In this document: piece after piece, positions 1 through 64,000 of the stretch
How the letters are laid out: each line of letters starts with the position of its first letter
How positions within the stretch are numbered: position 1 is the stretch's first letter
Assembly (NCBI GenBank): GCA_921293015.1
Contig: OV121088.1
Span: forward strand, 22,233,645 to 22,297,644
DNA: 64,000 bases
Origin: Phorcus lineatus
Taxonomy: Eukaryota; Mollusca; Gastropoda; Trochida; Trochidae
Reading direction: 5' to 3'
Notes under the pieces: model-generated
Told to the model about the DNA's origin: nothing
Databases searched by the model: none
What the model saw: the letters and a program-made list of their open reading frames with translations, nothing else
Made by a program: the position numbers and the translations under genes

Positions 1-3000
1 TGTCAAGATGGTCGCGGTAGCAGGTCCAATCCGGACTGAAAAATACAGTTCTACACTGTCAATGCTGTTCGGTACAAGAGTGTAAAACACAGTTTATTGT
101 TCTATTTCGTGAGTCTGATAAAGGACTACAATCGATTTACTAGGACATGCTTATTGACTCATCATATACATGTACAAGTCAAAATAGTTTGAAATCCAAA
201 CTTCAAACCATTAGTGAAAATGATATTGGGCATTTTCCATAAAAGGTTAACTGGCCTTCATGCAAAATTACCATAGGTGCTGATTCCAAATAATCCCCCT
301 CGATTTACATAATTGTATTAAATTATCTATTTAAAAAACATGTAGTTGTTTTTCAGTGATAATAGAGAAATGACCTAATAGAAGCCATAGTTTAACTTAT
401 CTAACTCTACCAATCCCTAAATGTTGCCCTAAATGAGTTTCGAAAACTACCTCTACTCCATTGGCGAGGGCTAACCGAGGTACAGCGATAAAACGTAATT
501 CTTTATGTTGTCGCCATACAGACCTGACTGACGTTGAAAGGGTTAAAACGTTGTCCACAAAAAACACTATTTCCATGAGAGATAAAACAATTGATAAATT
601 CCATATTTACAACAGATATGAGTCAACATACTTTGCCATTTTATAGAAAGCAAAAGTTATCATATAGATATATTGATATTACCAGACATCACATGTTGAC
701 AGTTCAACAGACTTGTTCTCTGATCTCATTTCATTCCAACACTCACGTCCTGATTTGTAAACTGCAATGAAAAACATCTACATGCCAAGCAATAATCTTA
801 ATGCAGATTGAGCAGGTATGTATCAAAACAACACAGACCCAAATGTCAGGGGATAAATAAAAACATACACTTGGCAGGACTAAAAATTAGGTGTCATAAT
901 TCCGTTATTGCCAATTTTATTCTTTGCCGGGAAATAAATTATACATGTGTACTTAATCAAATATCATAATCGGTATCTGATAAGAGTATGAAATGTTGCA
1001 TGTGATCAATACAATATATTTTACATTAAGACATCATATAATTATTTTGCCAACTTGATTGTACTTACTTTTATACATTTTTCTGCATGATATGATTTCA
1101 CAAGCAACTTTTGATACAGACATTTAAGATAAAGACAAACTGTTAGGCAGTGTGGTTAAATCTACCTTAATCTAACAATCTCACTTACCGTTTGTTTCAG
1201 CACAGATATGTAGTTTCAAAACCATCATGATTGCAAATGACGCACTTTGAAAACTCTGACATTCCGCCAAAGAATCGGCACAATGTTGCTCTTCTCTGAG
1301 TGTCTCATTACTGCAAGACAGTAAATGATGATACTTACACCATAGAGACATTAAATAATAAAAATGAAAAAAAAACGGTAAATAATATATTTATTGGCGA
1401 TTCGAAAAACCACATTTATTTCCCTTCATTAAGTCATTTCATTAGTATTGATTCTTGTTATTAAAATATTTTGAAACGAGTATAAGTTGCATTTCCAAAG
1501 CGTACAAAGTAATTTTTAATGTCGAGTCGACCCTTAAGATCGTGTGGTACCTAAAAGAAATCTACAGTGTAGCTTGTTTTAAAAGTGGCTAAATGAGCTA
1601 CATAGACGCCTTACAGCTTAATATTTTACGAACGGTTTGGTTGAAAATGTTACATAATCATATCCGGACAATTTTACAAGGAAATATTCAAGATAAAATC
1701 ACACAAGAGGAAACTGTTCACTTACAAACTTACTTACATGATAACACAAAGGGATCTGATATAAAAAGTTATCATGAGATTCTGAAACCTTATTACTAGA
1801 GACAAAATAATGTAAAATATGTTTGGTAATTGTTAATGTTTGAGAAGATTATGTTAACGTTGGAATGCGACACATGTGTGTGTAGATGCTTCACCTGCAA
1901 TCCAATATATTGTTTCCATTCTTGTCGAAGAGTTCATCTGGGTCGAAAGCAATATACGCGGGGCTACACTCTCTGAGGACTCGAGTTATACACTGATGTG
2001 GGCTCTCCCTCCGGACTCGAGGGAATCCCAACACCCATCCGTTGGCCAACACTGGAGTGGAAAAATATAAAATCATCGAGGTTTTATATTGTCTGTCAAA
2101 TATATTTGTAGTATTGCTCTTTTACAGTAGTAAGCCGTAAAAGATTAGATGTTGACATCTGTCACTGCCTAATTAAGATCCTACTTTTCAAATAATTAAT
2201 TTAAGAACTTAGCCACTAAATAACTATAAGCATTTGACTTCAAGGTTTATTAAGAATAACGCCGAGTTAACATATTTAAAAACATACTTTGTTTCATAAA
2301 AAAGAATAGAGAAAAAGTTTTATTGCAGGATTGCAACGTTTCGGTGTATATACTAAGCACCGAAACTTCGCAATCCTGCAATAAAGAAGTTGTAAATCCA
2401 TAGAATTTATTTCTTTCATCTCACCAACTTCGAAATGCCTCTCAAAGAAGTCCTAATGAAAAGGTGAAAATGAACCAATTGCTAATTTTAAGATGAAGGT
2501 GCGAGTACGTTCTAAAGGCTGTAACGTTTATTACAGTAGAACGTTTTAAAAAGGATAATTCTTAAACTTCTCCCCAAATATATGTTCATGCCTAATGCAT
2601 TATTTATCTTCAGAGGGGCAAACATCTCATCTTTAATCCGATTATGCGTACTCGTAAGAAAGTATCAAGTATCGCAAGTTTTGCGTGAACACATTTTAAA
2701 GGTGGGAAATGGCCTCGCGAAGGTGAACCGAACATGTTACGGTCGTTTAGCAACTGCTTCTTTTAGTTATAAAAGATTGCCTTTTAAATGGTAGTATTTA
2801 TTATCGTTTTTTGTGAGATCCCTTTCTTTAGTAAACTGAAAACGTGATACTGCCCTTTCAAACAAACTATTGAATGTAGGTACTGTAGGTTGTCAAAGTA
2901 AGTTATGTTCGTAATATTTCTAGCACATTAAAAGCCAATTAAAATATCAATAGTTGACATGTTCATTCTTTCATCTCATATATGTATCGCTGCACATAGA

Positions 3001-4216
3001 GGATCTATAGTGATTAGTTCATTGCCCTCAGTGTAACCTTTCGTCGAAGCTCGTTGATAACGGGGCGTTTTCCTCTTACACAATGTACATAAATATAGTA
3101 ACCAGAATTAATTTCGGGGTTCGTAATTGTGCAATGCGGGTATAACATAATAGATGACTGAGAGTGGAATTTAGAGTTATTCATTAAATATAAAACCCTA
3201 CGTCTTGGTGAAAAATGATAAAAACTCACAAAAGACCTAAAACCTCCTTCAAATTAAGTCTACTCTCTAAAACCCTTCTTCCTGTTGAGGAAATATAAAG
3301 TCAATGGATGTACACCTTTACTGCCAACAGATAAAACACAGCTTTCCAGCAAGTGATGACGTACTCTTCTTATTTAACCCCTACGTCGTGTTTATATTCG
3401 AGGATACCATGACTTACTCTTTGGAAAAGCTAGCACGTAGCACGTTGTTTCGAAAAAAAATTTTATTCAAATGTTTACGTATAAACATTTTTATGCCAAT
3501 TGAATCACCTTCAAAAGGGTGAGACATCTCATCACTAAACCTGATCGTGTCAAGTCGTATAAGTACTCTTGAAGTGTCAAGCAATTGCAAAAACCACCGA
3601 CGGCCATTTCTTAGTGAATTATACTTTAAACTATTTTAGATAAGAAACGTTGCTTTAATGAACATGCTGCGTTCTCTTTGGAACTGCTTATTTTGGTTAA
3701 TTACCTTTGTCTTGTAATATATAGCTAATTATCATTTTCTAGTGATCACTTTACCTAAAATCGTGCTTCTGCCCATTTAAAGATAGATATTATCATTTTC
3801 AATCACGGAGGTTCAACAAACTCTATTGATAAACGTTCATCTTCACTGAAAGACGTCATCTGACCAATGCATAGGGTCATTTGTTATACTACACGACCAA
3901 CAAATTCACTGCGCACAATTAGATATTACAGTGACTATACTGTTTTGACACGCATCACATTAACTTAGTTACTAGGACCAATCTGCCACAATTTTGTTCG
4001 AGACATAGTATCAGGTAGAATTAGTTTCTTAATTCATCTTTTTTAAACTAAAAGGTGGTGTTATGCACGAACAACAAATGCTCAATTTAGAAAAAGTTCA
4101 GTGTTCAAATTTGGATATGATTATTATAAATACGTTTTATATGCAAATTGATATCCGAATAATTGCATGCAAAAGTACTTACCAAGGCATGCAGCGAGGA
4201 CACAAAAGTAAAGCAT
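1..4216 (-). CDS. Gene A: secreted cysteine-rich protein, five-exon gene, 3' end off the window
   Basis: This spliced gene has exons at 4216-4183, 2051-1895, 1310-1189, 761-683 and 35-1 (cut by the window edge). Every intron has GT..AG ends and the phases run 1-2-1-2. Exon 1 starts MLYFCVLAACL and, with the first residues of exon 2 (VLANG), makes a signal peptide. Later exons give CITRVLREC, NILDC, EEQHCADSLAEC, LKLHIC, SGREC, LSTCDVC and DWTCYRDHLD. Ten cysteines are visible in the mature part. Each exon matches the same-numbered exon of gene B, 6 kb away on the same strand, which validates the model. The role is unknown and I recognise no family; a secreted disulfide-rich protein is inferred. 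The promoter is not clear. An acceptor-like site lies just before the ATG, so a 5' UTR intron is possible. Confidence 0.85.
2304..2455 (+). repeat. Hairpin element copy 1 (shared end motif family)
   Basis: Arms at 2320-2346 and 2358-2384 are inverted copies with 2 mismatches in 27, separated by an 11-base loop. The arm end carries TTTCGGTG / CACCGAAA. Downstream comes AATAAAGAAGTTG and, at 2424-2441, CAACTTCGAAATGCCTCT, a motif also found beside hairpins near 7.0 and 55.9 kb. It lies inside intron 1 of gene A. A Penelope-like retroelement end is a possibility, not shown. Confidence 0.7.
2570..3850. repeat. Diverged local duplication in gene A intron 1
   Basis: The stretch at about 2570-2910 resembles 3475-3790. 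Shared landmarks in the same order are ACATCTCAT, then AACTGCTT..TTTT(A/G)GTTA, then TTATCATTTT-like text, then CTGCCCTTT / CTGCCCATTT. Identity is low, so this is an old duplication. No coding potential was recognised. Confidence 0.4.
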
Positions 4217-7004
4217 GTCTCTATCTGAATAGCTCTGAATAAACATAATAGTTCATTCCGTATTTTAGATGTAAATTTTTAAGTGAGCCGATTATCACCC
4301 CATGCAGTTCCGCCTTGTTTGGTTTAATATGGTACGATGATTATGAAACAAAAACCTATGATACCCCGTTGAAATGTCAACACGTATGTTTTGACATTTG
4401 ACGGTTGTTTTCCAAACAAGTAAGTACTCATTTGGTGAAATAGTATCAGAATGTCAGGTTTATATGTCCAGCAAGTCTTTAGTTGTTTGACTTTTGTTCC
4501 ATCCAGCGGTGCAAATAGGTACTTAATATAAGCTTGAATTTGAGATGACCCTTAACAACTTACAGCAATCCAGGTTAAACCAGTTAAACGGCTTTGAATG
4601 ATCAACCGAAAGAAAATCTGTTTTGCTTATAATTTGATTGCGCTTTATTTCATACCCAAGAATTAGGGACATTCGCAGGGGAGGTAATTTCAAAGTACTT
4701 GAAGAGTAAAACATTTAAAATCTCTTGGTATCACACACTTCAAGCAAGGGAACATAACTCTGCTTGGTATCTCGCGCCGCCCTAAGATTTTAATTACCAA
4801 GACGTTTCACACGCATTGCATAAAAAGCAATAAAGGATCGCTATGGTTAACGTTTTTAAATATAAAACATAAATCTTTGATTATAATCCCTTTTAAGCAT
4901 TGTGTTTTAAATGTTTCGATTCTATTTGATTAAGAAAATACATTTATATAGTAGGTCTGTGACATTTATTACTCACATTCTAGTTGATATGTAGTATTGT
5001 TTATCTGCAACAACTAAAATCTCATATCAATCTATTGATTTTAACCCTTTGAATTTATTTTTTAAGATATATAACCAATTTGATCGTGTACAAATTTTTG
5101 GCTTCTATCAATTAAGATAATATCTATCTATAATAGGGATTTATAGTGGCCTTATACTCGATTTACCTTGTTATATTTCGAATTCTTATATATGCATTTT
5201 ATACGACATCGGAATAACTGTAATATTCGTCTATTAAATTTGCTTGAAACGTCAACTTTGGTTAACGCGACTGTCGCATTTATTGCTTTTTATTTGAAGA
5301 TAATGTTTGCTAGAAAGAGCAGCTTTTATGTTTAATGTAATACCTCAAAAAAAAGTCAGGGTTATGTTTAACAATCAGTTACCAGCTCAAGGGAGCGTTG
5401 CTTCCTAAAATAATAACAAGAAACAAGGACATTACAGAGCATTTTTCAGTATTTATGCGACAAAAATCTCAAAAAATTAACTTACAGATAACAACGATTA
5501 ACGAATTAAATATACGAAGATAAATATACTTTGGAGAAATGAGATTTCTAGAGACTAATATTATCTGCATTGTGACAACATCATTCATTAAGAACATTTC
5601 TACTTAGAGTCGTCAGATAAACGCTTTAAATGACAGGAAAATTTATTGCCCCTCATGTTCGATACTGATCCTCCCCAACCGTGGACCAGGCGGAGAGCAT
5701 CTGTCAGCAATTCTCTCACCCTTGCCTCATTGACTGTTTTGAGTTTCCTAATTATGTGGTAATCCCTTTATCACAGTAATTAAGGTCTTCTATTTGCTGT
5801 ATTAAAGAAAGTCTATATTTTGACCTACATTTGGTATTTTCACAAAATAACTGAGGATCGCTCGACTCCCTGATTAATGTTTATGAAATTAATTGCAAGA
5901 AAGAAATCTCAAGGATCATGAATTGGAATAGTTCTAATCTTTTCCTTGTCCTTTAGCAAATCAGAAAACAAAATTGTTAAAGGCAAAGCCAAACTCATTT
6001 TTGTAATGTCTATACAAATTAAAAAGAGAAGCTCTCGTCATTTCAAATGTTGGTATCAATGGACTAATTAGAAATTGAACTTTAAATTCCATTTAGTTAG
6101 GAGCCAACCGGGATAATATAAGACTTAAATCTTAAATCTAGACTTGCCTTTCAAAAGGATAAGTACCCAACAATACTTTATTTCATTTCAGACTGAGGCA
6201 ACTAATATTGCAAACATTTTCTTGACTTAAGACTTACTTTTTTGTTTTCCACTTAATTATGGATGACAGACTGTACAAGGGCGAGAAGTGCTGGTAGTCC
6301 TGTCCATGACTGTAGAATGTTGGAGCCTGCATTACAGTCTAGGTCTTCATTTACCAAGTAATCCAAGTATAGTGTTAAATGTTTAAAGCGGGGCACCATC
6401 AATTCTAAACAAATATTAAATACATGAAAATTTTGCCCAGACAGATTTGCGGTGACTGATTGGATATGAGGGACCGAAAACTTGTGATATTTAGGTTGAG
6501 GTCAAATGAGTATCATCTCATGTCAATTGAACTAGGGCATAACTGAAAAATTTCTTTATTGTGATGTTCATTTCAAATTCACTGTTAAAATTTGATTCCA
6601 TTCAGGATTGATGGTAGCAACTATCGTCTACAATATTTACTCATCCGAGGAAGTTTGTTATAAAATCTAAAGTTTGTTCATTTATTCACTTTATTGAAAA
6701 TATGCAATATATATCAGACTCGGATTAATATGTTTCAAAAAGAGCTCATGTTGTGTATCAACCTCCTCTTAGCGCGCTTTGCGTAGGCACGGTAAAATAA
6801 ACTCTGGAAACGTTAAGTGAACTCGACAAATTAAAATTCGAGTTTTGCATCAGTTAAAACGAGATAATATTTTGATAATTAAAAATCTGTAATCAAATCA
6901 AGATTGAGGATTACGTAGATATAGAGGTTTTTTTAAGTATTAAGTATTAGCAACACCGAGCATAACTTAAACATTGGTTTTTACTTTTTACAATACAAAG
7001 GATT
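4217..7004. other. Intergenic, no supported gene
   Basis: This is AT-rich DNA between gene A and hairpin element copy 2. A relatively GC-rich patch at about 5640-5760 is open on both strands (minus reading includes TVNEARVRELLTDALRL), and a similar patch lies at 6260-6350. Neither has convincing exon borders or a recognised product. Confidence 0.5.
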
Positions 7005-7194
7005 CATTAACCTATATTGAATTGTTTCAGTGGCATTCTAGAAGTTGATAGTTTGAGGACGACAATGATATATGGATATACAACTTCTTTATTTCACCGT
7101 GGCGAAAAAGTATAAGGATCTATACCGAAACGTCGCCACTGCGAAATCAAGAAGTTGTATATCCATATATCATTGTCGTCATTAACCTACATTG
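7005..7194 (-). repeat. Hairpin element copy 2 with target-site duplication
   Basis: Arms at 7058-7104 and 7134-7180 are 47 bases long with 3 mismatches. A 15-base direct repeat (CATTAACCTAYATTG, one mismatch) flanks the unit at 7005-7019 and 7180-7194, as expected for an insertion of about 160 bp. The left end carries GTGGCATTCTAGAAGTTG, the reverse complement of the end motif in the copies near 2.4 and 55.9 kb. The loop contains CCGAAACGTCG. Confidence 0.75.
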
Positions 7195-10100
7195 TAAAAA
7201 AGATAACTGCGAATCCTTTCTGTCTCAGTAAACTTTATGCGATTGTTAGTACCGAGCAAGTACATGTGGTCGTAATCATTATGTAAGCATTTTAAAAACC
7301 GCCACCCACAGTTGCCCCCTACTGTCAATTGCTTTGAATAGTGTGGTCCACTGAACAGTAGGGTCTCAAATTACAAGATATCATCAGTTTGAGAATGTAG
7401 CAAATGATATAACCGGAGGTGACGTAATAAGATTCGCCAACTAATGTTATCGTGAAGGCTCGATTGTAGTAAATACACGAAAGTGCACCAAATAATTTCT
7501 AAAATTCCAGAGCACTTAATTTTTATCGTCTGAATATGAAAATTTAACATCCGCTTAGTAATATTTGAGGTTTGCACGTGCTCATATATTTTGATAACTT
7601 CTTAGTATGCTGCTGATTTATGTGGTGGTCAACGTTTTGATTGTAAAGCTTGGTGTAAAATATAACCCTTTTGTTCCTTATTGTTCATATCATTAATTAA
7701 GTACGTTTCTAACACGCATATTAACCATGATTAAACACATTCCTCCACATTATCTTCCTTTTGGTGTATCATACAAAAACGTGAGACAAAAGATGAATTC
7801 GAGATAAAACCAAAATTTAGTCAACAACAAATGAAAACATTCTTGTATATAATATCACATTTGTTCTGAGAAAAATTGACTCCCTAACATGTAATTTTTT
7901 GTAAAATCATAATGAAATTATTTCATTAGTAACTATCGTTTTTTCGTTTTACAAATATATTGCAAAATGTTAATTCATGTTCAATAAGTATTATATTTTC
8001 CAAAAAATATTAATTGCTAAACGTAAGACCAAGCATAATTAACCAAAAGCTCTAAACCTTAAGCTGACCAGCAAACCCGCTTGAAGTCCCAGCTAAGTAA
8101 AGGGGAGCAACTCGCCTTGTTTCTAAGAATTTAAAGTTAATTTTTCTATACCAATTTTTGACTGGAAAGCGCACCATGGTGCATCTTTTGAAATGCAATG
8201 TTTTTAGATTTTACTGTCCATCAATATATGCAGATTAGAAATCAATGCTGGCACGCATGCACAACGTAATAGTTTTGCCACAAATTAAATCAAGTTTTAA
8301 AATGGTGAAAAGCGCATATTTCTCTGAAATAGCATGGCGTTGTACAGAGCTGACATAGGTGTTTTGTATTTCAAATGGCACCATGGGTATTTGCAGTAAA
8401 AATATGTAAAAAATATCTTTTTATTGGTAATTGAATGCTCTTTCACAATTGATGCTGGCACGGTTTATCATATGAATGGTAAAGCAGTAACATGGCTCTG
8501 GTCCTACAGAAAGCATCACCGTTTCACGGTTCACTGGTTCGAGCGCTTCACTCACTGTGTCGGCTCTGAATGTCCCTGATTCTTGGACATGGTTAACTCC
8601 TCAGTGTAGAAAGTGATTAAACAAAATTTTAATACGAAATCGTATACCTTTTTAGGGTTGTTCCATATTAGAATTTCTCTATTCACATATAGTATATTCC
8701 CATAGATGATAATCGTTAGACGTGATATGGTGCAAAATATTCTCTGTAACAATTTTGCACATATTTTCGATTTTTTTTAAATCTTCAAAAAGTGATATTT
8801 CTAAAACAAATTTTATAACTATCTATAACAATTCAGATACAGTGTAGCTTCTGTTTTTGTCTTTTGGAAGAAATATGTCCGCATTGCACAAGAGAAGAAA
8901 CTCTAGTCTTCCCTACAGTGAAAGTATCAGACCAAGTAGTCAGTTTGCGACATTAAAACTTTGATCGCAACCAATCACATTTCTTTATTTATAGCCATTG
9001 GATATTCCGCTAAAAACAGAGGTACATGTAACATAATATATATCACTTGAGGTTTCTCTGTTGGTAGAATATGATGCCATGAATTTGCCAACGTAAAAGG
9101 AAGCTTTTTAGATGAGTACAGTAGATGTTTCTCTTCGTACGCTAATTTAGCCAGGTTGACTTGTTTTCAGTCAGCGAAATCGCTCATATGTCAAGGAAAC
9201 TCTTAAAGATGCAATTTTCAACATCGATTATTGTCTGTATTCATCTATAATATATGAAATCGTTTTACATTGATTAAGGAAGTGCCTTGTATAAGAGACA
9301 CACATGTATATGCGAATTGCATGTAAAATTCCCAACGATTAGTTGGAAGAACGTTGTATCGTGTTACTGAACATGATTGCAGTAAAACCAATCAGGATCA
9401 TTTGTTACAGAGAGAAATATATGCTTGAAACAGAAGTTACTTGGGAAGATATGATATATAACTTCAGCGAGATGAGAACGGGTTTCGCATTTTTTTTTAA
9501 ACTTACATCCTGTAAATCTCGCCTTCAACGACTTATATTTATCCCCCAAAAAAATTTTAAAATCTGCCCACGAAATTTTGATTTGAAATATTACTGAATT
9601 TAAAACGAGAGCTTAAAAAGAGAAACCCAATCAATTATGAAAGTTACTAGTTCAGTTCTTCACTACGAATTTAATTTGTTCTCCCTTTACTAAAATGATT
9701 TATGAAACAAACTATACTAATTCTTGTTGACGCATCCATGTTCTATTCGGATTTTTTTTAAAATGGGACAGAAATTAAAATGGAATAAAAACTTTATTTT
9801 TTTTTCAAACCAAAAACATGTAAACATGAAACACATGTAGTCAGGTAGTTACCGATGCATCATCTTAAAAAGGACATGTAATTATGAAACATTACGGCAA
9901 ATGCAAAAAGAAAGGAAAAAGAATGCTGTAAACACATAAGTTGTGAATTTATAAGCTTTTTATTTTTATATATGAATCATTTTAATTGTTGTGTAAGCAA
10001 ATAATTGTCATTTTAAGGCAGTCAATATATTCATTGTCAACAGTAACTTTTAGTGATTGTTTTTCCACACGGAATATAACGTAATTTTTAACAAGTGAAC

Positions 10101-10319
10101 GTGCTTACATGCTAAAAAAACAACTTGGAAAAGACGCTCTGCATGTGAAAACTGCACCTCTTTCAATATTAAGATATATTTACATATACTTGTATATCAA
10201 TGAGAAATATATGATATCTTCAAACACTCCTTGGTCTTGTACCACTAGACTAATAGCAGTAAAATAAATCCTCGTATCGTTTAGATATGAAGTAATTGGG
10301 GAGTGTCGTTGTCAGTCAC
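7195..10319. other. Intergenic, no supported gene
   Basis: AT-rich, with several homopolymer runs. One plus-strand stretch at about 8502-8587 follows an acceptor-like CCTACAG and is open (ESITVSRFTGSSASL..), but it has no partner exon. A minus-strand TTTATT at 9958-9963 could serve as a distant poly(A) signal for gene B. Confidence 0.45.
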
Positions 10320-12646
10320 CTAAAGGAGTTGTTGTTGTTGTACTGGTGGACACATGTTGTTGTTTCGTGTGTAGATCCTTGCTATGTCTAAAGCAAATTC
10401 TACATGTTTGTCCAGACAAACAGTGATGTTTTTAAGCTTTGATCTCAGACACGCACGATCGCTGAAACACAAAATATTGACAAACTATAAAGTATCTCAC
10501 GGTGTTTTAGGATTCAGGATTCCGTCAAGAATAGCAATATATTTAGTTCGAATAAGCATATAACAACCTGTACATATTAAGGAATTTCAAATCTGTAATA
10601 TATAAAACAAACATATGAGAAAACCAGTTGGTCTACACAATTTAGTCCACTATGCCTCACAGGTATATGCAGATCATTGATGTATGATATCAAAATTGTT
10701 AAATACAATCATTACAAAAAGATGACGTCTTGACTGCGTATTACACAGCAAAATTCATACTTCAGCTCTGTCTTGAAAGTTCCTGACAATTTCATTTTCT
10801 TGATCTTAGGAATGCCTCCGGAACGAATGCTTTGAACATTCATACTATTAACAAAAGATGATTGAAGACAATCTAGATTTTTGTCGGCGATTCGGATATC
10901 TTCAAAATGATTGATTTTCTCCAAGTTTCACTACAACAAAAGAAACATTTAATGTGTATAATAAAGGGGTTTTAATATCTCACCAAAGGTCACATTGACG
11001 AAGTACTTGAGTTCTGTCTGCCGTCTCCATACAGGCCCGTCCAGTCTCCACAACTGTAACAATGCATGTGTCAACATTTCGAGAATTCCATAATATGTAC
11101 AAAAGACAAGTGTCTATTTTATGTTAGATATACTCTCTGTACTCGTCTTGAATCCATATGGAATTATGCTATACCTAGATTAGATTTACCTTTCCTACAA
11201 TGAAGGAAAACGTATCATTGCATTGTACAACAACTACTAAATTCCTTTCATTGTTTACAATATACGAATACAACTTCGCTCAACATGGCATACATGTATC
11301 TGTTAAAATGAAATATTCACAACTTAATATAAAATTATTGGCTTGCGTCAGTGCCTTTGTAAGAATATCTTAAGGCACATTTAAATTGAAGTAGGATCAG
11401 TTCAAGTCATTAATATGATCTGCGTGATCCTTGATCGCACTTGATCAAAAGCAGTTAAGCATTCCTCCGAATCCTGAAGGGTTCACATTTAACTCAGTTG
11501 GTGATGAACCAAACTTTTGGTCGACAACTTTCTCAAATCAATCAAAACAAGAAAATCACCTCTTTGGCTACCACAGAGAGCCTCCTTGATCTCCAGTTGG
11601 TTTATAAAGCGACTGCGCATGCGCTGCCACTCTGCTCCTGGACAAGAATCGCGGATACCTTCAACACATTGTCTGTCCTGTCGTAGTGTTGTGTTACTGA
11701 AACATAGAAAACTGCTATTGAACAAAACTGTGCAAAGATATCAATCTTTAATCCCATCTCATATATTGAGCTCATTTATCATAGGTGTTAATTATGCCTC
11801 TGTTTACCTTTAATTGCAGGTGTTTTGTTATATTCATCATACATATGTATGTTTGATTTACTTTAATCACACCTTTATATCAATCATACCTGCAGTCCAT
11901 ATTGACATGTCCATCACCGTCGTACAGGGACGCCCTGGTCTGGGGGAGGCGGGGAGGGGTACAGCTGAATAATGCAGTAGCACATGCGTCGTCGTTCCTC
12001 GCATTTCTTAGAGAAGGCGAACCTTGGGAAAACAAAACATGAATGTCAGAATAGAAATGAGTAAGTCTTCATTCTAATCATTTCAAATATAAAGTAACAA
12101 TAAAGACAAAATAACGAAATATCAAATATATAAACATGTCAACTTACATGAAATAATTGATATTTTGAGATAAGTAAATTCCAAGAATCCAAATACAATA
12201 ACAAAGTATATTGGATCTCATATAAACTACCTAAACATCCTATACATGTGTATGTTATGCATTTACATATGATTCTTTGAATATTGAAATATTTTATAAG
12301 ATTTATAATATTTATGTTAAATCTATGACATGACATCAATTGAGAAGGGCAAAGATAAATAATATCATAGTGGATTTACGATTGTGAATTGAAAACACAT
12401 GCAATAAACGTTTTATGAGTAGCGTTGTTTGCAACGGATCACGTTTTCAATTTAAATGAGAGTTTCGCATACTTGAACACAAAATCATCTTGTGTTATCT
12501 TTTTACACTTACAAAAAAGACAAGGCAAATATATACAAATGCGTGAATAAAAAGCAAATCGAGTTTAATGCAGGAAGAACAAGTAACCTACCCCATGTGA
12601 GGCCCAGGAAACAGAAACCAAATGTTAGGGCACCTAGTGAATTCAT
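10320..12646 (-). CDS. Gene B: secreted 12-cysteine protein, complete five-exon gene, paralogue of gene A
   Basis: Coding exons are 12646-12592, 12022-11890, 11696-11560, 11053-10984 and 10461-10320. Together they give 537 nt, or 178 codons plus TAG. All introns are GT..AG with phases 1-2-1-2, as in gene A. Residues 1-18 (MNSLGALTFGFCFLGLTW) are a signal peptide. The mature part has 12 cysteines, for example ACATALFSC, NMDC, RQCVEGIRDSC, EALC, GRACMETAD, QCDLCDRAC, ITVC and NNMC, followed by a polar Gln-rich tail (PPVQQQQLL). No membrane span follows the signal, so secretion is inferred. An alternative last exon may begin at 10934 after a good acceptor (TTGTTGTAG); it would end after 18 codons. 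I recognise no family. Spacing of cysteines in helix-like stretches suggests a small disulfide-stabilised helical domain. Confidence 0.88.
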
Positions 12647-12689
12647 AGTGAGAACTTCAGTGAGAAGTGTTTGTCGCACTAGATTGTTC

Positions 12690-12718
12690 AGCAATATATA
12701 TACATAATATATATAAAC
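12690..12718 (-). promoter_or_regulatory. Possible TATA region of gene B
   Basis: Two TATA-like runs (TTTATATATATT and TATATATATT read on the minus strand) lie about 45-70 bases upstream of the gene B start codon. This spacing would leave a short 5' leader of about 20-30 bases. AT-rich runs are common here, so this is a weak call. Confidence 0.35.
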
Positions 12719-12719
12719 A

Positions 12720-15700
12720 GGATACTACGTGCGTCGAAATGTTATCAATGACACATTATTTAGTAATCTACGTTAGAATTTCACAAAATTTAACTCGCGC
12801 AATTAACCTCACGACAGGTCCTGCTAGACACTGACCTTTAGAATGTTTACTTGTTTCTGAAAATAAATTAATCATTGGAGAAACTCAAGAGACCGACAAA
12901 CAGTTTTCTTGTGCAGATAATAGTTCTAAACAAACGCGTTTGTTTCGCAAATAATATAATGGTATACATTTTAAAATGTCTTTTCTAGTAAATGCTCGTA
13001 TTCATTTGTTTCAGGCTATAAATAAGCATAATGTAAAAACGCATTGCCAACACATTATGGAGAAAGTTTTCATACAAATATGAACGAGTGTTAATGGCGG
13101 TCGTTACCACCAGTGACTAGTGGTTGTCATCCCTGATTTCTGTGTTTTGTTTAAAGGTTCACTTTAAATCTGTGTTTCGTGTCTTTAATTCAGTTTGATT
13201 CTCGATTGCCTTAAATCGGCTTTTATTAATATGAAATGTAATCTTTAAACATAAAACTAATTGAAATATTACGCTCTGTCCAATGCGTTTTATCTTTATC
13301 GATTTCATGCGAGTATTTATGTGGAGGACTATTTTTAAGATGGGGAGAGTATTTGTATGTACTGAGACGCTGCTCTAAAACCCACATACTTCACCAATAT
13401 AACGGGATAGTTACCTAACAACCCCTTACTATAGGTTATATTCGAGACTATGCGGAAATACGTTAATCACACGTAATAGCTATTTGATAACAGATTGAGG
13501 TATGAAACGGACAACATCCTGTTTACATACATCAGACCGTATAGACAAACGTGCATGTAGGATAAGTAGTTGCGTTTGTCGATCATTCTAGGGAACTAGT
13601 ACTTTGCTACGTGGAGTAAGTGACACACGTTGAAATAAAGTAGTTTGACACCTCATTTATTTATCTAAGTTAATACAGGACAAACATGACTTAGGATAAG
13701 CATTAATGGTTAACAGTCTTTTTAGTTTTTCGTCAACGTGTCACATGTTGATTGTTTATGTGTGTAAAGAGAAAGGGAGGTGAGAGTTTGTTGGTTGTTG
13801 GGCTGGTTGACGACTGACTGCTTCAAATGTACATATAGTAACAGTCTTGACAATCACATTAATAAAATAGTAACAGGCATATAAGATGGCAACTTTTTAA
13901 AATTTCCATTGCAAGACATGAATGTCGATTCCTTACCACAAGAGTATTGTTACATTATCTTTTCTGCCTTTCGTTATTACTTTTACTCGAATATTTCAGA
14001 TTCTATTAAAATATTTCATTATTCATTTTCCACTTTGCTACATCAACACATGCTTGAAAGATAAGATAACATGTTTATCAGCACAACCATCGATACTTCT
14101 CTAATTAAATACACAAAGCTATTTATTAAGGAAATTTCAGTTAAATATTCAATGCAGGAAGGAAACTTTTTGAAAAAATGAATTCTACTGCCGGCCGTTT
14201 GCTCATTTCCAGGCGATTTGAACATCTTATGATGAACTGAATTTTGTCACCAAATAATTGAGAAGATAGTTTAGACAGAGTTTCCTCCCTTGCATTAACC
14301 TTGCTTTCAAAGGACAAATATAGATTCGTTGGTCTGTCAGTGCTTACGTTAGAGTTTCTATTAATAGATATTTTGCTGGTAGTCTGACGATCAACGCAAC
14401 CAAACCATTCGATAAAATCTACCAAAGTTGGTGATCGACGAGATTAGAGTATATAGACGTCACCACGTACACATTGTGTTTTCGCGAGGGGCGAGGCTAC
14501 CATTGAATACGGTGTTCTCCTCCGGGCAGGTATTTCATAAATTTTGAGCGCTGTAAGTTGCTTATTATAGTCATTTCACTACGTAATAGGAAGATAAAAT
14601 AGTTCTAATTACAACTAATTAGTATGTTTGCATTATTATAATTGCATGAAGTTTGGGAAATGGTGCATGTTAGTTACACATAAAGTATCGATAAATGTTT
14701 ACATATACATTTATATGTCTTTCATTCACCTTACTTTTGTACGAAATGTAGTATCTCGTAATTATCAACCGTATTATAGTCGAGAAAGAACAAGGTTTGG
14801 CGAGTAATTAACCGAGGAAAACGAAAGTAAAAGAAGGATTTTCATATACGTGATTAAACATGTTCAATGATCCCCACCAACGAGCTACAGGTAGGAAATA
14901 TTCGCGCTGTTACAACAATGCATTACCGTTATTGCCGATAACTTTTAGTATTCTATACATTACTTAACCAGCCAATAAACGATATCCAACTTACGGGTTT
15001 GATGGTCACTAAATCAACAATGTAAACTAGATATCAAAATAATATATACCAAGGTTACCAAGGTCTTCTTATATATCAATTAATCTTTATTTTTCTTCTT
15101 GCGAAAGTTTGACATCGTTTTTTAAGATCTTTGATGTAAAAATCAATCCGATTTTACTAATTGAGACCGAAATCTGGGGGTTTAGATACTTTGATTGTAT
15201 AGGAAAGGTTTACTTATTTGCCTGTAAGATATTCCTCTGGGTAAAGATGAGCACATCAAATGTAATGGGTAATGGGTAATGTGGCAGATACCCTCTCATA
15301 ATATCTTCACAAACAAGAGTGATTAAATATTGAATAAGAATTTTAAGTATGCCATCCTATCGTTTGCCGAGAATGTGCTATAATATAATGTTACTTTATG
15401 ACAGAGAAGGTAAAGAGTTGGACAAAAAAAGCACATCGTAGGACACTTTTTTTGCTGATGATTTCATTACAAGTTCATCAAAACAAGCCACATTAACAAC
15501 GTAATTTTTCTTCAACAAATACAGCTCCTCGGCATTATATAATGTTATAATGTATTTAGTGCTGTGCAAATTGTGGCAAAACGGCAGCAACAGTTACAAT
15601 ATGTATGATAAGTCATAATTTGTATGATAGCACAAGTTATGTATTTACAAAGTTGTTAAGTACATATTATACCTAGTAGAAGGTAATAACCCGTGCATGA

Positions 15701-16140
15701 CATATATTACTATCATCAATAAGACCATGATTTGCTCCTTTGTTGTGAATCATGGTCTAACCAACTAGTATTTCATTTTAATCATACACGCAGCGATCAA
15801 AATGGATGTCTACCTAGCTCCGCCAAATGTACATTCATTGTCAATATGGTATGTCGATTGATGTGTTTCCATATGGCCATTTTCGAAGTAACTCAGACTG
15901 CTCCCGTCCGTTGTTTAGTCGTTTCAGATGTTGACTAAACCAAGATGGCGATGTAGTTAAATCAACACCTTAAGCGACTGAACCACACACGCGGTCTAAC
16001 TAAAATTGAATTTACTATTGGCCTGTCTCCTTTAGGTATCGATAAAGATTGATTGATTAATTAATTGAATAGAATAATTTTATTTTTCATCCAGTAAACA
16101 ATCAATGACTGTCGACATTAATTAATACGATGCTTTGTTT
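12720..16140. other. Intergenic between gene B and the TRIM gene
   Basis: No gene is supported. A minus-strand reading frame at 14141-14425 of about 94 codons is not obviously low-complexity (contains REETLSKLSSQLFGDK) and includes a GTAAGC donor-like site. It matches nothing I know. A short GGGTAAT triplication lies at about 15267-15282. Confidence 0.4.
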
Positions 16141-16199
16141 GTCATTTTAGGTTACCCACCGAATCAAGTAATGACTTTTGCATTTGAATAAACTGCAGG

Positions 16200-18149
16200 A
16201 TGGCAGAAGCCCAGAAAACAATAGATGTTATTGATCTACAGGACAGGTTCTTGGAGTGTCCAATATGCGTAGAATACTTCAATCAAACAGATCGACGCCC
16301 TCGACTCCTGAACACATGCCTTCACGCCTTCTGCACCCGATGTCTGGATAAACTCCAACAAAAGGATAGAAGAGGACAGGTCACGTGTCCAGTTTGCAGA
16401 CGTGTTGAAAAGATCAAAGGAAAAGCAGATGGTCTACGTGTGGATCCTGTGCGAAGCAATTTGATTGATTACTTACAGATGAAAGAGAAGAAAGGAGTTG
16501 CTTGTACTGAATGCAATGAGAATACCGCGATATCTCAATGTATCGAATGCAAATCTTTTCTCTGTAAAGAATGCGATTTCGTCCATAAACGCCACAGGGT
16601 CAGTCGAGGGCATACCATCATATCATTAGAAGATGTACTCAGGCAGCCAATGGAGAGGATAGCCAAGAGCCACTTTTGTGAAATTCATCCGCAACATCAG
16701 GTCGAGTTCTTTTGCACAACAGAAGGAAAGCTTTGTTGCGTGTCGTGCACTGTTGTGGAACACAAGGGACATGATCTTCAGAAAGTGAAGGAATCTTCTG
16801 AAGACAAGAAACAGGAATTGGAGGCCGATGTTCAGGAGTTGCAAAATGTGAAACAACATTTGAAGGACGCAAAGGTAAAAGAAGAGAAGCAACTGAAGAT
16901 AATCAAGGAAACAAAAAGTCAATCACTTGCAGACATTGAAAGCATGTTCGACAAAATCAAAAAACAATTCAACGAGAGGAAACGTCAACTAATAGCTGAT
17001 GTTATTGTCAAAAGTAAAAACCTCTCTGAAGTTGTTGAAAAGAATATAGAAGCCAATCAGCAAACTCTAGCAACTTTAGAATCTACTGAGACCTATTTCA
17101 CACAAGCTAAAGAGAAATCAGACGATGTCGATATGTTACAGATGTATCCCTCAATCAAAAGAAGCCTGTCAGGTGTAGGTTCACCACAAGGAGTTTCTGA
17201 TTTTGAGGCATCTGTCCAAAGTTTCATGTTTCAAAAGAAAATGGAAAATGACATATCAACAATGATTCCTCAGTTGGGAGATTTCGGTATGTTCATTGAT
17301 AACTACTTTACATATATCTTAAGAAGCAGTAGCTTACATGTACGTAATATCACTGTTTTGGCAAATTTATCTTAAAAATTCAAAAGATGAAAGTGTTCCA
17401 TAATTTTTTTTTTATCTTCTTCTTTTTCAGAGTAAAAGGACATTAAAGGCTGAAATCGATATGCATTTTCCTTTTCCATTTTGTATTCTGGATAGGTAGA
17501 TTTGGTTGACCCTAATGAGGGCTTGGGGGTCAAGCATTTTAAACTTATTTTCATCCTTCTCTCCAGGTTAGGGGAACAGGTACAGTGAAAGGGACAAAAA
17601 TGATTTTTAAAATGTTATTTTCCTCCAAAAAAGGATTTTGTGCCAACTCTTATTCATTCAGTGACTCCAAAATTTTCTTACATTTTAAGAAAAATTCGCA
17701 AATTTGCTATCTCAAAATAGTTATATTGTATATATTATTTGGAAATTTCAGGAATACAGACAACGGGGAATTTGGCCGTCCATTACCATTCTGCTCACGA
17801 TTCAACACCAAATTGGAATAATACTTGTGAAATACATCGTAAGCTTGCTATTTTGAAAATGTTTTTATTTTGTACATTACCTGGAAAAATTAAACGGATT
17901 TCAGGAATGCAGACAACAGGAAATCTTGCCGATTATTCTTGCTATCCTGCTTTCACACCATTTGGTTATAATATTGGTTTCAAGATTTACATAGAGGATA
18001 TTATGTATATGAATTTCCAAGCCATAGGGTATACAGTACAGTACAGTGCTTATATAATAAACCTGTATTACCCCGAAAGGAATTCAGTTTGTATCATTAC
18101 AGAGCTTGAACATACAGGAAAGGCAACACAGGTTACATGTGATACATAA
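16200..18149 (+). CDS. TRIM-type RING / B-box / coiled-coil protein (likely E3 ubiquitin ligase)
   Basis: Spliced coding exons are 16200-17286, 17752-17838 and 17905-18149, giving 472 residues. A C3HC4 RING lies at residues 20-66 (CPIC, CLHAFCTRC, CPVC). B-box 1 starts near residue 102 (CTEC, CKECDFVHKRH). B-box 2 is near 160-195 (CEIHPQHQ, CCVSCTVVEHKGH), followed by a coiled coil to about residue 300. RING TRIMs usually act as ubiquitin ligases; that role is inferred. Exon 1 ends GATTTCG|GTATGT, phase 1; exons 2 and 3 both begin GAAT(A/G)CAGACAAC after TTTCAG, so they are homologous units. Intron 2 is only 66 bases and open in frame, so its retention would add 22 residues. An acceptor (AACTGCAG) sits one base before the ATG, so a 5' UTR intron is likely. 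No NHL, SPRY or other known C-terminal domain is seen. Confidence 0.88.
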
Positions 18150-18241
18150 ACAAAGACATTATTTTAATTCAAAGGTCAGTTAACTGACGAACGCTGGAAG
18201 GAATGAATGTATTTTTACCTCAATTGGTTTTATAACGGGAT

Positions 18242-18247
18242 AATAAA
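18242..18247 (+). terminator. Possible poly(A) signal of the TRIM gene
   Basis: AATAAA lies 92 bases after the TRIM stop codon. Such hexamers are frequent in AT-rich DNA, so this is only a candidate. Confidence 0.35.
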
Positions 18248-18417
18248 TAACTTCTGCCTGGAGGAAGCTCAACAAACTCACCATATAAGACATGGTCTGG
18301 ATCTGACACAATCTTTTGGGATAATTTCAAAACTCTTTTCACATAAACAGAGCAAGTTTTCTACCCATATTGGGTCATTTTTGTATCATGACATTGGAAC
18401 AAATATTAAAAGCTAAG

Positions 18418-20150
18418 ATATGTGAGTTTTAATAGAACCAAAACGATCGTGATTATCAGTGTAAGCTGCCAACTTGCTGTTGCCTTTCTTTCTTAACGTC
18501 ATAACATTGTTGATCACGTCATGTCTCCAAGATGTTCCAATGAAAGTGCTGTCGTAGTTATGAAGAATATGAAAAATAGTTTCTTTATGAATATCAACTT
18601 GCTTAACCCTTTAACATCTAATTTATTGCTTTTTAGTCCTTTCTGCAGACGACAGAGAACTGAAATCTTGTGTCTTACTATTTTTGCCAATTTCATTTAT
18701 TGACGCTGGACACTGAGGAGTGTTTTACTTAATTCGAACGCCAATCTCTGTATGTAGATATGTTCTCTGTCATTTGCATGTAGTTAAATTATTATTAACG
18801 AAGGTATTGTTGTCTGTAATTGTTCGTGGTCAGTGAATGACTGGTAAAATAAGTTTTACTTGAATGTTGAAAGAGAAAAGTGAAAATATTATACACATGT
18901 TAATTGAATTATATCTGATTAATTGAAAAGGATTTTGAAAGGAATAATAACTGTTTCTCCGCAATTACTGAATTAAAAGAACTGAATCAAAAAGAAAATG
19001 TGAATGTATTACTTGTGTATGTGAAATGTATGATTTGATTCAATAGTCAGATCCTGTTTTCAGCTCGTCAAAACATCTTCCCAGTTCAACCATCAGGTAA
19101 TCAAAGACGATCTTTTGACAATTAAAGCAAGTCCGTTAAGACTGCTGTGCAAGAATAATGACAAAAATAATGAAGATATGTGAGTTTAAAAAAAAACAAA
19201 AACGATCGTGATTATAACTGTTAGTTGGTAGCCTGCTGTTGTCTCACTTTCTTTTTTTATTCAAATGCTCACATCATATATATTACAGGTAGAGAATTAT
19301 CTCAAATGTTTATGTTGAGTGAAAAGTCGGGATGCGCGCTTTATTTAAGTATAAAGAATATTTCCAAAATAGCGTATAATAAATGCTGCCAAAACTTTCG
19401 GTGAAATACATCGTAAGCTTGCTATTTTGAACAAAAATGTTATAATGTATATGATACCTGTAATTATGAAACTGATTTCAGGAATGCAGACATGGGGGGA
19501 GATGACCGTCACTCACCTTCGTGCTTCCGAATCACAACCAAATGGTAATCATACGTGTTTAATGCATCGTAAGCTTACTATTTTGAAAAAAAAGGAGTTA
19601 AATTGTATGTCTTACCTTGAAATATAAACATTATTTTAATTATGAAAAAGTTTGAAAAACAATTAATGACTTATTGAATATCACCAGGCTCAAACCTTTA
19701 CCCATATCTGAATTTCTGTGCTTATTACCCTTTTCACAAGAAGATAGAGAACTGAATTCTTAAGTATTACCATTTCTGCCAACGAGGATATTAAGTTGAT
19801 CATTTAATGACGTCATGGTCTAACATATGTTTTCTTTCACGCAAACGTTGTTCACTCTTTGTATATCACATGTTCGTGTATTCTGTCATATGAATCTAGT
19901 TAAATTTGTATCAAACAAGGTGTTGTAATTTTGTAATTTGTTCATGATAATATAAAAGACTACTTCTTATAATTTTGATATGAATGTTGAGAAAGATCAT
20001 GTATTTTACACATTTTAATCGAATTTGATTTCATTAAATGAAAAGGATTTTAGATGAAATTATTTCCGCGTTTCTGGAAACAATTAATCAAAAGAACTGA
20101 ATTTGAAAGGAAATATTACTTGCGTATGTTTAACCTATGATATTTCGTAA
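18418..20150 (+). repeat. Duplicated TRIM 3' region
   Basis: DNA after the TRIM stop is present twice. The block at about 18418-19040 matches about 19165-20150: ATATGTGAGTTT..ACGATCGTGATTAT, then CAGAGAACTGAA / TAGAGAACTGAA, then TAGTTAAAT, GAATGTTGA and AAAAGAACTGAAT in the same order. The downstream copy also carries TRIM cassette exon material but has lost the region matching the last exon. Confidence 0.7.
19482..19568 (+). pseudogene. Extra 87-bp TRIM cassette exon, orphan copy
   Basis: This stretch is exactly as long as TRIM exon 2 and has the same borders (TTTCAG|GAATGCAGAC .. CATC|GTAAGCTT, phase 1 at both ends). It reads GMQTWGEMTVTHLRASES.., similar to GIQTTGNLAVHYH.. in exon 2. Just upstream, a remnant exon end with its donor (CATC|GTAAGC at 19412/19413) precedes a 69-base intron. 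No following coding exon was found, so it is either an alternative exon or a dead duplicate. Confidence 0.6.
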
Positions 20151-21198
20151 AAATCTCTTTCTGGTCCTAAAATCAGTTACCGCATGCTACTTAAATAAAT
20201 GAAATCTTAAGAATTTTAGCTTAACTGTAAGACTGCTAAGGTCAGCCCATCGAAATGCAATAATCAACAGCATGGAATATTCAAACTTAGATATTTTGTT
20301 ATTGTTGTTATCCCGTTCCAGCGTTTAGAGTGAAGTGGGTTATAAAGTAAATAAGGCAGCCTCTCTCAGTCCATGCGTCATCTTTTTATTCCCGGAGCAT
20401 AAATTTAGAAATCATTACATCTATTTATAATGTTGCACATGCTTTACTTACCAATTGAAATAGTGCTTTTAGTATTTAAACATTTTTGAAAAATTGTTTT
20501 TGGCTGTTATGGAAACGAATTCAATTTTGAGTCTGAACGGAGGTTGGTTCGTTTACGGAGGAGAACTCCAAAACAATTGATTTTCTTCCTGAAACAATGC
20601 ATGTGTAATACCCACCTGTTGACGTGGTACCTTTTGATATTGTCTGACATCTGAATCATTTTTGATTCATAGAAACATGTTCAACATGGACCCTTAGTTT
20701 TATTCGAACTTCGAGGGAATGTCATCCTCGGAAGTCTCGTGAATAGGTTTGAAGACCCCGTGGACCCTAATAAGGTCTAGAGAGCTGAAATCGTGTGTGT
20801 AGACGTCTTAGCTAATGATAATTGTAGCTTATAGATCTTGTGGTCCAAAATATAGTTTATAAATGAAGCCTATTAAGCTTCTCAACCGAACTATGAGTGA
20901 TGGAGATGTCATGCTGTTAACAACATTAGTGCCTGAGTTTTGGTATTTTAAAATAATGGTAAGAAATACAATATGGACAATTGACATTCCATTTATCTCT
21001 TCAGCTTAACACTAGTCAACGTCTTACATACTCTAGTGGTTGTTTAAAACCTTGCAAGAGACTTCGAATCATCGCTGCCTTCGGATGTTAATCGAAATCT
21101 TAGAAGAAACATAGCACATGACCTTAACAACAAGTATTGCCATATATATGATTTACATATATTATATTTTATATGTAACTCTATCGTTACTCCCACAG
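20151..21198. other. Gap between TRIM duplicate and PARP gene
   Basis: No supported gene. It should contain, or be spanned by, the upstream part of the PARP gene, but I could not identify those exons. A polypyrimidine tract followed by CCCACAG ends at 21198. Confidence 0.4.
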
Positions 21199-22973
21199 AG
21201 AAGAAGAGCGAAGCCACTCCTAAACCCAAACGTATGGCAGAGAAGAACGCCGTTTGGGGGCTACAGGGGGCACGGGGATCTATGGAACTTATTGATGAAA
21301 TGGCGGAAATGTCAGAGGTTTTGCCACCTTCCTATTGGAATGAAAACCATTCAAACAATCGCTTGAAAAGAAACATAACACATTTTAAAAGATCCCAACC
21401 GCCTTCCAATGGACTGGTGAATGTGGACAAAGCTACTTTCAATGCAATAGAATCGTTGGTTCAGAAGACATGGGATTCATATCTCGTAGGTCATGGTACG
21501 GATGCAGTAAATCTTGTTCACAAGAACTTAAGAGTGAAGCACATTCTGAGACTTGAGGACCTAGAAATGTTCAGACGTTATAGCCAAAAGCGTTCAGCCA
21601 TATTCAGGGCTGCACGCAATCACGGAGGACCTTTCACACCAATTAAAAACCTTCCTGGATCCAAACATGGCGTGCGTACAACTCAATGTGCACCTCCAGA
21701 GTTACAGCGAGATATATTCCCTGAAGTCAATGAACATTATCTCTTTTTCGGCACAAAGCTAGAAAACATACAGATAATCGTTACCCAGGGTTTAGATCCA
21801 CGTGTGGGCGGTAAGGGCATGTTTGGGTGTGGAGTTTATGGGGCAGAGAGTTCAACCAAAGCAGACCAATACACAGGTATGTGGAGCTGGAACAGACAGT
21901 CCTTCTCAATAAAATATTTTAATCGAAAACAGTTTGTAAACTAGAGTCAAACATAAAACTTAGAGTTTCTTAGTTTCTTTGTAATAATTAGATATTTTAG
22001 ATTAGGATCATCAGACATTTCAAACACAAAGAAAAGAATAATAATTGTGCAACTGCATGCGTCATACATTGTATACGTAAAATCGTACTGTGAAAAAACC
22101 AGAGGCATTATAATTTGACTCTACAGTCAACATTTAACAAATGTCACAAGTTCTTCATGTAAACATTTCATGAAGTCAAAATAGTCTAGATTTTCCCGTG
22201 CATTCATCCGCCTCTTTAATAAAGCTACACTGCTTATTAGAACTGTATTTCATTTCACAATATTTACGATTAAAAAGTAATAAGGTTGTGTGGTGAGACC
22301 ATTATTAACCAAAATTATTTGCTAGGAGTCTGGTTATGAACTATTTTAATACTTTTGTGCTGTTAAACTCCCATTTATAGTTTCTTACACCGGTTTATGA
22401 TTTTGCTTGATGGGCGAATCTTCCGAGGGTCCCTGTATCTCGTTTACAAACAGTGTTACAAACTTGGAACTTTCGTCAAATTATTCGTTGAAGTAAAACA
22501 ACATTTTTTATTATGAACCTCGAACTAATGTTTTTAAGGTTGGTTGTTTATGCAAAATCGGGTTTGAATAATTAAGCCGGGTCCCATAAGTCTCAAATTA
22601 CTTGTTCGATTTAAGACGTTATTTATGCTATTATAATATGGTTATACACCCCTGACTTTTCCAAAACATATCTTTATCTCCAAAATATGCAATATTTTCA
22701 CTTCCAGATAACAAACACAACCGGACACAGTCAGACAAGCAAATGTTGTTGATGCGGGTCACTATGGGTCAGCCCCTTATCAGTCTCCGTCCCAAAGACT
22801 ACTGTCGACCTCCTTGCAAAGATCCTAGACATCTAGACGACAGGTGTAACCAACAACATAATGGTTTCTATGATTCTGTCATTGGTGATGGCCCGTGGAA
22901 TTTCCGAGAATTTGTTGTGTATACTGATGATGTGTGTTACCCTGAGTACGTTATAACTTACACAAGGGTATAA
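21199..22973 (+). CDS. PARP catalytic-domain protein with atypical triad, 5' exons not located
   Basis: Two exons are clear: 21199-21876 (acceptor CTCCCACAG; donor ACAG|GTATGT) and 22708-22973 (acceptor CTTCCAG; TAA stop). The join is phase 1 and restores the frame. ADP-ribosyltransferase motifs run in order: NEHYLFFGT, GMFGCGVYGAE with SSTKADQYT, LLMRVTMGQ, YDSVIGDG, NFREFVVY and YPEYVITY, ending at the usual C-terminus of PARP domains. Counting from the in-frame ATG at 21234 gives 302 residues. The triad position that is normally His (HGT/HGS) is Phe172; Tyr202 and Glu282 are present. Reduced or absent activity is inferred. A Cys/His-rich loop (CRPPC..H..C) follows the VTMGQ strand. Upstream residues (KKSEATPKPKR) are in frame, so the ATG at 21234 need not be the true start. 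Confidence 0.87.
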
Positions 22974-23196
22974 TATTGAGGACTCTATTGTTTTCATTGC
23001 ATATCCGCTTTATGAACATTTTTGGTCGTATAGCCAACTAGGTTTTTGCCTATGATCGTGTCATTTTGGCAAGGCACATATTCATGCATACCAAGCAAAT
23101 CATTTATATCGCTTACATTTGCTATTATTTTCCGACTTGCCTGACTCTCTTTTTGGATGCACTTGTGTTCCTGGTTGCTACTTTTAGCGTATGCTC

Positions 23197-23202
23197 AATA
23201 AA
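23197..23202 (+). terminator. Possible poly(A) signal of the PARP gene
   Basis: AATAAA 224 bases downstream of the PARP stop codon, the nearest clear hexamer in this orientation. Confidence 0.4.
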
Positions 23203-23859
23203 CAAAAAATGGAGCTAAACCAGTTATCTCGCTAACGATTTCATGTAAATTTCAAAACCGATTTTTTTTTTTTTATCAAGTTATTCATATAGAATTCTGA
23301 ATTTAAAATTTCTCTCATTGTTTGGCTTACTATCGAGTGCCTTATTGAACGATGCACTGATAGAGAAAGTGCAGGCAGAGGCAGCTTTTGCCATACTGGA
23401 ATTACTGCCTCTGCATAGTAACGATGTTGCCTTTCGCTTGTTCATTCTTCACTTGTTTTAAAGAGATGATCGTCGCTTAATTGACGTTATTTCGGAGCTT
23501 TTGTTGGCATTTGCTAACGCTTGATGCGAGTATCGTCTGTAAATGTGTATGTATCGCTGCTTTTCGTTGCGATTCCATGTTTGCTTAAATATAACCGGAA
23601 TCAAATAGTTCCAAATTCCAAATTTTTAACATTTTAGAATGCATCACATATGAACCTGAACTGATCTAGAAAAGCAATAGAATTTTAGAAACATGTTAAT
23701 AGACATGGAATTCATCCTCTAGTGGTGATTAACAAAATGTACAAGTTGTATCTGAATTTTTATAGTGCCTATAAGAATCCATTCTGAAACCATGAATATT
23801 ACAACGGATCTTTGTCAGACATCTCCGTAAACCCGCGTTAAAAGATTGTTAAATACTTC

Positions 23860-24420
23860 TCAGAATAGTAGTCATATTTGATCATAGAATAGAATTTTAG
23901 AGAACTTGATATAGATATATCGTTGTTCCACTTTTGGAGATATATATCTTTACATCGTTGATCAAACATTTCTAGAAAGAAATTTTTGTTCTCAACAGTC
24001 TGGGATACCCATACATATCCAAAGCCGTATTTTAGAAAAACAGTATCCTTACTTTTGAGGCCAAATTTTTATCTCCCGATTCATCAAATCTTTTTAACAT
24101 TTTATAACACTTCCTGGTGTATCTAGACGGTTGGCGAAGAAACCTGGTCCAAAATGCAAGAAATCTGACATTGGCATAAAAGATTACTTGATATCGTCCG
24201 CACTCATGGAGCAGTGATAGCTTTGTTTGGAGCTCTAGAGCCAACTTGTAGAATATTTTTTACAAAAGTTAGTAGGCACCTTTTCAATAGGTTTTCGAGT
24301 TTCCCTAACTCCATAATTCTGCTCTATACAACAAAATTGGCTTAATTTTTCCATCAATTATGCCATATTATTTCTTTTTGAATTAGTGTCAAGCAAAGAT
24401 TCGATTTCTTGGTATCCTGT
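23860..24420 (-). mobile_element. Decayed LINE 3' end
   Basis: Minus-strand frames, broken by stops, read LIDGKIKPILLYRAELW, then HECGRYQVIFYANVRFLAFW, then YGFGYVWVSQTVEN. This is the order seen in the C-terminal part of LINE reverse transcriptase proteins. A second copy of the same tail lies at 26.4-27.2 kb in the same orientation. Confidence 0.65.
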
Positions 24421-24699
24421 GGTCATCCCGAGGACTGACAGACAAAATATTTAAAAAATTCCTGAAAACACGACCTCGCTTCATTTGTGTTTCAGATATG
24501 ACATGCAAGCAATGTCATCGATCTTTAATAACTTTTCGCCGATTTCTTATGACATTTCACACTCGGAATGTTGTATCGGTTAAGGTTCTCATTATTATTG
24601 TAATATTGACAAAGAAAAAAGCTGCCCAAATTTATCAAATTTTTTTCAATAATTGCTAATTCTTTGCGATTCATTGTATCGAAAAAAATACAACTGCAC

Positions 24700-24752
24700 A
24701 ATACATGCTCTATATATATACATTTATATATATATATATACACACACATATA
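24700..24752. repeat. TA/CA microsatellite
   Basis: Alternating TATATA with a short CACACA run, directly beside the Tc1 end. Confidence 0.85.
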
Positions 24753-25905
24753 AACTCTTCAAAAAAAGAAACTTGACACTGACTTTCAAAGTTCAATATA
24801 AAGACCACAGATGCAAGTTAAACATTGAAATGAAAACTGAAACGCTGTTTGAAGATCTCTGTTCAGTAAATTTTATTCAGAATAAGCATGATCTTGAAAT
24901 GCACAGGTGCACAAGTGTTTCAACATCACAGGGGTGCACAAATGTCAGTATCGGGTATGGCCACCATTGGCATTGATTATTGCTTGGCACCGACGACCCA
25001 TGGATGCAATCAAGCCTGTGGAATGTTCTGCCATTCGTGCTGAAGTGCTGCAAGACGTCCTGGAAGTGTTTGGGTTGGTGGATTCCTACTGCGCACGCGT
25101 CGATCCAGTTCGTCCCAGAGATGCTCAATTAGTGACAAATCCGATGACCTGGCTGGCCATGGCAATGTCTGGACATTGTTACGCTGTAAAAAGTCTTGAC
25201 AAACACGTGCAACATGTGGTCGAGCATTGTCCTGCTGAAAGAGACCACCATGGACGTTGACGTGAGGAATAACGTAAGGCTGTAGGATCAAGTCCCTATA
25301 CAGTACTCCTGTGAGGTTACCCACAACATGCACAAGGGGTGTCCTAACACCGTGACGAATCCCGGCCCACACCATGACACTCCCACCTCCAAATGGGACA
25401 ACCTCCTGAACACAGTTGGCAGCATAACGTTCTCCACGACGTCGGTATATACGTGCTCGTCCATCACTTCGTTAAAGCAGAAAACGGGACTCATCAGTGA
25501 AGAGAACGGTTCTCCACCTTGCACGTGCCCATCTCATCCTCTGTTGACACCACTGGAGACGTTCCGCCAGATGACGTTGCGTTAAAACGGGACGTCGAAC
25601 CGGTCGTCGTGGAAAAAGTCAAGCTTCTCTCAGCCTGTTGCGTACCGTTTGGTCTGAAATTCGACGCAGACCTGGTATCTGCGTTGTTGTTGTTGAAGTT
25701 GCTCTCCTGGTGCGTTCCCGAAGGTGGAGCAGTCGGATGTACCGATCTTGGGCCCGAGTAGTCACCATTGGTCTGCCTGACCTTGGCCTATCTTCAACGC
25801 TGTTTCGGGTGTTGAAACGGGTCCACAATGAAGAGATGGTCTGTCTGGACACGCCAAAGTGTGTTGCAACATCTCGCTGCGTCGCTCCTGCTTCTTGTAC
25901 AGGTT
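24753..25905 (-). mobile_element. 5'-truncated Tc1/mariner-type transposon with broken transposase
   Basis: The transposase runs on the minus strand in at least three frames. From about 25895 it reads GATQRDVATHFGVSRQTISSLW, a helix-turn-helix, then SVEDRPRSGRP. A middle block holds the first catalytic Asp (LFTDESRFCF), and from 25375 come FQQDNARPHVAR and SSDLSLIEHLWDELDRRVR, the second and third DDE-type acidic positions. The 3' end has CTCTTCAAAAAAAGAAAC at about 24757-24774, which looks like a Tc1 terminal sequence. No inverted partner is found at the other end, because the element breaks off near 25905 before the N-terminus. Frameshifts make it non-autonomous. Confidence 0.88.
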
Positions 25906-26420
25906 ATAAATATTGTATGTAGTGCTATCAAAATGTGTATATAATTATATCTAGGAACAGATACACGTATATGTATTTTTATAGCTGTTGTTTAAATTAT
26001 TGTGCCAATGTGAAAATTTGTCCGTCTCTGCTGTCTTGATTATTTTGTATTTAAATGTTGTATAATTTGTTGCTCTTGTATATCACCGTTGGTAGCGATA
26101 TGAACGGAATATAAATTAATCTGAATCTCCCGAAACTCTCCCCGATTCATAGATTTATGACCAGACTGCTGCCAAAATTATAACGTCAGCTGATTTTGAA
26201 AGTAGATAGATCAGTTAGAATTTATTTCTTCAAGTCGAAAAAAATGACAAACTATTTATCGGATAACAACTAAAACCTACCGACATTTAAGAGCTTACTT
26301 AATAAATTTTGCACAATTCATTAAAATACATGATCATATGAGCTTGATCATTTTACATTTATTTGTAAATGTATTCCATGCAGGTAAATAATTATTTCTA
26401 AGTATTGCATATCTATTACA

Positions 26421-27160
26421 TTAAAATAGGAAGTGGACTCCATTTTCATTATTACCGCTGTTACTCATCTTACAAATAGTATCAGAGGTAACAGTTTCTT
26501 TCCATCTAATGTTACATCTTAACGGCAATGCATTGCATCTTAGAAGACATAAATATCTCCTTCGGTCTCTTACATTAATTCTCAAAATGCAGTCATCAAT
26601 GGGAAAAGATAATACAATACTTTTGAAATGTGTGAGACTTGAAGAATTCATAATATTGCTACTTCTTTTGTTTTGAGCAATCCATTAACCTCTCCTTAAA
26701 TGATGACAAAAGTTATGTTACATTGCTAATGTCTTGGACAAGCCATATATGACCAAATCCATATTCATTTAGAAGCATACATATGCCTGAAGCCCAGGTG
26801 ATCCTACCGACAGAATTTAATTTGAGCATGCAATTATTAACTTTGTTTAGGGTAATGATCATCAGACATTCTAAGCAATTTACACCAAAATGTGATACAC
26901 TTAAGATAATAGTCGACTTGCATACTTTATCATCGACATTCAGCTAAGGCTGCATTACTTGACACATGCTTATCAACAAATTTAGAACAAATTTACAAAA
27001 TTATTATGAAATTTATCAATGATATTTCTTTCTTGATATCCCCATACTCCTGCTCCGTACAGCAAACTTGGTTTAATTTTACAATCAAAAAGGTTAAATA
27101 ATACATTGACAGGAATATTCTTAAATCTATACTGTAGTTATTTTATAATTAATAACGCTT
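26421..27160 (-). mobile_element. Decayed LINE 3' end, second copy
   Basis: Minus-strand frames read LFDCKIKPSLLYGAGVWGYQERN, ITWASGICMLLNEYGFGH, then LRINVRDRRRYLCLLRC and NNENGVHFLF. These parallel the LINE tail at 23.9-24.4 kb (KIKPILLY.AELW; YGFG.VW) and add the final HFLF segment typical of LINE C-termini. Several stops and frameshifts are present. Confidence 0.65.
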
Positions 27161-27574
27161 TGTTGGCTTTTGCAACTAGCATCTTAATACTGTTACGAAT
27201 GAATTTGGAATAAGAAAATGTCCCCAGTCAAACCAGCAAAATATAACAAGACAATTGTATTTAAATTACAATTTAATCAATCAAATAATAAACAAAGTGT
27301 TTAAGGTAACAATATCAAGCTAATACAAGTTATAAAACAATATCAAATGAGTTACACTAATTAGCTAAATGAATATATTCACCAGTCCTTAAGAATCACA
27401 CAGTTGATGAGTGAAGAAAACAGTCAGTGGGTCTTGATAGGAGATAGATGGATAGGGCTTGTAAAGGTATCCAAAAACAGTGGCACGGCAGATGATCGCA
27501 AAGTTGATTGTAAGAAGCAAGATGAGTAAGCTAATGCCAGCCTATATAAATTTAGGTTTACTTTCAACCTATTC

Positions 27575-27861
27575 AGCAACATCAAGCTTGCTTGCCTCTC
27601 ACGCCAGAGACCCGGGTTCGAATCCCGGTGGAGACACCAAAAATTTGTGACTTGGGTCTCTTCCTGTGTTGTGTCCCTGGGCAAGGCACTTCATCCACAT
27701 TGCACTCATTCAACCCAGCTGTATAAATGGGTACCTGAATAAGGGAAGTACGGAAGCGCTAAGTAGCTGCTGTAGTACAATTCCTTCAGGGTAATAATGT
27801 ACCGCCAGTGAGCAGTGCCTCGCACTGGATATTAGGCGTTAAAATGTATATTATTATTATT
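27575..27861 (+). mobile_element. tRNA-derived SINE with conserved central domain
   Basis: A B-box (GGTTCGAATCC, 27615-27625) is followed by CTGGGCAAGGCACTTCATCC and AACCCAGCTGTATAAATGGG, a conserved central domain seen in widespread metazoan SINE superfamilies. The tail ends in a TTA/ATT repeat. The 5' tRNA head is incomplete (no clear A-box). Confidence 0.75.
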
Positions 27862-28142
27862 ATCCTTCATCACTGCAATTTCTTTCCTTACCCATATACT
27901 GGGACTGTTCACGAAACCAAACAGGTCAATAACTCTACAGCTATTATTCCAGCAATAATCTTTTTTGTCGTCAACAAAACAGCCAAAACCTGATTTGAAG
28001 TTCGATAACTTCTAAAGCAATGCCTGTCAATGAATTGTCATTTCAATTTTTTTTCAATATAAGCATATACATGTATAAAACATTATCACATTTACATGTA
28101 TTATCAATTGGAAAAACTGACCTATTGTTAACACAAAATATA

Positions 28143-28275
28143 TTATACAACATTAAAATCGACTATGTTCCGAGGAATACAAATCTTTAGAAATTGATTC
28201 AATTGGGATTATAACTCATTCTATCAGGGACTTTATGACTGATACCGGTCTGAAAGTAGCCTCACTGTTCGCACG
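28143..28275. repeat. Dispersed repeat shared with 43.3 kb
   Basis: ATTAAAATCGACTATGTTCCGAGGAATA here matches ATTAAAATCGACCGTGTTCCGAGGAGTA near 43318, and GGTCTGAAAG recurs about 100 bases on in both. The 43-kb copy extends outward to TCTGATTAAAATC, the same terminus as the 150-bp MITE at 31951. Confidence 0.6.
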
Positions 28276-28376
28276 TTGGATTCACTGAAGACTTTTATAT
28301 TTTATTTGGGAAAAAAATAAGTGGCCTTTGAAAAGATCAATTCGATGTGTCTATACGAACACTAAAAAATCATAGC

Positions 28377-31300
28377 AATTCAAAGCAATTCATCATCACA
28401 ATCTTTTGGGACACTAGCTAATTTTTGTAGTGATCATTGTCCTGTCTTTGTTGAACTGAGATATAAAAAGCCACCAGAACAGAGTTATTTGAGAAGAATA
28501 TATGATTTTAATAGTATAGATGCAAATGGGCTAACTGAAGTAGCTTCATTATTTGATTGGAATGCAGGGTTGAATGATAATGTTAATATAAGCACTCAAA
28601 ACACAATCGAAGCAATATTCTAAGATGCCTAGCGGTTAGAACAATCGAAAAAAAAGTACTTTATCAGACAATAAAGGTATAGTTTTTTCATGACGTAACA
28701 ATTGAATGACGTTATATCCGCTCTTCCCCGCTGCCCCCTCGTGATCACGCGTCAATGGTAACCTTTCATCTCGGTTCTTTCGATCAACATGGCTTGTCCC
28801 TATCAATGTCTATCGTATTGGCGCTTTTGCCGATAATGTTTCTTTTAATGTTGACTAGTTTCGAACCTCATTTAGTTCTATCTACCGGAAATAAGAATGG
28901 AAAGCAAATGCTTGTCGACTGTCGAGTGACCGCGTTGTTTCGCGTCGGGTCACGGCGCCCCGTGGGACTGTGACGTTGGTTCACGTCAACCGTCTCTACC
29001 AGGTTCAATGTGACACGGTCAACCTAATGATTATATAATTCTGGGTGTACAGCCCGAACAGTCTGCTTATATAAGAGATAAAAGCATCACCTTCAACGTT
29101 TATGACAGCAGCAAAAAAATAGATGGCAGGATTGAGTCCGCCATCACGCTTCCAAAACAAACATTACCCATAATTCTTTGTGGAATGTTGACCACGTCAT
29201 AAGCCTTATATGGGCAATGTGACCAGCACTGCATAATCGCGCGACAAGAGTTTGTAAAAGTAAAGGTTTTTTAAAAACCAAGAGGTGTTGATTTGTTTGT
29301 TTAAGTTTTTAAAGAAAAAATAAGCAGAAAATATAATTCAAAATTGAATAAATGAAAAAGTTAATGTGCAAAACTGAAAAAATCAGAGCTTTAACCGACT
29401 AAATGTCGTTTTAAACAAGGGGTTGGGTTCTACACTTGGAATAGCCAACAGTTAGCCCTGTTCATGGATTATTAATGTGAGCGATGTAACCACTATATTT
29501 TATTTCGAAATTAAGATAATCAGAGTGGTCCCTGTAAAGATCATTTAAGCATCTTAGAAAAGAAATAAAGTTCGCTCTACCCCAATGTGTTTTGTAATAA
29601 AGTATAGTTTTGCCCTGAACTATTATAACGTTAAAGCACTCGGACTACCGTCCTCGTGCTTTAACTATAATAGTTCAGGGCAAAACTATACTTTATTACA
29701 AAACACATTGGGGTAGAGCGAACTTTATTTCTTAAACTCAACTAACAGATTCTTTTGTACCTAATCAATATGTGAGAATTCGTTCACGTGACGAACCTTG
29801 GATGAATGGATATATCCGTAAACTCATTAGACAACGTAATAGAGTACATGAAAAAGCCAAAAAATTAAATTCTCCTGTCCTTTGGGAAACATTCATACAA
29901 AAGCGTAACTTTTTAATTTCAGAAGTTAGAAAATGCAAAAAAAAAGAATATAATGAAAATATTGACAATAGCTTAAACTCTGAACACGGTAGTAAAACTT
30001 GGTGGAAATTAGTTAAAGACTATCTTGAAAAATCCTCTAAATCACAATCATTTCCAAGTCTAGAACACGAGGGGCAAATCTATACGATGACGATCAGGAC
30101 AAGGCCAATATCATAAATAATTACTTCGTTAACAATACAAAGATTCCTGACCACGACGACAGTATTATTGACAATACAACAAATCCCGAAATAGCCCTGC
30201 AACAAATACTTATTACAGAAAAAGACATTGAAGACATTTTAAAATCCCTCGACTCAACCAAATCAATCGGCCCCGATAAAATTAGTAACCGAATCTTAAA
30301 AATCCTGTCTAGCGTCCTAGCTAAACCTCTCTGTCACTTATTCAATTTATCCCTATCCCAGTCAATTTTTCCTGATATCTGGAAAGTCGCATCTGTTATT
30401 CCACTCCATAAAAAGGAAAGTAAGCATTTATGCTCCAACTACAGACCTATTTCATTGACAAGTTGTCTTTCAAAGGCTTTTGAAAAATGTGTTCATAAAC
30501 ATGTACATAATTTCTTTTTAAGTAATGGAATTGTTACTCCGTTGCAGTCTGGTTTCACACCTGGAGACTCTACGGTATACCAGCTTACCCATCTTTAAAA
30601 TTTTATAAGTAAATCATTAGATGAAGGTAAAGAAGTCAAAGCAATTTTCTGTGACATAAGTAAGGCTTTTGATAGAGTATGGCATAAGAGGGTTTTATTC
30701 AAATTGAAAAACTATGGCATTCGGGGGAAATTATTGAATTGGTTTGAAAGTTATCTTTCTGATAGAAACCAGTACACAGTGATTGACGGACAAAAGTCGG
30801 ACACCAGATCAGTATCAGCAGGCGTACCTCAGGGTTGTGTTTTTGTTATTTCTAGTTTTTATCAATGACATAGTTGACGAAATAACATGCAATATAAGAC
30901 TTTTTGCTGACGACACTTCCCTGTACGTTATTATTGGTGACCCAAATGAAACATCATGCCTCATTAATAATGATTTACTTAGAATTTCTGAGTGGGCCGA
31001 TGAATGGAAAGTCAATTTTAATACTGAAAAGACTCAGAGCATAACATTCTCCAGGAAACGAGTACCTACGCAAGTACCGAATTAAGAAATGAAAGGTAGA
31101 ATAATAAACGATTTCAGTACTCATAAACATCTAGGGTTGACTTTCCAATCAAACGGTAATTGGCACTCCCACATTGAAAATATAATTTCAAAGGTAAGCC
31201 CGATGATAAACTGTTTGCGGACCCGAACATCAAATAACTTACAAATTCCTGTATGTCATACTGAATTCTACAAACGTTCCTTCCTACCATCGGTCATTGC

Positions 31301-31920
31301 TGGGTGGAATGATCTCGATGTGTCTCTTAAAGACTCTCAATCGTATGCTATCTTCAAAAAAAGCTTATTTAAAATTGATTGTAATGTTCATAAAATATTT
31401 AGAGATTTTGGTACTAGACAAAACCAGGTAACACTTTTTCGTTTAAGATTAGGCTGTAGTGAACTTATAAGGGTCACAAATTCGACAGGTTTATAGAAAG
31501 CTCTGCTACCTGCTCTTGTAACTACTATTACGAAGATGCTATGCATTACTTATTTTGTTGCCAAAACTATTCATGTATAAGATCAAACAGCTTTTATTAT
31601 GTAAATGGTTTCGATTTAAAAACTGTTCTTTTTGGTAATAACAAATTTTATTTTTTATTCTGTTTGTACATTTATAGACCTAAGCAAATGATTCCAGTGA
31701 TTTATAAAGGACTCACATTTTTTGTTGTTGTAAATTTTCTCTTTTGAATGCACATGCTCATAGATTGTGTTGATCATTGTATTTAGATATTCTGTAAGTA
31801 TTCATGAATTTTTTTCTTGTTTTAATGTATGTTACATGTTACGTTGTATAAATCCTGTCCACGTCACGGGGAACGATATTTATATACGGGCAACCCTGTT
31901 TATCAATCCCCCTTTCCTGT
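28377..31920 (+). mobile_element. CR1/Jockey-type LINE, broken and split by an insert
   Basis: The 5' piece (28377-28625) reads CSDHCPVFVELRY, the SDH motif at the end of an apurinic endonuclease domain. From about 29738 it resumes with PNQYVRIRSRDEPWMNG, then reverse transcriptase blocks: GPDKISNRIL, SNYRPISLTSCLSKAFEK, FCDISKAFDRVWHKR, SAGVPQG and the active-site FADDTSLYV (about 30900). The C-terminal LFRLRLGCSELIR follows near 31440. Frameshifts occur near 30085 and 30840, a stop near 30597, and a deletion near 31250. The element is dead. The 1.1-kb gap at about 28626-29735 is a later insertion. Confidence 0.82.
28626..29735. mobile_element. Insert inside the LINE, ending in a long hairpin
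   Basis: This block separates two collinear parts of one LINE. Its right end is an inverted repeat with arms at about 29560-29640 and 29653-29734, nearly perfect over about 80 bases. The arm text AATAAAGTATAGTTTT has a near match (AATAAAGGTATAGTTTT) at the left end of the insert near 28670. The interior has a short frame reading TLVHVNRLYQV, weakly like the end of an LTR-element integrase. Its class is not established. Confidence 0.55.
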
Positions 31921-31950
31921 ACCATCTGGAAATAAATACAGTTTAAATCA

Positions 31951-32100
31951 CAATCTGATTAAAATAAGATGACGTATCGCGCGCTTAACATTTTTCCACT
32001 ATCAATATGCGATACTAACTTTGAAACTGAAACGAAACGAAACGCAAATAAAACGAAACAAATTAAACAAGCGGAATTCCATCTGATTTTAATCAGATTG
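31951..32100. mobile_element. 150-bp MITE with perfect 15-bp terminal inverted repeats
   Basis: The element starts CAATCTGATTAAAAT and ends with its exact reverse complement, ATTTTAATCAGATTG. The interior has ACGAAACGAAACG-type repeats and no coding potential. No convincing target-site duplication is seen. Confidence 0.75.
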
Positions 32101-35100
32101 TTCATCATCACTTACATATAACAGTTGCGGCCGTATATATCTGCTAACTTGAGTCTTATAGCACTTCTATGATTGGTTTTGAGAAGTACAATCGCGATTA
32201 CAACAAATTACCTTAATATTGTGAGAGAATGAAAACATCTCCACTGCCATAAAGAGTAGCATGTAGCTTCATGACCTGCAAATGACTTTACCCTGCGCAG
32301 TGAAGGGCGGTAACTCTTGTCGCTTTGAAAGCATGATCTAGGATTCCATCAAGATTACCATCAACGCTATTGTTCTCCTTGGTGATGTAAACACTGTTTA
32401 TACTTTCTGTTAAGTTGCATGAATTTACATTTCACCGTGCTGCACGAATTGCTCACTAAGCTAAGGCTTCTGTCACCCATCGAATTTAAGTACTGTTTGT
32501 TTCTCTGGAGGACCCATTGATTTGATACCAATAAAATCAACAAACGAACCTCTATCATTTTAACATGAACAGTATTTTAAATTTAATTTTGCTGTGAAAT
32601 TGATTTAAATTGTTGAATATAAGCCAGTTACCAACCTCGTTGTCGGCGTTAATGAATGTGGACACCTAGGCACGTGGGATGTGGGATGACATTGTCAACT
32701 TGGCTGCTAACTAATATCAATCTCAAAAAATGTATTTCATTATTCTTTCCGTTCAGCGCTGTTGTAAAGACATTTAAATAACTTCAGAGTGAATGTGGGA
32801 GACGAGTCACCGCCATGGAGAGACCGATTGGCTATCGCTTTCATCGTTTTCAATGAAAATAAAAGAAGACTGGTTTTGGGTAACGAACCTAATCATTTAC
32901 TCGAATTTTTACATCAAATGTATCAAACTCTGCGTTAAAGGTAGAGGCAGGCAAACTTTTTAAAGAAGTTAGGTTGATATAATTTATATAAAAAGATTCG
33001 TGCCTGTACACTAACAAAATTCACCCAGCAAGGAGTGACATATAGACGCAGTTTGAGGCTGATAATTGAATAAGGAGTGGTGGTTGTATTTCGCAGGTCT
33101 CAGAGGGATAAATATGTATACGTTAATTTGACTCCTTTTAAAAGATATTTCCTACCCCAATCGTACACCTGCGTCTCGAAATAAAAACACGAGAATCGAG
33201 GAAATCTTAGCAACGCTTTAGAGCTATCAGGGAAGAAACTTTCGAAAAGCTTCTTTTGAAAACTTCAATAAATGATTAACTACAGTCTCGTTTGCACTCA
33301 TGTGTCAATGCACACATGTATGTATATTTCATAGTTTCATAGTTATGTGAAAGTAACTCAAATGCATTCATATTTATACATGTATTTGAATTGTATGCAA
33401 AGAGCCCAGTGGTAGTGCAAATATATTTTTGGACACGTGCACATTTGGCGAAAGAAAGCAATCACTAAGTCACACTTATAAGCACATCATCTGTACAGTA
33501 CATATGATACTATAAATATAATCTTTGATGTCTGGCGTGGTGTTCTGTTGTTCTGCAGAAAAAGGAACATGATCAATACCATCGAAAATGTTCGACAACG
33601 TACATGTTATATGTACTTCTTCTCTTCAACAAGAGTCAACCATTTTGTAATGAGATACTTTGAAAATTCGACATTATTTTGTGTATTCTGGTATTGAGTT
33701 CCATGTCAAATATATATGAGAAACAACGACAGTAAGGTGTTTAAAGGTTCCTCCCCCTCTGGAAACTTGATGACCTCCTATCATATAGTAGAAGACATAT
33801 TGAACACATTCTAGGCTGCCAATTAATGACATGTCCATTAAAAAATCTTAAGCAGCATCGTTCCAACATGCTCTGCTCTTCTGTTTCTGATAGGTGTGAC
33901 TATGACTGTCATAATCATATCGAGAAACATCTTTGTCTCCGACGCCGGTTCATCAGTATCTCAATGACCAAGGCTTTCGCTTAAATGAGGCGTATTGAAA
34001 AGTCACTCACATACACCAAGATGACACAATAACGCATAGCAAATCTTTCATTTACACACTTGAGTATATTTGCATACAGTCCTGGCGTACTGGCGCATGA
34101 ATAGGGCTGTCTAATATTAGTCATTGTATTTTCTATTATATTAAGCAATGTAATCATGACGGATTTTATCTCATTATGTTGACATGAAAGATTTAATTTA
34201 CAAAATGAAGAAAATTTGAATCTGAACAATTTAACCCTTCTGTCTATTCTATCATGATGGCAAAATCCGAAACCTCATCGTAATGATCATAAGATGTATT
34301 TCAAAGGGGTCGCCTATTAAAACGGATGGGGTTTAGCTTCTTTTGAATCAAAAAGGGGGGGGGGGGGGGGTCAGCGTTACCCCGGGATCCGTCACAATAT
34401 ATTCCCTTATAATTATTTTTCGATAAAATGCTTGACAACATACATATGATTGCCATGATTAAGGTTTTCTTCTAATGCACCGCTTGATTCATATTTAGCC
34501 GAAATGATTAAGATAGATCACTTGTTAATTTTCACAAAAATAACCTATTCCTTTTTGCTTTGGGTGAAAATTATGATTTTTTTACTCATACCTTCACCTC
34601 TCAATTTTAAACGTTTTGAGGACGAATGTAAACTCGCGTACCAAGTCTTTCACTGTACCTGATCAACATTTACATCAAAATGGACAGGGTTGGTAACATG
34701 GTATACATTTCATTCCTATTAAAAATGTTGTTTGGATTAGGAATTGATTATATACACTTTTTAAATCATAAACTGTTTTTGATGAAGTATTTTTTTGTTT
34801 TCATTTTATCAATAAGTGATAATTATTTGCGTTGAATACGTGTACTCAATCTTTGTTGACAAAGATCAACTTTGACAAAGACGTTACTAAATGTCGAAGT
34901 AAGTTGCTTTTGAAAAATAATGTATTAGAAACATTTGTATACTCTGTGTCTCTTAAGCACTTCTTTTCTATTCAAAAATATTCTATTCATGTTTATATAA
35001 CAATCAAGGCTCTTCCTTCTCAGTGTAGAGTAACACGTGTCTCTCAGTGTCGATGAAGATTTGATCCCTTAAAGAGACAAGAAGAGTTACGACATGGGAA

Positions 35101-35800
35101 ACAACATTACTAATTAGTTAGATTTCTCGGCTTATTTTGGGTCGAAACAATTGGCGAAAAATTATGTAAAGATCTTTCAACGAGATGGATTTTTGGCACT
35201 GTTTTCTAATTTGTATCAACATACTCTGTGGCCCTCTAACCCTATTCATAATATGCAATTCTGACTCTATCTGTACATTGGAAAACAAAGAGTTGTAATG
35301 CAAATATACTTTATCTTTAAGCTACAAAGCTATCTATGAGCTACAGAGTCTCTTATTTTAATCATCCAAAGCTATACTTGCAATTGCAGTAAATTCGCCT
35401 TTCGATACTAGTAAAGTTCGAAAAGTTAGAGTATGTTGAATAAGTCTAATTACATATAGTTCAATTATCAATATTCTTTCACTCCATATTCATAAACAAA
35501 AATGTAAATAAGTTCCTGCAATACAAACGTAATAAATGTTATATGGTCGATAACAATATCTCCTTGGTTTACCATTCAGGCGTAGTATCGTTGTATTCAC
35601 TCAGTCAAAGTTCATTCCACAAACTATATTTAGTAAGATATGCTCGCTGCCTCCAAACCGCTGTGACGAACTTTCTACTAGACAACATGACCTGTACTGG
35701 CACAGTAAAACTGATACTACGAGTAAATATAAACTTTACGAAGGCTTGTGAGGATATGAAGATAAGAATTTACTAACAAGACATTAAAGTCAATATTTTG
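32101..35800. other. Intergenic, no supported gene
   Basis: AT-rich and without recognisable exons. A 16-base G run lies at 34355-34370. Confidence 0.5.
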
Positions 35801-35803
35801 GGG

Positions 35804-35809
35804 TTTATT
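35804..35809 (-). terminator. Poly(A) signal of the IAP gene, very close to the stop
   Basis: TTTATT on the plus strand is AATAAA on the minus strand, only 6 bases after the IAP stop codon (35818-35816). If used, the 3' UTR would be about 20-35 bases. Confidence 0.5.
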
Positions 35810-35815
35810 TTACAG

Positions 35816-38800
35816 TTAGAAGTAGGTACGGACAAAACCAGAGATCGGAGCCCTACAAATCGGACAATCGGACACGGTTCTTGAACAGGAGACACAACAA
35901 ACCAAATGTCCACATGGCATAAAAGTTACCCGCACAAAATTTTCCATACAAATTTTGCATAGAAACTGATCTTTAAGTTTCGAGTTCTCGTGCTTGAGAC
36001 TTTCAGTGTCAATGTCTCGTTTGTGGTTTGAATGCCCGTTGACTGCACCGTTTTTGCTTACACCAGAATGATGAGTTGTCAAGCCATTGACGTTAACCTT
36101 TGAGATTGGATCTTTCCTCATCTTGAGGTTAATACCTTTTCTGACGGCACTTCCTGTGGCTGTAGTCAGTCTTTGCAGGGTTGAATTGTCATCACAGCCA
36201 TTTTCGATTACTGAGCTGTGACCAACACCATTCGTCAGAGGAACCGAAGCAACATCACTTCCTGAAGACTGTGTGGCTATAAGTCTCTGGAGCGGTGTCA
36301 TCACATGCGGTGGTTCTGCAGCCTCAACCGGAAGTTGATCTTCCAGCTCCATCAACATAGACGCGAGCTCCTCGGCGGGCGGAAAGTTGTCAGGTCTCTC
36401 CCTCACACACCTCTCTACCGTCTGCTTCACCATCTGCTCCGGGTATCCCATCTGAAGCACCGCCTGCACCGGCTCTGACGTCATCCGCGCTGATACGGGG
36501 TCCTCGGAGGTCTGCAGGATTGAGGGTGTCAGTGAACTTGGTTTTGGCGATGTTTCTGATGATGCAGAAGGTTCCTCATACCGACTGCTGAAGGGGGAAC
36601 GGTCTGCGTGACTGAAAATAACACAATTGTTATCATTGGTTGACTTTAAGTAAGAGGGTTACCCGTTGTCTTCCTGATCCTGTAATGCTAAATTCTGTGT
36701 CCATATTGAAGTAAGATTAACTGAAGAGTCTCTTTGATCTTTGTAACATTCAGATGTATCATCATTGCATCTTCGACAGAAAAATTCACTTTATAGCTTA
36801 CCGGGTAAATAAAATTTGACAGTAAAATGTTAGAATATGTCATCATGGCATATAAGAATAAGTCAAATTAACAGTAATTTTACTCGGAGTAAGCAAGAAA
36901 TATCAAAGTGTTGTAACTTAATTAAGTATTTGTTACATGGACCATTTAAGGTGAATCAAAGTGACCTTGAAATCATATTTTCAAATTAGAGTGACGTCAT
37001 AAATACAGTCAGTGTAAGTGTGCATGACAATCCATAGCTATAATGTGCAAGTACTTGTGCAGGCGATGCCTTTTGGAGATATATCGTAAAAAGACGCTTT
37101 GAGTTTTTTCATCATGGCTGTTTCAATTGAAGTTTAACAACTCTTTGGATATAGAAAGAAATATGTCATAGCATCACAGTGTTTTTAAAGCAATCCCTAC
37201 TTAAAACCTTTAAACCTACTTCGCCTAATAAGCAGGAATGATATGCATGTATGCCAGTCATTCACTATAGTGAGGAGCAGTATAACGCAGTGGTTGGCGT
37301 GTTAAATTTCGGATCAAGGGGTGCGGGGTTCGAATCCCGCCAAAAACTTGTCAAGATTATCTGCAGCAATGCTACACTGAATTTCAGCGCACTTCGCAAG
37401 TTCCAGCCGATGCTCGCAGATTTCACTGCAATGCATTAATACAATAGTGGTGCAGATTTTCTTCCTGAAGTAATACTGCCTGCCGTGAGATAAGTTTCAA
37501 ACTCTTTGAAGCGGCGTTAAACACGAAATCACCTCACTATAGGGATATTTTATTAACGCTTCATTTTCGTGTGCTACCACCATCATTACATACATTGTAT
37601 TACATTCTTACAGTGACAATTTTGTTAATTCGCTGTTCTTTAAATTAGCTTAGGTAATCCATTATCACCGAAAATGACAATAGAGAAACAAGTAAGTCGT
37701 TATTCTTAACAATATAACATTAGCAAATAACAAGAGAAAATCAATACTCTTTTGTCAGTAGTCCTATAGTTTAGTGTGTTCAACGAAAAGACCGACTGTC
37801 CTCTTAATGATATTATACTATCGTCTTTTACTACAAACCGGTTCGGAAACAGGTGCCATATAAATACAATCGAACTTACATTAAAGAATATGTTATAACT
37901 TATCAACTATATGCCTTTTCACCCACTAAGGATTAGAAATATCTTCAAAATCATTTTGACTTAGTATTCTAAAATTATTTACTTCGGATAAGAAGTTGAC
38001 CTTTATAAGTTCAGATGTCAAAACTTGTGGTATCAGGTTGTAACACGTTCTATTGTCCTCTTATGTGATATTTATTAGTAATCAGTACTGATATATACAT
38101 GTCAACGACGCTCTTAACATATCTAAGTTTACTCATGACATTTTACTTATCGTCTGATAAGGTATGAACACGTTACTATTTCATGAAAAATGAGTCGATA
38201 TAGGATTAAAAATAATATTTGTGTAGTGGAAAAATCATTGAAAGCAATTTTAAGTAAAACATTAACTGAACAGTCATTATATACTGTTTGCATGACCTAA
38301 CAAAACGCTAGAACCCTTTTCGGTCTAACAGAGTAGTGAATCGTTAGTGTAAATGTGTAACTCAGTTAACCAGCGCTGAGTGCTCGGGAGCCCGTGTCGA
38401 GAATAAACCACTACACGCCAAATGCAAAACCATAGAATTACAGAGCAGCTATTATCATATCTATAAATCCTCCTGATTTTTACCATTGGAAAACATATTA
38501 TTGAGGCGCTGTGCGATAGTGTGGACTGTATTGATGATTTTAGCTTCTTACCCGTTCTCGGTGTGCTCCTGAGGATATTCCTGTCCCCCCAGCAGGTCCT
38601 GGACAAAGTCCCGCCCCATACACAGTTGAACATACTTGCATTGATGAAAGCATCTGGCGTGTTCTATCCAGGGATCGTCATCAACCTGCCAGTTAAAAAG
38701 TTTACCTGCACAATACGCGCATTTCACTCTGTCCGGTTTCTCAGGGGTAGGTTTATGATAAAAACCAGCTTCAGATAGCACTTCGGGAGTTTGAGGTAGG

Positions 38801-39405
38801 TGTCTAGGCCAATTTGAAAATGATCTCAGTCTATTTTCTTGATGTTTATAAAAGTCTTGAAAGTCACCTAGAGGCTGTGGTACCCCTTGATTTATAACTT
38901 TAGTCTGTCCATTTTGTATAACAGAGTTCGATGCAGCACCGTTTACTGAATATGGTAGAGGTTCCGGAGGTATGAGTACATTAGATGATTCCATTGGAAT
39001 ATAATGGTGTCCGTTATAAAGAATATTATTACCATTATAATTTATATGTACATTAATCATATCACGAGGTACTGAAATAGGTATATTTCCAACATCATAT
39101 CCACGAATAAAACGACATTTAGGGAAATATTTAGCATGTTCGTGATAAGGCACATCTGACCTCTCCCATTTTTTCAATAATCCGTAACAAAATGGGCACT
39201 TAACCTTATCGTCTATACCTGTATAGTAGAGTCCAGCCTTTGCTAGTGTCTTTGGATCCTGAATGTGACTGTATTGCCAAACGTCAAAAGTTTGTAGTCT
39301 ATCCTTTTCGCTCTTCATATCTAATCGGTGTAAAATAGATCGTATATCGTTCCCCTGACAGCTAACACAAGATTCTTCCATTCTGAACGCTTCCGAACGA
39401 TGCAT
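35816..39405 (-). CDS. Inhibitor of apoptosis protein: BIR-BIR-UBA-RING
   Basis: Two coding exons, 39405-38552 and 36611-35816, join in phase 2 across a GTAAGA..TTTTCAG intron, giving 549 residues. BIR1 (residues 35-101) has zinc ligands C70, C73, H90, C97; BIR2 (191-260) has C229, C232, H249, C256. A UBA-like domain starts near residue 331 (EPVQAVLQMGYPEQMV). A C-terminal RING spans 503-549 (CKIC, CGHLVCCVSC, CPICR). This is the order of cIAP/XIAP-type proteins, without a third BIR or a CARD. Such proteins bind caspases or upstream adaptors through BIRs and ubiquitinate through the RING; that role is inferred. The start is uncertain: ATG at 39405 follows a possible acceptor (TTTGCAAG), and ATG at 39381 is also possible. 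The in-frame extension upstream looks non-coding. Confidence 0.92.
37271..37533 (+). mobile_element. tRNA-derived SINE in the IAP intron
   Basis: It has an A-box-like start (AACGCAGTGGTTGGCG), a B-box (GGTTCGAATCC at about 37327-37337), the body motif TTCCAGCCGATGCTCGCAG and a CACCTCA tail. A 9-base direct repeat, TCACTATAG, flanks it at 37262-37270 and 37534-37542. Same family as the copy at 62846. Confidence 0.85.
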
Positions 39406-39568
39406 TGACTTGCAAAAGATGATATATAAATATTTCTCCCGCATACAGACTGTTAGTGTGCTACGAGTCAGTTCAAGTTGTGGCGACACGATACACAGCA
39501 GGCTTGTATACATTTGGCAGGGCAGCCAATAGCACATGTGGGATCTCCCTTTCTATTTTAAGACTCGT

Positions 39569-39655
39569 TCAATACACCTCCTGTTTGAATCGTGGGTCTC
39601 CGAGGCGTAGCGTAGCGAAGCCGAGGAACCACGATTCAAACAGGAGGTGTATTGA
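39569..39655. repeat. Long inverted repeat (hairpin)
   Basis: Arms at 39569-39596 and 39628-39655 are 28 bases with one mismatch. It lies just upstream of the IAP coding start. The arm-end motif AATACACCT recurs as two small palindromes at about 40115-40180 (GAGGTGTATCG..AATACACCT). Confidence 0.8.
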
Positions 39656-41452
<1,797 letters not shown>

Positions 41453-41459
41453 TACCGGT

Positions 41460-43310
41460 AGATATTACATCTACCAACAGAACTGTAAGTGCAAAGTAAC
41501 ATTTCGTTCTCAGATATAGAATATATATTCAAAAGTTATTAGAACTAAATAGGAAGTAGATAACTGGTTTATGAAATATGTAAATGATATTTCTTTTTTA
41601 AAGTTACATAACCATACAATGCCATTCTAAAACATGCCCAAAAACATTCTAGAAGTTTCTACATTGTACTGCTACTGCACATACGACCATGGTACGTGAT
41701 GTTCCTCTTTCGGAATTTATTTTTATCATGTACAGACACTAAATATTTTAATAACTATACGTTTGGGATTTACTGCTCTACAATTCATCGATCATAACTT
41801 CCTCTTATGACACATAATACCCTAACTTATATTACATAATTATACACAGTATTTATATCGAGGCATGTAGGTATGTAATGCATAGCTTATCTACGTCAAT
41901 ATTTATCATCCACGCATTTCTCATCAACAGAAATGTTTTCAAATAATGGGATTAGTTTAAAATACAATTTACACTACCCTTCTATTTTACAAGTTTTGTA
42001 ATATTGATGTCATTCAAATATCTTTGCTTTCCAAATACCTGAGAGCGAATTGAACACCTAATGTTTTTGTTATAACACAACATAGCCCTGTGTCCGTCAG
42101 AGTTGATGGAACCCATATACAATTACTTGATGTAAAATAGTTCGGAGGAAGTGTCAAAGGTGTATTTTTTAAGTTTTATTAGACATGGACATTTGGCCTA
42201 TCGCAAAAGAAATGTTTTGTACGATTTGTGCAAGCTCAATTTCTCGAGTATCCGCTTCGTCGAGAAAAAGTCTTACTGACTTGACTTACAGAAAATATGA
42301 CGACGTCATAACAGGAATTTTGATAGACTACATAATTCACCTTTCTTTCACAGAAATAGGAATATGAATTAGTTGAATAATTCTGTTCAGTTTTCAAACA
42401 ATGTAAGCATTTTCGACTAAAACATTACTTACATCTATATCACACGACGCTTTACCAGGGCTTGTCGTTAAATACTGTATTGGTAACATGCATGTACAAT
42501 GTACGTATGATCTTTTGGGCGTCGACGGTGTTAGGCAATTTTAGGGCGTTAGGGCCACGCCTTAATTCAAGTTCCTGAGGTCGAATCCCATAACAGCAAG
42601 CACATTGTCATGACATAAGAAGGTTCTAAAAATTGTGTACACGTATACTGTTTTACAGGCAAAATCATAAAACCACTATCAAAATGTATCTCATAAGATT
42701 AAGGACACTTAACGAATGACAAAAATAAGCAGTATACAAGTATTACAATTTAATTTGTTTTAGAGTTTCCATTCATAAATTTTGATTTATCTCTTGTCAA
42801 AGATCTAATAAGTTAAGTAAAACATTCGCTAATATGGTTTCGTTAAGTGATAAAATGTCACTTTTGATAATTAACAAATAAAACATAACATTTATATTAA
42901 CATGCCCTTAACAAAGACCACTATAGTAATAGCAGTATGAAAAATCAAGAACTGCCATACTGCAAACAAATGCTGTAAACAACTCCTGCAATCTAACGTC
43001 TTAAGTTTAAAAAAGGGACAATAATTAGTATTATTACCTTACAAGGATGATGTCTATTTGTGTATTAATATCCTAATATCCTATATATATATATATCCTA
43101 ATAATATCTACCATCCCATTGATTCTTGTAGATACCATTATGGATACTTTGTCTATTCTACGAGGACTGGCGGATTATTCTCTTCGTGCAGACCTTAGCT
43201 AAGTCACACCAACATCTATTGGTTATAGCAAAATTCGCTAGTAGTAGCATATCTGACCTCGACATTGTCTTATTTAAAAGGAAAACATTCTTCTGCTCGT
43301 CAGTCAAACT
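41460..43310. other. Intergenic, no supported gene
   Basis: AT-rich. A weak B-box-like GGTCGAATCCC lies near 42580 without a matching A-box. A short TATATA run lies at about 43083-43095. Confidence 0.45.
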
Positions 43311-43313
43311 TCA

Positions 43314-43440
43314 GTCTGATTAAAATCGACCGTGTTCCGAGGAGTAAAAGTGTTTGAATATATAACTCTAGCGGGATTTGATCGTATGCTATAAGGGATA
43401 TCCTCTTCACAACGGTCTGAAAGCATCATCCTTGCTCTCA
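43314..43440. repeat. Dispersed repeat, partner of the 28.1-kb copy
   Basis: Begins TCTGATTAAAATCGACC, continues TGTTCCGAGGAGTAAAAG and includes GGTCTGAAAGCATC, matching 28143-28275 in the same orientation. Confidence 0.6.
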
Positions 43441-43745
43441 CGTTCTGACGCAATCTCAACTAGCCAATCACAATGGCAGCGGCATAAGCTTTCGGTATCA
43501 GTATCTAGGGGCAAGTAACTCCCGTTTACCATTCATTAACCTTTATCGCCGCTATCGTTATTTTAAACCGGATGATATGATTGGTCCGCTAATGACTAGG
43601 TTTTGTCTGCGCTAAACTGGTGTAAGAATGTGCGAACAAGGAGAATACTTTGAGACCGTTGTCTATTGATTGGATATTATCCGACAATCTTACACAGGAT
43701 TTAAAGTCCTCATACATACTGCGAACTAAAAACAAAAATTAGAAC

Positions 43746-44690
43746 TTATACCAAGCTTAAACAATTTATACCAAAGTGCATGTCTAATAACATAATCGAA
43801 AGCCTTTCGATAATCAATAAATATGCACAATACAACTTAATTCTATTTTGAACTGTAATATTAATCAATCCATGAAGTACGAACATACAATCAATAGTGC
43901 TGGAATGTTCTCGAAACCCGGCCTGTTCTTCAATGATTAAATTATACTTATCACACCAAGAAGAAACCCTCAAGTTTAAGATAGAAGTAAACAACTTACT
44001 CAAACACGATAGTAAAGTAACACCTCTATAGTTGTCTGGTGTGACCTTGCTACCTTTTTTATGTATAACTCCTTGAGTCCATCCTGATGGGAAATACCCT
44101 GTTCCATTGCATAGCATTGAACAATTTCATAAGTGTAGGAGTCAATGTTGGTACACCTTGGACTATAAACTCATTCATTATGCCATCATAGCCGGCAGAC
44201 TTTCCGAGTCTTAATCTTTTGATAGCAAGGGCGACCTCATTTTCACTAATGTCGACATCTAAGTTATATGATAATCTTGTTCAACCCATTCTCTCGTATG
44301 GGGCCGCTGTCTGGGGAACACGGGAATACGGCTGTTTTAAAACATTGTGATATTATTTGATTTTATACCTTCATTGGTATTTTAATGTAATATTCAGCAT
44401 GTGACACGTTAATTAAATATTTCTTCCTCTTCTTCTTCTAATTACTCATAACTTAACATTATCAATATCTATTTCTCTAAGGATATCATTGTCTATATTT
44501 CCGGGACTATACATGGATTAAACAAACTCTTAAAATGGTCTTCGAAATCACAATTACCAATTCCACAAGACTTACTGTTATAACCTTTCACTTTTTTCCA
44601 AAATTGGTTTGTATTTGTTCTACTCAAAGTTGAATACATGAATGTTATTATTTTCATAGTTCAGTCTTTTCCCCAAAATAATTGTAACTC
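43746..44690 (-). mobile_element. LINE reverse transcriptase fragment
   Basis: Minus-strand frames read FWKKVKGYNSK and DFEDHFKSLFNP, then ISENEVALAIKRLRLGKSAGYDG, FPSGWTQGVIHKKGSKVTPDNYRG and EEQAGFREHSSTIDCMFVLH, which are reverse transcriptase domains in order. The catalytic block is lost downstream. About 180 bases at 44275-44455 are foreign to this frame and carry another LINE piece on the plus strand (LYDNLVQPILSYGAAVWG). Confidence 0.78.
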
Positions 44691-44699
44691 GATGATCTA

Positions 44700-46010
44700 G
44701 GGTTTATTACAAGCTACTAAATTTTGTTTAACAAAAAGAGTAAGAACCGCCCTAATTTCCACTTTTGTAAACATAACATTCCAAAAGTTTAGATAACTAT
44801 ATAATCATTTTATTAAACTAATACATGTAAATAGAGAACAAAATTAAGTATAGGAAGAACGAAAGGTATGAGTAACTATCATTGCGTTCAAATCGAACAT
44901 TTATATTTTCAAGATATATATTTCATGCAATTCATCATTGCATAGATGAATTGACAGGTGGGTGTTTTATGTTAAAAAAACACGGTATTTTCCCAAATAT
45001 TTCATCGTGTTTATGTATGATATTTCATAATATGTCGATCGGCACCTGCTTCCTATGACGTGACATATAATTTATAACTTTCGCTTTGACGCTGTTCAAG
45101 TATCATATACCTAAAGTAATAAGGTTTTGTGCTACCTTTGGCAAATGGACATTTTTTCGTAACTGGATAATTGCTAAACACTTAAAATGATAGTTTATCA
45201 AATAATCTCCTTAGAAGATATGTTTGAAACACAAGAGCTAATTAAGCTACATACATGTGTTCTTTATTCAGTGAGTGGTCGTTGGGCATGATGTTGTTCC
45301 TTTAAACTTATCATACTCTGACCATATGTCAATGTACCATTCCAAATTAGAGAGTTTGTGTAAAAAAAAGCCTGAAAGAGTAAGACAACAAATATTCATA
45401 AAATGCTTTATATTTAAGCCAATTGAAGGAAATCGTTCTATTACTCCACCCCCTCTAGTTTTCTCCTTTAGATTTGTTATCCAAATGTAAGCATTTGAGA
45501 GTTTTTTTACTTAATTGCGCCACTACGATTACATAATTAATGTAGCTTATATACGGCAGTAACAGATTTACCAAATGCGATTCACATCGTGAACATCACA
45601 TTTACGAAATGACCAAGTTGCAATAAATTGCTATTTGCACCGTACGAAGAGATAGATAGAGAGACTTTTTTTTTAAATGTAGACTTCAAACCCTATGGAT
45701 AATGATTGCATACATAGGTCATGGTTTCTAAAAGTAAACTTCAAGTCATTCACAAATTATTGCTCACCATTCCCTCGGGCCGTTTGGCAAATATCTTGCA
45801 TTCCTAGGAGGACTCTGTTGGGATAAATAAATGTCTTTTCCCTGTTTGTCAGTCATAATAACCACAGCAATTTCACTTTCCCCATGAACACAACTCTTGA
45901 AACGTTTAATATGTTTCCTTGAATCTGGTTAAATGATTAGTATGTGTTTCTTCCAAATTATAAACCGAGCTAATTGCAATAAATCCAAACCCTTTGATAT
46001 ACTTCTATTG
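44700..46010. other. Intergenic, no supported gene
   Basis: AT-rich. A short open stretch near 45275-45490 is not recognised and has no splice context. Confidence 0.45.
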
Positions 46011-46014
46011 CTTG

Positions 46015-46435
46015 GATAAATAGATAATCTCACCCATGGGGCCAAGTGTCTTCTGATATCAAATATATCAACACGAGTTGATTAAAGTGAGTGTTGTTAT
46101 ATTTGATATCAGGAGACACGAGGGTGAGATTCTATTTATCATCCAAAATCATTTTTCATTCCCATTCCGTGAAAAATGTATAATTTTGAACACTGCACTA
46201 ATCTTAGACTCTCAGTGCGCGGATGTCATAGCACTGTGACGTCATCATGTTTATGACGTCATAGCATTGTGATGTCATTACTTGATGCTGTAAAACAATT
46301 GTGATGTCATGAACTTGACTGTAACAGGGCATTGTTAAAACTCTACTGTCAAAACGATACCTCATAGGAGATATCGCTTGATCTTTAACATGCAATATGT
46401 CTCCTATGGAAAACAATTTTGGATGATAAAACTGA
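46015..46435. repeat. Imperfect inverted repeat plus TGTGATGTCAT repeats
   Basis: Arms at about 46015-46075 and 46089-46143 pair with several mismatches (AATCTCACCC..GTCTTCTGATATCAAATAT against ATATTTGATATCAGGAGACACGAGGGTGAGATT). Downstream, TGTGACGTCAT / TGTGATGTCAT recurs three times and TTTTGGATGATAAA near 46420 echoes the right arm flank. Probably one non-autonomous element. Confidence 0.55.
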
Positions 46436-46484
46436 TATGTACATAATTATACCTATAAGCTGCATGTAATCCTTGTAGATAGAA

Positions 46485-46830
46485 GTTTATTCAGTATAAA
46501 GGCCACAGGCCCATGTACAAAATTTACAAGACAAATTTCATAAACGTACAGGTTTGGTGCTAACAAATGAAACATAACATATTTACAGGCTTTAGAAACA
46601 TATCCATGGAATTAAAGTAGAGAACGTCGTAACGTAACGTCGTCTATATATAGTAAATATCTATTTCCAACCAAAACACTTTTTGAAGAGATGCGTCTTT
46701 ACGTTTTTTTTAAAACAGTCCAAATTTGCTGATGACTTGATGTTTTCTGGAAGGTTGTTCCACCAACAAGCTGCAGAGTGCTGAAAAGAGCGGAAGCCAA
46801 AAGATTTGAGTTTCCATGTTGGTATATAAA
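46485..46830 (-). mobile_element. LINE 3' end fragment
   Basis: Minus strand reads FGFRSFQHSAACWWNNLPE, then SSANLDCFKKNVKTHLFKK and a stop. This is the end of CR1-like LINE proteins (the WN.LP..I...S...FK..LKTHLF pattern). Confidence 0.7.
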
Positions 46831-46839
46831 AAAAGGTTA

Positions 46840-47770
46840 CAAATAGATTAGTATAAATAAGCGACTAATTCAAAATCATATCGCCTTATATTAACATACC
46901 CAAAAAGAACGTGTAACGATTAGACACGTCATTGTATACACGATATCCCTGGGATTTTGAAACTCTTGTAGTTCACACGGCCCTTGACGAAAGGTGTTAG
47001 CTTGTCTACTGCTTGGTTTTAACGTGTGATATGTACACATGTATAAATTTTCGATGTACTGGAAACGAAAATAAAGGCCTTCCGTTCATTGTCTAGAAAT
47101 GCATTAAAGTCATAGTCTCATTTTTGTAAGGCAACTTAACTGAACTAATTATTCTTCACGAACAAAATCTGATCACTAAAACAAATATTTCCTGTCGCAT
47201 TTGCAAAGATTTTCATTTTTATGCCCGTTTTACAGTTTTGGATGAAACAGCTTATTGGCGTATGCCGTTTCAGACCGATGCGGTACCGACTCAAATGCAA
47301 TCCCATCGCGAGTACGAAACACCGGAAATCAAGTCATCGCCTTTTTGTTATTTCTCTATTTGAAAAAGCGTAAGCTATTAGCTATTTTCATTGGATATTC
47401 AGCTGGGAAATTCGATGTGTTCTTCGTCACGGCCTAAGCGAAATGACGTGGTAAGGACTAACGCTCGCAAAAAAACATAATATTTGGGTAGGCTAGTTTG
47501 AACTTTATTATTGAGGGCTAGAATGCCTGCAGAGTTCTGAAAATTGTTGCAAACGTCAGGGGAAAGATTTCTGTGAGTGGTGAACTATTTGTCCGGCATT
47601 TATTACAATTTGCCTTGCAAAAATGAGACAATGACTTTAATGTGAATGTGGTATACCTGCGTTACAAAATGGAAATGTTTAATTTTGGAAAGTTTTCTCA
47701 GTATGTGCATGATGTATCACCCACACTGCTTATAGTTATAGTCAATTATAAAACAAAATCATTGTGGATG
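46840..47770. other. Intergenic, no supported gene
   Basis: No recognisable exon. A 60-codon frame at 47255 has no support from splice sites or family. Confidence 0.4.
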
Positions 47771-47771
47771 T

Positions 47772-47888
47772 GTAGGCGAATGTCCTCAAACTGGCCAATA
47801 GTTTTGCACGTGGAGCATGTTCGAGGTCGTTAGGCCGAAACATTCTCCACGTGCAAAACTATTGGCCAGTTTGAGGACATTCTCCTAC
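47772..47888. repeat. Long inverted repeat (hairpin)
   Basis: Arms of about 43 bases at 47772-47814 and 47846-47888 are almost identical (core TGTCCTCAAACTGGCC and its complement). The loop contains GGCCGAAACATT, like CCGAAAC in hairpin copies 1 and 2. The arm piece GCCAATAGTTTTGCACG recurs at about 50344-50360. Confidence 0.8.
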
Positions 47889-50800
47889 TTAAAACAAAGT
47901 TTAAGGAAACATGTTCTTGCGGCTCGAATGATCGCCACAACACATCTTATTATGTGCAAAAATATTGGCGAGTTTTGCTCTATTTATAGTTCGTGATTGT
48001 TTTCGATTGTTAGTTTTATCAAACCCTTCCCAAATAAAGGACATATCAGATTCATAAGTATTCTAGTCAAGGTGAGTAAAAAAATTTCGAAAGGTTGTAC
48101 TATTACACATATTTATGAATGAATATACATGTACGTCAAAATTACCATGCACACGTATTCATATTTAACTGATAAATGAGTAAATCATGTTAAGCGAGTA
48201 CCTTTTACAAAATCCTTTATTGAATAATATTTTGATTATCGAACTTTGTCGAAACTTAGTTGTTATTTTATCAAAATGTATGATATTCAAAATTAATGGT
48301 CACTGATTTTTTTAAAAATTCATCTTTAATCCGTTGCTGTGATTCGGATGAATTGAAATCTTAGTTCAGTCAACTATGGTCAACGTATCAGTATTCTAAC
48401 TAGGATCTCATAATTCATATGAAGATTATTTGAAATTCGGAGATCAATATTCCTCTAGCATTCCGTTATTGTGATTTAAAGAGATCCTCAAGAGAAAAAC
48501 CTCTATCTAAATGGGATATCCAACTATGAGAAAGTATCCCATTTCTATAGGTTTTGATATACCTGTACAATTTGCGCTAGAAAGCTTATTAAGACTCGAG
48601 ATACATACTTGTAGGACATTTTGTGAGGACCATAGACGTATATTTAGGAACACGTCTCTACCTGTGCACGTATTATCTTCAAAGTATATATACACCCTTG
48701 ATTAAGACATGAGAATGCGCATTGAGGACTGTCAAACGCAAGATATACATTAAAGGCAATAGTGCACGCTTTTACGGTTTAAATTGGCTATTTTAAGGTT
48801 TACGAGGACTTATGCATTCACTTAAACTTTCTCTCGATGCAATGAAAAACTAAACATTCTTTACAATTTACCTGCAATCAACAATGAAAAAGTTAAGACA
48901 GCCTCTGTCGGCTTGGACATATAAAAATCTATGTTTCGCTGTACATAAAACGGATAAATTATTGACACTTGGAAACGGCTGAACTAGTACTGTGTGCAGC
49001 TATTGAATTACTAAACTCTATACTGAGAACAAATCATGAAATATGTTTTACGAAAGCGATGTTGTAAATTAACCGATTTGATAACACAGTATTAGCATTG
49101 TTATTAGATTGACCATAGCGGCTGTCGTTTCCGCTTTTCTCGTTATGAGCAAAATCTTGATATTTCCGATATCGTAGTTCATGCGGATTTAATGTAACGT
49201 AACATTGAAAACTTCCGGCCTTTCAAAATCCACTTTACTACCTGAATACGTAAGTATTTGTTAAATAACTTACGAGGTAGATTACTTGAGTGAGGGTAGT
49301 GATTAATATCGAGAGATATGCAGTATCTGTGCATTCGTTGTGTTTACGAAATATTGGCGTGCACTAGTGCGTTTAAGCATTTCCTTATTAGCGAAAGTCT
49401 TGAAAATTACGGATAAAGATAAGATATCCCGTCTTTAAAGTGACGATTCCAAGTTTGGGTATTGTAATCTCATTCATTGTTCATTGTATCAGTGACACAG
49501 AGTACATGTATGTTTCAAAATTGTGTATGTAGCTTAATTTGTAACCACTATACCATGTGTCCTGCGTAAAGTTTAAGTCTTGTCGAAATAATTGCATTTT
49601 CATCACTTAAATGCCAAAAATATTATATTAACTGTAGATAAGTTTCCGAAATTACGTTTGAGTCATTGACGCGCGTCACTGTCCAGTTTTCGATCACAAA
49701 TTACAACTTTCAAGTTTTTTTATCACTACATTGAACTGATAAGCATTAAAATGTTAATTTGCAGATACAACCAGAAGTTCTTGACATAATAACACAATTT
49801 TTAAAGTTTGACATATTTGACCCCAACAACATTCTCTGTACCCCTTTAACCAAGGCAACATTATCACATATAGAAGCGCCCATCGGATTTGTACATTGCA
49901 ACCTTAATTATGAAATAATTTTCAATAATCAATAGAAAAGAATGTCCATTTGGTCAAATTTGTCATAATGAAGATAATAACATGATATTTTTATCGAAAA
50001 CATTCGCATGTTGATCTGCTAATAATTTTCATCTTCCTAACATGGGGAGGTTTTCATATTTCGTATAGAAATGTTTAATTACATGTGATATACAATATTA
50101 CATAAATGAATTAATTAATTAATTAAGAATGAATGAAAAAGTTGCTTGGAATTTTGTATGCATTTCCATGTTAGTTGCAATGCGATGATATCATTAACCA
50201 AAAAAGGTTAGTAAAATGATTCTTTTTCTCTTAGATTTTTAAGTTTTTGTTTTAAGGGTTATATTCTCTAACGAAACGTTCCCCCTTTTGCAGAGGTGTA
50301 TGCACTTAATGGTTCGATCGGCCAACGATAGCTGTTCAGATACGCCAATAGTTTTGCACGAGATTTTATTGGATACCACTTTTCTCGTGATTCAAGCAGC
50401 TTCGTTCGAGCGCATTCAATCTAACGGGAACATTTTCTGATCGTGTTTCCTAAACTATTGGAGACTTTCTGTAAATTATTCAACTATTGGAGACATGCGT
50501 CACCAAAATACGAAAACGAAATTTTCCTAATGTTTACGTAACTTTGTTTTAATAATCGAGATTATTACTGAAGTAAGCAATAAAGTGTTGTTTTATTTTA
50601 ATATAAGTGTTTATATATCTGTATAATATATCTTGACTTTTGATGAGAGAAGTAATGAAAATTCATCGACATCATCTCTAAACACCCTTAAAAAGTGTTT
50701 GGAGTAAATCTAACTTCATGAAAAGACATTTCTTCAAAAAGCACAAAAACATATCCATTACCCTATCCTAGAAGTTACATGTATGCAATTTACATATAGT

Positions 50801-52400
50801 CCTAGATATTACAATAATTTTGTAAGGGGATTTTGATGTCGGTGAATATTTATTACTCCCCATTCAAATTGTGATACTGTTGAGCGATCACTCACGTTTG
50901 ATAAACTTGTGTTGGACTGGTGATGATTCATGTAAGTCTTCAGACTGATTGATTACCTCTACAAGAAAAGACTCGTCCGAATGTTTGTTTGTTTTGATTT
51001 TGAATTTGTTCAAAGTATTGTTGTTGATCAGTTGTTGAGGGCGTTTTTCTGGCGTGTTCATAAACAAAACAGTAGTTTCCATACATATAAACACACAAAG
51101 CACTATTCGACCTTTGTGCTAATGCTTGATCCAACGTCACGATGTTCTATCGCTAGAAATATCGCTAGTGCTTTGGAAACTACTGTTAAGTTAGTGACTA
51201 TGATCCAAGTTTAACGATTAATCGTTTCTGATCGTATGAGTTTTGTTGTGGTAACCTCGGTATAATTGTTTCTGTCTGGTGACAGAGTATATGTATATAC
51301 AAAATGTTTTGACATTGTAATAATGACCCTGTTAAATATATCATTGTTTTCTTTATCGATGTAATATTTGATCAAATATTGTCCTTTTTGATTGGTTTAG
51401 GTTTGCTATGATATGGTCCTTGAAATTTTTATCACTGTTTAGTTAATACATTTCCTCTCGTTGTTCAGTCACTTCTCATTCTTAGAGTTGAATGAACATG
51501 ACTTTGTATCAAACAAACGCATATTTACTTTCATTCCTTTAAAGTCAATATTACGACAAATATTCATTCAGTCAAGTATTTCCATCCACAAAAGATGGTA
51601 GGATAAATAATCGGTTTAAAGTTATTGGTATGCATTCGATTGTTTTAATTCCACATATAAAATGTCCATAAAGAAAAGTACATATTTCTATCGATATCCA
51701 TGCGTTACATAAATAATTGATGTGTCACTAACATATGTTCCGCTCCTTATACAACATTATACTATTACAATATAGGTTGGTTGAATCATGTATGAGTGTA
51801 TGCATATAAATCATATAAATAGAACACAATCATATGCACTCGTAATGCACTCTTGAAGTTTTATTTGACATATATAACAGGTGATCTGACGAAAACAAAA
51901 ATGAATGTTTCGAATGCAAGGCAATGTCAAATTTCAAAAGAATCAGTTTTTAAAACGAACGTACCATGATCTCTAAAACTATGCGAATATATTTCCCTAT
52001 CTAAATGATTAAAAAGTGCACACACATGAATGGCCGTCATTGTTTTTTCATTGGTGATTGATTACTTTCTATACGACTACGGATGATCGGGTGCAGTAAT
52101 GAGATGTTTTGACACTCTGAAGAATGCATTTGACACAAACCAACATTTGTAAACTCGTGTTTGCTACTTGATAATAATAACAAGCGACAATGCCGCGAAC
52201 AAACACTTTTACAAACCGTAAGAGGTTTTATATAACTTCAGAAGTGAGTCTAGAACGTCAAAGAGTTATTCCGGTAGGTCTTGCACCTGAAAATATACTT
52301 AAATGCCATTCAAGTACAAAAGTAAAACACTGCACTGCATTCATTGCATTAAAGAAGTTTACTATTCACTGAACTACGTTTTACTCTATCAAAGAGATTT
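47889..52400. other. Intergenic, no supported gene
   Basis: AT-rich. Apart from the short hairpin-arm echo near 50350 I see no repeat or exon with evidence. Confidence 0.45.
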
Positions 52401-52439
52401 GATTTATTTGAGAAAATTATAATATTAGTATAAGAGTTG

Positions 52440-53960
52440 TGAAAGGTTGCTTATGTTTATGGTGGAGGGGTCAGGACTGTAAATATGACAGAATTAAGTG
52501 AACATTTTCAATTAGTTTGATTCCAGCTGGGGTAAGTTGATTGAGACTAACCAAAGCAAATAGTAAATCACTTTTATTACATAGACTAGTTGTAAGAAGC
52601 GAGAAATGATTTGCATTTCAGTAAATCCGACGACGACGGTTAAAATTTGCATGCACTCAAAGTTGAATTCAACTATAATAATTATAACTAAAGTAAACCA
52701 GTGGTCTGGGGAGATTGGAAACGAGAACTTTTGGTTGTAAATCAAACTACTGAGTTTCTTTTGAATATTAATCATATACTGTTCTTAATATTATCATGTA
52801 TGCAGTACCATTGTTTAACTCCATAAAGGTATACTGGCATATTTACAAGTCATTGTTTCGGTGCATTTAAATCAAAGATTGACTCATAAAACGTCCGTTA
52901 AACGTTATAGAACAACGTGGGTGATACATATTTGAAGAATACATATCTATATCGAGACTACATCCAAAGAAGTTTTCTTTCTCACAAGATAGATACTGGT
53001 TTTATCTGTCCGTCTTTGAACTACCTGTTCATGTTGAGCTTCATGTTGAGCTTCTTCAGTATCAGTTGAATAGGGGTCAGTTTCTGTTGCCAGCAAACGT
53101 GGTCGTCTATTCTCTTGTATGACAAACTGTCACAACTTGAATTGATAAGTATAAATGGCGGTATTCCACAACTATTCCACTGTTTTTGTGAAACCAGTAA
53201 AAAATTTGAAGGTGGTTTAATACCTGGGAAGATTAGACTTGAGCAACCGTTGCGAGGAGTAACGGCGTATATATAACCTTGCAATAGTAAGAAACACCTA
53301 CTTGTGTGTATTCTAGTCCACTGTGTATGCTTATATTGATAAAAATTAAATTATGATTAGTTCATGATAAGCCTTTAGTTCGAATTTATTCAGAGAGAAA
53401 TTATCGATATCTTTTCCTATGCTGAAAACAATTGAATCAATCAATGTGTAATGACTTCTATATTCAATTGTCAGATAATTGCTTTGAACTGATCATTCTG
53501 TCACATGATTTTAACGGTTATTTGATGTACAACATTGTAATAGAAGTCACTCAGTCACACGTTGTCACTTGACAAACATTTAAAAAACAACGCTTTAACA
53601 TGAAGTATCAGTCACAAGGTTTGTATGACAAACCATCTACATGTACGCGTCAATGTATAATCAAGCCACATCCAATATAAGTACTTTAACCATACAGAAC
53701 AAGTCAGCGATGACATTAATTCATGTGATTTTACTGCAGCAATATGTAGTTTGGATGTGTAAAACAGTCCCATTGTCCTGCTTGTTTACTGATCATGACA
53801 ATAGTTTATTGGAGGGATCCGAACTGCAGATATGGTCATGAACATGAACAAAATATCATCCTGACACATTACAAGATATTGTTTGGGTGCATTTAAATCG
53901 TGCATTAGCTCCGCCGTTATATGTCATGAGAGAAAATGGGTCATAGAACAATTCCGTCCG
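52440..53960. repeat. Diverged local duplication
   Basis: TTACAAGTCATTGTTTCGGTGCATTTAAATC near 52845 matches TTACAAGATATTGTTTGGGTGCATTTAAATC near 53869. GGAGGGGTCAGGACTGTAAATATG near 52463 resembles GGAGGGATCCGAACTGCAGATATG near 53812. The copies are about 1-1.4 kb apart in direct orientation. Confidence 0.45.
53021..53284 (-). other. Possible orphan coding exon with four cysteines
   Basis: An open minus-strand stretch reads YIYAVTPRNGCSSLIFPG, then QKQWNSCGIPPFILI, NSSCDSL and DDHVCWQQKL. It ends at a donor-like AACAG|GTAGTT and is preceded by a pyrimidine-containing tract ending CAAG. Composition differs from the flanks. No family is recognised and no partner exon was found. Confidence 0.35.
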
Positions 53961-55574
53961 GTATAGCACGTGCTGGTATATCACAGCTCAAACTTCAATG
54001 AGGATTTCCTTTAGAGACTCTCCGTGATAAGAACAATTCATTAATTCATTCATCATTCATTAATCTATTTGATTAAGGAGTGATATTGAGGATAGTGACG
54101 TCATGAACATGAACGGTAACAACGCGATCATGACTCAAATAAACGTCAAACATGATTCACATATTCTTTAAGTGTGAAAAATAAATGAAATCATCCAATC
54201 ATATATGCTCTTAGACCCTTGTTTTCCATTTTGAGATTGATTTCATGATGGATGGTAACTGGCTTATAAAGTGTTAGAAAAGTGCAACTTTATACAACTG
54301 TAAGTGCCGGTGTTTATCAGAATTTGGGTTTAGTTGTAGTCGCCTTTCGTAAAAACATCGGTAACACAACAAGATATGTTTTTGTTCTTTTAACATTTTC
54401 ATGCTCACTAAGGAAAGATGCCTGTGCCTGTGGATAAAACAATTCGAGGAAGTTTGTTATGATTTATAAAACTAATTATGGCTCAGCTGACACCTCCCAT
54501 CAGTCTTTCCTCGTATCTTACGCGCATGACACCTTCATTCATTCGTTCGTATATCGCAGTTTCGTATTTCTTTCAAAATGTTATGATAACTGCAAATTAG
54601 TATTTTATTTGATAATTTTTAATAGGATTTCAACCAGTTAATCTATTTTTTAAAAGATACACCATACATTGTATATAATCATTCTGGCTTTTCTTTCAAA
54701 ATACCTTTTTGATTGAATTATTTTGGGCTCGCTAGTAGCTATTTCGTGACTGGACATCTGTAGATTTTTATGAAAATTGCTCATATTCCTGTAGTCGGGC
54801 TATTTTCATCCCTTTATATTTTGTCTAACCTTTCTCATATGACTGTCCATCTGATACTAAGATTATACACGGCTAAATAGTTACTACTTCCTCAACACGT
54901 TTGTCACGATAAGTATTATTAGCCGGTAAAGATTTAAATACCGTATTTCATAAACGGATGTAGATAATGTGAATGTAGGGGGATTTTTATACAGTAAGCC
55001 TTTGTGAATATGTTATGTTACACTTCTGTACTGACTATAATGAATACCAGCCCACCAGACAAATCACAGAGGAAATCGGGGAAATACTAGTAGTGTTGTG
55101 ACTCGGGATTCGAAATACTTATGATTTATTGCAAATAAAACAGTGACCTCTTACACAGGTACAATTATGTGCTTGAGTGAATACATATCCGTGTTTTAAA
55201 AATAATTCATAAATTTCGTCAGAAAAGTTTCCTTTCAGATTTAATACTAAATTTATTTTGTTTTATTGCAAGAGTGGTATGAGTGACAATAAACTCCGAA
55301 GTTTCTCAAAACTGAATAAGGCAAATTGACTGTCATAATATTTCTGAAATAAATGAGCTTTGCGTCATCGTCTCTCTTTTATTATCTTATAATATAGATG
55401 GGATTTTTTATGAAAAGGATGCTAAATGATAATAATGAACATTGTTTTATTTTGTAGTTGATTTCAAGAAGACGTTTTGTCAATACGATTTATCTAAAAT
55501 GTTAAAGGTTAATTTAAACATCTTTCCTTACATGTTGATCGTGAGAGCTTATTTTGCTATTGTCAATATCATAA

Positions 55575-55575
<1 letters not shown>
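53961..55575. other. Intergenic, no supported gene
   Basis: No feature recognised. Confidence 0.4.

Positions 55576-55577
<2 letters not shown>

Positions 55578-55660
<83 letters not shown>
55578..55660. repeat. TA microsatellite
   Basis: About 80 bases of uninterrupted TA dinucleotide. Confidence 0.97.
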
Positions 55661-55663
<3 letters not shown>

Positions 55664-55792
55664 GTATATTATATACTGGTATATACATGTAACGGTTTTA
55701 TATATTATGATAAACTTCGTTATGCCAGGGGGCTTATATTTTTTAATATCAGTACAATAGGGATAATTCATCCTCCATTCCATAGTACTGAA

Positions 55793-55911
55793 GTGCACGA
55801 TTTTATGGATATTCAACTTCTTTATTATCATATAGCAAATCTGTTGATAAAGAAGTTGAATATCCATAAAATCGTGTACTTCATTACTACTACAACTTCT
55901 CGAATGCCACT
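55793..55911 (+). repeat. Hairpin element copy 3 (shared end motif family)
   Basis: Arms at 55793-55826 and 55847-55880 are 34 bases with one mismatch and carry CAACTTCTTTAT / ATAAAGAAGTTG as in copy 2. The end motif CAACTTCTCGAATGCCACT follows at 55893-55911, matching 2424-2441 and (inverted) 7030-7047. Confidence 0.75.
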
Positions 55912-56019
55912 AAAAGAGTTCATTCCAAAGTAAACCGTGCTCGATATTGCTGAACCTTAAATTACAAGTGGTATGGTGCAGTAGTACCAGGGGGTTTCAT
56001 ATCATCAAAGATATAGAGA

Positions 56020-56161
56020 ATACTAAACGAATGGTAATGTGATAACATTTTTATGCAACGAGTGAATGGAATTTGGTATCAGACGAACGAAAGTGAGTCT
56101 GATACCAAATTCCATTCACGAGTTGCATGAAAATGTTATCACATTATCATGAGTTTAGTAT
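56020..56161. repeat. Long inverted repeat (hairpin)
   Basis: Arms at 56020-56084 and 56099-56161 share TACTAAAC, TAATGTGATAACATTTT and GTGAATGGAATTTGGTATCAGA with few mismatches; the loop is about 14 bases. A separate GC-richer open stretch follows at 56490-56740. Confidence 0.8.
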
Positions 56162-56393
56162 TTTATTTATTACTCATCCCCCACGTATCAAAATTTTTGA
56201 TGAATGAGTCGTCAAAACAACAGTCAGCTGATCGCGAACGGGCGTAAGAATATCAACCAGTCACACAAAACGCAGAACAAAATAGTTCGCTAATTGTAAC
56301 TGTCTACATAAGTGACTCGCCTAAAACATGGAACAAAAATTATTTTGGTGAACAAGTATATCATTTTCGAGAAATTTGTTCATATAACAAATG

Positions 56394-56740
56394 CTAACAA
56401 ACAACGAAAAATGTCAAGCCATTGTGTAGTCGATACGTGATTCGTGACGTCATCGGAATGTGACCTCTTTCTAGGTCGGTCAGTTTTAAGAAGTTGATGG
56501 AACGTACACCGTCAGCAGTTGAGGAGGATTGAGAACATTGACGTGAATAACAGAATTGATAATAGGACCCGCAAATGTAGAAATAAGGCAACGGGAGTTG
56601 CAAGATGTCATGTTCAGATTGTCTGCTTGTTGAGTGGGAAGCGACAGGTTGGATGATGGAAGGGCCAAGCTGTGTGGCGTGGAACGGCCGGCAGAGGGGG
56701 GACGTAACACAACTTGCGACGGCACAGAAGTTGCGAGTTA
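56394..56740 (-). other. Open GC-richer stretch of unknown origin
   Basis: The minus strand is open for about 80 codons (SLALPSSNLSLPTQQ, then FAGPIINSVIHVNVLNP). The flanks carry hairpin and GTGATCTCACC-type repeat text, so it is more likely part of a mobile element than a host gene. I recognise no family. Confidence 0.3.
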
Positions 56741-56799
56741 CAAAAGACTATGTGAATAGTGCTGTTTTTCACAAATATGAGAGTGATTATTGACACTTG

Positions 56800-58230
56800 G
56801 ATATTTTATAGTTTTGGATAGTCGATCACGTCCCCCTGAGAATGCAAAATTTGAAAGTCGCCATTTTCCAACTTACAAGTCACGTGATTGGACGATGTCA
56901 TGTGATGTTCGAAAGTAGTTCTGTTTGTTCGCACGAGATATGGTATCACACATATGTGTGTTACCAACTCATTGTTATCTAATGAGTGATCTCACCACGG
57001 TTGAGTAATAAGAACTGATAGCTAATAGCTATCAATTATCTCATAGGATATTGTGATGACATGCGAGTCGGATCAAGCATCGACAGTGACTAGCACCAAC
57101 ATGGTGTGGTATGCTTGAACATGTCTGTTGCCAAGAAGCATGTTTCAACTCCTTATGTCAACCACGTGTCCAAGGGGCGTCTATGCGATGTTATATGAGA
57201 GACCATGTTTTTCATTTAAACTAATCTCTGATTCTAGTGTGAAAATTAATACACTTACAGATTTGCCGGGAGCAATCATGTTCAAAAAAAAGATCTAAAT
57301 ATAATCAACATCACTCTTTGATCATAAACTTCATTTCATAATCATTACGAGAGCTCAATATAAATTGCTTAAAAATGCATGTGGTCAAAAACATTTATAT
57401 CAGGTATCAGAACCGGTTTAATTGAGGTTCCATGTTGTTGGCATGCGAGATCTTGCCTACAAAAGGTTTAATCACTCCTATCAAAGTTCTGAATTAATAT
57501 CGGTGTATGAATATGATTATTTTCACATGACAATTATGTTTATATATTTTGTTGTTTTTAAATAATTTATTTCAGTATTAGTTATACCTTTTTTATGATC
57601 GCTATGAAGAGCTTTCCATGAGAAATTGAACAATGGTTTTACGGAGTAATTATTCTTTTGGATCTACAAGAAAGAGTACATGGAAAGACAACTTTTGTCA
57701 TTCCCATTTAGATATAAAAATCTTCTTCACACGTACATGTATTGAAAATTTAACTTTGGAGTCTTATTTGACGACTTGAAACATTGCGTGTGATGTAAAG
57801 TACTTTGTTCTTGCAGTAGGTGTGGCCTTGAAGGAAAACCTGAGGGGGTACCCTTCTGCATGTGTCTGTATGTATTCTACTCTCTGTAGTCCAGGCATTG
57901 TACCAACAAGTACATTGTCACTTTGAACATCAGCCTTTTTTGGTTAAAACATACCTTATCGCCGTGTGTGATCAAACCCTAATTTGTAATAACAAATATC
58001 ACTTATCCTCAGCATAATATCAACTGATTTATTATAAAAACATACATTATCCTATGTTCCTATTATTTACTATTATAAACATAGTGCTCACCATCGCTTG
58101 CAAAACGTTATAATCTTGTTTTGCTCAATGCATCTACCTCATCGTCTATGGGATAGGTCCATTATATCAATGGGTAACACCTGGATGTTACCACAGTCAC
58201 ACCTGATCGATTTGTCTGACTATTGGGACG
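56800..58230. other. Intergenic, no supported gene
   Basis: No gene or clear repeat recognised apart from the small palindrome CACACATATGTGTG near 56947. Confidence 0.4.
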
Positions 58231-58247
58231 TCTGACTTTTGGGGGTA

Positions 58248-58350
58248 AATCATCGGCAATGCATAACCCAAACAGTGTTGCGGGCTGGCTCTCTGCAAGA
58301 ATTCTGGCAGTCTTGATGCCGTTAAAGCCCAAATCACCTCACCTCTCTCG
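58248..58350 (+). mobile_element. 3' half of a SINE
   Basis: GCAATGCATAACCCAAACAGTGTTGCGGGCTGGCTCTCTGCAA and the tail GCCGTTAAAGCCCAAATCACCTCACCTC match the 3' half of the SINE at 62846-63164. The tRNA head is missing. Confidence 0.75.
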
Positions 58351-61300
58351 TGTAGATCGGTCACTCTAAACTACCAGTGAGTTATATATTAACAAGAATA
58401 AGCCTGAGATTGAACGTGAACTAAGGCTATAAGATACATATATATAAAATTGAAATAATATTCAATGGTTACGCTTGAATTTTATTTCATATTCAGTTAA
58501 ATTGAACAAAGGTCTGTCGAGAAGTAGTTATTACATTTATCTTGAAAAGGAAGTTTCTAGAAGTAATGTGAAAAAGAATCTGATTAGAAACATGATAGTT
58601 AATATATTCCTGTTTTTGAGGAACATATTCGTATATTTGTACTTGAAAATATTGCTTTCGCTTTCAAAAAACATAATGATTCAGTATGCAATCATCATAA
58701 CCGGAAAGGGTTACTCGAAGATTTCTCTTTTCATGACACACTCGTTTTGCAGCCGATCCTTTTTCTCGTTGCTTTAACATATTTAAGAAATACAGACTTC
58801 GTTTTAAAAAAAATATTTTCATAATAAATGACCAAACCTTTTTATTTGTTGAGTCCCTGACAACGGGTAATTTAAAGGATTTCTCCTGATAATCTCAGCT
58901 ATGATATAGTGAAGGGTTTTTCATAGAATATTATTTGCTTTCATAAGCGTCAAACCAAAATGAGTAGATTCATACAAAGCATCTCGCATTTTCATCAAAA
59001 CATACGAGGCACATGAAAATTATTAGATTTCAATGAAAATATAAGAACACTCGTGTGTGTGTTCCCAACTTTCCATGTACATTACGCCTTGTGTTATTGT
59101 CCGGTTTTCGATCAGACTCATGACTTTACACATATTTATTAACATTCAACTGATACTTTTAAGTACCTTTAGATACAATGACACTATCCACAGAGTTTGA
59201 CATGTGTGATCTTTACGGGTGTATCTCTATAACACTACAGTATGAAACGTTATCGACCCAGGCTAATTAGATTTGCGTTTGCAGATAAGCGCTGGCTGTC
59301 ACTTAATAAGCCCTTAAGCTTGTTGATAACGTTTAGTCTCAATGCTATTGTGGACGCAGTGTCGTTTTAAGGCTTTGGTGTTGAGGATATTGTTGCTCCA
59401 GTTTAAGCTAACCCTGTGCCTTCTCACGCTTCACCTATTCGTTTTTACATCCTTGTCACCAATAACCCACCCATCTCAGAAAGTTCACAGAGTGTGCCTA
59501 TTCAATAAATACATCGTCCTACCCAAATAAGGTTCTAAGCTTTTAAAAGCATCAGTGATACAGGTATTTAGTATTTCATGTACGTCGTCAAACTGGTATG
59601 TATGGTAAAGGATATTTTGACCTAGGGAGAGTTTAAAAGATTATGAAAAGTGTATTGTTAATTTCTCATAATGCATGTCGGGACTAAGATGTCTAGATGT
59701 ATAGAATGTTTTCTCTACCATTTGAAAGATTCTTGGTTGAAAACTTAGTCATGTCTAGTAAGCTATATTAATTCTGGTGTCAAAGTGGATATTGGAGGGC
59801 GTAACAAATAACTTTGAGTAAGTGTTAAGTGTGATCTCGTATAAACGAAGTGATGATAGCGTGCAACCAACTGACCCTACTGTTACCAATGTTTATACAT
59901 ATGATAAATTCAAGTTCAGTGTATTTCTCTTCTCGTATATAATTAGGTTCACTCACACTTTCACTTCCGATATCATAGAAATATTTCACGTGTTTGATAT
60001 CGTTTTTTAGGTTATATTTCAATGTTGGTCTAGTCAATGATTTATTCGAAATCGTTAAAACGATTTTCAAATCTTTGTTAGGATAAGTTGTTCTTTGGAA
60101 TATTTACGTTCAAAAAAGTTCTCATTTAAGATCACATTTTTGTGATTTCATTTGATCGTGATATCAATATTTTGTGTGTAAAACGGGAGAGTAAATCTAT
60201 TAGAATGTTACAATAGTACTTTCACAAAACGTAATATGTTTCTTTAATCTACTAAGTAATTTGATCATTTAAGCCTCTTCATCCACATTTTATACAGATA
60301 ATACATTCGATCTCAATCTACTTTAATTACTATATTTGTAACATGTTGTAAAAGGTGTAATATGGTTTGAGTCAAACATACATCTTTTTTATGATAAGTG
60401 TTTTAAATGTGTTACTCAATATTGTTTAATCTTTTAAAGATTTCCGTAATTAGAAAATATGAAAAATATTATTTGTCCCCTTCCATGTCGCAATAGCATT
60501 GCATTATATTCTATGAAAAGATAAAGTTACCTTTTGTATACATAAGGATTATATTTCTGGCGTTTCCTCACACCCCAATGCCATTGAAAGAAGATTCTAA
60601 GAAGGACAAAGACCAAGATTAAGGAAATAAAACAAGCATCGAAACTTTTTCAGGGGAACCCCCCTATTCTTACACTGCGTCATTAGATTTAATTACTGAG
60701 TAACACCGATGAATGGTGATATTCCGGTTGTCATCACGATAGGGTTATCATCGTGATATGAAATGGATGCACAAAGCAATTTCCATCAGGGCACGTCCCC
60801 ATTAGCAATGTAAATAATCGAGGTGATAAAAACAGCCAATGGCTCTGTAGCTTATCGGGCTACATGACATAATGCCGAGTCCACATAAACATCATAAGAA
60901 ATCTTCATGAAATCATTTAGATGCAGTTATCTTAACTGTAACAGATCTAAAGTTTAATTTGTACATTAGCAAAAGGATGCACAAGAAATGTTATCATCAG
61001 TCAGTCTATAACATTAACCAGTCTAGTTAAGATTTCAGCTCACTATTGCTTTCCGTTCTGAAGAGAGGGGCCTTGGCCCCGTTTGCCCTTATCGAGAACT
61101 ACATAGTTACCAAATTTTCAATTCATGATTTGGCAAAGGTGAAAGCATTCAATCTCATATGTCTCTCGGTCTTTTTGTCCCCGAAACGAAGATAAAAATA
61201 GGTCTTTAAGGCCAAATTTAGGGGCTAGAAAGTCACAACATCAAGTACCTCAACACAAGATGTCAACTCTCAGTTGTCAAAAGTTTATGGGTAGAAATAA

Positions 61301-61380
61301 AGAAAGCTAAATTTTACAGATGGATGGACGAATGGACGCACGCCGTTCCCAATACAAACTACAAAGAATAATCCCGAGGA
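58351..61380. other. Intergenic, no supported gene
   Basis: AT-rich. No exon with splice support was found on either strand. Confidence 0.4.
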
Positions 61381-61489
61381 GTTGATAAAAAAAACTTTTA
61401 AACTGGGACAAATATATATATACTTTATAAAATACACTGACGTGTATTATACCTACTCGTTTATATCTATTTACCTATGCATTCAATCA

Positions 61490-61620
61490 TTGTATTCTTT
61501 TTGGTTCTTGGGGAAAATATGTTACACAAATTGCTTTCGTTGTGATTTAAACTCTAAATGCACCAAATGTTTCAATTCGAATACACGATGCAGACACCTC
61601 CTCTGTGTAATTCAATTGCC
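61490..61620 (+). pseudogene. Possible fragment with an EGF-like cysteine pattern
   Basis: Reads CYTNCFRCDLNSKCTKCFN, then TRCRHLLC. This spacing resembles multiple-EGF-like or scavenger-receptor repeats found in bivalves. There is no clear acceptor or donor and the flanking frame is AT-rich, so it is a weak call, perhaps an exon relic. Confidence 0.3.
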
Positions 61621-62449
61621 ATTCAATTACCTTTCAAACGGTATTATGCTTAGTTTCGATGTTTATTTAAATCGTAACAAATATGGACACCAAGGAAACC
61701 TCATAGAATAGAAAGTTGCTGTGTGGTAAGGAGAGCTTAACGCCAATTGTACCCATTCACAAGTACTGTACTTATGCTTTCAATGAAACTACGTCATAGC
61801 ATGATATAAGCAATAGCTCTTTTTTAAAACCTTCGTAGGCAATTTCATTCATCCAAAGAGAACAAACAGAACGAAAGTAAGCAACCTTGCGCCATACTAA
61901 TTGTCGTTCCTATTGGTTTCATTAATGCCCTGGCAACGTTCGGCACATATACAATGGAAACAAAAGAAAATAGTTACAATATACACGAAGTTCCCGTGAG
62001 ACCAATCAAAACAGTATATTCATTGAAAAGAGAAAGAGCGTCAATCCCCATTCATGTTTGATTATGATTTCATTGAAAAGCTTTAGTGAATGAAATCAAA
62101 GTAATGCACTGTTGAATGACGATTTGCGTAAGCATGAAAACGCATCCCTATGGAGACGTTGTGCTGGTTCAATACGAAATTTTTATATACAACCTATTGT
62201 TTATATACATTCCGATAATTCCGATGTCTGGCCTGTTTTTTTATTATTATCAGGTCAGTGTCGTACTTCATGTACATCTTAAGGTTGTTCACATTTCTGC
62301 ATAACCCAACGTTTTAATTCATTAAAACAACATAAAGTTGCCTTCGGTGCAACGTCAAAGGTTTTTTTACTGTGATAAAAATGTTGCTTACCAGGTAAGA
62401 CACTCATCTTGAATATTTCGATATTACAATGTGAATCATCTGATTAACA

Positions 62450-63240
62450 TCCTTATTTGATAGGCTACAAAGGATTCACTATGGCAAGGGAGGTATTAAA
62501 CTTAGAGAATACAGAATCTTTAAGACTAACTATGAAGCTGAACATTATGTTACAGAACGCATACCGAGAGGACAAAGAAGTACGTTAGCCATGTTCACAT
62601 GCGGTGTTGCCCCCTTACTTATAGAAACTGGACGTTATAGTAATTTGCCTGTGGATGAGAGACTGCATGTGTTTTGATTGTTTGAATGTTGTTGAAGATG
62701 AAATTCTTGTCCTTTTAGCCTGTCCATTATATCAAACTTTTACAACACGTTTGTTAGATAATTGTCTTATCCTAGATAGTGATTTAATAAATTCATCGGT
62801 TGTGAAAAAAGTTTGCTTTTATAATGTCTAGTCCTTATATTTTGTGGGCGGGATAGCGCAGTGGTTAGCGCGTTCGGCTTTGGATCAGGAGGTCCGTGGT
62901 TCGAATCCCGCCAGGGGCTCGGCAACTTTGTGTGCAGTAGAGAACTGTTCTACACGCAGTCAGGTTTGGGTGCAATGCTACACTGAAATTCAGCGCAGTA
63001 CCACCTATGGTTCGCTAGTTCCAGCCGATGCTCGCAGGTTTCACCGCAATGCATAGCCACAATGGTGTTGCGGGCTTTCTCCCTGCAATAATACTAGCAG
63101 CTGCGATATAAGTGAAATAATCTTGAAAGCGGCTTTAAACACCAGCTCACCTCACTTCACCTCACCTTATATTTTGTAATTTATCAGCCAAGACCTGCTA
63201 TGATATTTTAAAAGAACGACGTATTCAACCGTACACTTGA
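62450..63240 (+). mobile_element. LINE 3' end interrupted by a SINE
   Basis: The plus strand reads GQRSTLAMFTCGVAPLLIETG, then NLPVDERLHVF and, after a frameshift, CFDCLNVVEDEILVLL with CPLYQTF, a LINE C-terminal pattern. After the SINE the frame resumes with SAKTCYDILKERRIQPYT and a stop. The SINE and one copy of its 13-base duplication account for the gap. Confidence 0.8.
62846..63164 (+). mobile_element. Full-length tRNA-derived SINE with 13-bp target-site duplication
   Basis: 319 bases: A-box region TAGCGCAGTGGTTAGCGCG, B-box GGTTCGAATCC (62898-62908), body with TTCCAGCCGATGCTCGCAGG and a CTCACTTCACCTCA tail. CCTTATATTTTGT flanks it at 62833-62845 and 63165-63177. It sits inside a LINE coding tail. 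Related copies are at 37271 and 58248. Confidence 0.92.
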
Positions 63241-63807
63241 TATGTGTATATAGATTTTATTATGTTATAGATATTTATATATTTTATTTATTCTCTGTAT
63301 TTTTATGTCTTTTTAATAGTCTCTCATAATTCTTTAAAAAATGGCTATATAAATGTATATTTCTTAAAATGTTTAATTGCCTGTATGAGGTGAGACTTTT
63401 AATAAACGATCTGTCTGTCTATAAATTTGGGGAAAACGTTACACGCTTAAGAGGAAAACTGTTATTGCTATTATTATTAGAAGTGTTCACAAATAACACT
63501 TTTCCTTATTTGCAGAACAACAATAGAGTATTTAACCTGATACCCTAAAACATTTTTATTAACTTTCATGGCGTGTATTTTAGCGGTCCATGGGGGACCT
63601 TTTTGAAACGTTTATTATATAATATTATATTGCTTTTCAATAGTTTCCGTCATCAAAATTATACATGTAGGTCCAAATACAAAATTTAATTATTACAAAT
63701 AGGTTTATACAGTATGCATATTGCTACCTATTACCCAAGAGCTTTCTTCAATCCACCAGGTGTATGAAGATTGATCTATAAGATACAAGACAGATCAGAG
63801 TCCCGTT
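63178..63807. other. Intergenic, no supported gene
   Basis: Holds the end of the LINE tail, then AT-rich DNA without recognised features. Confidence 0.4.
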
Positions 63808-63971
63808 GAACAAAACAGTCTAGTCTTAGATCACTAAGTTAGACTTTCCATCTGATAGTTTTAAAAGCATCGAGACAATACCTTGAAGTGAACAAAACAG
63901 TCTAGTCTTAGATCACTAAGTTAGACTTTCCATCTGATAGTTTTAAAAGCATCGAGACAATACCTTGAAGT
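63808..63971. repeat. Exact 82-bp tandem duplication
   Basis: Units 63808-63889 and 63890-63971 look identical over all 82 bases (starting GAACAAAACAG, ending CCTTGAAGT). Confidence 0.95.
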
Positions 63972-64000
63972 GTGTGAATGAGACTTTTTTCTGAACTGAC

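What the first reader, a model, noticed from the sequence alone, without database searches (positions are those of the whole stretch)
1..12646. A tandem pair of unrecognised secreted 12-cysteine proteins hidden in short exons
Two same-strand genes 6 kb apart, each built from five short exons, align exon for exon (NETLREEQHC with NTTLRQDRQC; SGREC..CDVC with TGRAC..CDLC; DWTCYRDHLD with RACLRSKLKN). Both begin with a signal peptide, and exon junction phases are identical (1-2-1-2). Sequence identity is low while cysteines and splice frame are kept, which suggests constraint on fold with fast surface change, as in secreted defence or recognition proteins (inference). I cannot name the family.
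Basis: partly seen in the sequence, partly recalled or inferred. Interest (0 to 1): 0.78.

Follow-up and report, generated by a model that had tools for sequence, protein, structure and literature searches.

The report
Two linked secreted cysteine-rich mollusc genes
Two neighbouring genes in a mollusc-like genome encode small, probably secreted proteins that share a cysteine skeleton but little else; they look like old duplicates of one gene from a family that could not be named here, with unknown function.

Summary
On the minus strand, gene B (exons 12646-12592, 12022-11890, 11696-11560, 11053-10984, 10461-10320) and gene A (4246-4183, 2051-1895, 1310-1189, 761-683, 35-1, cut by the window edge) have GT..AG introns and phases 1-2-1-2. 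Their spliced products align at 29% identity, E 3e-15; the ten mature cysteines visible in A match the first ten of B in order and nearly in spacing. A spliced alignment free to choose its exons recovers exons 3 and 4 of A exactly and part of exon 2, scoring 131 against at most 110 in 211 control runs. Corrections: eight introns, not nine junctions; A shows 10 of 12 cysteines; its exon 5 is a 35-base stub. No family was reached: nothing above cut-off in Pfam, nothing in NCBIfam, PDB sequences or the protein database. DUF19 was not matched; the published I84 inhibitor array is absent. Most likely these are tandem paralogues of a helical, disulphide-locked secreted family. A defence role and fast surface change remain untested. 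Interest is modest.

The parts
12592..12646 (-). Gene B exon 1: start codon and hydrophobic leader, phase-1 donor
   Evidence: ranks first of 9 candidates
11890..12022 (-). Gene B exon 2: Cys 1-3 of the mature protein
11560..11696 (-). Gene B exon 3: Cys 4-6; N-glycosylation sequon; two-helix model
10984..11053 (-). Gene B exon 4: Cys 7-8, first two bases of the Cys 9 codon
10320..10461 (-). Gene B exon 5: last base of the Cys 9 codon, Cys 10-12, stop TAG; one long helix in the model
4183..4246 (-). Gene A exon 1: start codon and leader (an inner ATG at 4216 is also possible)
   Evidence: first of 19 candidates, tied with its inner ATG
1895..2051 (-). Gene A exon 2: Cys 1-3
   Evidence: 3' part recovered
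1189..1310 (-). Gene A exon 3: Cys 4-6
683..761 (-). Gene A exon 4: Cys 7-8, first two bases of the Cys 9 codon
1..35 (-). Gene A exon 5, cut by the window edge: last base of the Cys 9 codon, Cys 10
   Evidence: not recovered

Best explanation
Genes A and B are tandem paralogues from an old duplication. Each encodes a small protein (B: 159 residues, about 18 kDa after the leader) that enters the secretory pathway, may be N-glycosylated, and folds as a compact, largely helical domain held by disulphides, six if all twelve cysteines pair. I think it most likely acts as a soluble extracellular binding protein: the disulphide core keeps the fold while the exposed face diverges between copies. Shown from sequence: gene structure, homology, cysteine frame. 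Inferred: secretion, helical fold, disulphide pairing. Guessed: the binding function; a defence context is one possibility.
For: Splice frame and phases; pairwise homology beyond composition and beyond cysteines; spliced-alignment control; hydrophobic leaders, two sequons in each protein, and no later 19-residue stretch above mean hydropathy 1.32 in A or 0.75 in B; helical models for the exon-3 pair (best pLDDT 79.5, five models 72.2-79.5) and for exon 5 of B (best 84.7, five models 62.9-84.7); exon GC above intron GC.
Against: No transcript evidence. Gene A is incomplete in the window. The helical models are of single exons with one or two sequences, so the whole fold is unknown; the end of the exon-5 model is at pLDDT 50-70. 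Nothing measured speaks for any ligand or function. Single-exon matches are at chance level.
Confidence: 0.5

Rival explanations
1. The pair are divergent members of the T20D4.11-like (DUF19) family, small secreted proteins best known as an expanded C. elegans family. This names the family and does not contradict the best explanation.
For: C. elegans has 51 DUF19 genes, 42 with a signal peptide, 140-220 aa, 14 upregulated on infection (PMC3534327, passages of a table); B is 178 aa. A Pacific oyster protein bears the name (PMC10058639, one passage).
Against: No DUF19 match up to E 10 for A, B or joined forms, although HMMER's filters drop most weak matches.
Confidence: 0.25
2. They are distant relatives of the GDNF-receptor/GAS1 helical domain; the C-x2-C-x3/4-C-x10-C stretch recalls that domain.
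For: Cysteine spacing near the C-terminus; helical exon 5. The resemblance is recalled and comes from no call.
Against: No Pfam match to that family up to E 10; the rest of the cysteine spacing differs from what I recall.
Confidence: 0.05
3. They are Family I84 mollusc serine-protease inhibitors, which also have 12 cysteines and tandem copies.
For: 12 cysteines, signal peptide, tandem copies (PMC9198434, abstract and passages).
Against: Razor-clam I84 mature peptides have 69-89 residues, three exons and a given (variable) cysteine array; B has 159 mature residues and five exons, and that array is absent from A and B.
Confidence: 0.01
4. One copy, most likely A, is a decaying pseudogene, or the first exon of A is wrong.
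For: A has a 2131-base first intron; exon 2 of A can also be read from an in-frame ATG at 2076 just upstream of its acceptor (read); the spliced aligner did not find the 5' border of exon 2 or exon 5.
Against: All visible exons are open with intact splice ends; exon 1 ranks first of 19 candidates.
Confidence: 0.1

Closest known systems
T20D4.11-like / DUF19 (Pfam PF01579; accession recalled)
   Same: Small, mostly secreted proteins of similar length in an expanded family; the name is used for an oyster protein
   Different: No profile match for A or B; cysteine spacing could not be compared because no DUF19 sequence was obtained
MEROPS Family I84 mollusc protease inhibitors
   Same: Signal peptide, 12 cysteines, tandem duplicates in a mollusc
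   Different: About half the length, three exons, different cysteine array
GDNF receptor alpha / GAS1 domain
   Same: Helical, cysteine-rich, similar C-terminal cysteine cluster (recalled)
   Different: No profile match up to E 10
MOLO1 (PF17175)
   Same: Weak sub-threshold match of A only, E 0.0087, 16.7 bits against a cut-off of 27
   Different: Not listed for B; below cut-off in each form tried

Membership tests
DUF19 / T20D4.11-like | Match to the Pfam profile above its cut-off | tested here: not met
   not listed up to E 10 (HMMER filters on)
DUF19 / T20D4.11-like | Secreted, 140-220 aa (C. elegans members) | tested here: met
   B 178 aa with a hydrophobic leader; range from PMC3534327; no signal-peptide predictor was run
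DUF19 / T20D4.11-like | Cysteine spacing of the family | not tested
Family I84 inhibitors | 12 cysteines in the mature peptide | tested here: met
   B has 12; A shows 10 in the window
Family I84 inhibitors | Array CX5-8CX4-5CX7-9CX4CTCX6-23CX5-7CX3-6CX5-8CX4CXC (razor clam) | tested here: not met
   pattern absent from A and B; array from PMC9198434
Family I84 inhibitors | Three exons, mature peptide of 69-89 residues (razor clam) | tested here: not met
   five exons, 159 mature residues in B
GDNF receptor / GAS1 domain | Match to the Pfam profile | tested here: not met
   not listed up to E 10 (HMMER filters on)
MOLO1 | Score above the Pfam cut-off of 27 bits | tested here: not met
   16.7, 15.5 and 13.7 bits

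The most novel reading that the evidence does not exclude
A and B belong to an undescribed mollusc family of helical six-disulphide secreted binding proteins with a fold not yet in the PDB, with further tandem copies beyond the left edge of this window.
Probability: 0.2. Interest if true: 0.5.

Novelty: new member of a known kind. Interest (0 to 1): 0.3.

Why it matters
Genes of this shape, with coding exons of 55-157 bases (the cut stub aside) and paralogues at 29% identity, are easy for similarity-led gene finding to miss. The pair shows that splice phase plus cysteine frame can support a relationship where single exons are at chance level. If the family is expanded in this lineage it would add to the lineage-specific secreted cysteine-rich families of molluscs, which is useful but of a known kind (that such families are common is recalled, I84 being one case).

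Tried and rejected
Protein-database searches with B (19 candidates, none with E<=1) and with the A+B alignment (165 candidates, none with E<=10) found nothing. A control with the window's IAP ORF gave 47 proteins with E<=0.001 among 236 candidates, including Haliotis, Octopus, Sinanodonta and Mytilus entries, so mollusc proteins are in that database; but it needs shared 5-residue words, so a diverged relative can be missed and the blank is weak evidence. Sequence search of the PDB up to E 10: 0 matches for B, for the A+B profile and for mature A. IMG/VR and GTDB contigs: 171 and 102 pattern matches, no relative confirmed by tblastn, as expected for an animal gene. NCBIfam: 0 families up to E 10. 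Pfam weak matches of A, MOLO1 and DAGK_acc (16.7 and 13.4 bits, cut-offs 27), and five of a B-A-B concatenation (Myb_Rap1, Stimulus_sens_1, DUF6519, DUF4258, Eclosion; all below cut-off) were rejected as chance. A fold search with the 45-residue exon-3 model gave 17 matches, none with E<=0.001 (best 3.9), and was discarded as a generic helix pair.

Paper searches, of which I saw listings (titles, abstract starts) and, for four papers, passages: 'DUF19' as a whole word 10 papers; 'twelve cysteine' + bivalve + secreted 3; '12 conserved cysteine' + oyster 7; T20D4.11-like 1; GDNF receptor terms 19, 10 listed; cysteine-rich/orphan/tandem terms 40, 15 listed; K1PB63 1. No listed title or abstract start describes this pair. 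The word-start searches for DUF19 (13 papers; others listed) probably caught other names beginning with DUF19, judging from their titles. Sepia egg-case proteins were looked at (passages of PMC4500399) and rejected: 50 and 55 cysteines.

Full report
What is there. The window is 64 kb, 34.6% GC. On the minus strand, bases 12646-10320 hold a complete five-exon gene B, and bases 4246-1 hold gene A, of the same plan, cut by the window edge in its fifth exon. All eight introns have GT..AG ends, and the coding phases at the junctions are 1-2-1-2 in both genes. B encodes 178 residues and ends in TAG; A encodes 152 residues up to the edge.

Are they related, beyond chance? The spliced products align with E 3e-15, 38 of 132 residues identical. 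In the mature part the ten cysteines visible in A match the first ten of B in order; the gaps are 7,22,10,6,18,11,15,2,4 (A) and 6,22,10,7,22,11,12,2,3 (B). None of 2000 full shuffles and none of 2000 shuffles that keep the cysteines in place reach the real score. Because I chose the splice sites, I also ran a spliced aligner that picks its own: mature B against bases 1-10300 scores 131 on the minus strand and 74 on the plus strand; 10 runs on other window segments give 70-110, 100 random sequences at most 107, and 100 cysteine-kept query shuffles at most 104. Its path contains A exons 3 and 4 with exact borders and phases and the 3' part of exon 2; it misses the 5' border of exon 2, and its two outermost pieces are filler, only 35 bases of exon 5 being in the window. 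Single exons are at chance level (E 0.13-0.15), so the case rests on the joint evidence.

First exons. Among phase-1 leader candidates the proposed first exons rank first of 19 for A (tied with the version from an inner ATG at 4216) and first of 9 for B (donor matrix recalled). For A, an ATG at 2076 reading straight into exon 2 is another possibility (read). Exons are richer in GC than introns in both genes.

What kind of protein. Both have a hydrophobic leader and two N-glycosylation sequons, and the most hydrophobic later 19-residue stretch is 1.32 in A and 0.75 in B. No signal-peptide predictor was run. B without its leader is 159 residues, 18.0 kDa, pI 8.3. Models of the exon-3 alignment (helices 2-17 and 20-43, best pLDDT 79.5) and of exon 5 of B (helix 2-34, best pLDDT 84.7, the last dozen residues at 50-70) are helical. 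These are short pieces and do not give the fold; a fold search with the first returned nothing below E 3.9.

Which family. Nothing above cut-off in Pfam, 0 families in NCBIfam, 0 in PDB sequences, 0 in the protein database. That database does hold molluscs, as the IAP control shows, but its word filter can miss relatives as diverged as A and B are from each other. DUF19 remains the most plausible umbrella from size and secretion (PMC3534327 and PMC10058639, passages), but the profile test was not met. Family I84 inhibitors are excluded on array, size and exon number (PMC9198434, abstract and passages).

How it probably works. Inference: secretion, disulphide-locked helical domain, extracellular binding with copy-specific surfaces. 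I put about 0.95 on the paralogous-gene reading and about a third on the binding role; 0.5 for the whole statement. The claim of fast surface evolution was not tested: two sequences cannot separate age from selection, and no rates were computed.

Source. The IAP ORF of this window is closest to abalone proteins (seven listed, 42-46% identity), with weaker or partial matches to Octopus, Sinanodonta and Mytilus. A mollusc is likely; which class is left open. The organism's own genome could not be searched (11 of 11 requests unanswered; calls listed in Tried and rejected).

Noticed in passing
window 16188-17375 +: TRIM-type ORF: RING and two B-box stretches above cut-off, TRIM coiled coil just below it (28.8 against 30 bits).
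   Followed up: partly
window 21048-21944 + and 22656-22973 +: PARP catalytic domain split over two ORFs: the first part above cut-off (E 2.1e-8), the second below it (E 0.002).
   Followed up: partly
window 39552-35816 -: IAP/BIRC-like gene: two BIR stretches, then a downstream ORF with a RING above cut-off and a BIRC2/3-like UBA below it; the closest database proteins are from Haliotis.
   Followed up: partly
window 25010-25471 -, 30041-30598 +, 43746-44126 -: Three of the ten ORFs scanned look mobile: a DDE transposase piece above cut-off and two reverse-transcriptase pieces below it.
   Followed up: no
window 2319-2385 and 7049-7189: Two snap-back hairpins, one in intron 1 of gene A and one between the genes, sharing 44 bases at 80% identity; perhaps a small mobile element.
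   Followed up: no
window 63807-63972: Two-copy tandem repeat of 82 bases with 100% matches near the right end of the window; recent duplication or assembly artefact.
   Followed up: no
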